A stretch of 46,153 nucleotides of DNA, taken from positions 1-46,153 of the forward strand of contig JAJZPC010000013.1 of NCBI GenBank assembly GCA_021811385.1. Reading direction: 5' to 3'. Below the pieces are notes generated by a model. It saw nothing but the letters and a program-made list of their open reading frames with translations, was not told the origin of the DNA and made no database searches. The DNA comes from Deltaproteobacteria bacterium. Its GTDB lineage: Bacteria; Desulfobacterota; Desulfobulbia; Desulfobulbales; Desulfurivibrionaceae. The position numbers and the translations under genes are program-made. This document shows positions 1 to 46,153 of this stretch, in pieces. Position 1 is the first letter of the stretch; every line of letters starts with the position of its first letter.

Positions 1-1
1 C

Positions 2-412
2 TTGAGCAAAATCTCGGCGCTCATGCCCTGGCTGCTCGGCCTCTATCTGGTGGTCCGCATCGAGGACGTCAATCTGCGCGGCTATCTGCCCCTGGCCTTT
101 GAGGGGGGGCTCCTGGGGAACCTTTTTTTGCTCGAAAACCTGTTGTTCCTTGCCGCCCTGCTGATCCTGGCCTATCCCAGCAACCGGCAGAGCCCGCAAC
201 TGCTGTTCATCGCCTCCTGCGCCATGCTGCTGGGGGGGAGCATGTATCGGTTCAACACCTATATCGTCGGCTTTGATCCCGGCACCGGCTGGCGGTATTT
301 CCCCTCGGTGGCCGAGTTGTTCATCACCTTCGGCATCATTGCCGCCGAGGTGATGGCCTATCTGTGGTTTGTTAAAACCTTGCCGGTGTTGCCTCGGCTC
401 ACCAAGGCATAA
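2..412 (+). CDS. hybB: HybB/NrfD-type hydrogenase membrane subunit, 3' end only
   Basis: C-terminal ~136 residues of an integral membrane protein of the NrfD/HybB family. The frame is open at the window edge, so the gene starts upstream and the TTG at position 2 is not a real start. The visible part has two or three hydrophobic helices (around residues 35-57, 66-85 and 102-125) and ends in a short polar tail. The stretches SMYRFNTYIVGF and GWRYFPSVAELFIT resemble the C-terminus of the Hyb-type cytochrome b/quinone-interacting subunit. In Hyb hydrogenases this protein passes electrons between the periplasmic iron-sulfur subunit and the quinone pool. The large subunit gene follows 63 bp downstream, which strongly supports the call. 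The small subunit and ferredoxin genes would be expected upstream, outside the window. Confidence 0.85.
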   Translation: MSKISALMPWLLGLYLVVRIEDVNLRGYLPLAFEGGLLGNLFLLENLLFLAALLILAYPSNRQSPQLLFIASCAMLLGGSMYRFNTYIVGFDPGTGWRYFPSVAELFITFGIIAAEVMAYLWFVKTLPVLPRLTKA

Positions 413-475
413 TGCATATTTGAAGGTAACTATCCAGCTCCGGGCTGGAAAGGTTCGTAAACAAGGAGAGAGTTC

Positions 476-2179
476 ATGGCCAAGAGAATCGTCGTTGATC
501 CCATCACCAGAATTGAAGGGCATCTCCGGATTGATTGCGAGATCGATAATGGCAGGGTGACCAAGGCCTGGTCCTCGGGTCAGATGTGGCGCGGAATAGA
601 GCTGATCCTCCAGGGTCGCGATCCTCGGGACGCCTGGGTGTTTACCCAGCGGATCTGCGGGGTCTGCACCACGGTCCATGCCGTTGCCTCGGTGCGGGCC
701 GTGGAAAACGCCTTGAACCTGGAGGTGCCGCTCAATGCCCAGTACATCCGGAACATGATCATCTCCGCCCACGGGATATTCGACCATATCGTCCATTTTT
801 ACCATCTCTCCGCCCTCGACTGGGTGGATATCGTTTCCGCCCTCAAGGGCAGCCCCAAGGCTGCCTCGGCCCTTGGCCAACAGCTTTCCCCCTGGCCCCG
901 CAACAGCGAGCAGGAGATCAAGGCGGTGCAGGAAAAGCTCAAAGGTTTTGTCGGGAGCGGCCAGCTCGGGGTCTTTGCCGGCGGCTACTGGGGTCATCCG
1001 GCCATGAAATTGTCCCCGGAGGTCAATCTCCTTGCCGCCACCCATTATTTTCAGGCCCTGGAGTACCAGCGGCAGATCAACAAGGTGGTGGCCATCCTCG
1101 GCAGCAAAACCCCGCATATCCAGAACCTGGCCGTGGGCGGCGTAGCCAACCCCATCAACCCGGACAGCCAGTCCACCCTGACCATCGAGCGGCTCTATCA
1201 CATCAAGACCCTGATCGATGAGATCGGCGATTTCATCAGGAATGTCTACATGGTCGATGTCGCGGACATCGGCGCCTTCTACGCGGACTGGACGCAATAC
1301 GGCGCCGGGGTGACCAATTATCTCTCGGTGCCGGATCTGCCCCTGGATACCAAGGGGACAACCTTCGCCCTGCCCGGCGGGTACATCGGTGACGGCAACG
1401 TGGGCTCGTTCAAACCGATCACCAGCTTCAACGACGAGGGTTTCAAACAGGGGGTCAAGGAGGGGGTCAAGCATTCCTGGTACAAGGGCGACTGGGATCG
1501 CCATCCCTGGGAAGAGGAGACCGTGCCCCAGCACACCGAGTTCCAGGACAACGGCAAGTATTCCTGGGTCAAGTCCCCGACCTTCAACGGCAAGCCGGCC
1601 CAGGTCGGTCCCCTGGCCAATGTTCTGTGCATGTATGCCGCGGGCCACGGCCCGACCAAGCTCTATACAGACGGACTGCTGCAAAAGGTGAGCGCGTTGG
1701 CCAAGACCAAGGTCGGGATCTCCGCGCTCCATTCCACCATCGGCAGGCATGCCGCGCGGGCGGTGCGCTGCGCCGTGCTCCACGATTCCCTGCTCGGTCA
1801 ATGGCAGGCCCTGATGGACAACATCGGCAAAGGGGATTATGCGACCTTCAACCAGCCGGTGTTCCCGAAAGGAGAGCAGCGCGGGGTGGGCTTCCATGAA
1901 GCGCCGCGCGGCGTGTTGTCCCACTGGGTCGTGATCCAGGACGGCAAGATCAAGAATTATCAGTGCGTGGTGCCCTCCACCTGGAACGCCGGGCCCAGGA
2001 ACAGTAAAGACGCCCCAGGCCCATACGAGGCCTCGTTGGTCGGCAATCCGGTGGCTGATCCGGAGAAACCCCTTGAGGTGTTGCGGACGGTCCATTCCTT
2101 TGACCCGTGCCTTGCCTGCGCCATCCACCTTCTAGACCCCAAGAGCCGGGAAATCGTCACGGTCAGGACCACTGTCTAG
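476..2179 (+). CDS. hybC: [NiFe] hydrogenase large subunit, Hyb type
   Basis: Catalytic subunit of a membrane-bound, periplasm-facing uptake hydrogenase (H2 <-> 2H+ + 2e-). It has 567 residues, which to my recollection is also the length of E. coli HybC, and resembles it throughout. The N-terminal Ni motif RICGVCTTVH supplies Cys61 and Cys64. The C-terminal motif DPCLACAIH supplies Cys545 and Cys548, followed by a 16-residue tail after His551 that the maturation endopeptidase should remove. Other family signatures are NAQYIRN, HIVHFYHLSALDWVD, GVANPIN and KHSWYKG. All four nickel-ligand cysteines are present, so the enzyme should be active. There is no signal peptide, as expected for a subunit co-exported with its Tat-bearing small subunit. 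A good ribosome site (AAGGAGAG) precedes the ATG. The family is group 1 (Hyb-like); I infer H2 uptake rather than evolution. Confidence 0.97.
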   Translation: MAKRIVVDPITRIEGHLRIDCEIDNGRVTKAWSSGQMWRGIELILQGRDPRDAWVFTQRICGVCTTVHAVASVRAVENALNLEVPLNAQYIRNMIISAHGIFDHIVHFYHLSALDWVDIVSALKGSPKAASALGQQLSPWPRNSEQEIKAVQEKLKGFVGSGQLGVFAGGYWGHPAMKLSPEVNLLAATHYFQALEYQRQINKVVAILGSKTPHIQNLAVGGVANPINPDSQSTLTIERLYHIKTLIDEIGDFIRNVYMVDVADIGAFYADWTQYGAGVTNYLSVPDLPLDTKGTTFALPGGYIGDGNVGSFKPITSFNDEGFKQGVKEGVKHSWYKGDWDRHPWEEETVPQHTEFQDNGKYSWVKSPTFNGKPAQVGPLANVLCMYAAGHGPTKLYTDGLLQKVSALAKTKVGISALHSTIGRHAARAVRCAVLHDSLLGQWQALMDNIGKGDYATFNQPVFPKGEQRGVGFHEAPRGVLSHWVVIQDGKIKNYQCVVPSTWNAGPRNSKDAPGPYEASLVGNPVADPEKPLEVLRTVHSFDPCLACAIHLLDPKSREIVTVRTTV

Positions 2180-2206
2180 GATTGTTGTTTCTTTGTTGTC
2201 CATTGC

Positions 2207-2242
2207 AAACAGGCCGCCCCGATTCCCGGGACGGCCTGTTTT
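2207..2242 (+). terminator. Hairpin with T-tract between hybC and the endopeptidase gene
   Basis: A 10-bp perfect stem (AAACAGGCCG at 2207-2216 with CGGCCTGTTT at 2232-2241) encloses a second 4-bp stem (2218-2221 with 2227-2230) and ends in a T run at 2239-2242. It has the form of a Rho-independent terminator. It ends only 3 bp before the Shine-Dalgarno AAGGAGG of the next gene, so it probably acts as a partial terminator or attenuator that lowers protease expression relative to the structural genes. Confidence 0.75.
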
Positions 2243-2254
2243 ATAAGGAGGCGT

Positions 2255-2743
2255 ATGTCTGACAATATTTTGGTGCTTGGCGTGGGAAATGTGCTGCTCG
2301 CCGACGAGGGGGCGGGAGTGCGGGCGGTGGAGCAGCTCCAGCACCGCTATGCGTTCCCTCCCCAGGTGGAGCTGATCGATGGCGGCACCATGGGGCTTGA
2401 CCTTCTGGGGTATCTGGATGACAAGACCCATCTTTTTATTGTTGACGCCATTCTCTCGACGCAGCCTCCCGGTTCGGTGGTCATTGAAAAATTGCTCGAT
2501 CCCCCCGCCTATTTCCGGCAGAAAATTTCCCCCCATCAGATCGGGCTTTCCGAGCTCCTGGCCGTTGCCGCCATGCAGGATTGCCTGCCCCCATCCATCA
2601 CCCTCTTCGGTATTGTCCCCCGTGATCTGTCCACCGGCATCGAGATGTCCCCCGAGGTCAACGTTGCAGTCGGGCAAGTGGTTCTGGCCGTGGTAAAAGA
2701 GCTTGGCCTGATGGGGGTCGAGGTGGGCGCGGCAAGCCGTTGA
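2255..2743 (+). CDS. hybD: Hydrogenase maturation endopeptidase
   Basis: Nickel-dependent peptidase of the HybD/HyaD (peptidase A31) family. It removes the C-terminal tail of the large subunit after the NiFe(CN)2CO centre has been built. The 162-residue protein has the N-terminal family signature GVGNVLLADEGAGVRAVE, whose Glu is one of the nickel-sensing ligands. The conserved Asp lies in IVDAIL (the product-family DA motif), and the His in SPHQIGLSELL. Its position directly behind hybC matches its substrate. It has a strong ribosome site (AAGGAGG, 4 nt before ATG) placed immediately after a hairpin terminator. Its mature target here would be HybC cut after His551. Confidence 0.93.
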   Translation: MSDNILVLGVGNVLLADEGAGVRAVEQLQHRYAFPPQVELIDGGTMGLDLLGYLDDKTHLFIVDAILSTQPPGSVVIEKLLDPPAYFRQKISPHQIGLSELLAVAAMQDCLPPSITLFGIVPRDLSTGIEMSPEVNVAVGQVVLAVVKELGLMGVEVGAASR

Positions 2744-2884
2744 GCCATTCTCCGTGGATGCCGGACTTATCTCCGCCGCGCCTTGTCTCTGGAAAAAAAC
2801 TTGCTCCTCACCGCCAAATAGTATTTTATGAAACACTTTGTCTGATCCGGAGGCGGCCCGGCTGTTTTTTCCCAAGGAGAAAGG

Positions 2885-3559
2885 ATGTCCAAGATCTCGG
2901 TTTTTGTGGCGGATGATCATTCCATCGTCAGGGAAGGGTTGCGGCAGATGTTTGTCAAAAACACCACCCTTACGCTGGTTGGCGAGGCTGCGGATGGCGA
3001 GGCTGCCGTCAAGGAGATCCGCAGGTTGCAGCCCGGCGTGGCGATCCTTGATATCTCCATGCCCATGGTCAGCGGCCTTGAATGCATCCCGCTTATTAAA
3101 AACGATTCCCCGGACACGGCAATCGTGATCCTCTCGATGTTCGCCCGCGAAATTTATGTGCATCAGGCCTTGTCCGCGGGCGCTCTCGGCTATGTTTTAA
3201 AAACCGCCCCCTGGGCCGAGGTTCTCGAGGCGGTGCGGATGGTGGCGCAGGGCAAATATTTTCTGAGCAGGGAGATAAATTCCGAGCTCATTCGCGGATA
3301 TCTCAACAACGAAGAGCGAAAATCCGCCGAGTCGAGCAGGTACGATATGCTCTCCGACCGGGAGCAGCAGATTTTCAGGCTGGTCATCGAGGGCAACCCC
3401 ACCAAATCCATAGCCGAACTTTTGTGCCTGAGCCCGAAAACCGTGGAAAAACATCGTTCCAACATCAGCAAAAAGCTCGGCATGAGCGATCCGTTGGCCA
3501 TGCTGAAGTTTGCCATGAAGATCGGCGTGGCCGATCCCGATCTCTGGCCCGATTCGTAA
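2885..3559 (+). CDS. NarL/FixJ-family response regulator
   Basis: 224-residue two-component regulator. The receiver domain (about 1-120) has the acidic pair Asp10/Asp11, the phosphorylation site Asp56 in AILDISMP and a Lys in YVLKTAP. The C-terminal LuxR-type helix-turn-helix (about 155-215) has LSDREQQIFRLVIEG and LSPKTVEKHRSNISKKL. It is a DNA-binding transcription regulator. Its start is supported by AAGGAGAAAGG just upstream. It sits between the hydrogenase endopeptidase gene and a heme-containing sensor kinase that has no receiver of its own, so the two are probable partners. I infer that it controls the hydrogenase/hyp genes, but no operator is recognisable. A closely similar regulator lies at 33632-34291. 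Confidence 0.93.
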   Translation: MSKISVFVADDHSIVREGLRQMFVKNTTLTLVGEAADGEAAVKEIRRLQPGVAILDISMPMVSGLECIPLIKNDSPDTAIVILSMFAREIYVHQALSAGALGYVLKTAPWAEVLEAVRMVAQGKYFLSREINSELIRGYLNNEERKSAESSRYDMLSDREQQIFRLVIEGNPTKSIAELLCLSPKTVEKHRSNISKKLGMSDPLAMLKFAMKIGVADPDLWPDS

Positions 3560-3641
3560 GGAGTTTCTGTTTTTGGGGGAACCGGTCCGTGTCCCGGTTG
3601 TCGCCACTCTGCAAAAATGATGGACTCGTAACAACTCATTT

Positions 3642-3715
3642 TTTAACGCAAAGTCGCAAAGTTTTTATCCTTTTATTTCAGCATGTTGCTTTTGCGCCTC
3701 TGCGTCTTGGCGTTA
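3642..3715. repeat. Small palindromic intergenic repeat, copy 1
   Basis: Left arm 3644-3661 (TAACGCAAAGTCGCAAAG) and right arm 3691-3715, whose reverse complement begins TAACGCCAAGACGCAGAGGC, form an imperfect inverted repeat about 74 bp long with an AT-rich centre. The arms closely match those of the copy at 9611-9726. It carries no gene. The form (short, palindromic, intergenic, multi-copy) is that of a MITE- or REP-like element. Confidence 0.7.
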
Positions 3716-3798
3716 CGTTGTTTAGTGTGTTACACGATCATCAAAAATAGCCTTGTCTGCAAGCCGAAAATGGCTTTCTCCAACCTCTTGGTGGGTGT

Positions 3799-5835
3799 GT
3801 GAACGATTCCGCGGAGCCGAACAACTCAAAAATAATGCCTGTGCCTGTCCAACGTTTTACCTGGATTCTGGTCGGGGTTTGGACCCTGTTTCTCTCCGGG
3901 CTTTCCTTTCACGAAATAGACGATACCCGGCAGATCACCAGGGAATTAGCCATCAGCGAGATCCGGGCTTACTGCAACAAGGATCGCGCCTTGCGCACCT
4001 GGGGGGCTTCCCATGGCGGGGTGTACGTGCCTGTCGACGAGCGAACCCCGGGGAGCCCATATCTCGCGCATCTTCCCGAGCGTGATCTGACAACGCCCTC
4101 CGGCAGGGCATTGACCTTGATGAATCCTGCCTACATGATGCGGCAGGTGGGAGAGCATTTTTCAAGCCTCTATGGGGGAGGGGTCAGGATGACAAGCCTC
4201 AACCCGCTGCGTCCCGAGAATGCGCCGGATGCGTGGGAGCGTCGGTGTCTTGAGGAGTTTGTCCATTCCCGGCAGTCGGAAAAGATCGAATTTACCCAGA
4301 TCGGCGGCGTGCCGCATTTGCGGTTGATTCAAGCGGTGATGGTCACCCGGGACTGCCTTCTCTGTCACGGGCATCAAGGCTATAAAGAAGGGGATATCCG
4401 GGGCGGAATCAGTGTCAGCTTGTCGATGGTGGAAGCGCTGGCCCTCCAGAAAAAACAGATATTTTCCCATCTCCTCAGGGCCGGCCTGATTTGGGGTATC
4501 GGGGTGGCCGGGATGCTGCTCGGCGGCGGGTTCCTGCAACGGCGTGTCGCGGAACGCGATGCGGCCCAGGAAGCGTTGCAGCAATCCCGTGACCGTCTTG
4601 CCCGGAAAAGCGAGGAGCTGGAGTATGCCAACGCGGCGTTGCTGACCGAGATCTCCGAACGAAAAAGGGCAGAGGCCGAGATCCTGGTCAGCGAGGAAAA
4701 GTTCCGGACCGTTGCTGATTTTACCTACGACTGGGAATACTGGATGGACCCGGCGGGTAATTTTCTCTACGTTTCTCCTTCCTCGGAGCGGATCACCGGA
4801 TACCGCCCGGAGGAATTCAAGGAAGATCCCGGTCTTTTCCTGGGGCTCATCCATCCCGACCACAGAGCCCAGATGGAAAATCATTTCAAGCATGTCGTAT
4901 CGGAGCGCAGGGTGTGCATGCTGGAATTCCGGATCATTGCCAGAAGCGGGCAGGAACGCTGGGTTGGGCATACCTGTCAGCCCGTGTATGGCCGGTCCGG
5001 TGAGTTCCTGGGCAGCAGGGCGAGCAATCGGGACATCACCGGCAGCAAGTGGAGCGAGAAAACCCTTAATAAGTTTGCGGTGGAGCTGACCCAAAGCAAC
5101 AGGGATTTGCAGGATTTCGCCTACATGGCCTCCCACGACCTGCGCGAGCCGCTGGTTCTTGTTCAGGCTTTCAGCGAGAGGCTGCGGGCCCGCTATGGGG
5201 AGAACCTTCCCGAGAAGGGATTGGAATATGTCCGGCGGATCGAAACCGCTGCCGCGCGGATGCAGGAGTTGATCTCCGGGGTGCTGGCCTATTCGCGGGT
5301 TTCCGCCAAGGCCCAGCCTTTCGAGGAGATTGACCTGGGGAAGATCGTGCTGCAGGTGATCTCCGATTTGGAGATGCGGATTGCCGAGACCAAGGGGCGG
5401 GTCGAGGTTGACACCCTGTGCCGAATCAAGGCGGATCCCCTCCAGATCAGGCAACTCTTTCAGAATCTCATCGCCAACGGCCTAAAATACCGCAGGCCCG
5501 AGGTCCCCCCGCACGTTCTGGTGTCGAGCCGGATTGTCGCTACCCCCGATGCCGAAGGAGCGGTAGAGTTTTGCCGCATTACGGTGGAGGACAACGGCAT
5601 TGGTTTTGCCCCGGAGTCCGCCGACAAGATATTCGGCCTTTTTCAGCGGCTGCATGGCCGGAGCCAATACGAGGGAACCGGCATCGGCCTTGCCGTATGC
5701 AAACGGATTGTCGAACGGCATGGCGGGACCATCACGGCGGAAAGTTCTCCGGGCATGGGGGCGCGATTCATCGTCACCCTGCCGGTGCATGGCCCGGAGA
5801 TTGACGATCTTCAGCAGCTTGCCTGCCGGGAATAA
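3799..5835 (+). CDS. Sensor histidine kinase with periplasmic c-heme (CxxCH) domain and PAS
   Basis: Membrane sensor kinase of about 678 residues. TM1 (about 20-37) and TM2 (about 224-245) enclose a periplasmic domain of the DUF3365/Tll0287 type. That domain contains one covalent-heme motif, Cys186-x-x-Cys189-His190 (in DCLLCHG). A coiled coil (250-295), a PAS domain (about 298-420), a HisKA dimerisation domain with phospho-acceptor His446 in ASHDLREP, and a HATPase domain (N box NLIANGLKYR, then DNGIGF and GTGIGLAVCK) follow. There is no receiver, so a separate regulator is needed; the NarL-type gene at 2885 is the obvious candidate. The GTG at 3799 is used here; an ATG 36 bp later is an equally reasonable start. 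Known DUF3365 heme sensors respond to redox state or gaseous ligands. A role in hydrogenase regulation is inferred from position. Confidence 0.9.
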   Translation: MNDSAEPNNSKIMPVPVQRFTWILVGVWTLFLSGLSFHEIDDTRQITRELAISEIRAYCNKDRALRTWGASHGGVYVPVDERTPGSPYLAHLPERDLTTPSGRALTLMNPAYMMRQVGEHFSSLYGGGVRMTSLNPLRPENAPDAWERRCLEEFVHSRQSEKIEFTQIGGVPHLRLIQAVMVTRDCLLCHGHQGYKEGDIRGGISVSLSMVEALALQKKQIFSHLLRAGLIWGIGVAGMLLGGGFLQRRVAERDAAQEALQQSRDRLARKSEELEYANAALLTEISERKRAEAEILVSEEKFRTVADFTYDWEYWMDPAGNFLYVSPSSERITGYRPEEFKEDPGLFLGLIHPDHRAQMENHFKHVVSERRVCMLEFRIIARSGQERWVGHTCQPVYGRSGEFLGSRASNRDITGSKWSEKTLNKFAVELTQSNRDLQDFAYMASHDLREPLVLVQAFSERLRARYGENLPEKGLEYVRRIETAAARMQELISGVLAYSRVSAKAQPFEEIDLGKIVLQVISDLEMRIAETKGRVEVDTLCRIKADPLQIRQLFQNLIANGLKYRRPEVPPHVLVSSRIVATPDAEGAVEFCRITVEDNGIGFAPESADKIFGLFQRLHGRSQYEGTGIGLAVCKRIVERHGGTITAESSPGMGARFIVTLPVHGPEIDDLQQLACRE

Positions 5836-5915
5836 TCCGCCGGACAAGCCGGAAAAAAGAGCTTCAGGCCCGATCCGGCCTGGAACAAGCCCGCGTCTTT
5901 GTGTATCATGAACCC

Positions 5916-6260
5916 ATGCATGAAATGTCTTTGGCCATGAATATCGTCGAGCTTGTTTCGACAAAGGCGCGGGAGGCCGGGGGGAAGAGGGTGACCTCGG
6001 TCGAACTTGAGGCCGGCAAGCTTTCCGGGGTGATGATCGAGGCGCTGGTCTTCTGTTTTGAGGCGGCCGCCCGCAACACCCCGGCGGAAGGGGCGGAGCT
6101 TTTGGTCCGTGAACTCGACGGGCGCGGCAGTTGCCGGGGCTGCGGCCATGTCTTCGCGCTTGATTCCCTGCTCGCCCAGTGCCCGCAATGCGGCGGGTAT
6201 GCGGTGGAGACCTTGCAGGGCAAGGAATTGAAGGTTGTCTCCCTCATTGTTGACGAATAA
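5916..6260 (+). CDS. hypA: Hydrogenase nickel chaperone HypA
   Basis: 114-residue nickel metallochaperone that, with HypB, inserts nickel into the large subunit precursor. The start is placed at the ATG giving MHEMSLAMNI because family members begin MHE and His2 is the nickel ligand; a GTG 15 bp upstream would bury it. The zinc site is intact: Cys73-x-x-Cys76 and Cys89-x-x-Cys92 (CRGCG and CPQCG). It is the first gene of a hypA-B-F-C-D-E series, 80 bp after the sensor kinase gene, and hypB begins 20 bp downstream. Confidence 0.96.
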   Translation: MHEMSLAMNIVELVSTKAREAGGKRVTSVELEAGKLSGVMIEALVFCFEAAARNTPAEGAELLVRELDGRGSCRGCGHVFALDSLLAQCPQCGGYAVETLQGKELKVVSLIVDE

Positions 6261-6280
6261 AACGAAGAATAGGCGGAGCC

Positions 6281-7048
6281 ATGTGTGATTCCTGCGGTTG
6301 CAGCCGGCCGGAGAACAGTGTGACCATCACGAGGCCAGGGGAGGCCGGGCCCGGCCCCGACGTGGCGGACCACCACCATTCGCATCAATCGTATCAGGCC
6401 CATGGCCGAGTTGTTGAGGTCCGGGAGGCGGTGCTGGGAAAAAACGACGGGATTGCCGCGCACAACCGGGATTTTTTCAGGAAACAGCGGATCGTGGCGC
6501 TCAATCTGGTCAGTTCTCCCGGCTCGGGCAAGACCACCATCCTGGAACGGACCATCCGGGAGCTGCGGAGTGATATCCCCATGGCGGTCATCGAAGGGGA
6601 TCAGCAGACCATGCTCGATGCCGAGCGGATCGATGCCACCGGGGTGGACGTGGTGCAGGTGAACACCGGGGCCGGGTGCCATCTGGATGCGGACATGGTG
6701 CATCAGGCCCTGCACCGGATGGAGCCTGCGGAGAACTCCCTGCTTTTCATCGAAAATGTCGGCAATCTGGTCTGCCCGGCCATGTTCGATCTGGGCGAGG
6801 CGGCCAAGGTCGTGATCATCAGCGTCACCGAGGGGGAGGACAAGCCCCTCAAGTATCCGGCCATGTTCGACGCAGCCGGTTTATGCCTGATCAACAAGAT
6901 AGACCTGCTTCCCCATGTGGATTTTGATGTGGCCCGCTGCCGGGAATATGCGCTGCGGGTGAACCACCGGCTGGAATTTTTCGAGATTTCCGCCAGGACC
7001 GGCGAGGGCATGTCTGGCTGGCTGGCCTGGCTGCGCAGTCAGATCTGA
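6281..7048 (+). CDS. hypB: Hydrogenase nickel-insertion GTPase HypB
   Basis: 255-residue GTPase that drives nickel delivery to the hydrogenase large subunit. The N-terminus carries the high-affinity nickel motif CxxCGC (Cys2, Cys5, Cys7) and a short histidine cluster (DHHHSHQ, about residues 28-34), so it may both store and insert nickel. The G domain has the P-loop SSPGSGKTT, EGDQQT, a metal-site Cys/His pair in NTGAGCHLD and the guanine-specificity motif NKIDLL. The histidine stretch is much shorter than in the nickel-storing rhizobial type. It lies between hypA and hypF with 20-bp and 8-bp gaps, so it is clearly co-transcribed. Confidence 0.96.
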   Translation: MCDSCGCSRPENSVTITRPGEAGPGPDVADHHHSHQSYQAHGRVVEVREAVLGKNDGIAAHNRDFFRKQRIVALNLVSSPGSGKTTILERTIRELRSDIPMAVIEGDQQTMLDAERIDATGVDVVQVNTGAGCHLDADMVHQALHRMEPAENSLLFIENVGNLVCPAMFDLGEAAKVVIISVTEGEDKPLKYPAMFDAAGLCLINKIDLLPHVDFDVARCREYALRVNHRLEFFEISARTGEGMSGWLAWLRSQI

Positions 7049-7056
7049 AGGATGTA

Positions 7057-9324
7057 ATGCCCACCGAGCGCTGGAAGATATCGGTCCGCGGCATTGTCCA
7101 GGGCGTCGGCTTCCGGCCCTTTGTCTACCGTCTGGCCAAGGAGCGATCCCTGACCGGTTTCGTGGCCAACACCTCGGACGGGGTTGCCGTCGAGGCCCAG
7201 GGGCAGGTCGCGCGGCTTGATGATTTTCTTAGCGCCCTGCGGGATGAGGCGCCTCCCCTGGCCCAGGTCGGCGAGATCGTTGCGGTTCCCATCCCTCTCG
7301 GCGATGAGGGCGAATTTGTCCTTCTCCATTCGACAGCCTGTGGTCCGGTTTCCACCCTGATCTCCCCGGATGTCGCCGTGTGCGATGCCTGTTTGGCTGA
7401 ATTCTTTTCTCCGGCCGACCGCCGCTTCCGCTATCCCTTTATCAACTGCACCAACTGCGGCCCCCGTTATACCATTGTCGAGCGCATCCCCTATGATCGT
7501 CCCCACACGACCATGCGCGGTTTTGCCATGTGCGCCACCTGCCGGCGGGAATACGATGATCCCGGAAACCGGCGATTCCATGCCCAGCCCAACTGCTGCC
7601 CGGATTGCGGCCCGCAGCTTGGTTTGGTGGCGGGGAGCGGTCGATTGGTGGCCCGGCGGGATGAGGCGCTCCGCGAGGCGATCCTGCGGTTGGCTGCAGG
7701 AGAGATCGTGGCGGTCAAGGGGATCGGTGGCTTTCATCTGGCGGTGGACGCGGCCAATGCGCAGGCGGTAAGTTGTCTGCGACAGAGGAAGGGGAGGGAG
7801 GCCAAGCCGCTGGCGGTGATGGTTGCCGATCTGTCCGCGGCCCGGAAGATCTGCCGGTTGGAGGGGATGGAAGAACAGGCGCTTACCAGTCAGGAGCGGC
7901 CCATCGTCCTGGCCGTAAAAAAAGCGGGGCATGGCTTGGCGGAAGAGGTTGCGCCTGAATGCGACCAGTTCGGCCTCATGCTGCCCTATGCGCCGCTCCA
8001 CTATCTGCTCTTGCAGGGGGTGGTGCGCACCTTGGTCATGACCAGCGGCAACCGCAGCGAAGAGCCGATCTGCATCGATAACGACGAGGCGGTGCAGCGT
8101 CTGGGTGGGATTGCCGATTGTTTCCTCATCCATGACCGGGGGATTCACCTGCCCTGCGATGATTCAGTGGTCGGACTCCAGGCAGGGATGCTGCGTCAGA
8201 TCCGGCGCAGTCGGGGCTTTGCCCCGAAGCCCATCGGACTTGCGGAAACCGGGGGGATGGTCCTTGGGGTGGGGGCGGAACTCAAGAATACCGTCTGTCT
8301 GCTCAAGGAAAACCAAGCATTTCTCAGCCAGCACATCGGGGATCTGAAAAATTTGGAGGCCTACCGGGTTTTTCAGCAAAGTATCGGTCAGCTGGGGGCT
8401 CTTTTTGAAATCAGTCCATCCCTGATCGCGCACGACCTGCATCCCCAATACCTTTCAAGCCGCTGGGCCGAGGAACAGAATGTGGTCACCCTGGGCGTGC
8501 AGCACCACCATGCCCATCTGGCCGCCTGTCTGGCCGAGAACCACCAGGAAGGCCCGGCCATCGGCATTATTCTCGACGGGACAGGGTATGGATCGGACCG
8601 GACCATCTGGGGCGGCGAGGTTCTGCTGGGAGATGCCGGCGGGTACCAGCGTTTCTCCGCCCTGGAATCCTTGCCCCTGCCGGGCGGGGATGCCGCGGTG
8701 CAGGCCCCTTGGCGGACAGCCGTGAGCTATCTTCATGCCGCCTACGGCGCCGACCTGCCCGATCTGCCCTTTATGGGCGAGCACGAGTGCGGGGTGATCC
8801 TTGACATGGTGCAAAAGGGGCTGAATTCCCCCCTGAACAGCAGCTGCGGCAGGCTTTTTGATGCGGTGGCCGCCATGTGCGGGGGCAGGCAGACCATCCA
8901 GTATGAGGCCCAGGCCGCCATCGAGCTGATGCAGGTGGCGGCCTGGGAGCTTGGCAAGGAAGTATTTCCCTGCGAAGTCTACGAGGAAGATGCTATGCTG
9001 AAAATCTCGGTGCGTTCCTTGATCCGGGCGGTGGCGCAAGCCGAGCAGTCCGGGATGGCGCAAAGCGAGATCAGTCGCAGGTTTCATGGTGGGCTGATTG
9101 CGGTTTTTACCCGGGTCGCCGAGGAGGCGCGGCGTCGGGAAAAGATCAATACCGTGGCCTTGAGCGGCGGCGTTTTTCAGAACCGATTGCTTCTGGAGGG
9201 GATGACCTCCTCTTTGGGGCGGGCTGGGTTTCAGGTGCTAGTTCACAAAGAGCTGCCCTGCAACGATGGTTGTATTTCCTTGGGGCAGGCCGTTATCGGC
9301 CGCGAGGCGTTAAAAAAAAGGTGA
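7057..9324 (+). CDS. hypF: Carbamoyltransferase HypF
   Basis: 755-residue enzyme that makes the cyanide ligand precursor: it forms carbamoyl-AMP from carbamoyl phosphate and ATP and transfers the carbamoyl group to the C-terminal Cys of HypE. The domains are in the usual order: acylphosphatase-like (1-95, with RGIVQGVGFRPFVYRLA), two CxxC zinc-finger pairs (about 108-180: CDAC, CTNC, CATC, CPDC), a YrdC-like nucleotide-binding domain (about 200-380, KGIGGFHLAVDA), and a Kae1-like carbamoyl transfer domain (about 390-750) with HHHAHLAA and LSGGVFQNRLL. The length is typical of the family and no domain is damaged. It starts 8 bp after hypB; hypC begins 4 bp after its stop. Confidence 0.97.
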   Translation: MPTERWKISVRGIVQGVGFRPFVYRLAKERSLTGFVANTSDGVAVEAQGQVARLDDFLSALRDEAPPLAQVGEIVAVPIPLGDEGEFVLLHSTACGPVSTLISPDVAVCDACLAEFFSPADRRFRYPFINCTNCGPRYTIVERIPYDRPHTTMRGFAMCATCRREYDDPGNRRFHAQPNCCPDCGPQLGLVAGSGRLVARRDEALREAILRLAAGEIVAVKGIGGFHLAVDAANAQAVSCLRQRKGREAKPLAVMVADLSAARKICRLEGMEEQALTSQERPIVLAVKKAGHGLAEEVAPECDQFGLMLPYAPLHYLLLQGVVRTLVMTSGNRSEEPICIDNDEAVQRLGGIADCFLIHDRGIHLPCDDSVVGLQAGMLRQIRRSRGFAPKPIGLAETGGMVLGVGAELKNTVCLLKENQAFLSQHIGDLKNLEAYRVFQQSIGQLGALFEISPSLIAHDLHPQYLSSRWAEEQNVVTLGVQHHHAHLAACLAENHQEGPAIGIILDGTGYGSDRTIWGGEVLLGDAGGYQRFSALESLPLPGGDAAVQAPWRTAVSYLHAAYGADLPDLPFMGEHECGVILDMVQKGLNSPLNSSCGRLFDAVAAMCGGRQTIQYEAQAAIELMQVAAWELGKEVFPCEVYEEDAMLKISVRSLIRAVAQAEQSGMAQSEISRRFHGGLIAVFTRVAEEARRREKINTVALSGGVFQNRLLLEGMTSSLGRAGFQVLVHKELPCNDGCISLGQAVIGREALKKR

Positions 9325-9328
9325 CGGT

Positions 9329-9601
9329 ATGTGTCTGGCGATTCCCGGCAGGGTGGTTGAGATCTTTCAGGAGAACGGTCTGCTCATGGGGCATGTGGAT
9401 TACAGCGGCACGGTCAACAAGGTCTGCCTCGAGTATGTGCCGGAGATCGCGGTGGGCCAGTACACCGTGGTGCATGCCGGCTTCGCCCTGTCGGTGCTGG
9501 ACGAGGAAGAGGCGCAACAGAGTTTCGCGGCCTGGCAGGAGCTGGTCCAGGCCGTGGCAGCCCAGGGCACGGATATCTTCGGGAAGCCTTTGGAAAAATG
9601 A
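9329..9601 (+). CDS. hypC: Hydrogenase maturation chaperone HypC
   Basis: 90-residue HypC/HybG-type chaperone. It carries the Fe(CN)2CO group between the HypD complex and the large subunit precursor. The family N-terminus MCLAIPGRVVEI is present with the essential Cys2. The ribosome site is contained in the 3' end of hypF (AGGTGACGG). It is the last gene before the hyp series is interrupted by a 157-bp non-coding stretch holding a palindromic repeat. Confidence 0.95.
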   Translation: MCLAIPGRVVEIFQENGLLMGHVDYSGTVNKVCLEYVPEIAVGQYTVVHAGFALSVLDEEEAQQSFAAWQELVQAVAAQGTDIFGKPLEK

Positions 9602-9608
9602 GAAAAGA

Positions 9609-9727
9609 ACAACGCAAGGGCGCAGAGGCGCAAAAAAAGGAAAGTGCCGAAGGTGTCATGCAAACAGAGACACGGGTCCAGTTGTTGTATCAATACAACC
9701 CTTTCGCGTCTCTGCGCCCTTGCGTTG
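9609..9727. repeat. Small palindromic intergenic repeat, copy 2, inside the hyp operon
   Basis: Left arm 9611-9632 (AACGCAAGGGCGCAGAGGCG and following bases) and right arm 9705-9726 are inverted copies that match at about 20 of 22 positions. A smaller inverted repeat (GTTGTAT ... ATACAAC, around 9682-9698) lies at the centre. The left arm matches the reverse complement of the right arm of the copy at 3691-3715 at about 21 of 24 positions. No reading frame is inside. The element fills the hypC-hypD gap, where hyp operons normally have little or no spacing. Confidence 0.8.
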
Positions 9728-9758
9728 AATTGTGCCTTTGCGAGGTTTTTTCATTCCC

Positions 9759-10853
9759 ATGAAATTTGTCGATGAATACCGCGACCCGGCCCTGGCCGGT
9801 CGCCTTCTTACGGAGATCCGCCACACCGTGACCCGTCCCTGGGTGGTCATGGAGATCTGCGGCGGCCATACCCATGCCATCATGAAAAACGGGTTGGATC
9901 AGTTGTTGCCCGCCCAGGTTGAGCTGGTGCATGGGCCGGGTTGTCCGGTCTGCGTGACCCCGGTGGAGACCATTGACCGGGCGGTGGCCATCGCCGCCCG
10001 GTCCGAGGTGATTTTTACCAGTTTCGGCGACATGCTCCGGGTGCCGGGAAGCAGTTCCAGCCTGTTCATGGCGAAATCCGCCGGGGCTGACGTGCGCATG
10101 GTCTATTCGCCCTTGGAGGCCGTGGCCTTGGCCCGGCAGAACCCGGAGCGGGAGGTGGTTTTTCTGGCGGTTGGTTTTGAAACAACGGCGCCGGGCAATG
10201 CAATGGCCCTGCTGCAGGCCAGGCGCGAGGGTTTGACGAATTTCAGCCTGCTGGCCAGCCACGTTCTGGTGGTGCCCGCCATCCGGGGGTTGCTCTCCTC
10301 GCCATCCAACCGGGTGCAGGGGTATCTGGCTCCGGGTCATGTCTGCACGGTCATGGGTTGGCAGGAATACGAACCGTTGGCAGAGGAATTTAAGGTACCC
10401 GTCGTGGTCACCGGCTTTGAGCCCGTGGACATCCTTGCCGGATTGCTCATGGTGCTCCGTCAGCTTGAGGCGGGGCGCCACCAAGTGGAAAACCAGTACG
10501 GCCGGTCGGTGAGCCGGGAGGGCAACCTGGCGGCGCAACGGGTCATGGACGAGGTGTTCGCGGTGAGCGACCGCGCCTGGCGGGGGATCGGGGTCTTGCC
10601 TGCCAGCGGCTTGGTGATTCGGGAACATCTCGCAGCCTATGACGCCGAACGGAAATTTGCCGTGGAGACTATCAAGGCGCGGGAATCGGAGTTGTGCAAA
10701 AGCGGCAATGTATTGCAGGGGCTGATCAAACCCGACGGCTGTCCGGCCTTTGCCCGCGAATGCACCCCGGAGCACCCCCTGGGGGCGACCATGGTTTCGG
10801 GCGAGGGCGCCTGCGCCGCCTACTATAAATATCACAGGACATCCCATGCATGA
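9759..10853 (+). CDS. hypD: Hydrogenase Fe(CN)2CO assembly factor HypD
   Basis: 364-residue [4Fe-4S] scaffold protein on which, with HypC, the Fe(CN)2CO unit is assembled. Conserved elements are Cys34 in EICGGHTHA, the Cys62/Cys65 pair in [28 protein letters not shown] and the C-terminal cluster-binding cysteines in [15 protein letters not shown] and [11 protein letters not shown]. The ATG giving [10 protein letters not shown] is chosen because homologues begin there; a GTG 27 bp upstream is open but would add an unrelated leader. The ribosome site is weak (GAGG, 13 nt upstream), probably because a repeat element has replaced the original upstream region. It overlaps hypE by 8 bp. Confidence 0.95.
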
Positions 10854-11901
10854 TCTGAATCCGGAAGACTTCAGCTGCCCCCTGCCCATCATGGAATACG
10901 AGACCATCCAACTGGCGCACGGCAGCGGCGGGCGGCTGTCCGCCGAGCTTGTCAGCCGGTTCTTTCTGCCGCGCTTCGGCAATGAAACCCTGAACCGGCT
11001 GGAGGATCAGGCGGTGGTCGATTTCCCCCAAGGCCGCTTGGCCCTGACCACCGATTCCTTTGTGGTGGATCCTCTTTTCTTTCCCGGCGGCGATATCGGC
11101 GATCTGGCGATCAACGGGACGGTGAACGATGTCTGCATGAGCGGGGCCACGCCGCTCTACCTGGCCGCCGCCTTTATCATCGAAGAGGGTCTGCCCATGA
11201 CCACCCTGCACCGGATTTTGCTCTCCATGGAAAAGGCGGCGAAAACCGCCGGGGTGCAAATCGTGACCGGGGACACCAAGGTGGTCAACCGGGGCTGCTG
11301 CGACAAGCTCTTCATCACCACCACCGGGGTGGGTCTGGTCCCGGCAGGGGTGAACATCTCCGCGGCCAATCTCAAGCCGGGGGACAAGGTCATCCTTTCC
11401 GGCGCCATTGGTGACCACGGCATGGCGATCCTGACCTCTCGGGAAGGGCTTTCCTTTGCCTCACGGGTGCGGAGCGACACGGCTGCCTTGAATGGTCTGG
11501 TGGACCGGATGCTGCACGCCTCTCCCGCCATCCACGCCATGCGCGATCCCACCCGTGGGGGGCTGGCCACCACGCTCAACGAGTTTGCCGCATCCTCCGG
11601 GGTCGGCATCATGTTGGAGGAGGCAGCCATTCCGGTGCGGCCCGAGGTGCGGGGCGCCTGCGAGGTGCTGGGCATCGATCCGATGTACGTCGCCAACGAG
11701 GGCAAGCTGGTGGCCGTTGTTCCGGCCGAGGTTGCCGGCACGGTGGTGGACGCCATGCGGAGCCATCCCCAGGGACGGGAGGCCGCGATTATCGGCGAGG
11801 TTGTTGCAGGCAACCGGGGGTTGGTGGCCATGCGTACAGCCTTAGGGGCGCAAAGGATTGTGGATATGCCGGTGGGCGAACAGCTGCCGAGAATATGCTG
11901 A
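10846..11901 (+). CDS. hypE: Carbamoyl dehydratase HypE
   Basis: 351-residue enzyme that dehydrates the carbamoyl group received from HypF to a thiocyanate on its own C-terminal cysteine and hands the cyanide to iron on HypC-HypD. The protein ends in the diagnostic PRIC, with the reactive Cys as the last residue. The PurM-like ATP-binding fold is shown by [32 protein letters not shown] and [13 protein letters not shown]. The ATG at 10846 gives MHDLNPED and overlaps the end of hypD by 8 bp, implying translational coupling. It is the last hyp gene; a separate promoter starts the next unit. Confidence 0.96.
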
Positions 11902-11980
11902 TCCGGGCCAATGGAAAGCAATTCCTAGAACAACAAGGGTTTGGTGGCAGGCATAAAAAGAGAAAAATACGGATGTTTTG

Positions 11981-12009
11981 TTGACTTTTTTGAAAGTAAC
12001 CAGTTATAA
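11981..12009 (+). promoter_or_regulatory. Sigma-70-type promoter for the cytochrome/porin unit
   Basis: A -35 box TTGACT (11981-11986), a spacer of exactly 17 bp and a -10 box TTATAA (12004-12009) lie 54 bp before the cytochrome c start, in an AT-rich gap after hypE. Spacing and sequence are near consensus. Confidence 0.75.
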
Positions 12010-12062
12010 ACTTTCAGGAAACAGGATTTCTGTTATCAATTTTTGAAATGGGAGGTGAGTTG

Positions 12063-12365
12063 GTGCAGAAGCGAATCGTAACAATGCTGACAGCAATGTC
12101 GCTGATGCTTCCTACTGTCGCTTTGGCGGCCAGCGGGGACGCGCTCTTTTTACAGAGCTGTGGCGCATGTCACAAAAAGGGAGGCAAGGCGGCTATTGTG
12201 AACCCTGCCGACAAGGCCGGCACGGTGTGGGAAAAATATTTTGCCCGTGGACGTCATACGGTTGATATGGGCATGAGCGATGCAGACCTGCAGGCGGTGG
12301 TGAAGTATTTGGTGAAGCACGCAGCCGACAGTGACCAACCGGCAGCGGCGGTTATCCCCAAATAA
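12063..12365 (+). CDS. Small periplasmic monoheme cytochrome c
   Basis: 100-residue class I cytochrome c. A signal peptide (residues 1-22 or 23, cleavage near ALA-AS) is followed by the heme motif Cys33-x-x-Cys36-His37 (CGACH). Met69 or Met71 is a likely sixth ligand. The C-terminal helix contains DLQAVVKYLVKHA. The GTG start is chosen because GGAGGTGAG lies 4 nt upstream; an ATG 15 bp earlier overlaps that ribosome site. It is a soluble electron carrier of the c5/c553 size class. It follows a strong promoter and is 42 bp ahead of a porin-like gene, so the two are probably co-expressed. Its redox partner cannot be told from sequence; the periplasmic hydrogenase next door or an outer-membrane route are possibilities. 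Confidence 0.88.
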   Translation: MQKRIVTMLTAMSLMLPTVALAASGDALFLQSCGACHKKGGKAAIVNPADKAGTVWEKYFARGRHTVDMGMSDADLQAVVKYLVKHAADSDQPAAAVIPK

Positions 12366-12407
12366 TTCACTGGCGAAAAAAGATATTCACTGGGAGGAGG
12401 AGAATAA

Positions 12408-13844
12408 GTGAAAAAAATTTTATTGACCGCAGGTGCATTGCTGGCCTGGACAGGCTGCGCCGTTGCTGGAGCAGGTGGCCAGACTGTAGCCATTCCGGTA
12501 GAAGACTATAAGGCGATTCTGGAACGCTTGGATACCCTGCAGAAGCGTGTTGATCAGATGGAGAAAACCGAGAGCCCTTCCGGCAAGGCAGCTACCGCCG
12601 CAATGCCGAGCAAGCTGGCCAAGGATGTGGAAACCATCTTCGATACCCTGGACAAGGTTGAAACCAAGACCCTGAAGGATCGGATCAACCTGGGCGCGGA
12701 GCTTCGCACCAGGGTGGACAGCTTTAAGTTGAAGGATGATGCGCTGACTGGTGGGGTCGGCACTGTTGACCATAATGATAATTACTGGACTAACCGCTTT
12801 CGGTTGAACCTTGATTCCGAGATTCGGAAGAATCTGTTGTTCACCGGTCGTGTCACCGCCTACAAGAATTTTGCTAATAAAGGTTTTGAGGTTACCAATG
12901 ATGCCAATCAAGCCCATGTGCCTGGTGACAGTGGCTTGAAGCTGGACCGCGCCTATGTAGACTGGATTCCCGAGGGCATGCCCATCCCGTTGGCCCTGAC
13001 CTTTGGTCGTCATCCCTCGTCAGAAGGTCCGCCTTCCGAGTTGAAGGAAAACCGGCTCCGTCAGTCCACCTATCCCTCTCTGCTGTTTGACGGCGAAGCG
13101 GATGGTGTGGTGGCCACCGTTGGTCTGGAACGGTATCTGGGCTGGAAGAACTCCGGCATTCGTTTTGCCTGGGGTAAGGGTTATCAGGACTCTAATAATG
13201 TTGTCAGTTACTTGGATAACGGGGCAAACCCGTATGATGACATCAATGTCTATGCCATGTTCTTTGAAACGGAGATTCCAGGGGTGCGTGACAGTCTGCT
13301 GGTCTTGAGCGCTCTGGGGGCAACGGATATCAACGGTATGGGGTCAGGAGCCGGGAAGATAGGCGACATGGCTCTGTACGGTGTTCATGCCCAAGCCAAT
13401 AACGTTGTCGATTCCGGGTTCGATATCTTCCTTTCCACTGGGCTTAACAAAACTGATCCTAATGGAAATGTTTTTGGACCGGTGGGGTTACTTAACGATG
13501 ATGGGACAACCGCGCATTCAGGTTGGTCCGTGTACACCGGGTTGCGTTACAATATTCCCTACAAGCCGTGGAATAACCCCAAGGTCGGGTTTGAGTACAA
13601 CCATGGCAGTGAATACTGGTCCAGCTTTACCTGGGGTCCCTCTGAGCTGTACAACAAGCTTGCCACCCGTGGCGATGCCTATGACCTTTACTACATTCAG
13701 CCGTTCAACGACAATCTCTTTGGCCGCCTAGGTTACACCCATATCAATTACGATCATGGGTCGAGGTCTCAGGTGTTTGGTGAGCCTGGAGATTCCAGCG
13801 CTGAACTGGATAACGTTTACTTCCTGCTCGACTGCCGTTTCTAA
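12408..13844 (+). CDS. Outer-membrane beta-barrel porin-like protein (DUF3373-like)
   Basis: 478-residue exported protein. It has a signal peptide (about 1-20), a coiled-coil segment (YKAILERLDTLQKRVDQME, about 33-52) like the periplasmic trimerisation helix of some porins, then alternating beta strands rich in aromatic residues that end in DCRF. A C-terminal Phe is the usual outer-membrane insertion signal. It resembles the DUF3373 group of putative porins; substrate specificity is unknown. The start is GTG with a strong GGGAGGAGG upstream. Base composition is less GC-rich than the neighbours, with more GTT/GAT codons, as often seen for highly expressed envelope proteins. It forms a unit with the preceding cytochrome c and ends at a strong terminator. 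Confidence 0.75.
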   Translation: MKKILLTAGALLAWTGCAVAGAGGQTVAIPVEDYKAILERLDTLQKRVDQMEKTESPSGKAATAAMPSKLAKDVETIFDTLDKVETKTLKDRINLGAELRTRVDSFKLKDDALTGGVGTVDHNDNYWTNRFRLNLDSEIRKNLLFTGRVTAYKNFANKGFEVTNDANQAHVPGDSGLKLDRAYVDWIPEGMPIPLALTFGRHPSSEGPPSELKENRLRQSTYPSLLFDGEADGVVATVGLERYLGWKNSGIRFAWGKGYQDSNNVVSYLDNGANPYDDINVYAMFFETEIPGVRDSLLVLSALGATDINGMGSGAGKIGDMALYGVHAQANNVVDSGFDIFLSTGLNKTDPNGNVFGPVGLLNDDGTTAHSGWSVYTGLRYNIPYKPWNNPKVGFEYNHGSEYWSSFTWGPSELYNKLATRGDAYDLYYIQPFNDNLFGRLGYTHINYDHGSRSQVFGEPGDSSAELDNVYFLLDCRF

Positions 13845-13868
13845 GGCATAGGCACTAGGATGTTTGTT

Positions 13869-13897
13869 AAGGGTGGCCGTTTGGCCACCCTTTTTTT
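13869..13897 (+). terminator. Rho-independent terminator after the porin gene
   Basis: Perfect 10-bp stem AAGGGTGGCC (13869-13878) / GGCCACCCTT (13883-13892) with a GTTT loop, followed by a run of T. It closes the cytochrome-porin unit. Confidence 0.92.
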
Positions 13898-13967
13898 GTC
13901 CCTTTTCCCCGGCGAGACTGCTTTCTTCAGCTTTGCCGGGTGCGCGGCGAAGCTGGGGGGAACCCGG

Positions 13968-13996
13968 TTGCGCGTGACGGACGGATTGAATAGACT
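13968..13996 (+). promoter_or_regulatory. Probable promoter of the M48 protease gene
   Basis: TTGCGC (13968-13973), 17-bp spacer and TAGACT (13991-13996), about 50 bp before the ATG at 14048. It is a moderate match to the sigma-70 consensus. It argues against the longer reading frame from 14006. Confidence 0.5.
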
Positions 13997-14047
13997 GGAA
14001 AGATCGTGAGTGCCATTTTTCAAGCGCAAACTGACAGGTGTGTCCCC

Positions 14048-15364
14048 ATGGATATTCGTTTACGATTCTTTTTTCCTGTGCTGGCGGTGCTGGCGTCCCT
14101 TTTTTCCGGCTGCGCGATGAATCCCGTTACCGGCAAGTCCGAGCTGGCTTTTTACAGCTTGAGCGAACAGGAAGAAGTCTCCCTCGGCAAAAAGGCCTTT
14201 CCCGAGGCAATCCAACGGATGCAGGGGGAGTACGATGATCCGCATCTGAAGGAGTACGTCACTGCGGTTGGAATGCGCTTGGCCAAGGTCAGCCATCGGC
14301 CCAATCTTCCCTATGCCTTCAAGGTTGTGAACGACTCCAGTCCCAATGCCTTTGCCATGCCCGGCGGCAATATCGCCATCACCCGCGGGCTGCTGGTTGC
14401 CCTGGAAAACGAGGCCCAGCTTGCCGCGGTGCTGGGGCATGAGCTTGGTCATGTCACGGCCCGGCATTCGTTGCAGAACCTGCAACGCGGGATCTTGCTC
14501 AACATCGGCCTGCAGGTTTTGTCCTATGGGAGCAGTGGAACTTCTTACGGCATCCTGGCGCAGCAGGCAGGGCAGGTGGCAGGCGCGCTGCTGGACAGTT
14601 CTTACAGCCGCGAGGAGGAGCGGGAGGCGGACCGGCTGGGCATCGACTACATGGTGAAGGCCCAGTACAGCCCCAAGGGGGCGGTGGAGTTGCAGGAGTT
14701 TTTAGCCCAAAAAAGTGGAGAGGGGGAAGCCCTGTGGCTCCAAGGGCTGTTCCGGACCCATCCTTTTTCCAAGGAACGGATGCGGGATAACCAGTACTAC
14801 ATCGACAGCAACTACAACTGGGCCATGAACAATGAGGCGTATGTCTCCGGGGCCGGAGAGTTCCAGCGGGCCATGGCGCCGTTGAGGAAAGCCAAGGAGG
14901 CGTATGACGATTACGATAGGGGCAGGGAAAAAGAGCAGGCCAAGGATCTGGCTGGAGCCATTGCCCTGTATGAGCAGGCGGTTCACAAAGCCCCTCGGCA
15001 GGCTCTGCTGCAAAATGCCCTGGGAATGGCGTATCTGAGAAACGACAGCCCGGAGCAGGCAAAAAAATATTTGAGCAAGGCCGTGCAGCTGGATGGGGAT
15101 TATCACGAAAGCCATTTCGGCCTTGGCTACCTGTACCTGCAGGAGAACAATCCCGCCTCGGCCAAGGAACATCTGCAAAAAAGCATGAAGCTTATGCCCA
15201 CCTTGGGGAGCGCCTTTTTTCTTGCCGAAAGCTATGAGAAAACCGGGGAGCTTGCAAAGGCCCACACCTTATACGGTCAGGTGGCGGCGGCCGATTCACG
15301 CGGGAGCCTGGGCAGGGCAGCGGCTGCCAGATACAGAGCGCTTGGGGGGACGGGCCGCCGTTAG
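14048..15364 (+). CDS. M48-family lipoprotein metalloprotease with TPR repeats (BepA-like)
   Basis: 438-residue zinc protease. A lipoprotein signal (lipobox LFSGC, Cys about residue 22) anchors it to a membrane facing the periplasm. The peptidase M48 domain (about 60-270) has the zinc motif HELGHVTARHS and the third ligand Glu in REEEREADRLGIDYM. The C-terminal third (about 290-435) is made of TPR-like helices (AIALYEQAVHKAP, AKKYLSKAVQLDGDYHESHFGLGYLYL). This architecture matches BepA/YfgC, which helps assemble or degrade outer-membrane proteins. The start at 14048 is preferred over 14006 because it puts the lipoprotein signal at the N-terminus. It is transcribed alone and ends 5 bp from a convergent gene. 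Confidence 0.9.
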   Translation: MDIRLRFFFPVLAVLASLFSGCAMNPVTGKSELAFYSLSEQEEVSLGKKAFPEAIQRMQGEYDDPHLKEYVTAVGMRLAKVSHRPNLPYAFKVVNDSSPNAFAMPGGNIAITRGLLVALENEAQLAAVLGHELGHVTARHSLQNLQRGILLNIGLQVLSYGSSGTSYGILAQQAGQVAGALLDSSYSREEEREADRLGIDYMVKAQYSPKGAVELQEFLAQKSGEGEALWLQGLFRTHPFSKERMRDNQYYIDSNYNWAMNNEAYVSGAGEFQRAMAPLRKAKEAYDDYDRGREKEQAKDLAGAIALYEQAVHKAPRQALLQNALGMAYLRNDSPEQAKKYLSKAVQLDGDYHESHFGLGYLYLQENNPASAKEHLQKSMKLMPTLGSAFFLAESYEKTGELAKAHTLYGQVAAADSRGSLGRAAAARYRALGGTGRR

Positions 15365-15369
15365 GAAGA

Positions 15370-16098
15370 TCAGGATTTGGCCGGGGTCTCGAGGGTTTTC
15401 AGAAACGGCTCGAACAGGTAGCGGAGTTCTTCGAGGGACTGCTTGACCATATAGGGCAGGGCCTTGGCGTACATATCGAGCAGGATAATGGCATTGACGG
15501 ACGAGTCTGTTGTTGAGCCGCTCCGGACTCTTTTCGCCATGGCCAGGTTGACTTCCTGGATGGTGCGGTACAGATCAGTCAATTTTTCCAGGTTGAAATC
15601 CGCCTGTTTTCCCTCGTTGGTTACGAAATATTGGGCCAGCATATAGGTTGCGGTGGCGCGGAAGATGGTTTCTTCCTCGTTGGCCAGCGGCAGATGAAAC
15701 CGGGCCATGGGCTTGAAAAAGGCGGTGTGCGGGCAGCCGCTTGTCGCGATGACAAGCCCCATCAGGGAGCAGAGCGCCCTTTGCGCCGTGGTTTTCTGGA
15801 TGGTTATCCTTTCGGCGGTTGTCACCTGAAGGTCCACCTGGTCAAAGGAAAGAAGCTTTTCTCCCCTCCGGACAATGGGGGCAAGGTTGACCGCGGCGGG
15901 GCAGTGGGGGGAGGCCGCCTCTGTCAACGGGCAACTGGCGCACTGGGCAAAGGAGAGCGTAGTCCAGCGCGGCAAGGGCTCGGCAGCGGAGCCGGGCAGG
16001 GTCTCAAGGGTCTGGGGGGCGAGGCGGATGGTAAAAAGCTCTTCGCTGTTGTCCTGCAGGCGGAAGCGGTATTCGATGACCAGTGGCTGCGGTTCCAT
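15370..16098 (-). CDS. Conserved hypothetical protein with Cys-rich segment
   Basis: 242 residues, function not recognised. An N-terminal beta-rich part (VIEYRFRLQDNSEELFTIRL) is followed by a cysteine segment (CASCPL ... HCPAAVNLAP, about residues 53-72) with further Cys at CSLMG and SGCPHTAFFKP, a pattern that could bind a metal or cluster. The C-terminal half is helical (YMLAQYFVTNEGK ... YAKALPYMVKQSLEELRYLFEPFL). There is no signal peptide or membrane helix. It may belong to a Desulfobacterota-type DUF family (DUF6901 is my guess, not verified). A possible ribosome site (AGGAGAG) lies rather far upstream. It stands alone, convergent with the M48 protease gene and divergent from the HD-GYP gene. 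Confidence 0.7.
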   Translation of the reverse strand: MEPQPLVIEYRFRLQDNSEELFTIRLAPQTLETLPGSAAEPLPRWTTLSFAQCASCPLTEAASPHCPAAVNLAPIVRRGEKLLSFDQVDLQVTTAERITIQKTTAQRALCSLMGLVIATSGCPHTAFFKPMARFHLPLANEEETIFRATATYMLAQYFVTNEGKQADFNLEKLTDLYRTIQEVNLAMAKRVRSGSTTDSSVNAIILLDMYAKALPYMVKQSLEELRYLFEPFLKTLETPAKS

Positions 16099-16256
16099 AT
16101 TCGCGCGGTGCTCTCCTGTGTCGTTTCCCGAATCGGCGCCGGAGCCGATGCACTCCCATTAACGAAGAATGCCCTTATGGTAGGCGAAATCATTCAGAAA
16201 AGCAATGATTCGTCTCGATGGGCCGCCGTGTCCATCGGGTAACGCGGTCGGAGATT

Positions 16257-16285
16257 TTGACTTTAACGCCGCCACTCTGTACACT
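16257..16285 (+). promoter_or_regulatory. Promoter of the GAF/HD-GYP gene
   Basis: TTGACT (16257-16262), 17-bp spacer and TACACT (16280-16285). Transcription would begin near 16292, giving a short leader to the ATG at 16329 and excluding the longer open frame that begins at 16218. Confidence 0.7.
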
Positions 16286-16328
16286 GATTGCGGACAGGGG
16301 TGAATGCTTATTAACCGCGGGGATTCCG

Positions 16329-17840
16329 ATGGGATTCCTTGCATTGTCGGAACACCGTATGACACCGAGTCAATTGTTGTCCACCATCCTGGTGATTCCC
16401 GGGATCATTTTTCTCATTGCCGCGGCGCGGCTTTGCATGCAGACCAGGCGGCTGGTTCCCCTTTCCTGCGTGGGAAAATGGCGGGCTCTGTCTGCCCTGA
16501 ATGTGTTTTTTATTGCCGGATACCTTTTCTTTATCATCATTCAGGTCAGGCATCTTGTTTTTCCAGTGGAACTCATCACCGGGCTGGTTTTTTTCGGGGG
16601 ATCCCTCTTTGTTTTTCTGGTCATCGGCCTGTCCCGGCTTACCATCACCAGGGTGCATGAGGCGGACCTGGAAATCGTCCGGACGAATACCGCCCTCGTT
16701 CAGAAAAACACGGAACTTGAAAAGGAGATTGTCGCCCGGCTTGAGGCGGAAGGAAGGGCCAGGGCAAGGCTCCAGCATCTGACCACCCTGCACGCCATCG
16801 ACATGGTGATCACCGCGAGTCTGGATCTGCGGCTGACCATGAAACTTTTTCTGGAACAGACCGTGTCGCAACTCGGCATGGATGCCGGGGCCATTCTTTT
16901 GCTCAACACCCACACCCAGACCCTGGATCATGGGGCGGATTGGGGTTTTGAAGGGATCGGCATCCGCAAATCCAAGGTGCGGCTTGGCGAAGGCGGGGCC
17001 GGGATTGCCGCCTATGAGCGGCGGGTCGTTCATATTCCGGATATTGAAGAACAGCCCAATCCGTTTGTCCGCAATGAGTTGCTCATAAAAGAAAAATTCA
17101 TAACCTATTATGCTGTGCCCCTCATTGCCAAAGGGCAGGTGAAGGGCGTTTTCGAGATTTTTTCCCGGGAGCGGTTTGAGGCCGACCCGGAATGGTCCGA
17201 TTTTTTTGAGGCCTTGGCCATTCAGGCGGCAATCGCCATCGATAACGCGACGCTTTTCCGCAAACTCCAGGAGTCGAACATCGAATTGACCCTGGCCTAC
17301 GACACCACCATCGAGGGCTGGGCAAAGGCGCTGGAGTTGCGCGATTCGGAAACCGAGGGCCATACCCAGCGGGTGGCGGAGCTCACCTTGAAGGTGGCCT
17401 GCGCCTTGGGCATCCGGGAGGATGAGCTGGATCATGTCCGCCGCGGCGCCCTGCTCCATGATATCGGCAAGATGGCGGTGCCGGATACGGTTTTGATGAA
17501 GCCCGGCCCGCTCACCGAAGAGGAGCAGCAGATCATGCGGCGGCATCCGGCCTTTGCCTTTGACCTGTTGTCCCCCATTCACTATCTGCGCCCGGCCCTG
17601 GATATCCCCTATTGCCATCATGAACGGTGGGATGGCACCGGTTATCCGCGCGGCTTGAAAGGCGAGCAGATTCCCTTGGCGGCCAGAATCTTCTCCATTG
17701 CCGACAATTGGGACGCCCTGATCTCGGCCCGACGCTACCGGGAGGCATGGCCTCCGGAAAAGGTTGCCCAACACATCCGTTCCCTGGCCGGAACCCAGTT
17801 TGATCCGAATCTGGTGGATATCTTTTTGGCTTCGGTATGA
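16329..17840 (+). CDS. Membrane GAF / HD-GYP signalling protein
   Basis: 503-residue putative cyclic-di-GMP phosphodiesterase. Three hydrophobic segments near the N-terminus (around residues 17-34, 50-70 and 76-98) are followed by a coiled coil (to about 155), a GAF domain (about 165-310, GLFVP-like core DAGAILLL ... YYAVPLIAKGQVKGVFEIF) and an HD-GYP domain (about 325-500). The HD-GYP metal and family motifs are present: HTQRVAEL, LHDIGKMAVPD, HHERWDGTGYPRGLKG and the later DNWDAL in place of the more common DxYDAL. The start at 16329 is supported by the promoter upstream; ATG 16359 is an alternative. It is probably monocistronic. The GAF ligand is unknown. Confidence 0.9.
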   Translation: MGFLALSEHRMTPSQLLSTILVIPGIIFLIAAARLCMQTRRLVPLSCVGKWRALSALNVFFIAGYLFFIIIQVRHLVFPVELITGLVFFGGSLFVFLVIGLSRLTITRVHEADLEIVRTNTALVQKNTELEKEIVARLEAEGRARARLQHLTTLHAIDMVITASLDLRLTMKLFLEQTVSQLGMDAGAILLLNTHTQTLDHGADWGFEGIGIRKSKVRLGEGGAGIAAYERRVVHIPDIEEQPNPFVRNELLIKEKFITYYAVPLIAKGQVKGVFEIFSRERFEADPEWSDFFEALAIQAAIAIDNATLFRKLQESNIELTLAYDTTIEGWAKALELRDSETEGHTQRVAELTLKVACALGIREDELDHVRRGALLHDIGKMAVPDTVLMKPGPLTEEEQQIMRRHPAFAFDLLSPIHYLRPALDIPYCHHERWDGTGYPRGLKGEQIPLAARIFSIADNWDALISARRYREAWPPEKVAQHIRSLAGTQFDPNLVDIFLASV

Positions 17841-17936
17841 CCATTGCAGCTTTTTTCTCCGTTTCAGCCCTTCAGTGGTTCTCCCCGTTCCAAGACCGTT
17901 AATTGACAGGCGAATGTAATTTCCCCAAGGAGTGTT

Positions 17937-19370
17937 ATGGGCAAGGCAAAATTTGGGAGGGGTAATCTCTTGCGGATCATCGTGGTTGTCGTGGCGGTTG
18001 CCTGGTTGGGTCTCATGGCGTATGGAAAGGGCAAGCCCCTGCCCAAGGGGGTCTCGTTTGCAGGGGTGGCGCGTGTTGCCTCGAAGGTCGAGTTTCTGGC
18101 CGACCGCACCTATCAGCGGGACGGGCAGCCGGTGCGCGAGCAAGCCATTTTTAGCCGGATCCACCGGATCATCGACAAGGCCGAGCGTTTTGTTCTGCTC
18201 GACCTTTTTCTCTTCAACAGCGTTCATGCTCCAGGGGAGAAATATCCTCCCCTGTCCGAGGAGATGACCCGCAGGCTCGTTGAAAAAAAACAGCGGTCGC
18301 CCCAGGTGGACATTGTGCTCATCACCGATCCGATCAACCGGAGTTACGGAGGGGAGGAACCGGAGCATTTCAAGAGGTTGCGGGCAAGCGGGGTGCGGAT
18401 CATTTACACCGATACCGGCAAGCTGCGTGATTCCAACTTCATCTACTCGGCCTGGTGGCGGCTTTTTTGCCAATGGTTCGGCGTCAACGGGGAAGGCTGG
18501 CTGCCGTCGCCTTTCGCTAAAAATGGCCCGGCCATGACCATGCGGGGGTATTTGAGCCTCTTCAACTTCAAGGCCAACCATCGCAAGGTTGTGGCCAGTG
18601 AAAAAGAGGCGCTCATCACCTCCGCCAACCCCCATGACGCAAGCGGTTACCATTCCAATATCGCCATCGCCGCCCAAGGGGCGGTGGTGCGGGATGTCGT
18701 CGATGCGGAGGCTGCGGTGGCAAGCCTTTCCGGGGAGACTTTGCCCCAATGGGAGATCCCGGACCGACCCGGATCCGGTACCGTGCGTCTGTGCCTGCTC
18801 ACCGAAGGGAAGATCAAGGCGCGGTTGCTGCAATCCCTGTCCCGTTGCGGGAGCGGCTGTTCGGTGCGGATGGCCATGTTCTATCTCTCCGACCGCGAGA
18901 TTATCGCAGGACTTCTCGGGGCGGCGGCCAGGGGGTCCGAGGTGCGGCTGCTCCTCGACCCCAACAAGGATGCCTTCGGCCGCAAAAAAAACGGTATCCC
19001 CAACCGGCCGGTGGCCCAGGAGCTTGTCGGGAAATCCCGGGGCAAGATTCAGGTGCGCTGGTACGGGACGCACGGCGAGCAGTTTCATCCCAAGCTGGCC
19101 ATGATTTCCCTGCCGGAAGAAACAGTGCTCATCGGTGGCTCGGCCAATCTGACCCGGCGGAATCTTGACGACCTGAACCTGGAGGCCTGCCTTGAGGTGA
19201 CGGGCCCGGCGGATTCTCCGGTGGCCAGGGAGGCAGGCGATTATTTCGAGCGGATCTGGCGGAACCGGGATGGGGTCTATTCCGTTGATTACAAGGAGTT
19301 TGCCGAAAATTCGCCGCTCCGGTACGGTCTCTACCGTTTTCAGGAGTGGAGCGGGATGTCCACATTTTAA
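17937..19370 (+). CDS. Exported or membrane-anchored phospholipase D-like protein
   Basis: 477 residues with an N-terminal hydrophobic helix (about 11-29, LLRIIVVVVAVAWLGLMAYG) that is a signal anchor or an uncleaved signal. Two PLD/HKD half-sites are visible: NHRKVVASEKEALITSAN (about 218-235) and FHPKLAMISL followed by IGGSANLTRRN (about 379-407). The catalytic HxK pairs and the downstream SAN segments are kept, so it should hydrolyse or transfer a phosphodiester. The insertion between the two halves (VRMAMFYLSDREIIAGLLGAA) is typical. The substrate, for example cardiolipin-related lipid or extracellular nucleic acid, cannot be decided. The start has AAGGAG 7 nt upstream. The hybrid kinase gene follows after 110 bp with its own promoter. 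Confidence 0.85.
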   Translation: MGKAKFGRGNLLRIIVVVVAVAWLGLMAYGKGKPLPKGVSFAGVARVASKVEFLADRTYQRDGQPVREQAIFSRIHRIIDKAERFVLLDLFLFNSVHAPGEKYPPLSEEMTRRLVEKKQRSPQVDIVLITDPINRSYGGEEPEHFKRLRASGVRIIYTDTGKLRDSNFIYSAWWRLFCQWFGVNGEGWLPSPFAKNGPAMTMRGYLSLFNFKANHRKVVASEKEALITSANPHDASGYHSNIAIAAQGAVVRDVVDAEAAVASLSGETLPQWEIPDRPGSGTVRLCLLTEGKIKARLLQSLSRCGSGCSVRMAMFYLSDREIIAGLLGAAARGSEVRLLLDPNKDAFGRKKNGIPNRPVAQELVGKSRGKIQVRWYGTHGEQFHPKLAMISLPEETVLIGGSANLTRRNLDDLNLEACLEVTGPADSPVAREAGDYFERIWRNRDGVYSVDYKEFAENSPLRYGLYRFQEWSGMSTF

Positions 19371-19393
19371 CCGCACGGCGGCGGGAAAACTTG

Positions 19394-19402
19394 TGCTACA
19401 AT
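19394..19402 (+). promoter_or_regulatory. Extended -10 promoter before the hybrid kinase gene
   Basis: TGCTACAAT is an extended -10 element (TGn plus TACAAT, 19397-19402) without a convincing -35. The roughly 70-nt leader that would follow contains two small hairpins (CTCAG-GG-CTGAG around 19429-19440, and GGCGAG with CTCGGCC around 19444-19460). Confidence 0.5.
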
Positions 19403-19480
19403 TAAAAAAAGGCGGTGCGGCACAGGGATACTCAGGGCTGAGAGGCGAGTCCGCTCGGCCATAGGGCTTTGGGAACGACC

Positions 19481-21955
19481 ATGAATGAAAAGATTCTGGT
19501 AGTGGACAACCAGCCGCTGATGCTTCGGCTCATGAGCAATTTTCTCGGCAAGAAAGGCTATGAGGTGAGAACCGCGCCCGACAGCCTGACAGCCCTCTCC
19601 GTGCTCGCTGATTTTGTCCCGGATATCATGTTCGTGGATCTGGTCATGCCCAATATCAGCGGCGACAAGTTGTGCCGGATCGTGCGATCCATGCCGGAGT
19701 TGAAAAACGTCTGCATCATCATCCTTTCCGCCATCGCTGCGGAAGAAACGCTCGACTACGCCTCGTTCGGCGCCAATGCCTGTATCGCCAAGGGCCCTTT
19801 CCGCGACATCGAACAGCATATCTCCAACTTGCTCTCCGCCCATAAGAACAAGGAAGATCTGGGTTTTTCCGGGGTTGCCGGGATTGAAAGCGTGTACCAG
19901 CGGGATATCACCAAGGAGCTGTTGAATTCAAGGAAACATTTCGAGGTTGTTCTCGGCAACATCAGCGAAGGGATCGTCGAGTGCACCGCCGAGGGAAGGG
20001 TTGTGTATGTCAACGCCGCCGGGGCGGCCATCCTGGGCGCACGGGAAGAAAAGATCCTGGCCGCCGATTTCCCCGATTTTTTTGCGGGAAGCGCCCGTCG
20101 GGAAGTGGGCAGGATTTTTATCGAACTCGGCGAACACCCCATTGCTCTGGGCGAGGAGGCCGCGCTGCTGCTGAAGGGGCGGAGAGTCGCCCTGGTCGCG
20201 CTGCCCATTGCCGATGGGGAGCAGCGAACGGCCATTGTGATCATCCGGGACATCACCGAGCGCAAGGCCGCGGAAGAGAAGCTCGAGGGGTATCGTGATC
20301 ATCTGGAAAAGATGGTGGTGGCGCGCACGGCGGAACTTTCCCAGAAAAATGAGCAGCTCCTCAAGGAAATGCGGGAGCGCCGCGTTGCCGAAGAACGGAT
20401 GGGGGAGGCCCAGCGGGAGTGGGAGCGGACCTTCGACGCCGTGGATGACATCGTTACCCTGCAGGATACCTCCCTGCGTCTCACCAGGGTAAACAAGGCG
20501 GCCTGTCGTATCCTGAAAAAAACAGCGGCGGAGTTGGTCGGCCGGCATTGTTACGAGGTGTTCCTGGGGAGCCCCGATCCCTGTGCGGGATGCGCGGCGC
20601 ATCTTCTCTCCCACGAGGGCAAGTCACATAGCCAGGAGATTTTTCATCCCGAGCTGCAAAAGACCTTTTTGCTCACCGCCACCCCGGTCATGGACGACCA
20701 GGGAAAGATAAACGGCATCGCCCATTTCGCCAAGGATATCAGCGAACAAAAGAAGCTGGAGTTCCAGCTTCTGCAGGCCCAGAAGATGGAGGCCATCGGT
20801 ACCCTGGCCGGCGGCATTGCCCATGATTTCAATAATATCCTGGCCGCTGTCATGGGCTACACGGAGCTGGCCATGATGGATCTGCAGCAGAACATGCCTG
20901 CCTATGCCAAGCTGGCGGAGGTGACCAGGGCCGGCAAGCGGGCCAAGGATCTGGTGGCGCAGATTCTCACCTTCAGCAGGCACAGCGAGGCACGGCGGGA
21001 ACCCCTTGAATTGCGGAGCATAGTCAAGGAGGCCATGAAGCTGCTCAGGGCCTCTCTGCCGAGCACCATGGAGATGAAACAGGAGATAAGCGACCAAGCC
21101 TGTTGGGCTTTGGCCGATCCGGTGCAGATCCATCAGGTGCTGATGAATCTCTGCATCAACGCCTCCCATGCCATGCGCGGGAAGGGAGGCGCCCTTCTCG
21201 TCACCCTCGGTCCCGAGGAGATTGATGAGTCCCGCGCCGCCTTGAACCCGGACCTGAGACCCGGAGCGTATGTTCATCTCGGGGTGCGCGATACCGGGCA
21301 GGGGATGGAGCAGCATGTGGTGGCGCGGATCTTCGAGCCGTTTTTTACCACAAAACAAACCGGGGAAGGAACCGGGATGGGGCTTGCCGTGGTGCACGGG
21401 ATCGTGAAAAGCCATCAGGGCGCCATCGAGGTTGCCAGCGTGCCGGGGCAGGGAACGGTGTTCGATCTCTACTTCCCCCGCATCAAGGAGATAGCGGAGA
21501 TCAACGGCGCCGGTGGCGACTTGCGATTGTCCGGGGGGACGGAGCGCATCCTCTTTGTGGATGATGAGCCTGCCTTGGCCGAATTGGGAAAACAGGCGCT
21601 TGGGGTTGCGGGATATCGGGTACGGGCCCATGGCGACAGCCGGGAGGCCTGGAACGAGTTTGTTGCCGATCCGGAGGGCTTTGACCTGGTCGTCACCGAC
21701 CTGACCATGCCCGGCATGACCGGCGCCCAGCTTGCGGAAAAGATCCTGGCCTTGCGGCCGGGCATCCCGGTTATCCTGACCACGGGCTACAGCGACATCA
21801 TGACCGAAGAAGAGGCCTTGGAGCTGGGGGTGCGAGAGTATCTGCTCAAGCCCATCAGTCCCGGGAGGCTGGCGGAGGTGGTGCGGCGGGTGCTTGATGC
21901 CGGTGAAAACTCTGTGAAGTCCAGGGGGGACATAACCGAAGGAGGTGTGCCATGA
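19481..21955 (+). CDS. Hybrid histidine kinase: REC-PAS-PAS-HisKA-HATPase-REC
   Basis: 824-residue soluble hybrid sensor kinase. The N-terminal receiver (about 1-120) has the acidic NEKILVVDNQP strand and phospho-Asp in MFVDLVMPN. A PAS domain follows (about 145-260, ending in VIIRDITERKAAEEKL), then a coiled coil and a second PAS (about 310-425) containing two close cysteines (DPCAGCAAHL). The HisKA H box is GGIAHDFNNILAAVMGYTEL; the HATPase has NLCINASHAM, DTGQGM and GTGMGLAVVHGIVKSH. The C-terminal receiver (about 690-815) carries FVDDEPALAEL and VVTDLTMPGMTG. There is no transmembrane segment, so it senses a cytoplasmic signal. The ATG at 19481 is chosen over a TTG 12 bp earlier. Its stop overlaps the Hsp20 start by 4 bp. 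Confidence 0.93.
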   Translation: MNEKILVVDNQPLMLRLMSNFLGKKGYEVRTAPDSLTALSVLADFVPDIMFVDLVMPNISGDKLCRIVRSMPELKNVCIIILSAIAAEETLDYASFGANACIAKGPFRDIEQHISNLLSAHKNKEDLGFSGVAGIESVYQRDITKELLNSRKHFEVVLGNISEGIVECTAEGRVVYVNAAGAAILGAREEKILAADFPDFFAGSARREVGRIFIELGEHPIALGEEAALLLKGRRVALVALPIADGEQRTAIVIIRDITERKAAEEKLEGYRDHLEKMVVARTAELSQKNEQLLKEMRERRVAEERMGEAQREWERTFDAVDDIVTLQDTSLRLTRVNKAACRILKKTAAELVGRHCYEVFLGSPDPCAGCAAHLLSHEGKSHSQEIFHPELQKTFLLTATPVMDDQGKINGIAHFAKDISEQKKLEFQLLQAQKMEAIGTLAGGIAHDFNNILAAVMGYTELAMMDLQQNMPAYAKLAEVTRAGKRAKDLVAQILTFSRHSEARREPLELRSIVKEAMKLLRASLPSTMEMKQEISDQACWALADPVQIHQVLMNLCINASHAMRGKGGALLVTLGPEEIDESRAALNPDLRPGAYVHLGVRDTGQGMEQHVVARIFEPFFTTKQTGEGTGMGLAVVHGIVKSHQGAIEVASVPGQGTVFDLYFPRIKEIAEINGAGGDLRLSGGTERILFVDDEPALAELGKQALGVAGYRVRAHGDSREAWNEFVADPEGFDLVVTDLTMPGMTGAQLAEKILALRPGIPVILTTGYSDIMTEEEALELGVREYLLKPISPGRLAEVVRRVLDAGENSVKSRGDITEGGVP

Positions 21956-22401
21956 GGGAACTTATTCCAAGGAAACCGTTCTCGGAACTCAGCACTGTGC
22001 GCAACGAAATGGACCGGCTGTGGAACCGGTTTCTGGATGATTGGCCATTGCCGACCATGTTCACCAAGGGTTGGGCGCCGATGGCCGACATCTCGGAAAC
22101 CAAGGACAAGCTGATCGTCAAGGCCGAACTGCCCGGCCTCGACCCGGAAGACATCAAGCTGAGCCTTTCCGGCAACCTGTTGACCATCGAGGGAGAGAAG
22201 AAAAAGGAAAAAGAGGAAAAAGACGAGCACCATTATTATCTGGAGCGTTACAGCGGGGCGTTTCAACGCTCCTTTCGTCTGCCGGTGGAGGTGCAGGAGG
22301 ACAAGATCGAGGCCAAGTTCGACAAGGGCGTGCTCACCGTCACCCTGCCCAAGACGGCAAAAAGCAAAAAAAAGGAAATCAAGATCAACAAGGCGAAGTG
22401 A
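21952..22401 (+). CDS. Small heat-shock protein, Hsp20/alpha-crystallin family
   Basis: 149-residue ATP-independent chaperone that holds unfolding proteins. The alpha-crystallin domain (about 43-140) begins at APMADISETKDKLIVKAELPGL and contains GNLLTIEGEKK and the conserved FDKGVLTVTLPK. It ends in a basic tail with the interface motif IKI. The ATG overlaps the hybrid kinase stop (ATGA), with AAGGAGGTG inside the kinase gene as ribosome site, so the two are translated from one mRNA. That link suggests that the kinase and the chaperone belong to the same stress response. Confidence 0.95.
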   Translation: MRELIPRKPFSELSTVRNEMDRLWNRFLDDWPLPTMFTKGWAPMADISETKDKLIVKAELPGLDPEDIKLSLSGNLLTIEGEKKKEKEEKDEHHYYLERYSGAFQRSFRLPVEVQEDKIEAKFDKGVLTVTLPKTAKSKKKEIKINKAK

Positions 22402-22402
22402 T

Positions 22403-22425
22403 AAAGCCCCTCCCCCCTGGGCTTT
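22403..22425. terminator. Hairpin between convergent hsp20 and pentapeptide genes
   Basis: AAAGCCC (22403-22409) / GGGCTTT (22419-22425) with a C-rich loop. Being symmetric with A and T ends, it could act in both directions, although there is no long T-tract. Confidence 0.5.
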
Positions 22426-22446
22426 GCCGGATTTCCCTTTCTTCGT

Positions 22447-24459
22447 TTATCTTGAGAACAGACCTGTGCCCGAGGCCCCTTCCGGTTGGGCGCCGGTCTG
22501 TCGTAATCCCGATGCGTCCTTGAGGTTTGCCCCCTTAAGGTTGGCATTGGTCAGGTCAGCCTTGTAGAAATCAACCCCTTCCAGATCGGCATTTTCCAGA
22601 TTGGCTCCGGTAAGGTTCGCGCCTTTGAGGTTGGCCCCTTCCAGGTCGGCGTCACGCAGGTTTGCCCCGGAGAGATTGCAGCGCTCAAGGACAGCCTCTT
22701 TCAGTTTTTTCCCGGAGAGATCCTGGCCGGCAAGGTTGCATTCAACACAGCGGTTGGATTGCAGGAGTTTTTCCATGTCGGTAAGCTTGGGGCTTTCCGG
22801 CGGTTTCACCTCTTCCGGTATCTTGCTCAAGACCGGAGGAAGGGGTGGGGTCTGCGGGACTGGCTGAGCCACGGGCTGGATGGCGACGGGTGTGGCGGGC
22901 GGCACTGTCTCCGCTGCTGCCTTGGCCGGAGGCGTCACCGCAGCCGGAGCTGTTGCGGTCGGACCGCTGGGAACGGCTGCGGCGACGGCGACGGGGGGCT
23001 CCTTATCCGAGGGCATGGCCGTGGCCGGGCTGGGCGCAGGCGCAACGGCGACGTCGGCTGTGTCGTTTTCCTGCTCGGGGGTACCCAGCGTCGGCGTTGT
23101 TTGCATGACCTGGAAGGATGGAGCCCACAGGTTTTCCGCCTGGGCGCGATCCCTTTCCAGGGGATTTTTTCTCTTGGAGGGTGGAGGGGTTTTGCTGCGG
23201 TACTGGGCGAGGAAGGCATCGATGTCCTCTTTGGTGCCTTTCTGCCGTTCTTTCTCCATGATCGTTCCGATCAGGTACGCTCCCTCGAGGTCAGCCCCGG
23301 TCAGGATCGCCCCGGTGAGGTCGGCTTTGTAGAGGTCGGCTCCGGCGAGATTTGCCCTGGTGAGATTTGCCTGGCTGAGGTTTGCCGTGGCCAGGTCCGC
23401 CGTCTTGAGGCTTGCCCCTTCCAGATTGGCTCCGCTCAGGTTGGCTCCGGCCAGATTCGCCCGATTCAGATTGAGGCCGGTAAGGTCTGCCCCGGCCAGG
23501 TTGCAGCCGGGACATGCGTTTTGGGCGACCAGACGTTCCACCTCGGAGGCGGCTCCCGGGGGCATGGACGGTTGGACCGCTGGTTTTTTTGTGACTCGGA
23601 CCGGTGCGGGCTGCGCCGGAGCTGGTTGCACCGGAGGCGGTTGCACCGGAGGCGGTTGCACCGGAGGCGGTTGCGCCTGGGGCGGAGCTGCGGGGGCCAC
23701 CGCCTGCGCCGTCTGCGCCGGTTCCGGTAAGGAGGCCGGCAACTGGTTTTCCGCAACCTCGGGCGTCGTTTCCTTGCGGGGCAGGGCGGGCAACGATGCC
23801 GGGGCGGGAGTCGGCTCGAAAACGGGCTGCGGCGGAGGTGTCGATGCCGAAGGAGACGGAACGGGAAGCGTGGGCGCAACCTTGGCTGCAACCGGAGCTG
23901 CAGGGGGAGGGGCCGGTGCTGCTTGCTTTGGCTCGGGCTGGGGAGCAGGTATGGCCGGTTCGGTTTTTTCCGGAAGTGCTGGGGCGGCAGGCGGTTCCGG
24001 CACGGGTTTTTCCGGCCTTGTCAGGGCATTCTCCGGGGCGGTGTATGCCGAGCCTTCAAGGATTGCCCGCTCATGGTTGCTGCGGGCAAGTGAGGCGTCC
24101 TTGAAGTTGGCCCCCTTGATAAAGGCGCCGGAGAGATCCGCCTTGTAGAGATCAGCCTCTTCCAGGTTGGCGTCGACCAGGTTTGCCCCGGAAAGGTCAA
24201 CGGCCTTGAGGTTTGCCCCTTCCAGATCGGCCCCGGCCAGGTTTGCCCTGGAAAGATTGCTCCGCTCCAGGCAGGCGGCGGCAAGCTTTGCCCGGCGCAG
24301 ATCCGCGCCGGAAAGATCGCATTCCACGCACCGGTTGGCGGTCTTCAGGGTTTCAAGATCTTTTTCGGTGTAGGCGGCGGCGTGGCGGGGTATGGCAGCC
24401 AGGCACAGGGAGCAGAACAGCAGGGTGGCCGCAGGTGTTTTTTTGTTTGAATGTGCCAA
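22447..24459 (-). CDS. Secreted protein with three pentapeptide-repeat blocks and Pro/Ala-rich linkers
   Basis: 670 residues. A signal peptide (1-29, ending HAAA) is followed by pentapeptide-repeat block 1 (about 44-136), a Pro/Ala/Val linker (about 145-305), block 2 (about 316-400), a second linker (about 420-560) and block 3 (about 571-650). Repeats follow A(D/N)LxG(A), for example ANLKGANLTGANL. Each block opens with the same cysteine cap: NRCVEC (Cys44/47), NACPGC (316/319) and NRCVEC (571/574). Such blocks fold as right-handed quadrilateral beta helices. The CxxC pairs may bind metal or form disulfides. The only in-frame start is TTG at 24459, because an in-frame stop lies a few codons upstream. 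It is a single gene and its function is unknown; a periplasmic or surface structural role is inferred. Confidence 0.88.
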   Translation of the reverse strand: MAHSNKKTPAATLLFCSLCLAAIPRHAAAYTEKDLETLKTANRCVECDLSGADLRRAKLAAACLERSNLSRANLAGADLEGANLKAVDLSGANLVDANLEEADLYKADLSGAFIKGANFKDASLARSNHERAILEGSAYTAPENALTRPEKPVPEPPAAPALPEKTEPAIPAPQPEPKQAAPAPPPAAPVAAKVAPTLPVPSPSASTPPPQPVFEPTPAPASLPALPRKETTPEVAENQLPASLPEPAQTAQAVAPAAPPQAQPPPVQPPPVQPPPVQPAPAQPAPVRVTKKPAVQPSMPPGAASEVERLVAQNACPGCNLAGADLTGLNLNRANLAGANLSGANLEGASLKTADLATANLSQANLTRANLAGADLYKADLTGAILTGADLEGAYLIGTIMEKERQKGTKEDIDAFLAQYRSKTPPPSKRKNPLERDRAQAENLWAPSFQVMQTTPTLGTPEQENDTADVAVAPAPSPATAMPSDKEPPVAVAAAVPSGPTATAPAAVTPPAKAAAETVPPATPVAIQPVAQPVPQTPPLPPVLSKIPEEVKPPESPKLTDMEKLLQSNRCVECNLAGQDLSGKKLKEAVLERCNLSGANLRDADLEGANLKGANLTGANLENADLEGVDFYKADLTNANLKGANLKDASGLRQTGAQPEGASGTGLFSR
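23626..23670. repeat. 15-bp tandem repeat, three perfect copies
   Basis: TTGCACCGGAGGCGG occurs three times in a row inside the first linker of the pentapeptide protein and encodes repeated PPVQP on the minus strand. Flanking degenerate units on both sides extend the pattern. Length variation by slippage is likely. Confidence 0.9.
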
Positions 24460-24502
24460 TGTTCCGTGATCCCCCGGCCATCATCCCGATGGCGCAATGT
24501 TT

Positions 24503-24684
24503 GCTTACTTCGCCAGATAACTGAATCATAGGGGTGGAGCCGTGAGCTACGCTTTACCCTGGAATCGTAAGCGATTGCAGGGTGCCGTAGATGCGCGAAA
24601 GAGGCCCGCGAATTATAGCCCGCCTATGTGAGCGGGCCGATGACAAAGCAGGTACGGTGCCCTGTGCTCGCTTACTTCGCCAGA
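24503..24684. other. Structured non-coding element with 15-bp direct repeats
   Basis: The 435-bp gap between the pentapeptide gene and metF has no plausible gene. GCTTACTTCGCCAGA occurs at 24503-24517 and again at 24670-24684. Between and overlapping them, 24567-24589 pairs with 24653-24675: GTAAGCGA with TCGCTTAC (8 bp), a 3-nt internal loop, then CAGGGTGCCGTA with TACGGTGCCCTG (12 bp including two G-U pairs as RNA). Inside that arm a second perfect 7-bp stem, GGCCCGC/GCGGGCC (24603-24609 with 24632-24638), is nested. The whole hairpin is 109 nt. It may be a small RNA, a repeat-family element or a mobile-element remnant; direction is unknown. The rest of the gap (24685-24894) is AT-rich and shows no clear feature. 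Confidence 0.6.
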
Positions 24685-24894
24685 ATCTGATTACAACCCC
24701 GAGCCGGACTTTGTCAAGTCAAGATGAGGGTTCGTTCTGTCCGGACCGGGGCTCCCGACAACCTATTTGCCGCCGGTCGCGTATTTTTTTCCCGATGGCC
24801 GTGAATTTTTCGAGCAATCGGATGTTAAATTTGGTAGATAGGTGTTTCTTCTGATATCTGAAATTTTTCACCAAAACAACGGGTTAGAGATACG

Positions 24895-25785
24895 ATGCTG
24901 GTCAGGGACATTCTCGACAACAACAGGTTTTCCTTCAGTTTTGAATTTTTTCCGCCCAAGGATGAGCCGGGCTGGGAAAATCTTTTTGCCAATATCTCGG
25001 ACCTGATGCCCCTCAAGCCCGCCTATGTCAGCGTGACATACGGGGCTGGCGGGTCGACCCGGGATCGCACCCACAAGCTGATCGTCAGGATTCAGCAGGA
25101 GACCAATCTCACCGTTGTCTCCCATCTCACCTGTGTCGGCTCAAACCGGGCGGAAATGGGGGAGATCCTCGGTAACTACGCGGCAAGCGGGGTCAGGAAT
25201 ATTCTCGCCCTGCGCGGTGATCCTCCCAAAGGCCAGACGGATTTCGTCCAGCCCGAGGATGGCTTTGCCCATGCCGCCGATCTGGTCGCCTTTATCAAAA
25301 AGGAATTCCCGCGGATGGGCGTGGGTGTCGCCGGTTTCCCGGAGGGACATCCCGCCACCCCCAACCGTTTGCTGGAGATGGACTATCTCAAGGCCAAGGT
25401 TGACGCCGGGGCGGACTATATCGTGACCCAGCTCTTTTTCGACAACCGCGATTTTTATGATTTTCGTGACCGCTGCGCCCTGGCCGGGATAACCGTGCCC
25501 ATCATTGCCGGGCTCATGCCCATCACCACCAAGAGCGGCATGGTGCGGATGGCCGAGCTTGCCGCCGGGGCCAGGATTCCGGCCGCCTTGTTGCGCGCCC
25601 TGGATCGGGCGAGAAGCGATGAGCAGGTGGAAAAGGTCGGGGTGCACTGGGCCACCGAGCAGGTTCGCGATCTGCTGGACAACGAGGTGCGGGGCATCCA
25701 TTTTTACACCCTGAATCACTCCCGGCAGGCCCTGGATATCTACCAGTCCCTCGGCGTGGAGGATTCCATTCAGCTGGGCGCATGA
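24895..25785 (+). CDS. metF: 5,10-methylenetetrahydrofolate reductase
   Basis: 296-residue cytoplasmic flavoprotein that reduces 5,10-methylene-THF to 5-methyl-THF for methionine synthesis; in anaerobes it may also serve the methyl branch of one-carbon metabolism. Family signatures are FSFEFFPPKDE at the N-terminus, YVSVTYGAGGSTRDRT, LTCVGSNRAEM, LALRGDPP and the FAD/folate-site segment ADYIVTQLFFDN. The length matches the short bacterial MetF, without the eukaryotic regulatory domain. The ribosome site is weak (GAGATAC). It is not next to other folate genes. No SAM or cobalamin riboswitch is evident upstream. It ends 9 bp from a convergent small gene. Confidence 0.96.
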   Translation: MLVRDILDNNRFSFSFEFFPPKDEPGWENLFANISDLMPLKPAYVSVTYGAGGSTRDRTHKLIVRIQQETNLTVVSHLTCVGSNRAEMGEILGNYAASGVRNILALRGDPPKGQTDFVQPEDGFAHAADLVAFIKKEFPRMGVGVAGFPEGHPATPNRLLEMDYLKAKVDAGADYIVTQLFFDNRDFYDFRDRCALAGITVPIIAGLMPITTKSGMVRMAELAAGARIPAALLRALDRARSDEQVEKVGVHWATEQVRDLLDNEVRGIHFYTLNHSRQALDIYQSLGVEDSIQLGA

Positions 25786-25794
25786 CCGGCGGCT

Positions 25795-26022
25795 TCAGCC
25801 TTTGTCTTCCGCGGGCCGGGGTGTCCACCATTTGAAGATGCCGTAAACGGACAGCACCAGATAGACCGAGAAGAGGAACGCCTCGGCCATCATGCCCTTA
25901 TGGGAAAAGCTGATAATCCAGCCGAGATTGGCGATGGTCCAGATCACCCAGCCTGCCGCGCGTTTTTGCAGGTTGTAGAGGGTTCCCAGGATACTGAGCC
26001 CGGTGAGAATCCATTCGTACAT
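25795..26022 (-). CDS. Half-size PnuC-like membrane protein
   Basis: 75-residue protein with three predicted helices: about 4-19 (WILTGLSILGTLYNLQ), 24-40 (GWVIWTIANLGWIISFS) and 45-65 (AEAFLFSVYLVLSVYGIFKWW), ending in a short polar tail. The pattern, including the W-x-x-W in helix 2 and the YGIFKWW end, resembles one three-helix repeat of PnuC vitamin transporters (nicotinamide riboside/NMN uptake). Full PnuC proteins are about 220-240 residues and hold two such bundles. It might work as an oligomer, as SemiSWEETs do for sugars. It lies divergent from the FKBP gene. The family assignment is by pattern only; transport is not shown. Confidence 0.65.
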   Translation of the reverse strand: MYEWILTGLSILGTLYNLQKRAAGWVIWTIANLGWIISFSHKGMMAEAFLFSVYLVLSVYGIFKWWTPRPAEDKG

Positions 26023-26230
26023 GACATGTCCTTCGCTGCCGCCGCCGCACTGCTGTTTTGGCGGTTGTTGTAGGAAAAAGGGAATACGGCTCCCAACTTA
26101 AAGCCAAAGAGGGGCCTTAGGCAAGCACCATTCGTGAAAAAGGTGGGGCCCCATGTTTCGTTCCATTATAAACAGCGTAATTTCATCGATATAAAATCCC
26201 TCTCGGGAGAAGACGAAAAGGAGTAAGGGT

Positions 26231-26659
26231 ATGTCACAGGCCAAAAAAGGAGATAGCGTCAAGATCCATTACACCGGCACCCTGGCGGATGGGACTGTTT
26301 TCGATTCCTCGGCCGGGCGGGAGCCCCTGGGGTTTACACTCGGCGGTGGCCAGGTAATCGTGGGTTTTGAGGAGGCTGTTCTGGGGATGGCTGTCGGCGA
26401 CAAGAAAACGGTCACCATTCCCTCGCACAAGGCCTATGGCGAAAAGAATTTGGAGCTGGTCATCGAGGTGCCCCGGAATCAGGTTCCCCCGGATCTCAAT
26501 CCGGAGGTCGACCAGAAGCTGCAGATGGGCGGCCCCAACGGCGAGCTGGTTGTGGTCACGGTTGTGGCGGTTGATGACCAAGTGGTCGTTCTCGACGCCA
26601 ATCCGCCCCTGGCAGGGAAGGATCTCACCTTTGCCCTGGAGCTGGTGGCGATTTCCTGA
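26231..26659 (+). CDS. slyD: SlyD-type FKBP peptidyl-prolyl isomerase/chaperone
   Basis: 142-residue cytoplasmic prolyl isomerase. The FKBP fold is split by an IF (insert-in-flap) domain (about 67-120), as in SlyD: MSQAKKGDSVKIHYTGTL, DGTVFDSS and EPLGFTLGGGQVIVGFEEAV give the N-terminal half and NPPLAGKDLTFALELVAI the C-terminal strand. The histidine/cysteine-rich nickel-binding tail of enterobacterial SlyD is absent, so direct nickel supply to hydrogenase is unlikely. AAGGAG precedes the ATG. It has its own strong terminator and so is separate from the transporter genes that follow. Confidence 0.93.
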   Translation: MSQAKKGDSVKIHYTGTLADGTVFDSSAGREPLGFTLGGGQVIVGFEEAVLGMAVGDKKTVTIPSHKAYGEKNLELVIEVPRNQVPPDLNPEVDQKLQMGGPNGELVVVTVVAVDDQVVVLDANPPLAGKDLTFALELVAIS

Positions 26660-26685
26660 ATCGGAAAATAAGTGAGTCTGTTGCG

Positions 26686-26720
26686 ATGCCCTGGTAATTT
26701 TCTTACCGGGGCATTTTTTT
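26686..26720 (+). terminator. Strong Rho-independent terminator after slyD
   Basis: A 12-bp stem ATGCCCTGGTAA (26686-26697) / TTACCGGGGCAT (26703-26714) with one G-U pair and a 5-nt loop, followed by six more T. It isolates slyD from the TRAP genes. Confidence 0.95.
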
Positions 26721-26762
26721 GGGTATGGGCCCGGTTGCCTGTATCCGGGGCGCAAAAGGGTA

Positions 26763-26771
26763 TGGTATACT
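26763..26771 (+). promoter_or_regulatory. Extended -10 promoter of the TRAP operon
   Basis: TGGTATACT (TGn plus TATACT at 26766-26771) directly follows the slyD terminator. A transcript starting near 26778 excludes the open-frame start at 26672 for the next gene and fits ATG 26810 or 26834. Confidence 0.55.
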
Positions 26772-26833
26772 CGGCGAGAGAGGCGTTGGGCGCCGGGTAT
26801 GCGGGGTATATGGATAACCAGGATCGGGGCGGC

Positions 26834-27724
26834 ATGCGGAAACTTATCGGCCAAGGGTGTTTTCTTTTCGTGCGGCATGGGCGCTTGGCCGTCGTGCTGT
26901 TTGCGGCCGCTCTGTTGTCCCAGGGGTGCGCCTCGCTGGTGATAACCCCGATGGTCGGTCCGGTGGTGAAGAATCTCAACCGTCAGGCGGACCTGGAACT
27001 GGTCTGTGACGGCGCCCCCTCGTATCTGCTGCTCCTTGACAGCCTGCTGGCTTCAGATCCCGACAACGCCCGCTTGCTGCTGCACGGCGCCCAGGCCTAT
27101 ACCGCCTACGCGAGCCTCATGCCGGAATGCGGCCGTCCGGAACGGGCGCCGGTTTTGGGGGAAAGGGCCAAGGAATACGGCCTGCGCCTGCTTGGCACCC
27201 ATAAAGGCCTTGCTGATGCAAGCCAAGTGCCGCTTGCCGGGTTCGGCGAGGCGTTGCAGTCGGTCGACTCCGGGGAGGTGGAAAAACTGTTCTGGTCCGG
27301 TTACGGGTGGGCAACCTGGATCGGGTCCAGCAAGGGCGCGCCCGCGGCGGTGGCCGATCTGCCCAAGGTCGAACAGCTGATGCTGCGGGTATTGGTCCTG
27401 GATGAGGGCTTTTACCATGGCGGCGCCCATCTTTTCCTCGGCATTTATCATGGCTCCCGTCCGGTGATGCTGGGCGGCAAGCCGGAGGTGAGCCGGGATC
27501 ATTTCGAGAAGGCCCTCGCCCTGGGCGAGCGGCGGTTTCTCCCAGCCCTGGTGGCCTATGCCGAATATTACGGACGGCAGACCTTTGATCGGGAGCTCTA
27601 TGTCCGTCTCCTTGAGGAGGCGCTTGCCTTTGACCTTGCCCTGGCCCCGGACCTGACCCTGCCCAATGTCCTGGCCAAGAGGCGGGCCCGGAAACTGCTG
27701 GATCAGGTTGATGAGTTTTTTTGA
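26834..27724 (+). CDS. TatT-like TRAP-associated periplasmic lipoprotein
   Basis: About 296 residues. It has a lipoprotein signal with lipobox LLSQGC (Cys about residue 32), then an all-helical, TPR-like body. It matches the TatT family (TRAP transporter TatT component, first described from Treponema pallidum Tp0956), in which a trimeric lipoprotein binds the substrate-binding protein TatP. Characteristic stretches are VCDGAPSYLLLLDSLLASDPDN, AQAYTAYA, LFWSGYGWATWIGSSKG and GAHLFLGIYHGSRPVMLGGKPE. The start at 26834 gives the shortest sound signal peptide; ATG 26810 is also possible. The DctP gene begins 40 bp after its stop, so it heads a four-gene transport operon. The ligand may be hydrophobic, by analogy. 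Confidence 0.85.
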   Translation: MRKLIGQGCFLFVRHGRLAVVLFAAALLSQGCASLVITPMVGPVVKNLNRQADLELVCDGAPSYLLLLDSLLASDPDNARLLLHGAQAYTAYASLMPECGRPERAPVLGERAKEYGLRLLGTHKGLADASQVPLAGFGEALQSVDSGEVEKLFWSGYGWATWIGSSKGAPAAVADLPKVEQLMLRVLVLDEGFYHGGAHLFLGIYHGSRPVMLGGKPEVSRDHFEKALALGERRFLPALVAYAEYYGRQTFDRELYVRLLEEALAFDLALAPDLTLPNVLAKRRARKLLDQVDEFF

Positions 27725-27764
27725 GCCGTTTGCAACAACCATTGCCCCGAGGAGAAAGGAAGGT

Positions 27765-28802
27765 ATGAATCGTCTGCTGCGCTCGATCTGCTCCGGCATA
27801 ATCCTTTTGGCGTTCATGGCCCCGATGACCGCACAGGCCGCGCCTCGCCATCTTTTCAAGATTGCCACCCTTGCCCCGGAGGGCAGCGTCTGGGCCAGGC
27901 GGTTCCAGGAGTTCCAGAACGAGGTTTCTGCCAAGAGCAACGGCGAGATCGGCTTCAAACTCTATCTGGGCGGGGTGATGGGCGACGACCGGGCCATGTA
28001 CCGCAAGATGCGGATCGGCCAGCTCCAGGGCGGCGGCTTCACCATGACCGGGATCAGCGAGACCGTGCCGGATTTCCGGATCATGGCCATCCCCTTTCTC
28101 TTCAGATCCTATGCCGAGGTGGACCGGCTGGCGGAGGGCCTGTTCCCGCACTTCCAAAAGGCATTTCTGGAAAAGGATCTGGTGCTGCTGGCCATGACCG
28201 AGGTCGGCTTTGTCTACACCATGTCCGGCGAGCCGGTGACCACGGTGGCCCAGTTGCGGGCGAGCAAATGCTGGGCGCCGGAGAATGATCCGCTCAGTCG
28301 CGGTTTTCTTGAGGATGTGGGCGTCACCCCCATCCCCCTGTCCATCCCGGATGTGCTCTCCTCCCTGCAAACCGGCATGATCAACACGGTGTTCAACGGG
28401 TTTTACGGCTCCATCGTTCTCCAGTGGTTTACCCGGACCAAATACATCACCGATACGCCCTTTGGCTACGCCTACGGCGGGTTGGTTTTTTCCAAGAACG
28501 CCTTTGACAAGCTCTCCCCGCAGCAGGCCGCCTTGATGGAGGCTGCGGCGAAAAAACATTTCGCCTCTCTGCTGATCGACACCCGGCGCAGCAATGAAGA
28601 GGCCCTTGCCACCCTGAAAAAAAACGGCATTCAGCTGGTTCAGGCGGACAAGGAAACCCTGCGCCAGCTGGTGGCGGTGCGCGATCAAAAAACCGTGCCG
28701 CGTCTGGTTGGCAAGGCCTTTTCCAAGGAGATCCATGAGGCGGCCATCCGTCTGCTTGCCGATTTTCGGGCAAAATCCCCAGGCCAGGCCGGAGCGAAAT
28801 GA
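27765..28802 (+). CDS. TRAP transporter substrate-binding protein (DctP family)
   Basis: 345-residue periplasmic solute receptor. A signal peptide (1-26, cleaved after AQA) is followed by the DctP fold: FKIATLAPEGSVWARRFQEF, IGFKLYLGGVMGDDRAMYRKMRIGQLQGGGFTMTG split over the first lobe, and ILDVLSSLQTGMI-like segment PDVLSSLQTGMINTVFNGFYG. It lacks an obvious carboxylate-specific pattern that I could name with confidence. The position after the TatT-like gene suggests that the two form a complex. The ribosome site AAGGAAGGT is strong. It overlaps the DctQ gene by 4 bp. Confidence 0.92.
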   Translation: MNRLLRSICSGIILLAFMAPMTAQAAPRHLFKIATLAPEGSVWARRFQEFQNEVSAKSNGEIGFKLYLGGVMGDDRAMYRKMRIGQLQGGGFTMTGISETVPDFRIMAIPFLFRSYAEVDRLAEGLFPHFQKAFLEKDLVLLAMTEVGFVYTMSGEPVTTVAQLRASKCWAPENDPLSRGFLEDVGVTPIPLSIPDVLSSLQTGMINTVFNGFYGSIVLQWFTRTKYITDTPFGYAYGGLVFSKNAFDKLSPQQAALMEAAAKKHFASLLIDTRRSNEEALATLKKNGIQLVQADKETLRQLVAVRDQKTVPRLVGKAFSKEIHEAAIRLLADFRAKSPGQAGAK

Positions 28803-29341
28803 GCGATTCCAGGGCCTGGCTTTCCGGAAGCATGCAACAGGTGGGCCGTTTGCTGGAGCGGCTTGAGGAGGTAGTCCTCCTGCTGCTTGTCGCGGCGATG
28901 ATTGCCCTGGCCTGTGTGCAGATCGTTCTGCGCGATGTGTGGGGCGGGGGGCTTTCCTGGGCCGATCCGCTTCTGCGGGTCATGGTGCTGTGGGCAGGGC
29001 TTCTCGGGGCCGTGGTGGCCACCAAAATGGACAAGCATATCTCCATTGATCTTGCCTCCCATCTGCTGCCCAGGGGGATTTTGCGCTGGCTGCGGGTGGT
29101 GCGTCATCTTTTTGCCACGGGTGTTTGCGTGGTGCTTACCTGGGTGGCGGCCGATTTTGTCCTCCAGGAAGCGGGCCAGGGCGACGGGCAGGTCATGGCC
29201 GGGCTTGCCTCCTGGCAGCTCAACCTGGTTTTCCCCCTGGCTTTCGGCGGCATGGCCCTGCGTTTCCTGGTCGGCTGCGGGCAAAGCCTTCGCGCTGCCC
29301 TGGCCGGGAAAGACCACCAATCTTCCGATGAAATGGCCTAG
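28799..29341 (+). CDS. TRAP transporter small permease (DctQ)
   Basis: 180-residue inner-membrane subunit with four helices (about 24-44, 61-80, 99-120 and 140-160). The DctQ-family core is recognisable: LLVAAMIALACVQIVLRDV, SWADPLLRVMVLWAGLLGAVVATKMDKHISIDL, LPRGILRWLRVV. It has a 4-bp ATGA overlap with the receptor gene and an 8-bp gap to the large permease. Confidence 0.92.
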   Translation: MSDSRAWLSGSMQQVGRLLERLEEVVLLLLVAAMIALACVQIVLRDVWGGGLSWADPLLRVMVLWAGLLGAVVATKMDKHISIDLASHLLPRGILRWLRVVRHLFATGVCVVLTWVAADFVLQEAGQGDGQVMAGLASWQLNLVFPLAFGGMALRFLVGCGQSLRAALAGKDHQSSDEMA

Positions 29342-29349
29342 ATTCTGAT

Positions 29350-30615
29350 ATGCCGCTTGCGCAACTGATACCCCTCGGGCTGGCCGTGCTGGGCAGCCCG
29401 CTCTTCGTGGTGATGGCCGCCCTGGCCCTGCTCTCCTTTCACGGCGCGGGCGTCGATCCCTCGGTGGTGATCATCGAGATGTCCCGGCTGGCCGATACCC
29501 CCATGCTCCTCTCCCTGCCCCTGTTCATCCTGGCCGGGACCATCCTTTCCGAAAGCAAGGCGCCGGTGCGGCTGCTGGATCTGTCCAACGTGCTGCTGGG
29601 CTGGCTGCCCGGCGGGCTGGCGGTGATCGCCCTGGTGGTATGTTCGGTTTTCACCGCCTTTACCGGCGCCTCCGGGGTGACCATCTTTGCCCTGGGGGGC
29701 TTGCTTTTTCCCGCCATGCTCAAGGATCGCTATCCCGAGCAGTTTTCCCTGGGGTTGATCACCACCTCCGGCAGCCTGGGGCTGTTGTTTCCTCCCAGTC
29801 TCCCCCTTATTCTTTTCGGGGTCATTGCCGAGACCCGGATCGACCATCTCTTTCTGGCCGGGATTCTGCCGGGGTTGCTGATGCTGCTCCTGCTGGGGGC
29901 CTACAGCATCAAAAAAGGCGCGGCCGGCCGCGGACTGCGTCAGCCAGTGCCGAAGGGGGAAAGGCGGCGGGCCCTGCGGGCGGCAGCCTGGGAGCTGCCC
30001 TTGCCGGTTATCGTATTGGGGGGGATTTACGGGGGGCTCTTTGTCGTGGGCGAGGCGGCGGCGGTGACCGCCCTGTATGTGCTGATCGTGGAGATGTGTG
30101 TGCACCGGGATATCACCCCGGCGCGGCTGCCCTCCATCGTGGTGCGGAGCATGGCCCTGTTCGGGGGGATCTTCGTGGTGCTGGCCGCCTCCATGGCCTC
30201 CACCAGCTTTCTCATCGATCAGGAGATCCCGTCCAGGCTCTTTGCCGTGATCCGGGAGCATATCTCAAGCAAGTACACCTTTCTTTTGCTGCTGAACGTC
30301 TTTCTGCTCATGGTCGGCTGCCTGCTGGATATCTTTTCCGCCCTGGTGCTGGTGGTGCCGCTCATCGTGCCCATTGCCCAAGGGTATGGGGTTGACCTCA
30401 CCCACCTGGGCATCATCTTTCTGACCAACCTGCAGATCGGCTACTGCACCCCGCCGGTGGGGCTCGATCTTTTTCTGGCCAGCTACCGTTTCGAGCGGCC
30501 CATCGCCGAACTCTACACCGCCACCCTGCCATTCTTGGCGATCCTGCTCGTCACCCTGGGGATCATCACCTACTTTCCGTTGCTGAGCCTTTTTCTGGTC
30601 GGGCTCTTCGGGTAG
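29350..30615 (+). CDS. TRAP transporter large permease (DctM)
   Basis: 421-residue, roughly twelve-helix ion-coupled permease of the DctM family. Typical segments are LSLPLFILAGTILSESKAPVRLLDL, GASGVTIFALGGLLFPAMLKD, TTSGSLGLLFPPSLPLILFGVI and, near the end, NLQIGYCTPPVGLDLFLASYRF. It uses a sodium or proton gradient to import the solute delivered by the DctP protein. Its last 50 bp overlap the 3' end of a convergent gene, so the two mRNAs share complementary ends. Confidence 0.94.
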   Translation: MPLAQLIPLGLAVLGSPLFVVMAALALLSFHGAGVDPSVVIIEMSRLADTPMLLSLPLFILAGTILSESKAPVRLLDLSNVLLGWLPGGLAVIALVVCSVFTAFTGASGVTIFALGGLLFPAMLKDRYPEQFSLGLITTSGSLGLLFPPSLPLILFGVIAETRIDHLFLAGILPGLLMLLLLGAYSIKKGAAGRGLRQPVPKGERRRALRAAAWELPLPVIVLGGIYGGLFVVGEAAAVTALYVLIVEMCVHRDITPARLPSIVVRSMALFGGIFVVLAASMASTSFLIDQEIPSRLFAVIREHISSKYTFLLLLNVFLLMVGCLLDIFSALVLVVPLIVPIAQGYGVDLTHLGIIFLTNLQIGYCTPPVGLDLFLASYRFERPIAELYTATLPFLAILLVTLGIITYFPLLSLFLVGLFG

Positions 30616-31639
30616 CCTCAGCCTGTTCTCCCGCAAGCCTGACGGGCCAGGTAAAAAACGATTCTCCCTTTTTGTGGCCGACCCCCAAGGCGCCTTTGTT
30701 GAGATACAGCGCCCAGGCCCAGTCTGTTTCGAAAAAACTGGTGGTGGATGACCAATACGCCTCGCGCACCCTTTGGAACGGGTGGCCTGCGGGCAGGGCC
30801 GGTTCCGCCTGCGAGCAGTCCACCAAGGATTCAAGGGCGTTTATGTCGGGGAGCCGCCAGTCGCTGCTGCCGTGCAGGTTGCCCCGGTTGATCTCGTCGA
30901 TGAGCTTCAGGGCCTGCGGCCAGCTCGTGGGCTTCCCGCCCGGATCCCCATCCTTGAGCCAGATGAGCCGGGTCAGATTGTCGAGCACCGTCTCGCCGAG
31001 ATCGATAAAGCGCGGCTGCGGCCAGGCGAGGCCATGCCGGTGTTCCCCGTCCTGCCCAGAGTCCGGGCAGGGGATTTCCTGGCCAAGGGCATCGTGGCAG
31101 GCTGTCTGCCCGGTTTTTGGGAGAAGGCCATATCCGGTGCCGCGCACCGGCCAGAACAGAGAGTCCTGGTCCTTGCGTCCGTAGAACATGCGGGCGCCTT
31201 CAAGATGGATGCACCAGGCATAGGCCGGGTGGATGGCGGCCGTGGTGGAGGTCCAGTACCAGCCCAGGAAGATGTTGGTGAACGGATGGCCCTCCGGCAG
31301 CGGGGGTTTTTTCGTCTGGTAGCTCATGAGCGAGCGCAGCTCCCGGCGGTTCGGCAGCCGCCAATCGGCAAAACCGGCCCACGTGCGGCGATTCATCCCG
31401 GCGATGAAATCGAGGGCTTCCTGCCAGGGCATGGGGAATTCACCCAGGTTGGCATCCCCGGCCCAGGTGAACCCGGTGAGATGGTCGAGAACGGTCTCGT
31501 CTTTCAGGGAAAATCGTGGCTGCGGCCATGGCAGGCCAAGACGGAATTCCCCGTCCTGTCCGCTGGCCCGGCAGGGGATAGCGGCGCCTTTTTCATCGTA
31601 GCACTCGATTTGCCCGGTGTGCAATAATCCTGTTTTCAT
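30566..31639 (-). CDS. Tandem DUF1566 (Lcl C-terminal-like) domain protein
   Basis: 357 residues made of two similar halves, each with the DUF1566 pattern: LDHLTGFTWAGDANLGE / MPWQEALDFIAGMN / DWRLPNRRELRSL / GHPFTNIFLGWYWTSTT in the first (about 45-160), and LDNLTRLIWLKDGDPG / WPQALKLIDEIN / DWRLPDINALESLVD / GHPFQRVREAYWSSTT in the second (about 215-335). DUF1566 is related to C-type-lectin-like folds often found in surface or phage-tail proteins, but no signal peptide is visible. Start at 31639, with AGGA upstream. It may be expressed ahead of nothing else; pcm is 59 bp upstream on the same strand, so a pcm-DUF1566 unit is likely. Function unknown. Confidence 0.82.
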   Translation of the reverse strand: MKTGLLHTGQIECYDEKGAAIPCRASGQDGEFRLGLPWPQPRFSLKDETVLDHLTGFTWAGDANLGEFPMPWQEALDFIAGMNRRTWAGFADWRLPNRRELRSLMSYQTKKPPLPEGHPFTNIFLGWYWTSTTAAIHPAYAWCIHLEGARMFYGRKDQDSLFWPVRGTGYGLLPKTGQTACHDALGQEIPCPDSGQDGEHRHGLAWPQPRFIDLGETVLDNLTRLIWLKDGDPGGKPTSWPQALKLIDEINRGNLHGSSDWRLPDINALESLVDCSQAEPALPAGHPFQRVREAYWSSTTSFFETDWAWALYLNKGALGVGHKKGESFFTWPVRLAGEQAEATRRARPEKGSATESR

Positions 31640-31698
31640 GGGATATTCCTGAGCAGCAGGGGGGATCGGGGCGACGCCTTGTTCAATTAGGGGGCTCG

Positions 31699-32361
31699 TC
31701 ACTCTTCCATCCTGCCGGTGAACGGGACAAAGGCCACGGAGAGAATGCTCCGGCTGGTGATCTTTTTGCCGGATTTTTCCACCAGCAGCAGATCCTGGGG
31801 CAGATGGGGTTCCCCCACCGGGATGACCAGCCTGCCGAAAGGGGCGAGCTGCTCGATTAAGGCGGCGGGAATCCTGGGCGGCGCGGCGGTGACGATGATC
31901 CCGTCATAGGGGGCATGCTCCGGCAGCCCGGAAGAGCCGTCGGAGGCAATGACCTCCACTCTGTCGTATCCCAGCCGGCGCAAACGGCGGGCAGCCTGTC
32001 GCGCCAGTTCGGGAATGATCTCAAGGCTGTATACCTGTCTTACCAGCTGGGAGAGAACGGCGGCCTGATAGCCCGAGCCGGTGCCGATTTCCAGGATGGT
32101 GTCGTCCGGCTCCGGCTCCAGCAGGTCGGTCATCAGGGCGACGATGAAGGGTTGGGAGATGGTCTGGCCGTTGCCGATGGGCAGGGGGTTGTTGTCGTAG
32201 GCGTAGGGCTTGAGTTCGTCCGGAACGAACTCCTCGCGCCGCACCGTGGCCATGGCGTCGAAGATCTGCTGGCGCAGGGTGTAGCGGCCGGTGAGTCCGC
32301 CGGTAAAGCGGCATTCGTCTTCAATGGTGCGGAGCATGGCCCGGATCATCTTCGCGCTCAT
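31699..32361 (-). CDS. pcm: Protein-L-isoaspartate O-methyltransferase
   Basis: 220-residue SAM-dependent methyltransferase that starts the repair of isoaspartyl residues in aged proteins. The SAM motif is ILEIGTGSGYQAAVLSQL. Family signatures are RREEFVPDELKPYAYDNNPLPIGNGQ split across the N-terminal region, SQPFIVALMTDLL, YDGIIVTAAPPRIP and FGRLVIPVG. The start giving MSAKMIRAM is chosen because GGAGGTGAT lies directly upstream; the open frame extends 180 bp further, with no family resemblance. The gene is divergent from the membrane protein gene at 32657, and the 295 bp between them show nothing recognisable. Confidence 0.95.
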   Translation of the reverse strand: MSAKMIRAMLRTIEDECRFTGGLTGRYTLRQQIFDAMATVRREEFVPDELKPYAYDNNPLPIGNGQTISQPFIVALMTDLLEPEPDDTILEIGTGSGYQAAVLSQLVRQVYSLEIIPELARQAARRLRRLGYDRVEVIASDGSSGLPEHAPYDGIIVTAAPPRIPAALIEQLAPFGRLVIPVGEPHLPQDLLLVEKSGKKITSRSILSVAFVPFTGRMEE

Positions 32362-32656
32362 GATCACCTCCGATCCACACAGGATGGATTTGACTGCACA
32401 AGAACAGCTCCTGTATCCATGATTGCTCATTCGACCAGCCCAAGTCAAAGATTTTATTGGCCGGGCGTGGGGATTCGCGGCACGGGATGGGGTGGTCAGG
32501 AAGCCGTTGTGACAACGGAATGTCGTCACCCGGATGGTCAAGCAGGCAGAAGTTATTTCGTAACGGCTCTTAAAAGCTTGTGCCGCCCAAAAAATCAGAT
32601 TAGTAGAAAATAGAGAGAGGGATTATTTTACTTCCACAAGGCGGGGACGGACAGTT

Positions 32657-33523
32657 ATGGAATTCATCATGATACGGGCCGGCTTTCTTTTCGACTGGAT
32701 CGAACTGCATGTGGAAAGCAAGCAGGGCTTGAAATTTTTCGCCACCGTGCTGGTGGGTTTCTTCATCTCGGCCATTATCCTCATCGAGTTGAACCGGCGG
32801 CATTTTGTGCCCGAGCCGTTTGCCTCGCATTTTTCCCATTCCCACCTCGCGGCCATTGAGCAGGCCTTCAACCTGCTGCTGGCCCTTGAGGTGGTGAGCC
32901 TTATCTTCAGCCTCTCCCATTCGGTGACCAAGTCGGTGGGCAAACAGTTTGAGATCCTCTCCCTGATCCTGCTGCGGGACACCTTCAAGGAATTCGCCCA
33001 TTTCAGCGAGCCGTTGGTCTGGGCGGAGATCGCGCCGTCCCTGGCAAGCATTGTCGCCTCCGCTGTCGGCGCCCTGCTGATCTTTATTGTCCTGGGCTTT
33101 TTTTACAAGGCGCAACGCTCCCATCCCATTACTGCCGATGAGAGAATCCGCAGCCATTTCATTCTGGCCAAAAAGATGATCGCCCTGCTGCTGCTTTTTT
33201 CGTTCGCGGGCATCTGCGTGGTTGATCTCTGGGGGTATTTCGCCTTGGGGTTGCCGGAGAATGCCTTTTCCTCCTTTTATACCCTGCTTGTTTTCAGCGA
33301 TGTGCTGGTGGTGCTCATTTCGCTTCGCTATAGCGCGCAGTACCAGGTGTCCTTCCGTAATTCCGGCTATGCGGTCGCCACGGTCCTTATCAGGCTGGCC
33401 CTGATTGCGCCGATTACCCTCGGCGCCGTAATCGGGGTGGGCACCACCCTTTTTACCCTGGGGATCAGCCTGGCTTACAATGCCTTTGCTCCCAAGCCGG
33501 AATCGCTCGAATGTACAACCTGA
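32657..33523 (+). CDS. Six-helix membrane protein of unknown function
   Basis: 288 residues with about six hydrophobic helices (around 27-45, 66-86, 122-147, 174-192, 205-228 and 240-272). A cytoplasmic or periplasmic loop after helix 2 reads SLSHSVTKSVGKQFEILSLILLRDTFKEFAHF, and a second, basic loop (KAQRSHPITADERIRSHFILAKKM) precedes helix 4. I do not recognise the family. There is no enzyme motif, signal peptide or transporter signature. The response-regulator gene follows after 108 bp with a possible promoter of its own, so any functional tie to it is only suggestive. Confidence 0.8.
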   Translation: MEFIMIRAGFLFDWIELHVESKQGLKFFATVLVGFFISAIILIELNRRHFVPEPFASHFSHSHLAAIEQAFNLLLALEVVSLIFSLSHSVTKSVGKQFEILSLILLRDTFKEFAHFSEPLVWAEIAPSLASIVASAVGALLIFIVLGFFYKAQRSHPITADERIRSHFILAKKMIALLLLFSFAGICVVDLWGYFALGLPENAFSSFYTLLVFSDVLVVLISLRYSAQYQVSFRNSGYAVATVLIRLALIAPITLGAVIGVGTTLFTLGISLAYNAFAPKPESLECTT

Positions 33524-33560
33524 AAAAAACGCGCGCCGCAAATTTTACTGCGGGAAATTT

Positions 33561-33591
33561 TTGACTACTGTATATAACCAGGGAATATAAT
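33561..33591 (+). promoter_or_regulatory. Possible promoter of the second response-regulator gene
   Basis: TTGACT (33561-33566) and a perfect TATAAT (33586-33591) lie 40 bp before the start codon, but the spacer is 19 bp, longer than optimal. A strong -10 with a poorly spaced -35 is compatible with activator dependence. Confidence 0.5.
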
Positions 33592-33631
33592 GTGATTTTT
33601 CCTGATTTTTCTGGCGAGGAAGGGGAGTGTC

Positions 33632-34291
33632 ATGGGTATATGTCGTATAGTGCTGGCTGATGATCATGCCTTGATCCGGCACGGGGTCAAAAAAATGATC
33701 GAGGAGGATCCCGCTCTCAAGGTGGTCGGCGAAGCGGCCGACGGCCTGGAACTCATCGAGCTTTTAAAAATCACCCCGGCCGATCTGGTCATCCTCGATA
33801 TCTCCATGCCCAATCTGCGCGGGATCGAGGCCATCCGGGAGGTGCGCAAGATCTGTCCGGCGATCAAGGTGTTGATGCTGACCATGCACAAGGGCGAGCA
33901 GTACCTTTGCTCCTCCTTTGCCTCCGGGGCGGACGGCTACCTGCTCAAGGACGATTCCGACACCGAGCTGCTGCCGGCCATCGCCAGGGTGCGCCAGGGC
34001 GAGTTCTACATCTCCCCCAATCTGGCCGGGGAATTTCCCGAGGATGTCATCGCCTCCTGCCGCAGCCGGAGCGATGGCTCCGGCGAGGTTCTCACCCCGA
34101 GGGAAAAGCAGATCCTCCAGCTGGTGGCCGAGGGGGTTACCAGCCGGGATATCGCCGACAAGCTCGACATCAGCAAGCGGACCGTTGAGCACCATCGGGC
34201 CAACATGATGAAAAAGCTCAATATCAAACGCGTGGCCGATCTCATCAAGTATGCCATCGGCAGGGGGCTTTCCGACACCCCGCCTGAATGA
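33632..34291 (+). CDS. NarL/FixJ-family response regulator (second copy)
   Basis: 219 residues. The receiver has Asp10/Asp11, phospho-Asp56 in LVILDISMPN, and Lys in GYLLKDDSD. The C-terminal LuxR helix-turn-helix has LTPREKQILQLVAEGVTSRDIADKL and ISKRTVEHHRANMMKKL. The overall layout, with ILDISMP around Asp56 and almost the same length, is very like the regulator at 2885-3559, pointing to a paralogous pair. No histidine kinase gene is adjacent, so its kinase is elsewhere or shared. The ribosome site (GGAAGGGGAG) is good. A target cannot be named; the neighbouring VWA-OmpA gene 90 bp downstream is a candidate. Confidence 0.92.
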   Translation: MGICRIVLADDHALIRHGVKKMIEEDPALKVVGEAADGLELIELLKITPADLVILDISMPNLRGIEAIREVRKICPAIKVLMLTMHKGEQYLCSSFASGADGYLLKDDSDTELLPAIARVRQGEFYISPNLAGEFPEDVIASCRSRSDGSGEVLTPREKQILQLVAEGVTSRDIADKLDISKRTVEHHRANMMKKLNIKRVADLIKYAIGRGLSDTPPE

Positions 34292-34381
34292 GTCCGTTCA
34301 GCACACCTTTTTTTGTTTACATAATCTCGCGGAACCTTTGCCGTAATGATGCACTGCCGCATCCGCCACAGGAGAATGAGC

Positions 34382-36415
34382 ATGAAAAAAATCGTTGGTC
34401 TTCTTTGTTTGTTGCTGACTGTTTTTTCTTGGGTGGACCGGGGGATGGCCCTGGATGCCCTTGAGGTGCAGGCCCTCCGCCAGCAAGCGAAGCTGAGCTT
34501 CCAGTCCCTGGAGGAAGGCAAGGTGCTGGTCTCGGTTCAGGACAAGGGCGGGGAGGCCATCCTGGGCTTGAAGAAAGAGGATTTTTCCATCAAGCAAGGG
34601 GTAAAGACCGCCAAGATCATTTCGGTGGAGGATGTCCAGGAGCAACGGAACATCGGCCTCAATATCGTGCTGGTGGTGGACAACTCCTATTCCATGGAGC
34701 AGCGCAAGGCGGTGGAGCCGCTGCTGGCGGCGATGGACAGCTTCCTTGCCCTGGTCCGTCCCATCGACAATGTCCATGTCGTCACCTTTGTCGATCCGGG
34801 CACGAAACAGCCCAGACTCTCCACCCGGACCTTTCAGGCCAGCGAGACGCAGGCCTTGAACCAATTTCTTCGGAGCAGTTTCTTCCCCGCCACCACAGAC
34901 GGCACCTACCTCTATGACAGCATGCACAAGGGATTGGAGATCATCCGCCAGATGCCCGCGGACAGCCAGAAGTTCATGCTCGTTTTTTCCGACGGGGAAG
35001 ACATCAACAGCGCGCTCAAGAGTGAGGAAGTGGCGTTGGCGGCCAAGGGCGTAAGCAACTTCGCCGCCTATGCCGTGGACTACATGGACAAACCCGGTCT
35101 GGATCCCTTCCTGACCTCCTTTGCCCAGGGCCATAACGGCATGATCCGCAAGGCCACCTCGGCCAAGGATTTTCTGCCCATTCTCAAGAAATTCTCCACC
35201 ACCATCTTCCACCGTTACGTGGTCACCTACCGCTTTCTTGAGCCCCCCACCGGGACGCTCGCGGGCGCGCCTGGTGCGGTGAACATCGAGGAGGTCACCG
35301 TGGTGGACAGCTCGCCCATGCTGAACCACGTTTATTTCGATACCGGAAAAAGCCGCATCCCCGAGAGGTACGTCGCCCTGGCTCCGGCAGAGACCGCCGC
35401 CTTTGCCGAAGAGAAACTCAAGGACACGATGGAGAAGCATCATCAGGTCTTGAACGTGATCGGCAAACGGCTGCTGGCCAACCCCGAGGCCAAGATAACC
35501 CTGGTGGGCTGCAACTCCAACAGCGGAGTGGAAAAGGGCAAGATTTCCCTGGCAAAGAGCCGGGCCGAAGCGGTGTTCGCCTATCTTGAGTCCGTCTGGG
35601 GCATTGATATCTCCCGGATGGAAATCAAGGCCCGGAACCTTCCCGCCGTGCCCAGCTCCAGCCGGGTGCCGGAAGGTGTCGTCGAAAACCAGCGGGTTGA
35701 AATTCTTTCCACCCATCCCGCCATCCTCGACACCATCAAGAGCACCTATGTGCAGGAACAAGCCGACACCAAGGAGCTGCGGATCACTCCTTCCCTGCAG
35801 GCCGAGGCCGGGATCGAGCATTGGCGGATCAGGCTGCTGGGCGCGGACAAGGTGCTGGCGACCCAGGAGGGTGCGGGAACTCCGCCGGCAGAGGTCTCCT
35901 TTGCCCTGGCGCCGCTGGGCCTGCGCAATCTGGTCCAGCTGGGGCAGGTCAGCGCCGATCTTGAAGTGAAGGACAAGGAGGGCAACGTGTTCAGCACCGT
36001 CACCGGTCCGATCGGGATCAATTTTATCCGGCGGGAGGAGCGCATCGCCCAGAAAATCGAGAACAAGGTGGTGGAGAAATATGGCTTGATCCTTTTTGAT
36101 TTCGACCGGGCGGAGCTGAAGGATCGCAATCAGGTCATCGTCAACCGGGTGCTCGCCAGGGTGGCGGAACTTAAGGGGGTGACCATGGAGATCGCCGGAC
36201 ACACCGATATCATCGGCACGGAAAAATACAACATCGAGTTGTCCGGCCGGAGGGCAAGGGCGGTGTACGACACCACCCTCCAGACCGGGATTGTCGCTGC
36301 CGAACAGATAAGCCATGCGGGCAACGGGCCCAACAACCCGCCCTATGACAACAGCCTGCCCGAGGGGAGATCGCTCAACCGGACAGTGATCATCAATCTT
36401 CAGTATACGGAGTAG
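34382..36415 (+). CDS. Exported VWA-domain protein with two OmpA-like domains
   Basis: 677 residues. A signal peptide (1-23, cleavage near GMA) is followed by a short region, then a von Willebrand A domain (about 93-290) with the MIDAS residues Asp100/Ser102/Ser104 in VDNSYSM and the later Asp in VFSDGED. An OmpA-like domain (about 325-450) starts at VYFDTGKSRIP and includes ITLVGCNSNSG and NQRVEILS. A beta-rich spacer follows. The second OmpA domain (about 565-677) has LILFDFDRAELKD, EIAGHTDIIG, LSGRRARAV and LNRTVIINL. OmpA domains bind peptidoglycan and VWA domains bind proteins through a metal ion, so an envelope-anchored adhesion or assembly role is likely. The start at 34382 sits 7 nt after GGAG; ATG 34376 is too close to it. 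Confidence 0.85.
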   Translation: MKKIVGLLCLLLTVFSWVDRGMALDALEVQALRQQAKLSFQSLEEGKVLVSVQDKGGEAILGLKKEDFSIKQGVKTAKIISVEDVQEQRNIGLNIVLVVDNSYSMEQRKAVEPLLAAMDSFLALVRPIDNVHVVTFVDPGTKQPRLSTRTFQASETQALNQFLRSSFFPATTDGTYLYDSMHKGLEIIRQMPADSQKFMLVFSDGEDINSALKSEEVALAAKGVSNFAAYAVDYMDKPGLDPFLTSFAQGHNGMIRKATSAKDFLPILKKFSTTIFHRYVVTYRFLEPPTGTLAGAPGAVNIEEVTVVDSSPMLNHVYFDTGKSRIPERYVALAPAETAAFAEEKLKDTMEKHHQVLNVIGKRLLANPEAKITLVGCNSNSGVEKGKISLAKSRAEAVFAYLESVWGIDISRMEIKARNLPAVPSSSRVPEGVVENQRVEILSTHPAILDTIKSTYVQEQADTKELRITPSLQAEAGIEHWRIRLLGADKVLATQEGAGTPPAEVSFALAPLGLRNLVQLGQVSADLEVKDKEGNVFSTVTGPIGINFIRREERIAQKIENKVVEKYGLILFDFDRAELKDRNQVIVNRVLARVAELKGVTMEIAGHTDIIGTEKYNIELSGRRARAVYDTTLQTGIVAAEQISHAGNGPNNPPYDNSLPEGRSLNRTVIINLQYTE

Positions 36416-36488
36416 TTTTTTTGGGGTTGCCCGTCGGCGCCGATGCCGGTGTTGATCGTTCGATTTTCCGCATAAGGAGGCAAGGTTT

Positions 36489-37118
36489 GTGCGTTTCCCA
36501 GGATTAAGCAAGAAGCAGGGGTTCTACGCTCTGCTGGAAAAACAGGCGCAGGCCGCGGTGGATGCGGCCAAGGAATTTCAGGCGTTGGTCAACGACTTCG
36601 ACAATCTTGCCCGGCATGCGGCAAGAATCAAGGAGATAGAAAGCGAGGCGGACCACATCACCCATGAGCTTGCCAACCGGATCGACGCCACCTTTGTCAC
36701 CCCGCTGGACAAGGAAGACCTGCATGCCCTGTCCAGCGAGCTGGACGATGTGACCGACTGCATCGAGGCCTGCACCGGCAGGATGGCGCTCTATGAGCTC
36801 AAGCAATGCCGCCCGGATCTGGGCGCGTTGGTGCTGTTGCTGCTGCAGATCACCGAAGCCACGCGGGAGGCGGTCAAGGCCCTGCGCGACAAGCCCAACC
36901 GGGATGAGATCCAGGGTCTATTTATCCACATCCACCAGATCGAAAACGAGCATGATGCCCGGTTCCGCAAAGCCCTGGCCGACCTGCTCAACGCCCCGGA
37001 TGCCGACCCGATCAACGTGATCAAGTGGAAGTCTGTCTACAACCGGATCGAGGCGGCGGTGGACAAATGCGAGGATGTCGCCCATGTCATCGAGAGCGTG
37101 GTTGTGAAGTATGCTTAG
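36489..37118 (+). CDS. DUF47/PhoU-like phosphate-transport regulator
   Basis: 209-residue all-helical cytoplasmic protein of the DUF47 family, which is the usual partner of PiT phosphate transporters. Typical stretches are ALLEKQAQAAVDAAKEFQALV, EADHITHELANRIDATFVTPLDKEDLHALSSELDDV split over two helices, and YNRIEAAVDKCEDVAHVIESVVVKYA at the end. It starts at GTG, 8 nt after AAGGAGG. Its 3' end overlaps the transporter gene by 8 bp, so the two are translationally coupled. It probably gates or modulates phosphate uptake, as inferred for the family. Confidence 0.94.
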   Translation: MRFPGLSKKQGFYALLEKQAQAAVDAAKEFQALVNDFDNLARHAARIKEIESEADHITHELANRIDATFVTPLDKEDLHALSSELDDVTDCIEACTGRMALYELKQCRPDLGALVLLLLQITEATREAVKALRDKPNRDEIQGLFIHIHQIENEHDARFRKALADLLNAPDADPINVIKWKSVYNRIEAAVDKCEDVAHVIESVVVKYA

Positions 37119-38475
37119 TCTCTCCCTGGTGCTTGTGCTGGTTGTGCTCTGCGCCCTGGCCTTCGACTATATCAACGGCTTTCACGACACGGCCAACGCC
37201 ATCGCCACGGTGGTTTCCACCCGGGTTCTCTCGCCGCGAAAGGCGATTGTCATGGCGGCTTGCCTGAACTTCGTCGGCGCGCTCTTCTCCACCCAGGTGG
37301 CGATCACGGTGGCCAGCGGACTGGTCGATACGGCGCGTTTCCAGACCAATGACGTGCATCAGCCCGCGGAGTTCGCCGGAAAGCTGAAAAATCCCGTTGA
37401 GCCGGTCTCCCGGTATCTGGCCGGGCAGCTTTCTCCGGCAACCCGGGAGTTGCTGGCGCAGTATGCGGGGGATGGGGTTCCTTCCCAGGGGTTGCAGAGC
37501 GCCATGGTGGATGACCTGAACCGCGTCATCACCCGCACCGACCTCTATTCCGCCGAACGGTTCGCCGGCATCGCCTTGCCTGCAAAGACCTTGGCCAAGG
37601 CCGAGGATGCGGCCAAGCTGAAACCGGAGGATCGGGCCAACACGAACCGCGCCCTGCTGGAAAAGGGTTATCCCCAGGAGCTTGGTTCAAACCAGCAGGT
37701 GTTTCAGGTGGTTATCCTGGCCGCCATCCTGGGGGCCATCGTCTGGAACCTGATCACCTGGAAATTCGGCATTCCCAGCAGCTCCTCCCATGCCCTGATC
37801 GGCGGCTTGTGCGGCGCGGCCATTATCCACGGCGGTCTGCCCTTTGTCCTCTGGGGCGGGATTGTGAAGAAGGTGCTCATCCCGCTCGTGGGTTCTCCGG
37901 CCATGGGCTTCATTATCGGCTTTCTGCTGATGGGCGGGATCTTCAAGACCCTTGCCCACGTGCATCCCGGCCGGGTGAGCTCGACCTTTCGCCATCTGCA
38001 GATTGTTTCCGCCGCGGCCATGGCCTTTACCCACGGCCTCAACGATGCCCAGAAGAGCATGGGCATCATCACCATGGCCCTGGTGAGCGCCCGGATGATC
38101 CCCGAGCCGGTGGTTCCCCTGTGGGTGGTGTTGTCCTGCGCCACGGTCATGGCGCTGGGTACCTCGGTGGGCGGCTGGCGGATCATCAAGACCATGGGGC
38201 ATAAGATCATCCGGCTGGAGCCGGTCCACGGTTTTGCCGCCGAGACCTCGTCCGCCGTCGTCCTCTTTGTCACCAGCCATTTCGGGATGCCGGTGAGCAC
38301 CACCCATGTCATCTCCGGGAGCATCTTCGGGGTAGGCGCCAGCAAGCGGCTCTCCGCGGTGCGCTGGGGTGTGGCCCAGAGCATGGTCATGGCCTGGGTC
38401 TTGACCCTTCCCGCCGCCGGCCTGGTGGCCGCGCTTTCCTACGAACTGCTCATCCTCATGGGCCTTGGCAGATAA
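37111..38475 (+). CDS. pit: Low-affinity inorganic phosphate transporter, PiT family
   Basis: 454-residue inner-membrane cation-phosphate symporter with about ten helices. The two PiT signature repeats are clear: DYINGFHDTANAIATVVSTR near the N-terminus and FTHGLNDAQKSMGIITMAL in the second half. Further family motifs are WKFGIPSSSSHALIGGL and HFGMPVSTTHVISGSIFGVG. The hydrophilic loop after helix 3 (about 70-190, PAEFAGKLKNPVEPVSRYL ...) is longer than in archetypal PitA and could face the periplasm. It is coupled to the DUF47 gene and ends at a hairpin shared with the convergent acyl-CoA synthetase gene. Confidence 0.95.
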   Translation: MLSLSLVLVLVVLCALAFDYINGFHDTANAIATVVSTRVLSPRKAIVMAACLNFVGALFSTQVAITVASGLVDTARFQTNDVHQPAEFAGKLKNPVEPVSRYLAGQLSPATRELLAQYAGDGVPSQGLQSAMVDDLNRVITRTDLYSAERFAGIALPAKTLAKAEDAAKLKPEDRANTNRALLEKGYPQELGSNQQVFQVVILAAILGAIVWNLITWKFGIPSSSSHALIGGLCGAAIIHGGLPFVLWGGIVKKVLIPLVGSPAMGFIIGFLLMGGIFKTLAHVHPGRVSSTFRHLQIVSAAAMAFTHGLNDAQKSMGIITMALVSARMIPEPVVPLWVVLSCATVMALGTSVGGWRIIKTMGHKIIRLEPVHGFAAETSSAVVLFVTSHFGMPVSTTHVISGSIFGVGASKRLSAVRWGVAQSMVMAWVLTLPAAGLVAALSYELLILMGLGR

Positions 38476-38481
38476 AAAGGC

Positions 38482-38513
38482 TCACTCCCTGCTCTTGCGG
38501 GATCAGGGAGTGA
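38482..38513. terminator. Hairpin between convergent pit and acyl-CoA synthetase genes
   Basis: Perfect 10-bp stem TCACTCCCTG (38482-38491) / CAGGGAGTGA (38504-38513) with a 12-nt loop, in the 72-bp gap between two 3' ends. The T-tract is poor on both strands, so it may be a weak bidirectional terminator or stabilise 3' ends. Confidence 0.65.
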
Positions 38514-38547
38514 TCGCGGGCCCCGCTCTTTTCTTGCCGAAGAACCC

Positions 38548-40260
38548 TCAACCGCAGTCTCTTTCCTGTTGCAGCCGGGCCACGGCCTGTTCCCGCATCT
38601 TGTATTTCTGGAGCTTGCCGGTGACGGTCATGGGAAACTCCTCTACAAACCAGATGTAGCGGGGAATCTTGTAATGGGCGATCCGGCCCTCACAGAAGGC
38701 GCGGATCTCCTCTTCGCTGAGCGCAACGCCGCTGCGGGGCTTGAGCCAGGCCATGATCTCCTCGCCGTAGAAATCGTCCGGCACCCCGAAGACCGCCACC
38801 CCGGCCACCTTGGGATGGGTGAAGAGATAATCCTCGATCTCCCGGGGATAGATGTTCTCCCCGCCCCGGATGATCATCTCCTTGAGCCTGCCGGTGATCC
38901 GCACATAGCCCTCTTGGTCCATCTTCCCCAGGTCGCCGGAGTGGAGCCACCCCTCCCGGTCGATGGCCTTGTCGGTCGCTTCCGGGTCGTGATAATACCC
39001 CTGCATGATATGGTAGCCCCGAAAGCAGATTTCGCCGACCTCGCCCAAGGGCAGGGTTTTGCCGGAGAAGGGATCCACCACCTTCACCTCCTGGTGGGGG
39101 AGGTTTCTGCCCACGGTGTTGATCCGCCGCTCCAGGGTGTCTTCCCTGGTGGTGAGATGGGTCAGGGGCGAGGCTTCGGTTTCCCCGTAGCCGATGAGGA
39201 TCTCGTTGCAGTGCAGGTCGGTCATCACCCGCTGCATCAGGGCGGGGGGGCAGGGGGCGCCGGCCATGATCCCGGTGCGCAGGCTGGTGAGGTCCAGTTC
39301 GGGAAAGCTCGGATGCTCCAGCTCGGCAATGAACATGGTGGGCACCCCGTGGATACCGGTGCAGCGCTCTTGGGCTATGGCCGCAAGCACCTGGCCAGGA
39401 TCGAAATGCTCGCAGGCGATGACGATGCACCCCCCCACCGAGAGGCAGAGCAGGTTGGCCAGCACCATGCCGAAGCAGTGGTAAAAGGGCACGGGCACGC
39501 AGAGCCGGTCCTGCTCGGTAAAATGCATGGCCAGGGCGGAGAAATAGGCGTTGTTTAGGATGTTGCGGTGGCTCAGGACCACGGCCTTGGGAAAGCCGGT
39601 GGTGCCGGAGGTGTACTGGATGTTGATGGGTTCGTGGGAGTCGAGTGTGGCGGTGCATGCGGCCAGGGCGGTGTCGCTCACCAAGGCTGCGCCGGACAGC
39701 ACTTCACCCCAGAGGCTGAAGCCGGGGGCGGGCCGCTCGGTGTGCAGGGGATTTGCCGGATTGTAGAGCACCACCCGCCGGAGGAAGGGGAAATCCTTGG
39801 TGGCCAGGGTATCGGGGGTGCAGTGGGCAAGCTCGGGGATGAGCTCGGTGAGCATGGCCACGTAATCGCTGGTCTTGAAGGAGGGGATCAGGAAGAGCCC
39901 CTGTACCTCCGAGCGTTGTAGGGCAAAGGCCAGCTCCCTGCTACGGTAGGCGGGGTTGATGTTCACCAGGATGGCGCCGATCCGGGCGGTGGCAAGCTGG
40001 ATCAGGAGCCACTCGATGTTGTTGGTGGACCAGATGCCGATCCGCTCCCCCTTGGTAAAGCCGAGGCCCAGCAAGCCCTTGGCCAGCCCGGCCACGGCGG
40101 TGTCAAGCTCCCCATGGGTGAGCCGCCGCCCTTGGGGCAGGGAAATCACCGCCTCTCGTCCGGGAAAGCGGGCCGCGATTCCGGCCAGGTGGGCCGGGAT
40201 GGTCTGTTCCAGCAAGGGCGGGGTGCCATGGGTGCGGCAGTAGCTGAGATGGTCGCTCAT
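38548..40260 (-). CDS. AMP-forming acyl-CoA synthetase
   Basis: 570-residue ANL-superfamily ligase: carboxylate + ATP + CoA gives acyl-CoA + AMP + PPi. All core motifs are intact: A3 YTSGTTGFPKAVVLSH, A5 GYGETEASPLT, A7 GWLHSGDLG, A8 RLKEMIIRGGENIYPREIE and the A10 lysine in MTVTGKLQKYKMRE. The sequence is like medium-chain fatty-acyl and related ligases; the exact acid is not decidable. Its ATG overlaps the stop of the oxidoreductase beta gene by 4 bp (ATGA), so it is the last gene of the amino-acid oxidation operon. It may activate the acid product or recycle it. Confidence 0.92.
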   Translation of the reverse strand: MSDHLSYCRTHGTPPLLEQTIPAHLAGIAARFPGREAVISLPQGRRLTHGELDTAVAGLAKGLLGLGFTKGERIGIWSTNNIEWLLIQLATARIGAILVNINPAYRSRELAFALQRSEVQGLFLIPSFKTSDYVAMLTELIPELAHCTPDTLATKDFPFLRRVVLYNPANPLHTERPAPGFSLWGEVLSGAALVSDTALAACTATLDSHEPINIQYTSGTTGFPKAVVLSHRNILNNAYFSALAMHFTEQDRLCVPVPFYHCFGMVLANLLCLSVGGCIVIACEHFDPGQVLAAIAQERCTGIHGVPTMFIAELEHPSFPELDLTSLRTGIMAGAPCPPALMQRVMTDLHCNEILIGYGETEASPLTHLTTREDTLERRINTVGRNLPHQEVKVVDPFSGKTLPLGEVGEICFRGYHIMQGYYHDPEATDKAIDREGWLHSGDLGKMDQEGYVRITGRLKEMIIRGGENIYPREIEDYLFTHPKVAGVAVFGVPDDFYGEEIMAWLKPRSGVALSEEEIRAFCEGRIAHYKIPRYIWFVEEFPMTVTGKLQKYKMREQAVARLQQERDCG

Positions 40261-41195
40261 GATCTTGGTTGTTCCTGCTCTTGCTCCACTTGCTGCCAGT
40301 AGCGGTCCACCCCGGCCTGGATCTCCGCGATCATTTCCCGGTTTTCCCTCGGGGCGAAGAGATGGCGGAAGCGGCCCTGCGCCTTGAGATATTCCTCTAC
40401 CTTCAGCCTGGGATGCGGGATCTTGGTGTGGACTACCCTGCCGTCCACATACTCCTTGAGGGGCCAGATGCCGGTTTGCACCGCGAGCTTGCCGATCTCC
40501 ACGGTGGCGCTCGGCTCATAGTCCCAGCCGGTGGGGCAGGGGGCCAGGGCCAGGATCAAGCGGGGGCCGGTCAAGGATCTGGCCCGCTCGATCTTTCGGG
40601 CCAGATCCAGGGGCTCGGCCGCAACCACGGTGGCCACGTAGCTCGGCTGGTGCGCGGCCCAGATCCCAAAGAGATCCTTTTTGTAGCCGGGGTACCCCTT
40701 GGGCCCCTTGCTGGTGGCGGTGTGGGCCGCGTGCGGCGTGGCCGGGGAAAATTGCTGGCCGGTGTTGCCGTACCCCTCGTTGTCGTAGCAGAGATAGAGG
40801 AAATCAAGATTGCGGTCCATGGCCCCGGAGGTGGCGGAAAGCCCCATGCCGTAGGCGGAGCCGTCGCCGGTGAGCACCACCACCTCAAGGTCTTCCGCCT
40901 CGCTGATGCGTCCCTTTTTTTTCAGGATATCGAGTCCGTCCCGCACCCCCTGTGCCCCGGCCGGGGCGCAGGCCATGGCGGTGTAGAGCCAGGAGCCGCG
41001 AAAGGGGGTATAGGGGTAGACGGAGAGCAGGGTCAGGCAACTGGCACCATTGACGATGACGCATTTTTCACCCATGAGGTCGTAAACCTGATGCAGGGTG
41101 GCAAGACCACCGCAGCCCGCGCACATGGGGGTGCCGGTGCCGAGGATATGACGGGAGGGCAGATCCCTGAGGTGGTGGTAGTGTGTTTCGCTCAT
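40257..41195 (-). CDS. 2-oxoacid:ferredoxin oxidoreductase, beta (TPP) subunit
   Basis: 312 residues. It binds thiamine diphosphate and a [4Fe-4S] cluster: GTGTPMCAGCGGLATLHQ carries two cluster cysteines (about 24 and 27), GASC a third and APCPTGWDYEP a fourth. The TPP motif is LTGDGSAYGMGLSATSGAMDRN followed by DNEGYGNTGQQ, written here in two pieces. With the alpha and gamma-delta subunits it decarboxylates a 2-oxoacid to acyl-CoA and reduces ferredoxin. The start at 41195 overlaps the end of the alpha gene by 4 bp. The same frame stays open far upstream across the alpha gene, but that is a shadow. Confidence 0.93.
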   Translation of the reverse strand: MSETHYHHLRDLPSRHILGTGTPMCAGCGGLATLHQVYDLMGEKCVIVNGASCLTLLSVYPYTPFRGSWLYTAMACAPAGAQGVRDGLDILKKKGRISEAEDLEVVVLTGDGSAYGMGLSATSGAMDRNLDFLYLCYDNEGYGNTGQQFSPATPHAAHTATSKGPKGYPGYKKDLFGIWAAHQPSYVATVVAAEPLDLARKIERARSLTGPRLILALAPCPTGWDYEPSATVEIGKLAVQTGIWPLKEYVDGRVVHTKIPHPRLKVEEYLKAQGRFRHLFAPRENREMIAEIQAGVDRYWQQVEQEQEQPRS

Positions 41196-42439
41196 GCGCC
41201 GCCTCCCTGCTTGGTGTCGGCGGCCCGGGCCACGCTCTGCATTGTGCGGACGCCGCGCAGCTCTTCCTCGGTGTAGAGCAACCGGGGCGAAGGGTTGACG
41301 CCTTCGCTCACTGCCCGTTGCACCGCCTTGTGGATCTCGAAAAATTCCTCGCTGCTGATATCCCTGCCGCCCAACCCTCCGACAAAGGAGGCGAGCACGG
41401 GCGGCGCCTCCGCCATCCCGTACAAGGCGGAGGCCAGCTCCCCATGCAGGATGCCGCCCTTGCCCGGGGAAAGATTCTGGTCGATCACGGCAACCCCTTT
41501 TTTGCCTGCCAACGCCCCACGCAGGGCTGCGGCCGGGAAGGGCCGCACCAGCCGGGGCCGCACCAGCCCCACCTTTTTGCCCGCCTCGCGGAGCCGGTCC
41601 ACCGCCTCCTTGGCTTTGGTGGCAAAGGAGCCGATCATCACAAAGACGATCTCGGCATCCTCGCTTTTGTAACACTCGAGAGCGGTGTAGCTCCTGCCGA
41701 ACAGTCCGGCAAACTCTTGGCCCAGCTCTTCGTAGACCCTGATCCCTTGCAGGGAGGCGAGGTGCGCCTCGTAACGGAAATAGGAATAAGCCGCCCCCTC
41801 CAGCACCGCCACCCCTTCGCTCAAGGGCTCGCCACCCCGGAAACGGATCGAGCCCGGGTTGAAGGGGGGGAGGAAACGGTCCACCTCCGCCTGGGTGGGA
41901 ATCAGCACCGGCTCCCGGGTAAAGGAGAGGTAGAAGCCATCCAGGTTGACCAGTACCGGCAAGCGCACCGTGGGGTGCTCGGCCAGCCGGTAGGCGATGA
42001 GCAGGTTGTCCAGCACCTCCTGGCAGGTGGCGCAGTGGAGCTGGAGAAAGCCGCAATCCCGCATGGCCAGGACATCGTTGTGGTCCGGCTCCAGGGTGAT
42101 GGGCGAGGAGAGACCCCGGGAGACATTGACCATTACCAGGGGCACCCGCCAACCTGCCACGGTGTAGAGCATCTCCGTGGCATAGAGCAGGCCCTGGCTT
42201 GAGGTGGCGGTGAAGACCCGCACCCCGGTAACCGCTGCGGCGCCCGCGGCGGTGAGCATGGAGTGCTCGGACTCCATGGTGACCATCCGGCATTCCAGTT
42301 CCCGGCCTTCGATCCAGTTGGAGAGGGTTTCGATGATCTCGGTCTGGGGGGTGATGGGAAAGGCGGGCAGATAGTCGATTCTGGCCAGCCGCGCCCCCCA
42401 GGCGGCAGCGCCGTTGCCGGTGAGCAATTTCCGGGTCAT
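41192..42439 (-). CDS. 2-oxoacid:ferredoxin oxidoreductase, alpha subunit
   Basis: 415-residue pyruvate/ketoisovalerate-type alpha chain. The N-terminal pyrimidine-binding motif is AFPITPQTEIIETLSNWIEG with MESEHSMLTAAGAAAVTGVR, and further conserved segments are TSSQGLLYATEMLYTVAG, VNVSRGLSSP, EPDHNDVLAMRDCG and IGSFATKAKEAVDRLREAGKKVGLV. The start giving MTRKLLTGNG is chosen because the 84 bp before it belong to the end of the gamma-delta gene; the overlap is 4 bp (ATGA). Substrate specificity cannot be read from the sequence; the adjacent amino-acid dehydrogenase suggests branched-chain or aromatic 2-oxoacids. Confidence 0.93.
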   Translation of the reverse strand: MTRKLLTGNGAAAWGARLARIDYLPAFPITPQTEIIETLSNWIEGRELECRMVTMESEHSMLTAAGAAAVTGVRVFTATSSQGLLYATEMLYTVAGWRVPLVMVNVSRGLSSPITLEPDHNDVLAMRDCGFLQLHCATCQEVLDNLLIAYRLAEHPTVRLPVLVNLDGFYLSFTREPVLIPTQAEVDRFLPPFNPGSIRFRGGEPLSEGVAVLEGAAYSYFRYEAHLASLQGIRVYEELGQEFAGLFGRSYTALECYKSEDAEIVFVMIGSFATKAKEAVDRLREAGKKVGLVRPRLVRPFPAAALRGALAGKKGVAVIDQNLSPGKGGILHGELASALYGMAEAPPVLASFVGGLGGRDISSEEFFEIHKAVQRAVSEGVNPSPRLLYTEEELRGVRTMQSVARAADTKQGGGA

Positions 42440-43353
42440 GGTGTTTCCCCCTGGGCCGCGGCTTCCTCTTCGGGCACGGCACTGATGGCATGGGCAGGGC
42501 ACTGGGCCAGACAGACCAGGCATCCCTTGCAGTGACCATAATCGATGCGCGGCCTGCGCTCGTCATCCACCTGGATGGCGCCCTCCGGGCAGAAGGTGGA
42601 GCAGAGCCACCAGCAACGGTTGCAGCGGGATCCATCGATTATCGGCCGCTCCGTCCGCCAGAGGCCGGTCTGCGACAGCTCGCTGGTGGCTGCGGCATGG
42701 ATGGCCGGGGCGCTCAACAGCGGCTCTTCGCAGGCAAGGGTCAGCCAGCCGGGCGGCGTGTACTCCCCGGCGGAAACCGGGCCTCCTTCGTGTACCGCGC
42801 CGCGATGCGCGGCCAGGGAAGCATAGGCCATGCGGGCCACGCCGAGATTGGTTGCCACCAGCTCCGGGCCCAGGGGGGCAAGCTCTTCTTGCACCGCCTC
42901 GGCGAGAAGGTCGATGTTCAGCTCGGGAATCAGGGCCGCGGCCCCACCGGCGCAGGCCGCGCCGCGGAAGCGCAGTTCGTTTTCGGGCAAACCAGGCAGG
43001 GTGAAGACCGGCCCTTGCAGGTTGAGGCGTTCCCGCCAGAGGGACGGTTTTTCGTGGCTGTGGATGAGAAAGGCTGTTTGCGGCTGAGCGCCGGAAAGCA
43101 CGCCTGCGCCGGGCATGGCCAGGAGATGGTCGTCGGCGACGATGATCAGGTCGGGGCGGCTGATGACGCCGCGTTCGAGGATGGGCGTCCGGCCGGCGCG
43201 GACATAGGCAAAGATCGGCGCGCCCCGCCGTTCCGCGCCGTAGCGCGGGGCATCCTGCACCTCAAAGCCGGCCAGGAAAAAGGCACTGCCGAGGATGCGG
43301 CCGGCGGTTTTCATGCCCTGGCCGCCGCGGCCGTGCAAGCGGATGCGGTACAT
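42436..43353 (-). CDS. 2-oxoacid:ferredoxin oxidoreductase, fused gamma-delta subunit
   Basis: 305 residues that join two subunits often made separately. The gamma part (about 1-185) begins IRLHGRGGQGMKTAGRILGSA and includes the family segment EVQDAPRYGAERRGAP. The delta part (about 235-290) is an 8Fe ferredoxin: CNRCWWLCSTFCPEGAI and CKGCLVCLAQCPAHAI supply two [4Fe-4S] clusters, with extra Trp residues in the first loop. It accepts electrons from the TPP subunit and passes them to soluble ferredoxin. It overlaps the alpha gene by 4 bp and follows the dehydrogenase gene by 15 bp. Confidence 0.93.
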   Translation of the reverse strand: MYRIRLHGRGGQGMKTAGRILGSAFFLAGFEVQDAPRYGAERRGAPIFAYVRAGRTPILERGVISRPDLIIVADDHLLAMPGAGVLSGAQPQTAFLIHSHEKPSLWRERLNLQGPVFTLPGLPENELRFRGAACAGGAAALIPELNIDLLAEAVQEELAPLGPELVATNLGVARMAYASLAAHRGAVHEGGPVSAGEYTPPGWLTLACEEPLLSAPAIHAAATSELSQTGLWRTERPIIDGSRCNRCWWLCSTFCPEGAIQVDDERRPRIDYGHCKGCLVCLAQCPAHAISAVPEEEAAAQGETP

Positions 43354-43368
43354 GGCTCCTCCTTTCCT

Positions 43369-44481
43369 TTAGAAAATCCCCCACCGCTTATAGGTCATGG
43401 CCCGTTCCACCCGGCGGGTGGCCAGATTGATCGCGGCCTGCCGGGGCATGATCGCATCCTGCCTGGCCTCCACCAGCACCTGCTGGGTGTTGTCGCGGAT
43501 TTTTTCGGCAATGGCGCGGAAGGCCTCGGTCTGGGTGGAACCGTGGTACTCCATGGCCGCGCAGATCACCCCGCCGGCATTGGCGATGAAATCCGGCAGA
43601 CAAAGGACGTCCCGGTCATGGAGATAGTGCTCCGCGCCGAGGGTCAGGGGGATATTGGCGCCCTGGGCCACCAGCCTGGTTTTCAGCCGGTGGATATTGT
43701 TTTCATGCAGCACATCGGGACGGGCTGCCGGCACCCAGATCTCGCATTCCAGATCGATGATCGCGTCCCGGTCCGCCTTGCAGCCCCCGGGATAATCCAG
43801 GACCGAGCCGCCCTGGTTCTTGATGCGGATCAGCTCCTCAATCTTGATCCCGGCCGGGTCATGGAGGGTGCCCCTTGAATCGGAGGCCCCCACCAGGCTC
43901 ACCCCCCGCTCGGCGAGAAAGCGGGCGGTATGCTTGCCCACCGCGCCGAACCCCTGCACCACCAAGCGGGCGCCGGTGAGGGAGAAATCGCAAAAGGGAA
44001 TGGCCGTCTCCACGGCCTGGCACAGTCCCCAGCCGGTGGCGCCGAGCCGGGCCGGGGGGATGCCGCCCACCTCGCAGGGCAGGCCGACCGAACGGCCGAT
44101 CTCATCCTTGATCCAGGCCATGCACTCTTCGTTGGTGCCCATGTCCGGCCCGAAGATGTAGTCCTCCTCCCGGCGCAAGGCAAAGGCAAAGGCGCGGATC
44201 AACCGTTCCTTGTCGGCCCGGGCCATCTTCGGATCGCCCTGAAGCACGGATTTGCCGCCGCCGTGCGGCAGGCCCGCGGCCGCGTTCTTCATCGTCATGG
44301 CCCTTGCCAGACGGGCGCATTCACCGGTGCTCACGTCCTCGGCCATGCGCAAGCCGCCGATGGCTGGGCCGCAGGCCACGTTGTCCACCACCAGCACGCC
44401 CTTCAGGCCGAGTTGCGGCTGGGAGACATGGATCACCTTGGCCGGGCCCAGTCCATCCCCGAGAGCAAAAATATCTTCCAT
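43369..44481 (-). CDS. Amino-acid dehydrogenase, Glu/Leu/Phe/Val family
   Basis: 370-residue NAD(P)-dependent oxidative deaminase (amino acid to 2-oxoacid + NH4+). The catalytic lysines lie in MKNAAAGLPHGGGKSVLQGDP, a wording closer to Leu/Phe/Val dehydrogenase, while GPDMGTNEECMAWIKDE is more like glutamate dehydrogenase. The Rossmann motif is VVQGFGAVGKHTARFLAERG. The length also fits the short leucine-type enzymes better than 420-450-residue glutamate dehydrogenases. AAGGAGG precedes the ATG, and a near-consensus promoter lies about 80 bp upstream. As first gene of the operon with the 2-oxoacid oxidoreductase, it probably supplies that enzyme's substrate. The substrate amino acid is inferred, not shown. 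Confidence 0.92.
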   Translation of the reverse strand: MEDIFALGDGLGPAKVIHVSQPQLGLKGVLVVDNVACGPAIGGLRMAEDVSTGECARLARAMTMKNAAAGLPHGGGKSVLQGDPKMARADKERLIRAFAFALRREEDYIFGPDMGTNEECMAWIKDEIGRSVGLPCEVGGIPPARLGATGWGLCQAVETAIPFCDFSLTGARLVVQGFGAVGKHTARFLAERGVSLVGASDSRGTLHDPAGIKIEELIRIKNQGGSVLDYPGGCKADRDAIIDLECEIWVPAARPDVLHENNIHRLKTRLVAQGANIPLTLGAEHYLHDRDVLCLPDFIANAGGVICAAMEYHGSTQTEAFRAIAEKIRDNTQQVLVEARQDAIMPRQAAINLATRRVERAMTYKRWGIF

Positions 44482-44560
44482 GCCCCATCCTCCTTCCTCA
44501 TGCCGAGTCCGGCGTTTTCCGGCAGCGATCCCGGCGCGGACGCAAGGACGTTTTTCTTTC

Positions 44561-44590
44561 AGTACAGCACAAGGGGGGAAGCGTTGTCAA
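44561..44590 (-). promoter_or_regulatory. Promoter of the amino-acid oxidation operon
   Basis: On the minus strand a consensus -35 TTGACA (44590-44585), an 18-bp spacer and an extended -10 TGC-TGTACT (-10 hexamer 44566-44561). Transcription should start near 44554, leaving a leader of about 70 nt before the dehydrogenase ATG. Confidence 0.75.
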
Positions 44591-44772
44591 ATCCAATCAG
44601 CGGTCGGTGGGGCCTGGTTTTTTCCCGGGGCGACAGGGCCGGAATCGCGCCGGATCTTTCCGCGGTGTTTTTGGCTTTGTGTCCGGGGGATATATTTGCT
44701 AGTGTGATTTCTTCAACGTCTCCGGAAACCCGGGCTTCCCCCGCGCTTTGCCGCGTTATGCGAGAAATGAAC

Positions 44773-45483
44773 ATGAATCAATGGAACCAGCTTACGGATG
44801 TTTTTGGATGCAGATGGAGTGAAGATGCAATCCCGGAGTGCGCCGCCGACAATATCTGTATCGCATGGCCCTCGATTATCAACTGCATTGAAAAGGTTTT
44901 TGACAAGCCGGCCCGGCTCAAAGCCTTGGATTTCGGCTGCGGAGGCGGGCTGTTTTGCCGAAAACTGCACGAAATGGGCTTTGCGGTAACGGGTTACGAC
45001 GAGTCGGAAGACCTTGTTAAAGCTGCCCGCGTCAATATCCCCGAGGGGGTGACGGTAACCGACTCAGCCGCTCTCGCGGCACGGCGAGGGCAGTATGACG
45101 TGATAACTTCCATAATGGTGCTGCAATTTGTCCATGATATCGAAGCAACGGCGGAAAAGATCATCTCCCTCCTAAAGCCCGACGGGTTACTCGTCCATGC
45201 TGTTTTTAACCCCGAATTCATCGAGGAAAACTCGGGCAATCCTGTTTTTACGGGGTTTGAGGATGGCCGGACCGGGTATATGGAGCTGAAAAAAGGGGTG
45301 AGGATCCCTGTGTGCAACCGGACTGACTCGGAATACCGGGATATTTTCGAGAGGTTTGGCTGCAAGGAAATATATCGCGACCTCCCTCATTTCACTACGG
45401 AGTTTCTAGGCAAATACACGATGCCGTTTTCAACCGAAAAACCGGAATATCTCATCCAGGCCTTCAGGAAAGAAGGAAGATAA
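44773..45483 (+). CDS. Class I SAM-dependent methyltransferase
   Basis: About 236 residues. The SAM-binding core is clear: motif I ALDFGCGGGLFCRKLHEMG, motif II acidic residue in VTGYDES, then YDVITSIMVLQFVHDIEAT and LLKPDGLLVHAVF. It resembles the small-molecule (UbiE/COQ5-like) class, but no substrate is evident. Two further in-frame ATGs (44758, 44767) lie just upstream; 44773 is chosen because GAGA is 7 nt ahead of it, and this start is uncertain. The open frame continues far upstream only as antisense of the dehydrogenase gene. It is followed at once by a strong terminator, so it is transcribed alone. Confidence 0.85.
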   Translation: MNQWNQLTDVFGCRWSEDAIPECAADNICIAWPSIINCIEKVFDKPARLKALDFGCGGGLFCRKLHEMGFAVTGYDESEDLVKAARVNIPEGVTVTDSAALAARRGQYDVITSIMVLQFVHDIEATAEKIISLLKPDGLLVHAVFNPEFIEENSGNPVFTGFEDGRTGYMELKKGVRIPVCNRTDSEYRDIFERFGCKEIYRDLPHFTTEFLGKYTMPFSTEKPEYLIQAFRKEGR

Positions 45484-45486
45484 GGC

Positions 45487-45511
45487 GCAAGTTTCGCGTA
45501 CTTGCTTTTTT
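45487..45511 (+). terminator. Rho-independent terminator after the methyltransferase gene
   Basis: 6-bp stem GCAAGT (45487-45492) / ACTTGC (45500-45505) with a 7-nt loop, followed by six T. It is 4 bp after the stop codon. Confidence 0.9.
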
Positions 45512-45605
45512 ATCCGAGAGCGGCAATGCTAAGTTGTACGCAATGCAATGCGAGAGAGTTTTTTTTAGCTTTTTCATTATTAAGCGTCCATCAGGGAGAG
45601 AAAAA

Positions 45606-46153
45606 ATGCCTCAGCCGGAAAATACGTTCCCGCCCAAGGAAATAGCCCTGCTTGAGATGCTTTCCCTGGTGTACGAGGAAATGGATATCGATGCCATCGA
45701 GGAGCGCTTTGTCAATCTTACCGCCGATATCTTCGGTTTTGACCGGGTGGGCCTTTTTTTCGTGAAACATCGCAAGGGAATGTTGCAGGGAAAACTGTGC
45801 CGGGGGTTTGATGCAGGGACCATCAGCTCTCTCCAGATTCCGGTGACGGCCGACAACCTGTTGACCAGACCGCTGGTGACAGGGTTTCCTGTTTTTAAAC
45901 AGGAGGAGGCGGCAGCCGATCCCTATATTCTCAAGATGGGCCTGACGAATTTCGCCCTTGTTCCCATCGTGAACAAGAAGCGCCTTTCCTGTTGGCAGAT
46001 CCTCAAATGCTATAAAAACGAGTGCCCGGCGTTCGGCAAGCGATGGCTGCGCTGCTGGCTGGTGCCGGGAACCAAGTGCGGCGATATTCCCCTGGATGAT
46101 TACGGGAAAAAAGAGCAAATGTGCCGGGAGTGCGAGGTCTATGCCCAACAGGA
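45606..46153 (+). CDS. GAF-type sensor protein with Cys/Trp-rich insertion, 5' part only
   Basis: The frame is open from ATG 45606 to the window edge (182 codons), preceded by AGGGAGAG. I translated it by hand: it begins MPQPENTFPPKEIALLEMLS, then a GAF-like region (FVNLTADIFGFDRVGLFFVK ... GLTNFALVPIVNKK). From about residue 135 there is a segment with many Cys and Trp: CWQILKCYKNECPAFGKRW, then CW, KCGD and CRECEVY. This spacing is like the small two-CW motif seen in anaerobe sensor proteins, which may bind a metal or cluster. In signalling proteins a GAF start is usually followed by a kinase, GGDEF or HTH output, which lies beyond the window. The opposite-strand open frames here are shadows. 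Confidence 0.75.
   Translation, partial: MPQPENTFPPKEIALLEMLSLVYEEMDIDAIEERFVNLTADIFGFDRVGLFFVKHRKGMLQGKLCRGFDAGTISSLQIPVTADNLLTRPLVTGFPVFKQEEAAADPYILKMGLTNFALVPIVNKKRLSCWQILKCYKNECPAFGKRWLRCWLVPGTKCGDIPLDDYGKKEQMCRECEVYAQQ

Follow-up and report, generated by a model that had tools for sequence, protein, structure and literature searches.

A gene-less mobile element with IS66-type ends, dispersed across the Desulfobulbales, carries a strand-specific covarying hairpin

The MITEs of bacteria commonly pass for inert debris. To REP elements a role in stabilizing or terminating transcripts behind stop codons is ascribed, and the bcr1-type repeats of the Bacillus cereus group are MITE-like sequences whose RNA-like fold is conserved. 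The feature described here lies in a 46,153-nucleotide stretch of DNA from a Deltaproteobacteria bacterium (contig JAJZPC010000013.1), which was analysed as a whole and is called the window. By its IS66-type ends and 8-bp target duplications the feature is a transposable element; it occurs order-wide and has a strand-specific covarying hairpin aboard (Table 1). The window copy is located between a pentapeptide-repeat gene and metF. It contains no gene, and its conserved part is structured and shows many compensatory changes, which supports the initial annotation of the segment as non-coding. The protein predicted at 22447-24459 on the - strand (670 amino acids, start 58 bp from the element) has three pentapeptide-repeat-like blocks with proline/alanine-rich linkers between them. 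A search of the open literature for IS66 MITEs or ISBst12 MITEs found nothing relevant. The 'multicopy nucleotide sequences' of Geobacter (PMC2700814) were considered as an earlier description of the family and set aside, since no caption of the supplement fits.

Table 1. Positions in the window of the element, its parts and the flanking duplication
Feature	Position	Strand	Basis or remark
Left copy of the target-site duplication, TTCGCCAG	24509-24516	.	Congener comparison, duplication statistics
Entire mobile element (MITE), 159 bp	24517-24675	+	Nine empty congener sites; duplication statistics
Left terminal repeat, ATAACTGAATCATAG	24517-24531	+	Family forms GTAACTGATCACAGG / GTAACTATCCAGC; first base G changed to A
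Spacer from left end to hairpin, poorly conserved	24532-24566	+	
Inner copy of the terminal repeat, forming the outer stem's 5' arm, GTAAGCGATTGCAGGGTGCC	24567-24586	+	
Conserved core GTAGATGCGCGAAAGAGGCC...GGCCGATGACAAAGCAGGTAC, which contains an inner stem and two G-A-rich internal loops	24587-24655	+	
Inner stem of the core	24603-24609 paired with 24632-24638	+	
Right terminal repeat, forming the outer stem's 3' arm (GTAAGCGAGCACAGGG when read on the - strand)	24656-24675	+	
Right copy of the target-site duplication, TTCGCCAG	24676-24683	.	

The initial annotation had reported two exact copies of the 15-bp sequence GCTTACTTCGCCAGA, 167 bp apart, as a bracket around the structure. Both copies were found, at 24503-24517 and 24670-24684, and in a scan of the entire window they were the sole exact 15-mer direct repeat with members not more than 300 bp apart. 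What had looked like a bracket is the exact 8-bp target duplication TTCGCCAG extended by chance matches, namely one A and the hexamer GCTTAC, which matches the element's own end.

The limits of the element and of its duplication were set by the empty sites of congeners. At the window locus nine congeners have the straight read-through GCGCAATGTTTCCAxCCTTCACCAGAATCTG or a close variant of it, and in the window genome and in G004 the element is present between the TTCGCCAG / TTYACCAG copies. G007 has a decayed copy, G016 displays a near-clean (almost precise) loss of the element, and G006 and G015 (L156, L157) contain a remnant, which lacks the hairpin core and keeps the left half and both ends. 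The short stem left in these two remnants corresponds to a palindrome-type internal deletion. Identity at the window site was 0.74 for the hairpin and 0.86 for the left flank, the opposite of the relation found at the other shared sites (see below). The window copy is dispensable at its site. It is not conserved and probably in decay, and a conserved function for this copy in particular is not supported.

The search of the genome and its relatives that the initial annotation had proposed located the element at 35 places in its own genome and in all 16 congeners. We built a covariance model of the hairpin, which has one match in the window. The model had matches in 12 of 12 sampled congeners and in 84 of the 116 genomes sampled from the order, whose members are mostly uncultured, representing 40 of 49 genera. 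Copy numbers ranged from tens to more than 100 per genome, the highest being 148. Beyond the order the hairpin was rare (11 further genomes among 198 sampled from the phylum), and the named database records containing the core were Desulfobulbaceae-type MAGs and one Oscillospiraceae MAG. The copy at L249 1760-1873, on a contig labelled Oscillospiraceae (Firmicutes), reflects either mis-binning or transfer. In the aligned copies the common core reads GTGCCGCAGATGCGCGAAAGAGGCC...GGCCGATGACAAAGCAGATGCGGTGC; the surrounding outer stem varies in its letters, with the pairing retained, and the distance from the left end to the hairpin is usually 40-50 bp. The family explains a frequent, hitherto unlabelled intergenic feature of Desulfobulbales-type genomes.

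Several loci had additional peculiarities. Partial hairpin units stand in tandem at L073 1357-1613 (G066:C16), separated by ATCTCGGG, as if they had arisen by nested insertion or unequal exchange. Two loci of one genome with near-identical flanks, L012 and L031 (G000:C61, C72), differ by a 26-base hairpin inserted after GATGACA, and a similar extra hairpin was seen in L023, L038 and G004. G007 has, at about 18077-18152 of L346, where a copy stands in G000, another small sequence, whose end GTAACTACTTAGG is similar; it may represent a second MITE subfamily that occupies this site.

Duplications were scored as 8-bp repeats with at least seven of eight positions matching, directly before a GTAA-like left end. 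Such a duplication adjoined GTAA in 56 of 202 copies; the mean in 30 shuffles was 1.2 and the maximum 3. Empty sites that confirm an 8-bp duplication were read directly at seven further loci. When the 35 copies of the element's own genome were compared with G007 (the comparison covered 2.28 of 2.80 Mb), about 9 of the 30 sites with two flanks were filled in both genomes, and most others were empty or contained remnants. A retro-type insertion with duplications of variable length, which the first few copies had suggested, was dropped after alignment of the ends gave 8-bp duplications.

The left end of young copies, GTAACTATCCAGCTTG, is also one end of a complete IS66-family element in G046, which has GTAACTATCCAGCTC as its other end and is flanked by the duplication GAATATTT. 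The same genome has 24 copies of the small element. Related IS66 elements with ends of the same type were found in G118 (GTAACTACTCAC) and G028 (GTAACTGTTCAGGTCA), each with exact 8-bp duplications, and the transposases of G046 and G028 scored well above the curated IS66 cut-off (Pfam, NCBIfam). In G028 a Pfam DruA (Druantia protein) gene lies beside the transposase within the IS66-type terminal repeats (L138 2692-3576, G028:C185). Because its GTAACTATCCAGC-type ends agree with the ends of a complete IS66-family insertion sequence in a relative, we classify the element as an IS66-type MITE: it has no coding gene, it is flanked by 8-bp duplications, and it has GTAA...TTAC terminal inverted repeats in common with complete IS66 elements, the window copy starting with A instead of G. 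From the ends and the duplication we infer that an IS66 transposase acting in trans is the probable mover. No IS66 transposase (including PF03050) was found among the 17 genomes of the element's own genus. Insertions differ between congeners, yet this transposase was not detected in the genus, which means that the mobilizer there is unseen; it is missing or unrecognized. None of the complete IS66 elements examined contained the hairpin, therefore the transposase need not require it. The initial annotation had named a match to an IS fragment as evidence against its reading. This was borne out in part, since the segment is IS-derived, and conservation and covariation are present as well.

The 109-nt segment 24567-24675 folds on the + strand with -60.2 kcal/mol, as compared with -35.2 +/- 3.8 kcal/mol for shuffled sequences (z -6.6). 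The fold, in which a GGCCCGC/GCGGGCC stem is nested within a 20-bp outer arm, agrees with the outer pairing and GC-rich inner stem reported for it before. In all 197 copies compared the + strand fold was the more stable one (-68.4 vs -51.9 kcal/mol). A tandem U-G/G-U, whose pairs are mismatches on the opposite strand, is present in the window copy and was kept in 84 of 97 copies of relatives. Next to the inner stem 147 of 191 copies have AGA...GAT, and some lineages have AGC...GCT or ATC...GAT instead, apparently the exchanges expected between G-A pairs and Watson-Crick pairs. Neither at the gathering score nor at E values up to 10 did Rfam 15 contain a relevant family. Pairing of the variable outer stem as a target-derived guide was abandoned because this stem sits within the duplications.

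Compensatory changes, for which a search in relatives had been advised, were many and strand-biased in the 97 copies. Among the 35 copies of the element's own genome 26 of 39 pairs had changes on both sides. In the 97 copies, which come from many families, the cells of 38 pairs were mostly standard pairs, and G-U outnumbered A-C in the outer (83:22), middle (219:7) and inner part (68:14); because each cell stands for a sequence and not for an evolutionary event, and because the structure had guided the alignment, the magnitude of the effect is uncertain, but the strand asymmetry is not accounted for by either circumstance. Rare, probably recent pair states had a weaker excess of G-U over A-C (100:61) and included 200 Watson-Crick states. 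Comparison of species at the same site gave a similar picture. At 21 sites common to at least two species the hairpin occupies an identical position behind the same gene, with paired differences between the arms, for example GTAACTGCTCAGCA/TGCTGAGCAGTTAC vs GTAACTGTGCAGCA/TGCTACACAGTTAC. Comparison between species at 17 shared sites yielded 55 double Watson-Crick changes; one-sided changes led to or from G-U in 72 cases and A-C in 9. Mean identity at 20 shared sites, a set chosen by hairpin detection and thus biased toward hairpin conservation, was 0.84 for the hairpin, 0.62 for the left flank and 0.87 for the right flank, which is mostly gene (p = 6e-5). As these comparisons show, the structure is maintained by compensatory and G-U changes, on the + strand only, in dispersed copies as well as at the same site in different species. 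The retention of pairing while the letters change suggests that the fold itself has a job. The G-U pairs had been taken as a sign of selection as RNA; the preponderance of G-U over A-C upholds selection for a single-stranded fold of one strand, and RNA is its presumed form.

A simple gene caller based on coding scores placed 165 of 172 copies between genes. Of these 165, 92 have their hairpin end not more than 15 bp from the stop codon of an opposite-strand gene, and 24 have their left end so placed. In 32 copies the element itself supplies the gene's stop codon, by the TAA in its GTAAC terminus. Adjacency of the hairpin end was more frequent where no duplication is readable (80 of 121 copies) than where one is (12 of 44; p = 1.4e-5), an excess that could reflect retention. 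Copies for which G007 has an empty site are likewise adjacent to stop codons, which fits a target preference or plain tolerance of insertions at the last codons.

We consider it probable that the feature is an old copy of a non-autonomous IS66-type MITE, whose + strand hairpin has been kept by selection as a folded single strand. An IS66-family transposase would act in trans on the gene-less element. The right terminal repeat pairs with its inner copy and encloses the conserved core with its G-A-rich loops, forming a hairpin that makes up about the right two thirds of the element. The + strand may then act as a folded single strand, most likely as RNA read from the element. The folded strand may be needed for spreading, or may provide the host site with something by which the copy is retained, or both; its place of action would be in mobility or at host gene ends, as RNA or as single-stranded DNA. 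A more far-reaching version, which we hold only tentatively, is that a mobile element as old as the phylum has as its cargo a new structured RNA antisense to the abutted gene, retained and co-evolved in place at the ends of genes in different species and repeatedly adopted by the host. A role in the host could also take another form, with copies behind stop codons kept, like REP elements, for stabilization or termination of transcripts. The preference of the hairpin end for stop codons, the use of the element's TAA as stop and the stronger bias in copies without a readable duplication point in this direction. The abutted gene mostly lies on the opposite strand, and the mRNA of this gene therefore contains the - strand with the less stable fold and A-C mismatches; the adjacency is the same at sites empty in G007, the window copy has no adjoining stop codon, and the hairpin lacks the T-run of an intrinsic terminator, since TTCGCCAG comes next in the window and various target sequences do so in other copies. 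Such a host 3'-end element is conceivable but doubtful.

The copies might also be neutral palindromic MITE debris, in which template switching (quasi-palindrome correction) makes the arms change together without selection. The many double Watson-Crick changes relative to intermediates, with 200 rare Watson-Crick states, agree with this, as does the decay or loss of the window copy in congeners. Correction is strand-symmetric and should erase mismatches, yet the U-G/G-U pairs were kept, G-U far exceeded A-C and the G-A internal loops were left uncorrected; at the shared sites, allowing for their selection by hairpin detection, the hairpin was better conserved than the left flank. Neutral debris is unlikely. 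We give about the same low weight to the fold being single-stranded DNA recognized in transposition, as in integron attC sites and IS200/IS605 ends, and not RNA. A DNA hairpin would produce the same strand bias, and the structure is common to mobile copies order-wide; on the other hand, the IS66 transposases belong to the DDE enzymes, the 8-bp duplications fit a double-stranded target, complete IS66 elements do without the hairpin, and the structure evolves also in place at shared sites. In the terms of the initial annotation the feature would be a cis-regulatory RNA with functional bracketing repeats and two exclusive folds, as both GCTTAC hexamers are possible partners of the central GTAAGC. 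The upstream hexamer belongs to the flank and not to the element, and the repeat is a target duplication; most congeners lack the hexamer, and, whether empty or filled, they have other letters at its position (e.g. TTCCATCC or TTTTCAACC). The alternative fold is not conserved and had a z of -1.8, with 8 of 200 shuffles equally good, and most congeners lack the element at this site altogether. This interpretation is hardly tenable, and a switch using the upstream repeat is not supported. The original observation was thus right and its interpretation partly supported, about half of it being right.

The MITE belongs to a family of many hundreds of copies that keeps a complex strand-specific fold; a + strand hairpin under selection is the reading that we prefer. 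Two questions thereby become testable: whether a gene-less transposon can live by such a fold, be it RNA or DNA, and whether the fold is used by hosts at the ends of genes. With IS66 insertion sequences and MITEs the element shares the GTAA ends and the 8-bp target duplication, its ends being identical to those of the G046 IS66; it differs from the insertion sequences in being gene-less and in consisting mostly of a conserved hairpin, which the complete IS66 elements tested lack. HEARO, the omega RNA of IscB (RF02033), is likewise a mobile structured RNA with many gene-less copies. Our element, in contrast, makes target duplications and no link to IscB was seen; a search of its own genome with RF02033 gave no match, nor did the controls. 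The bcr1-type repeats, compared by description only, are similar as structured MITE-like repeats and belong to another host group. REP/BIME elements, which are marked by a GTAG-type foot and by Y1 (RAYT) transposases, resemble it in having many dispersed palindromic intergenic copies, often just behind stop codons, whereas the present element has 8-bp duplications, GTAA ends and a longer, multi-loop structure. Integron attC sites adjoin cassettes or are recombined by an integron integrase; in comparison with them, the copies of the present element are dispersed, with 8-bp duplications at their flanks.
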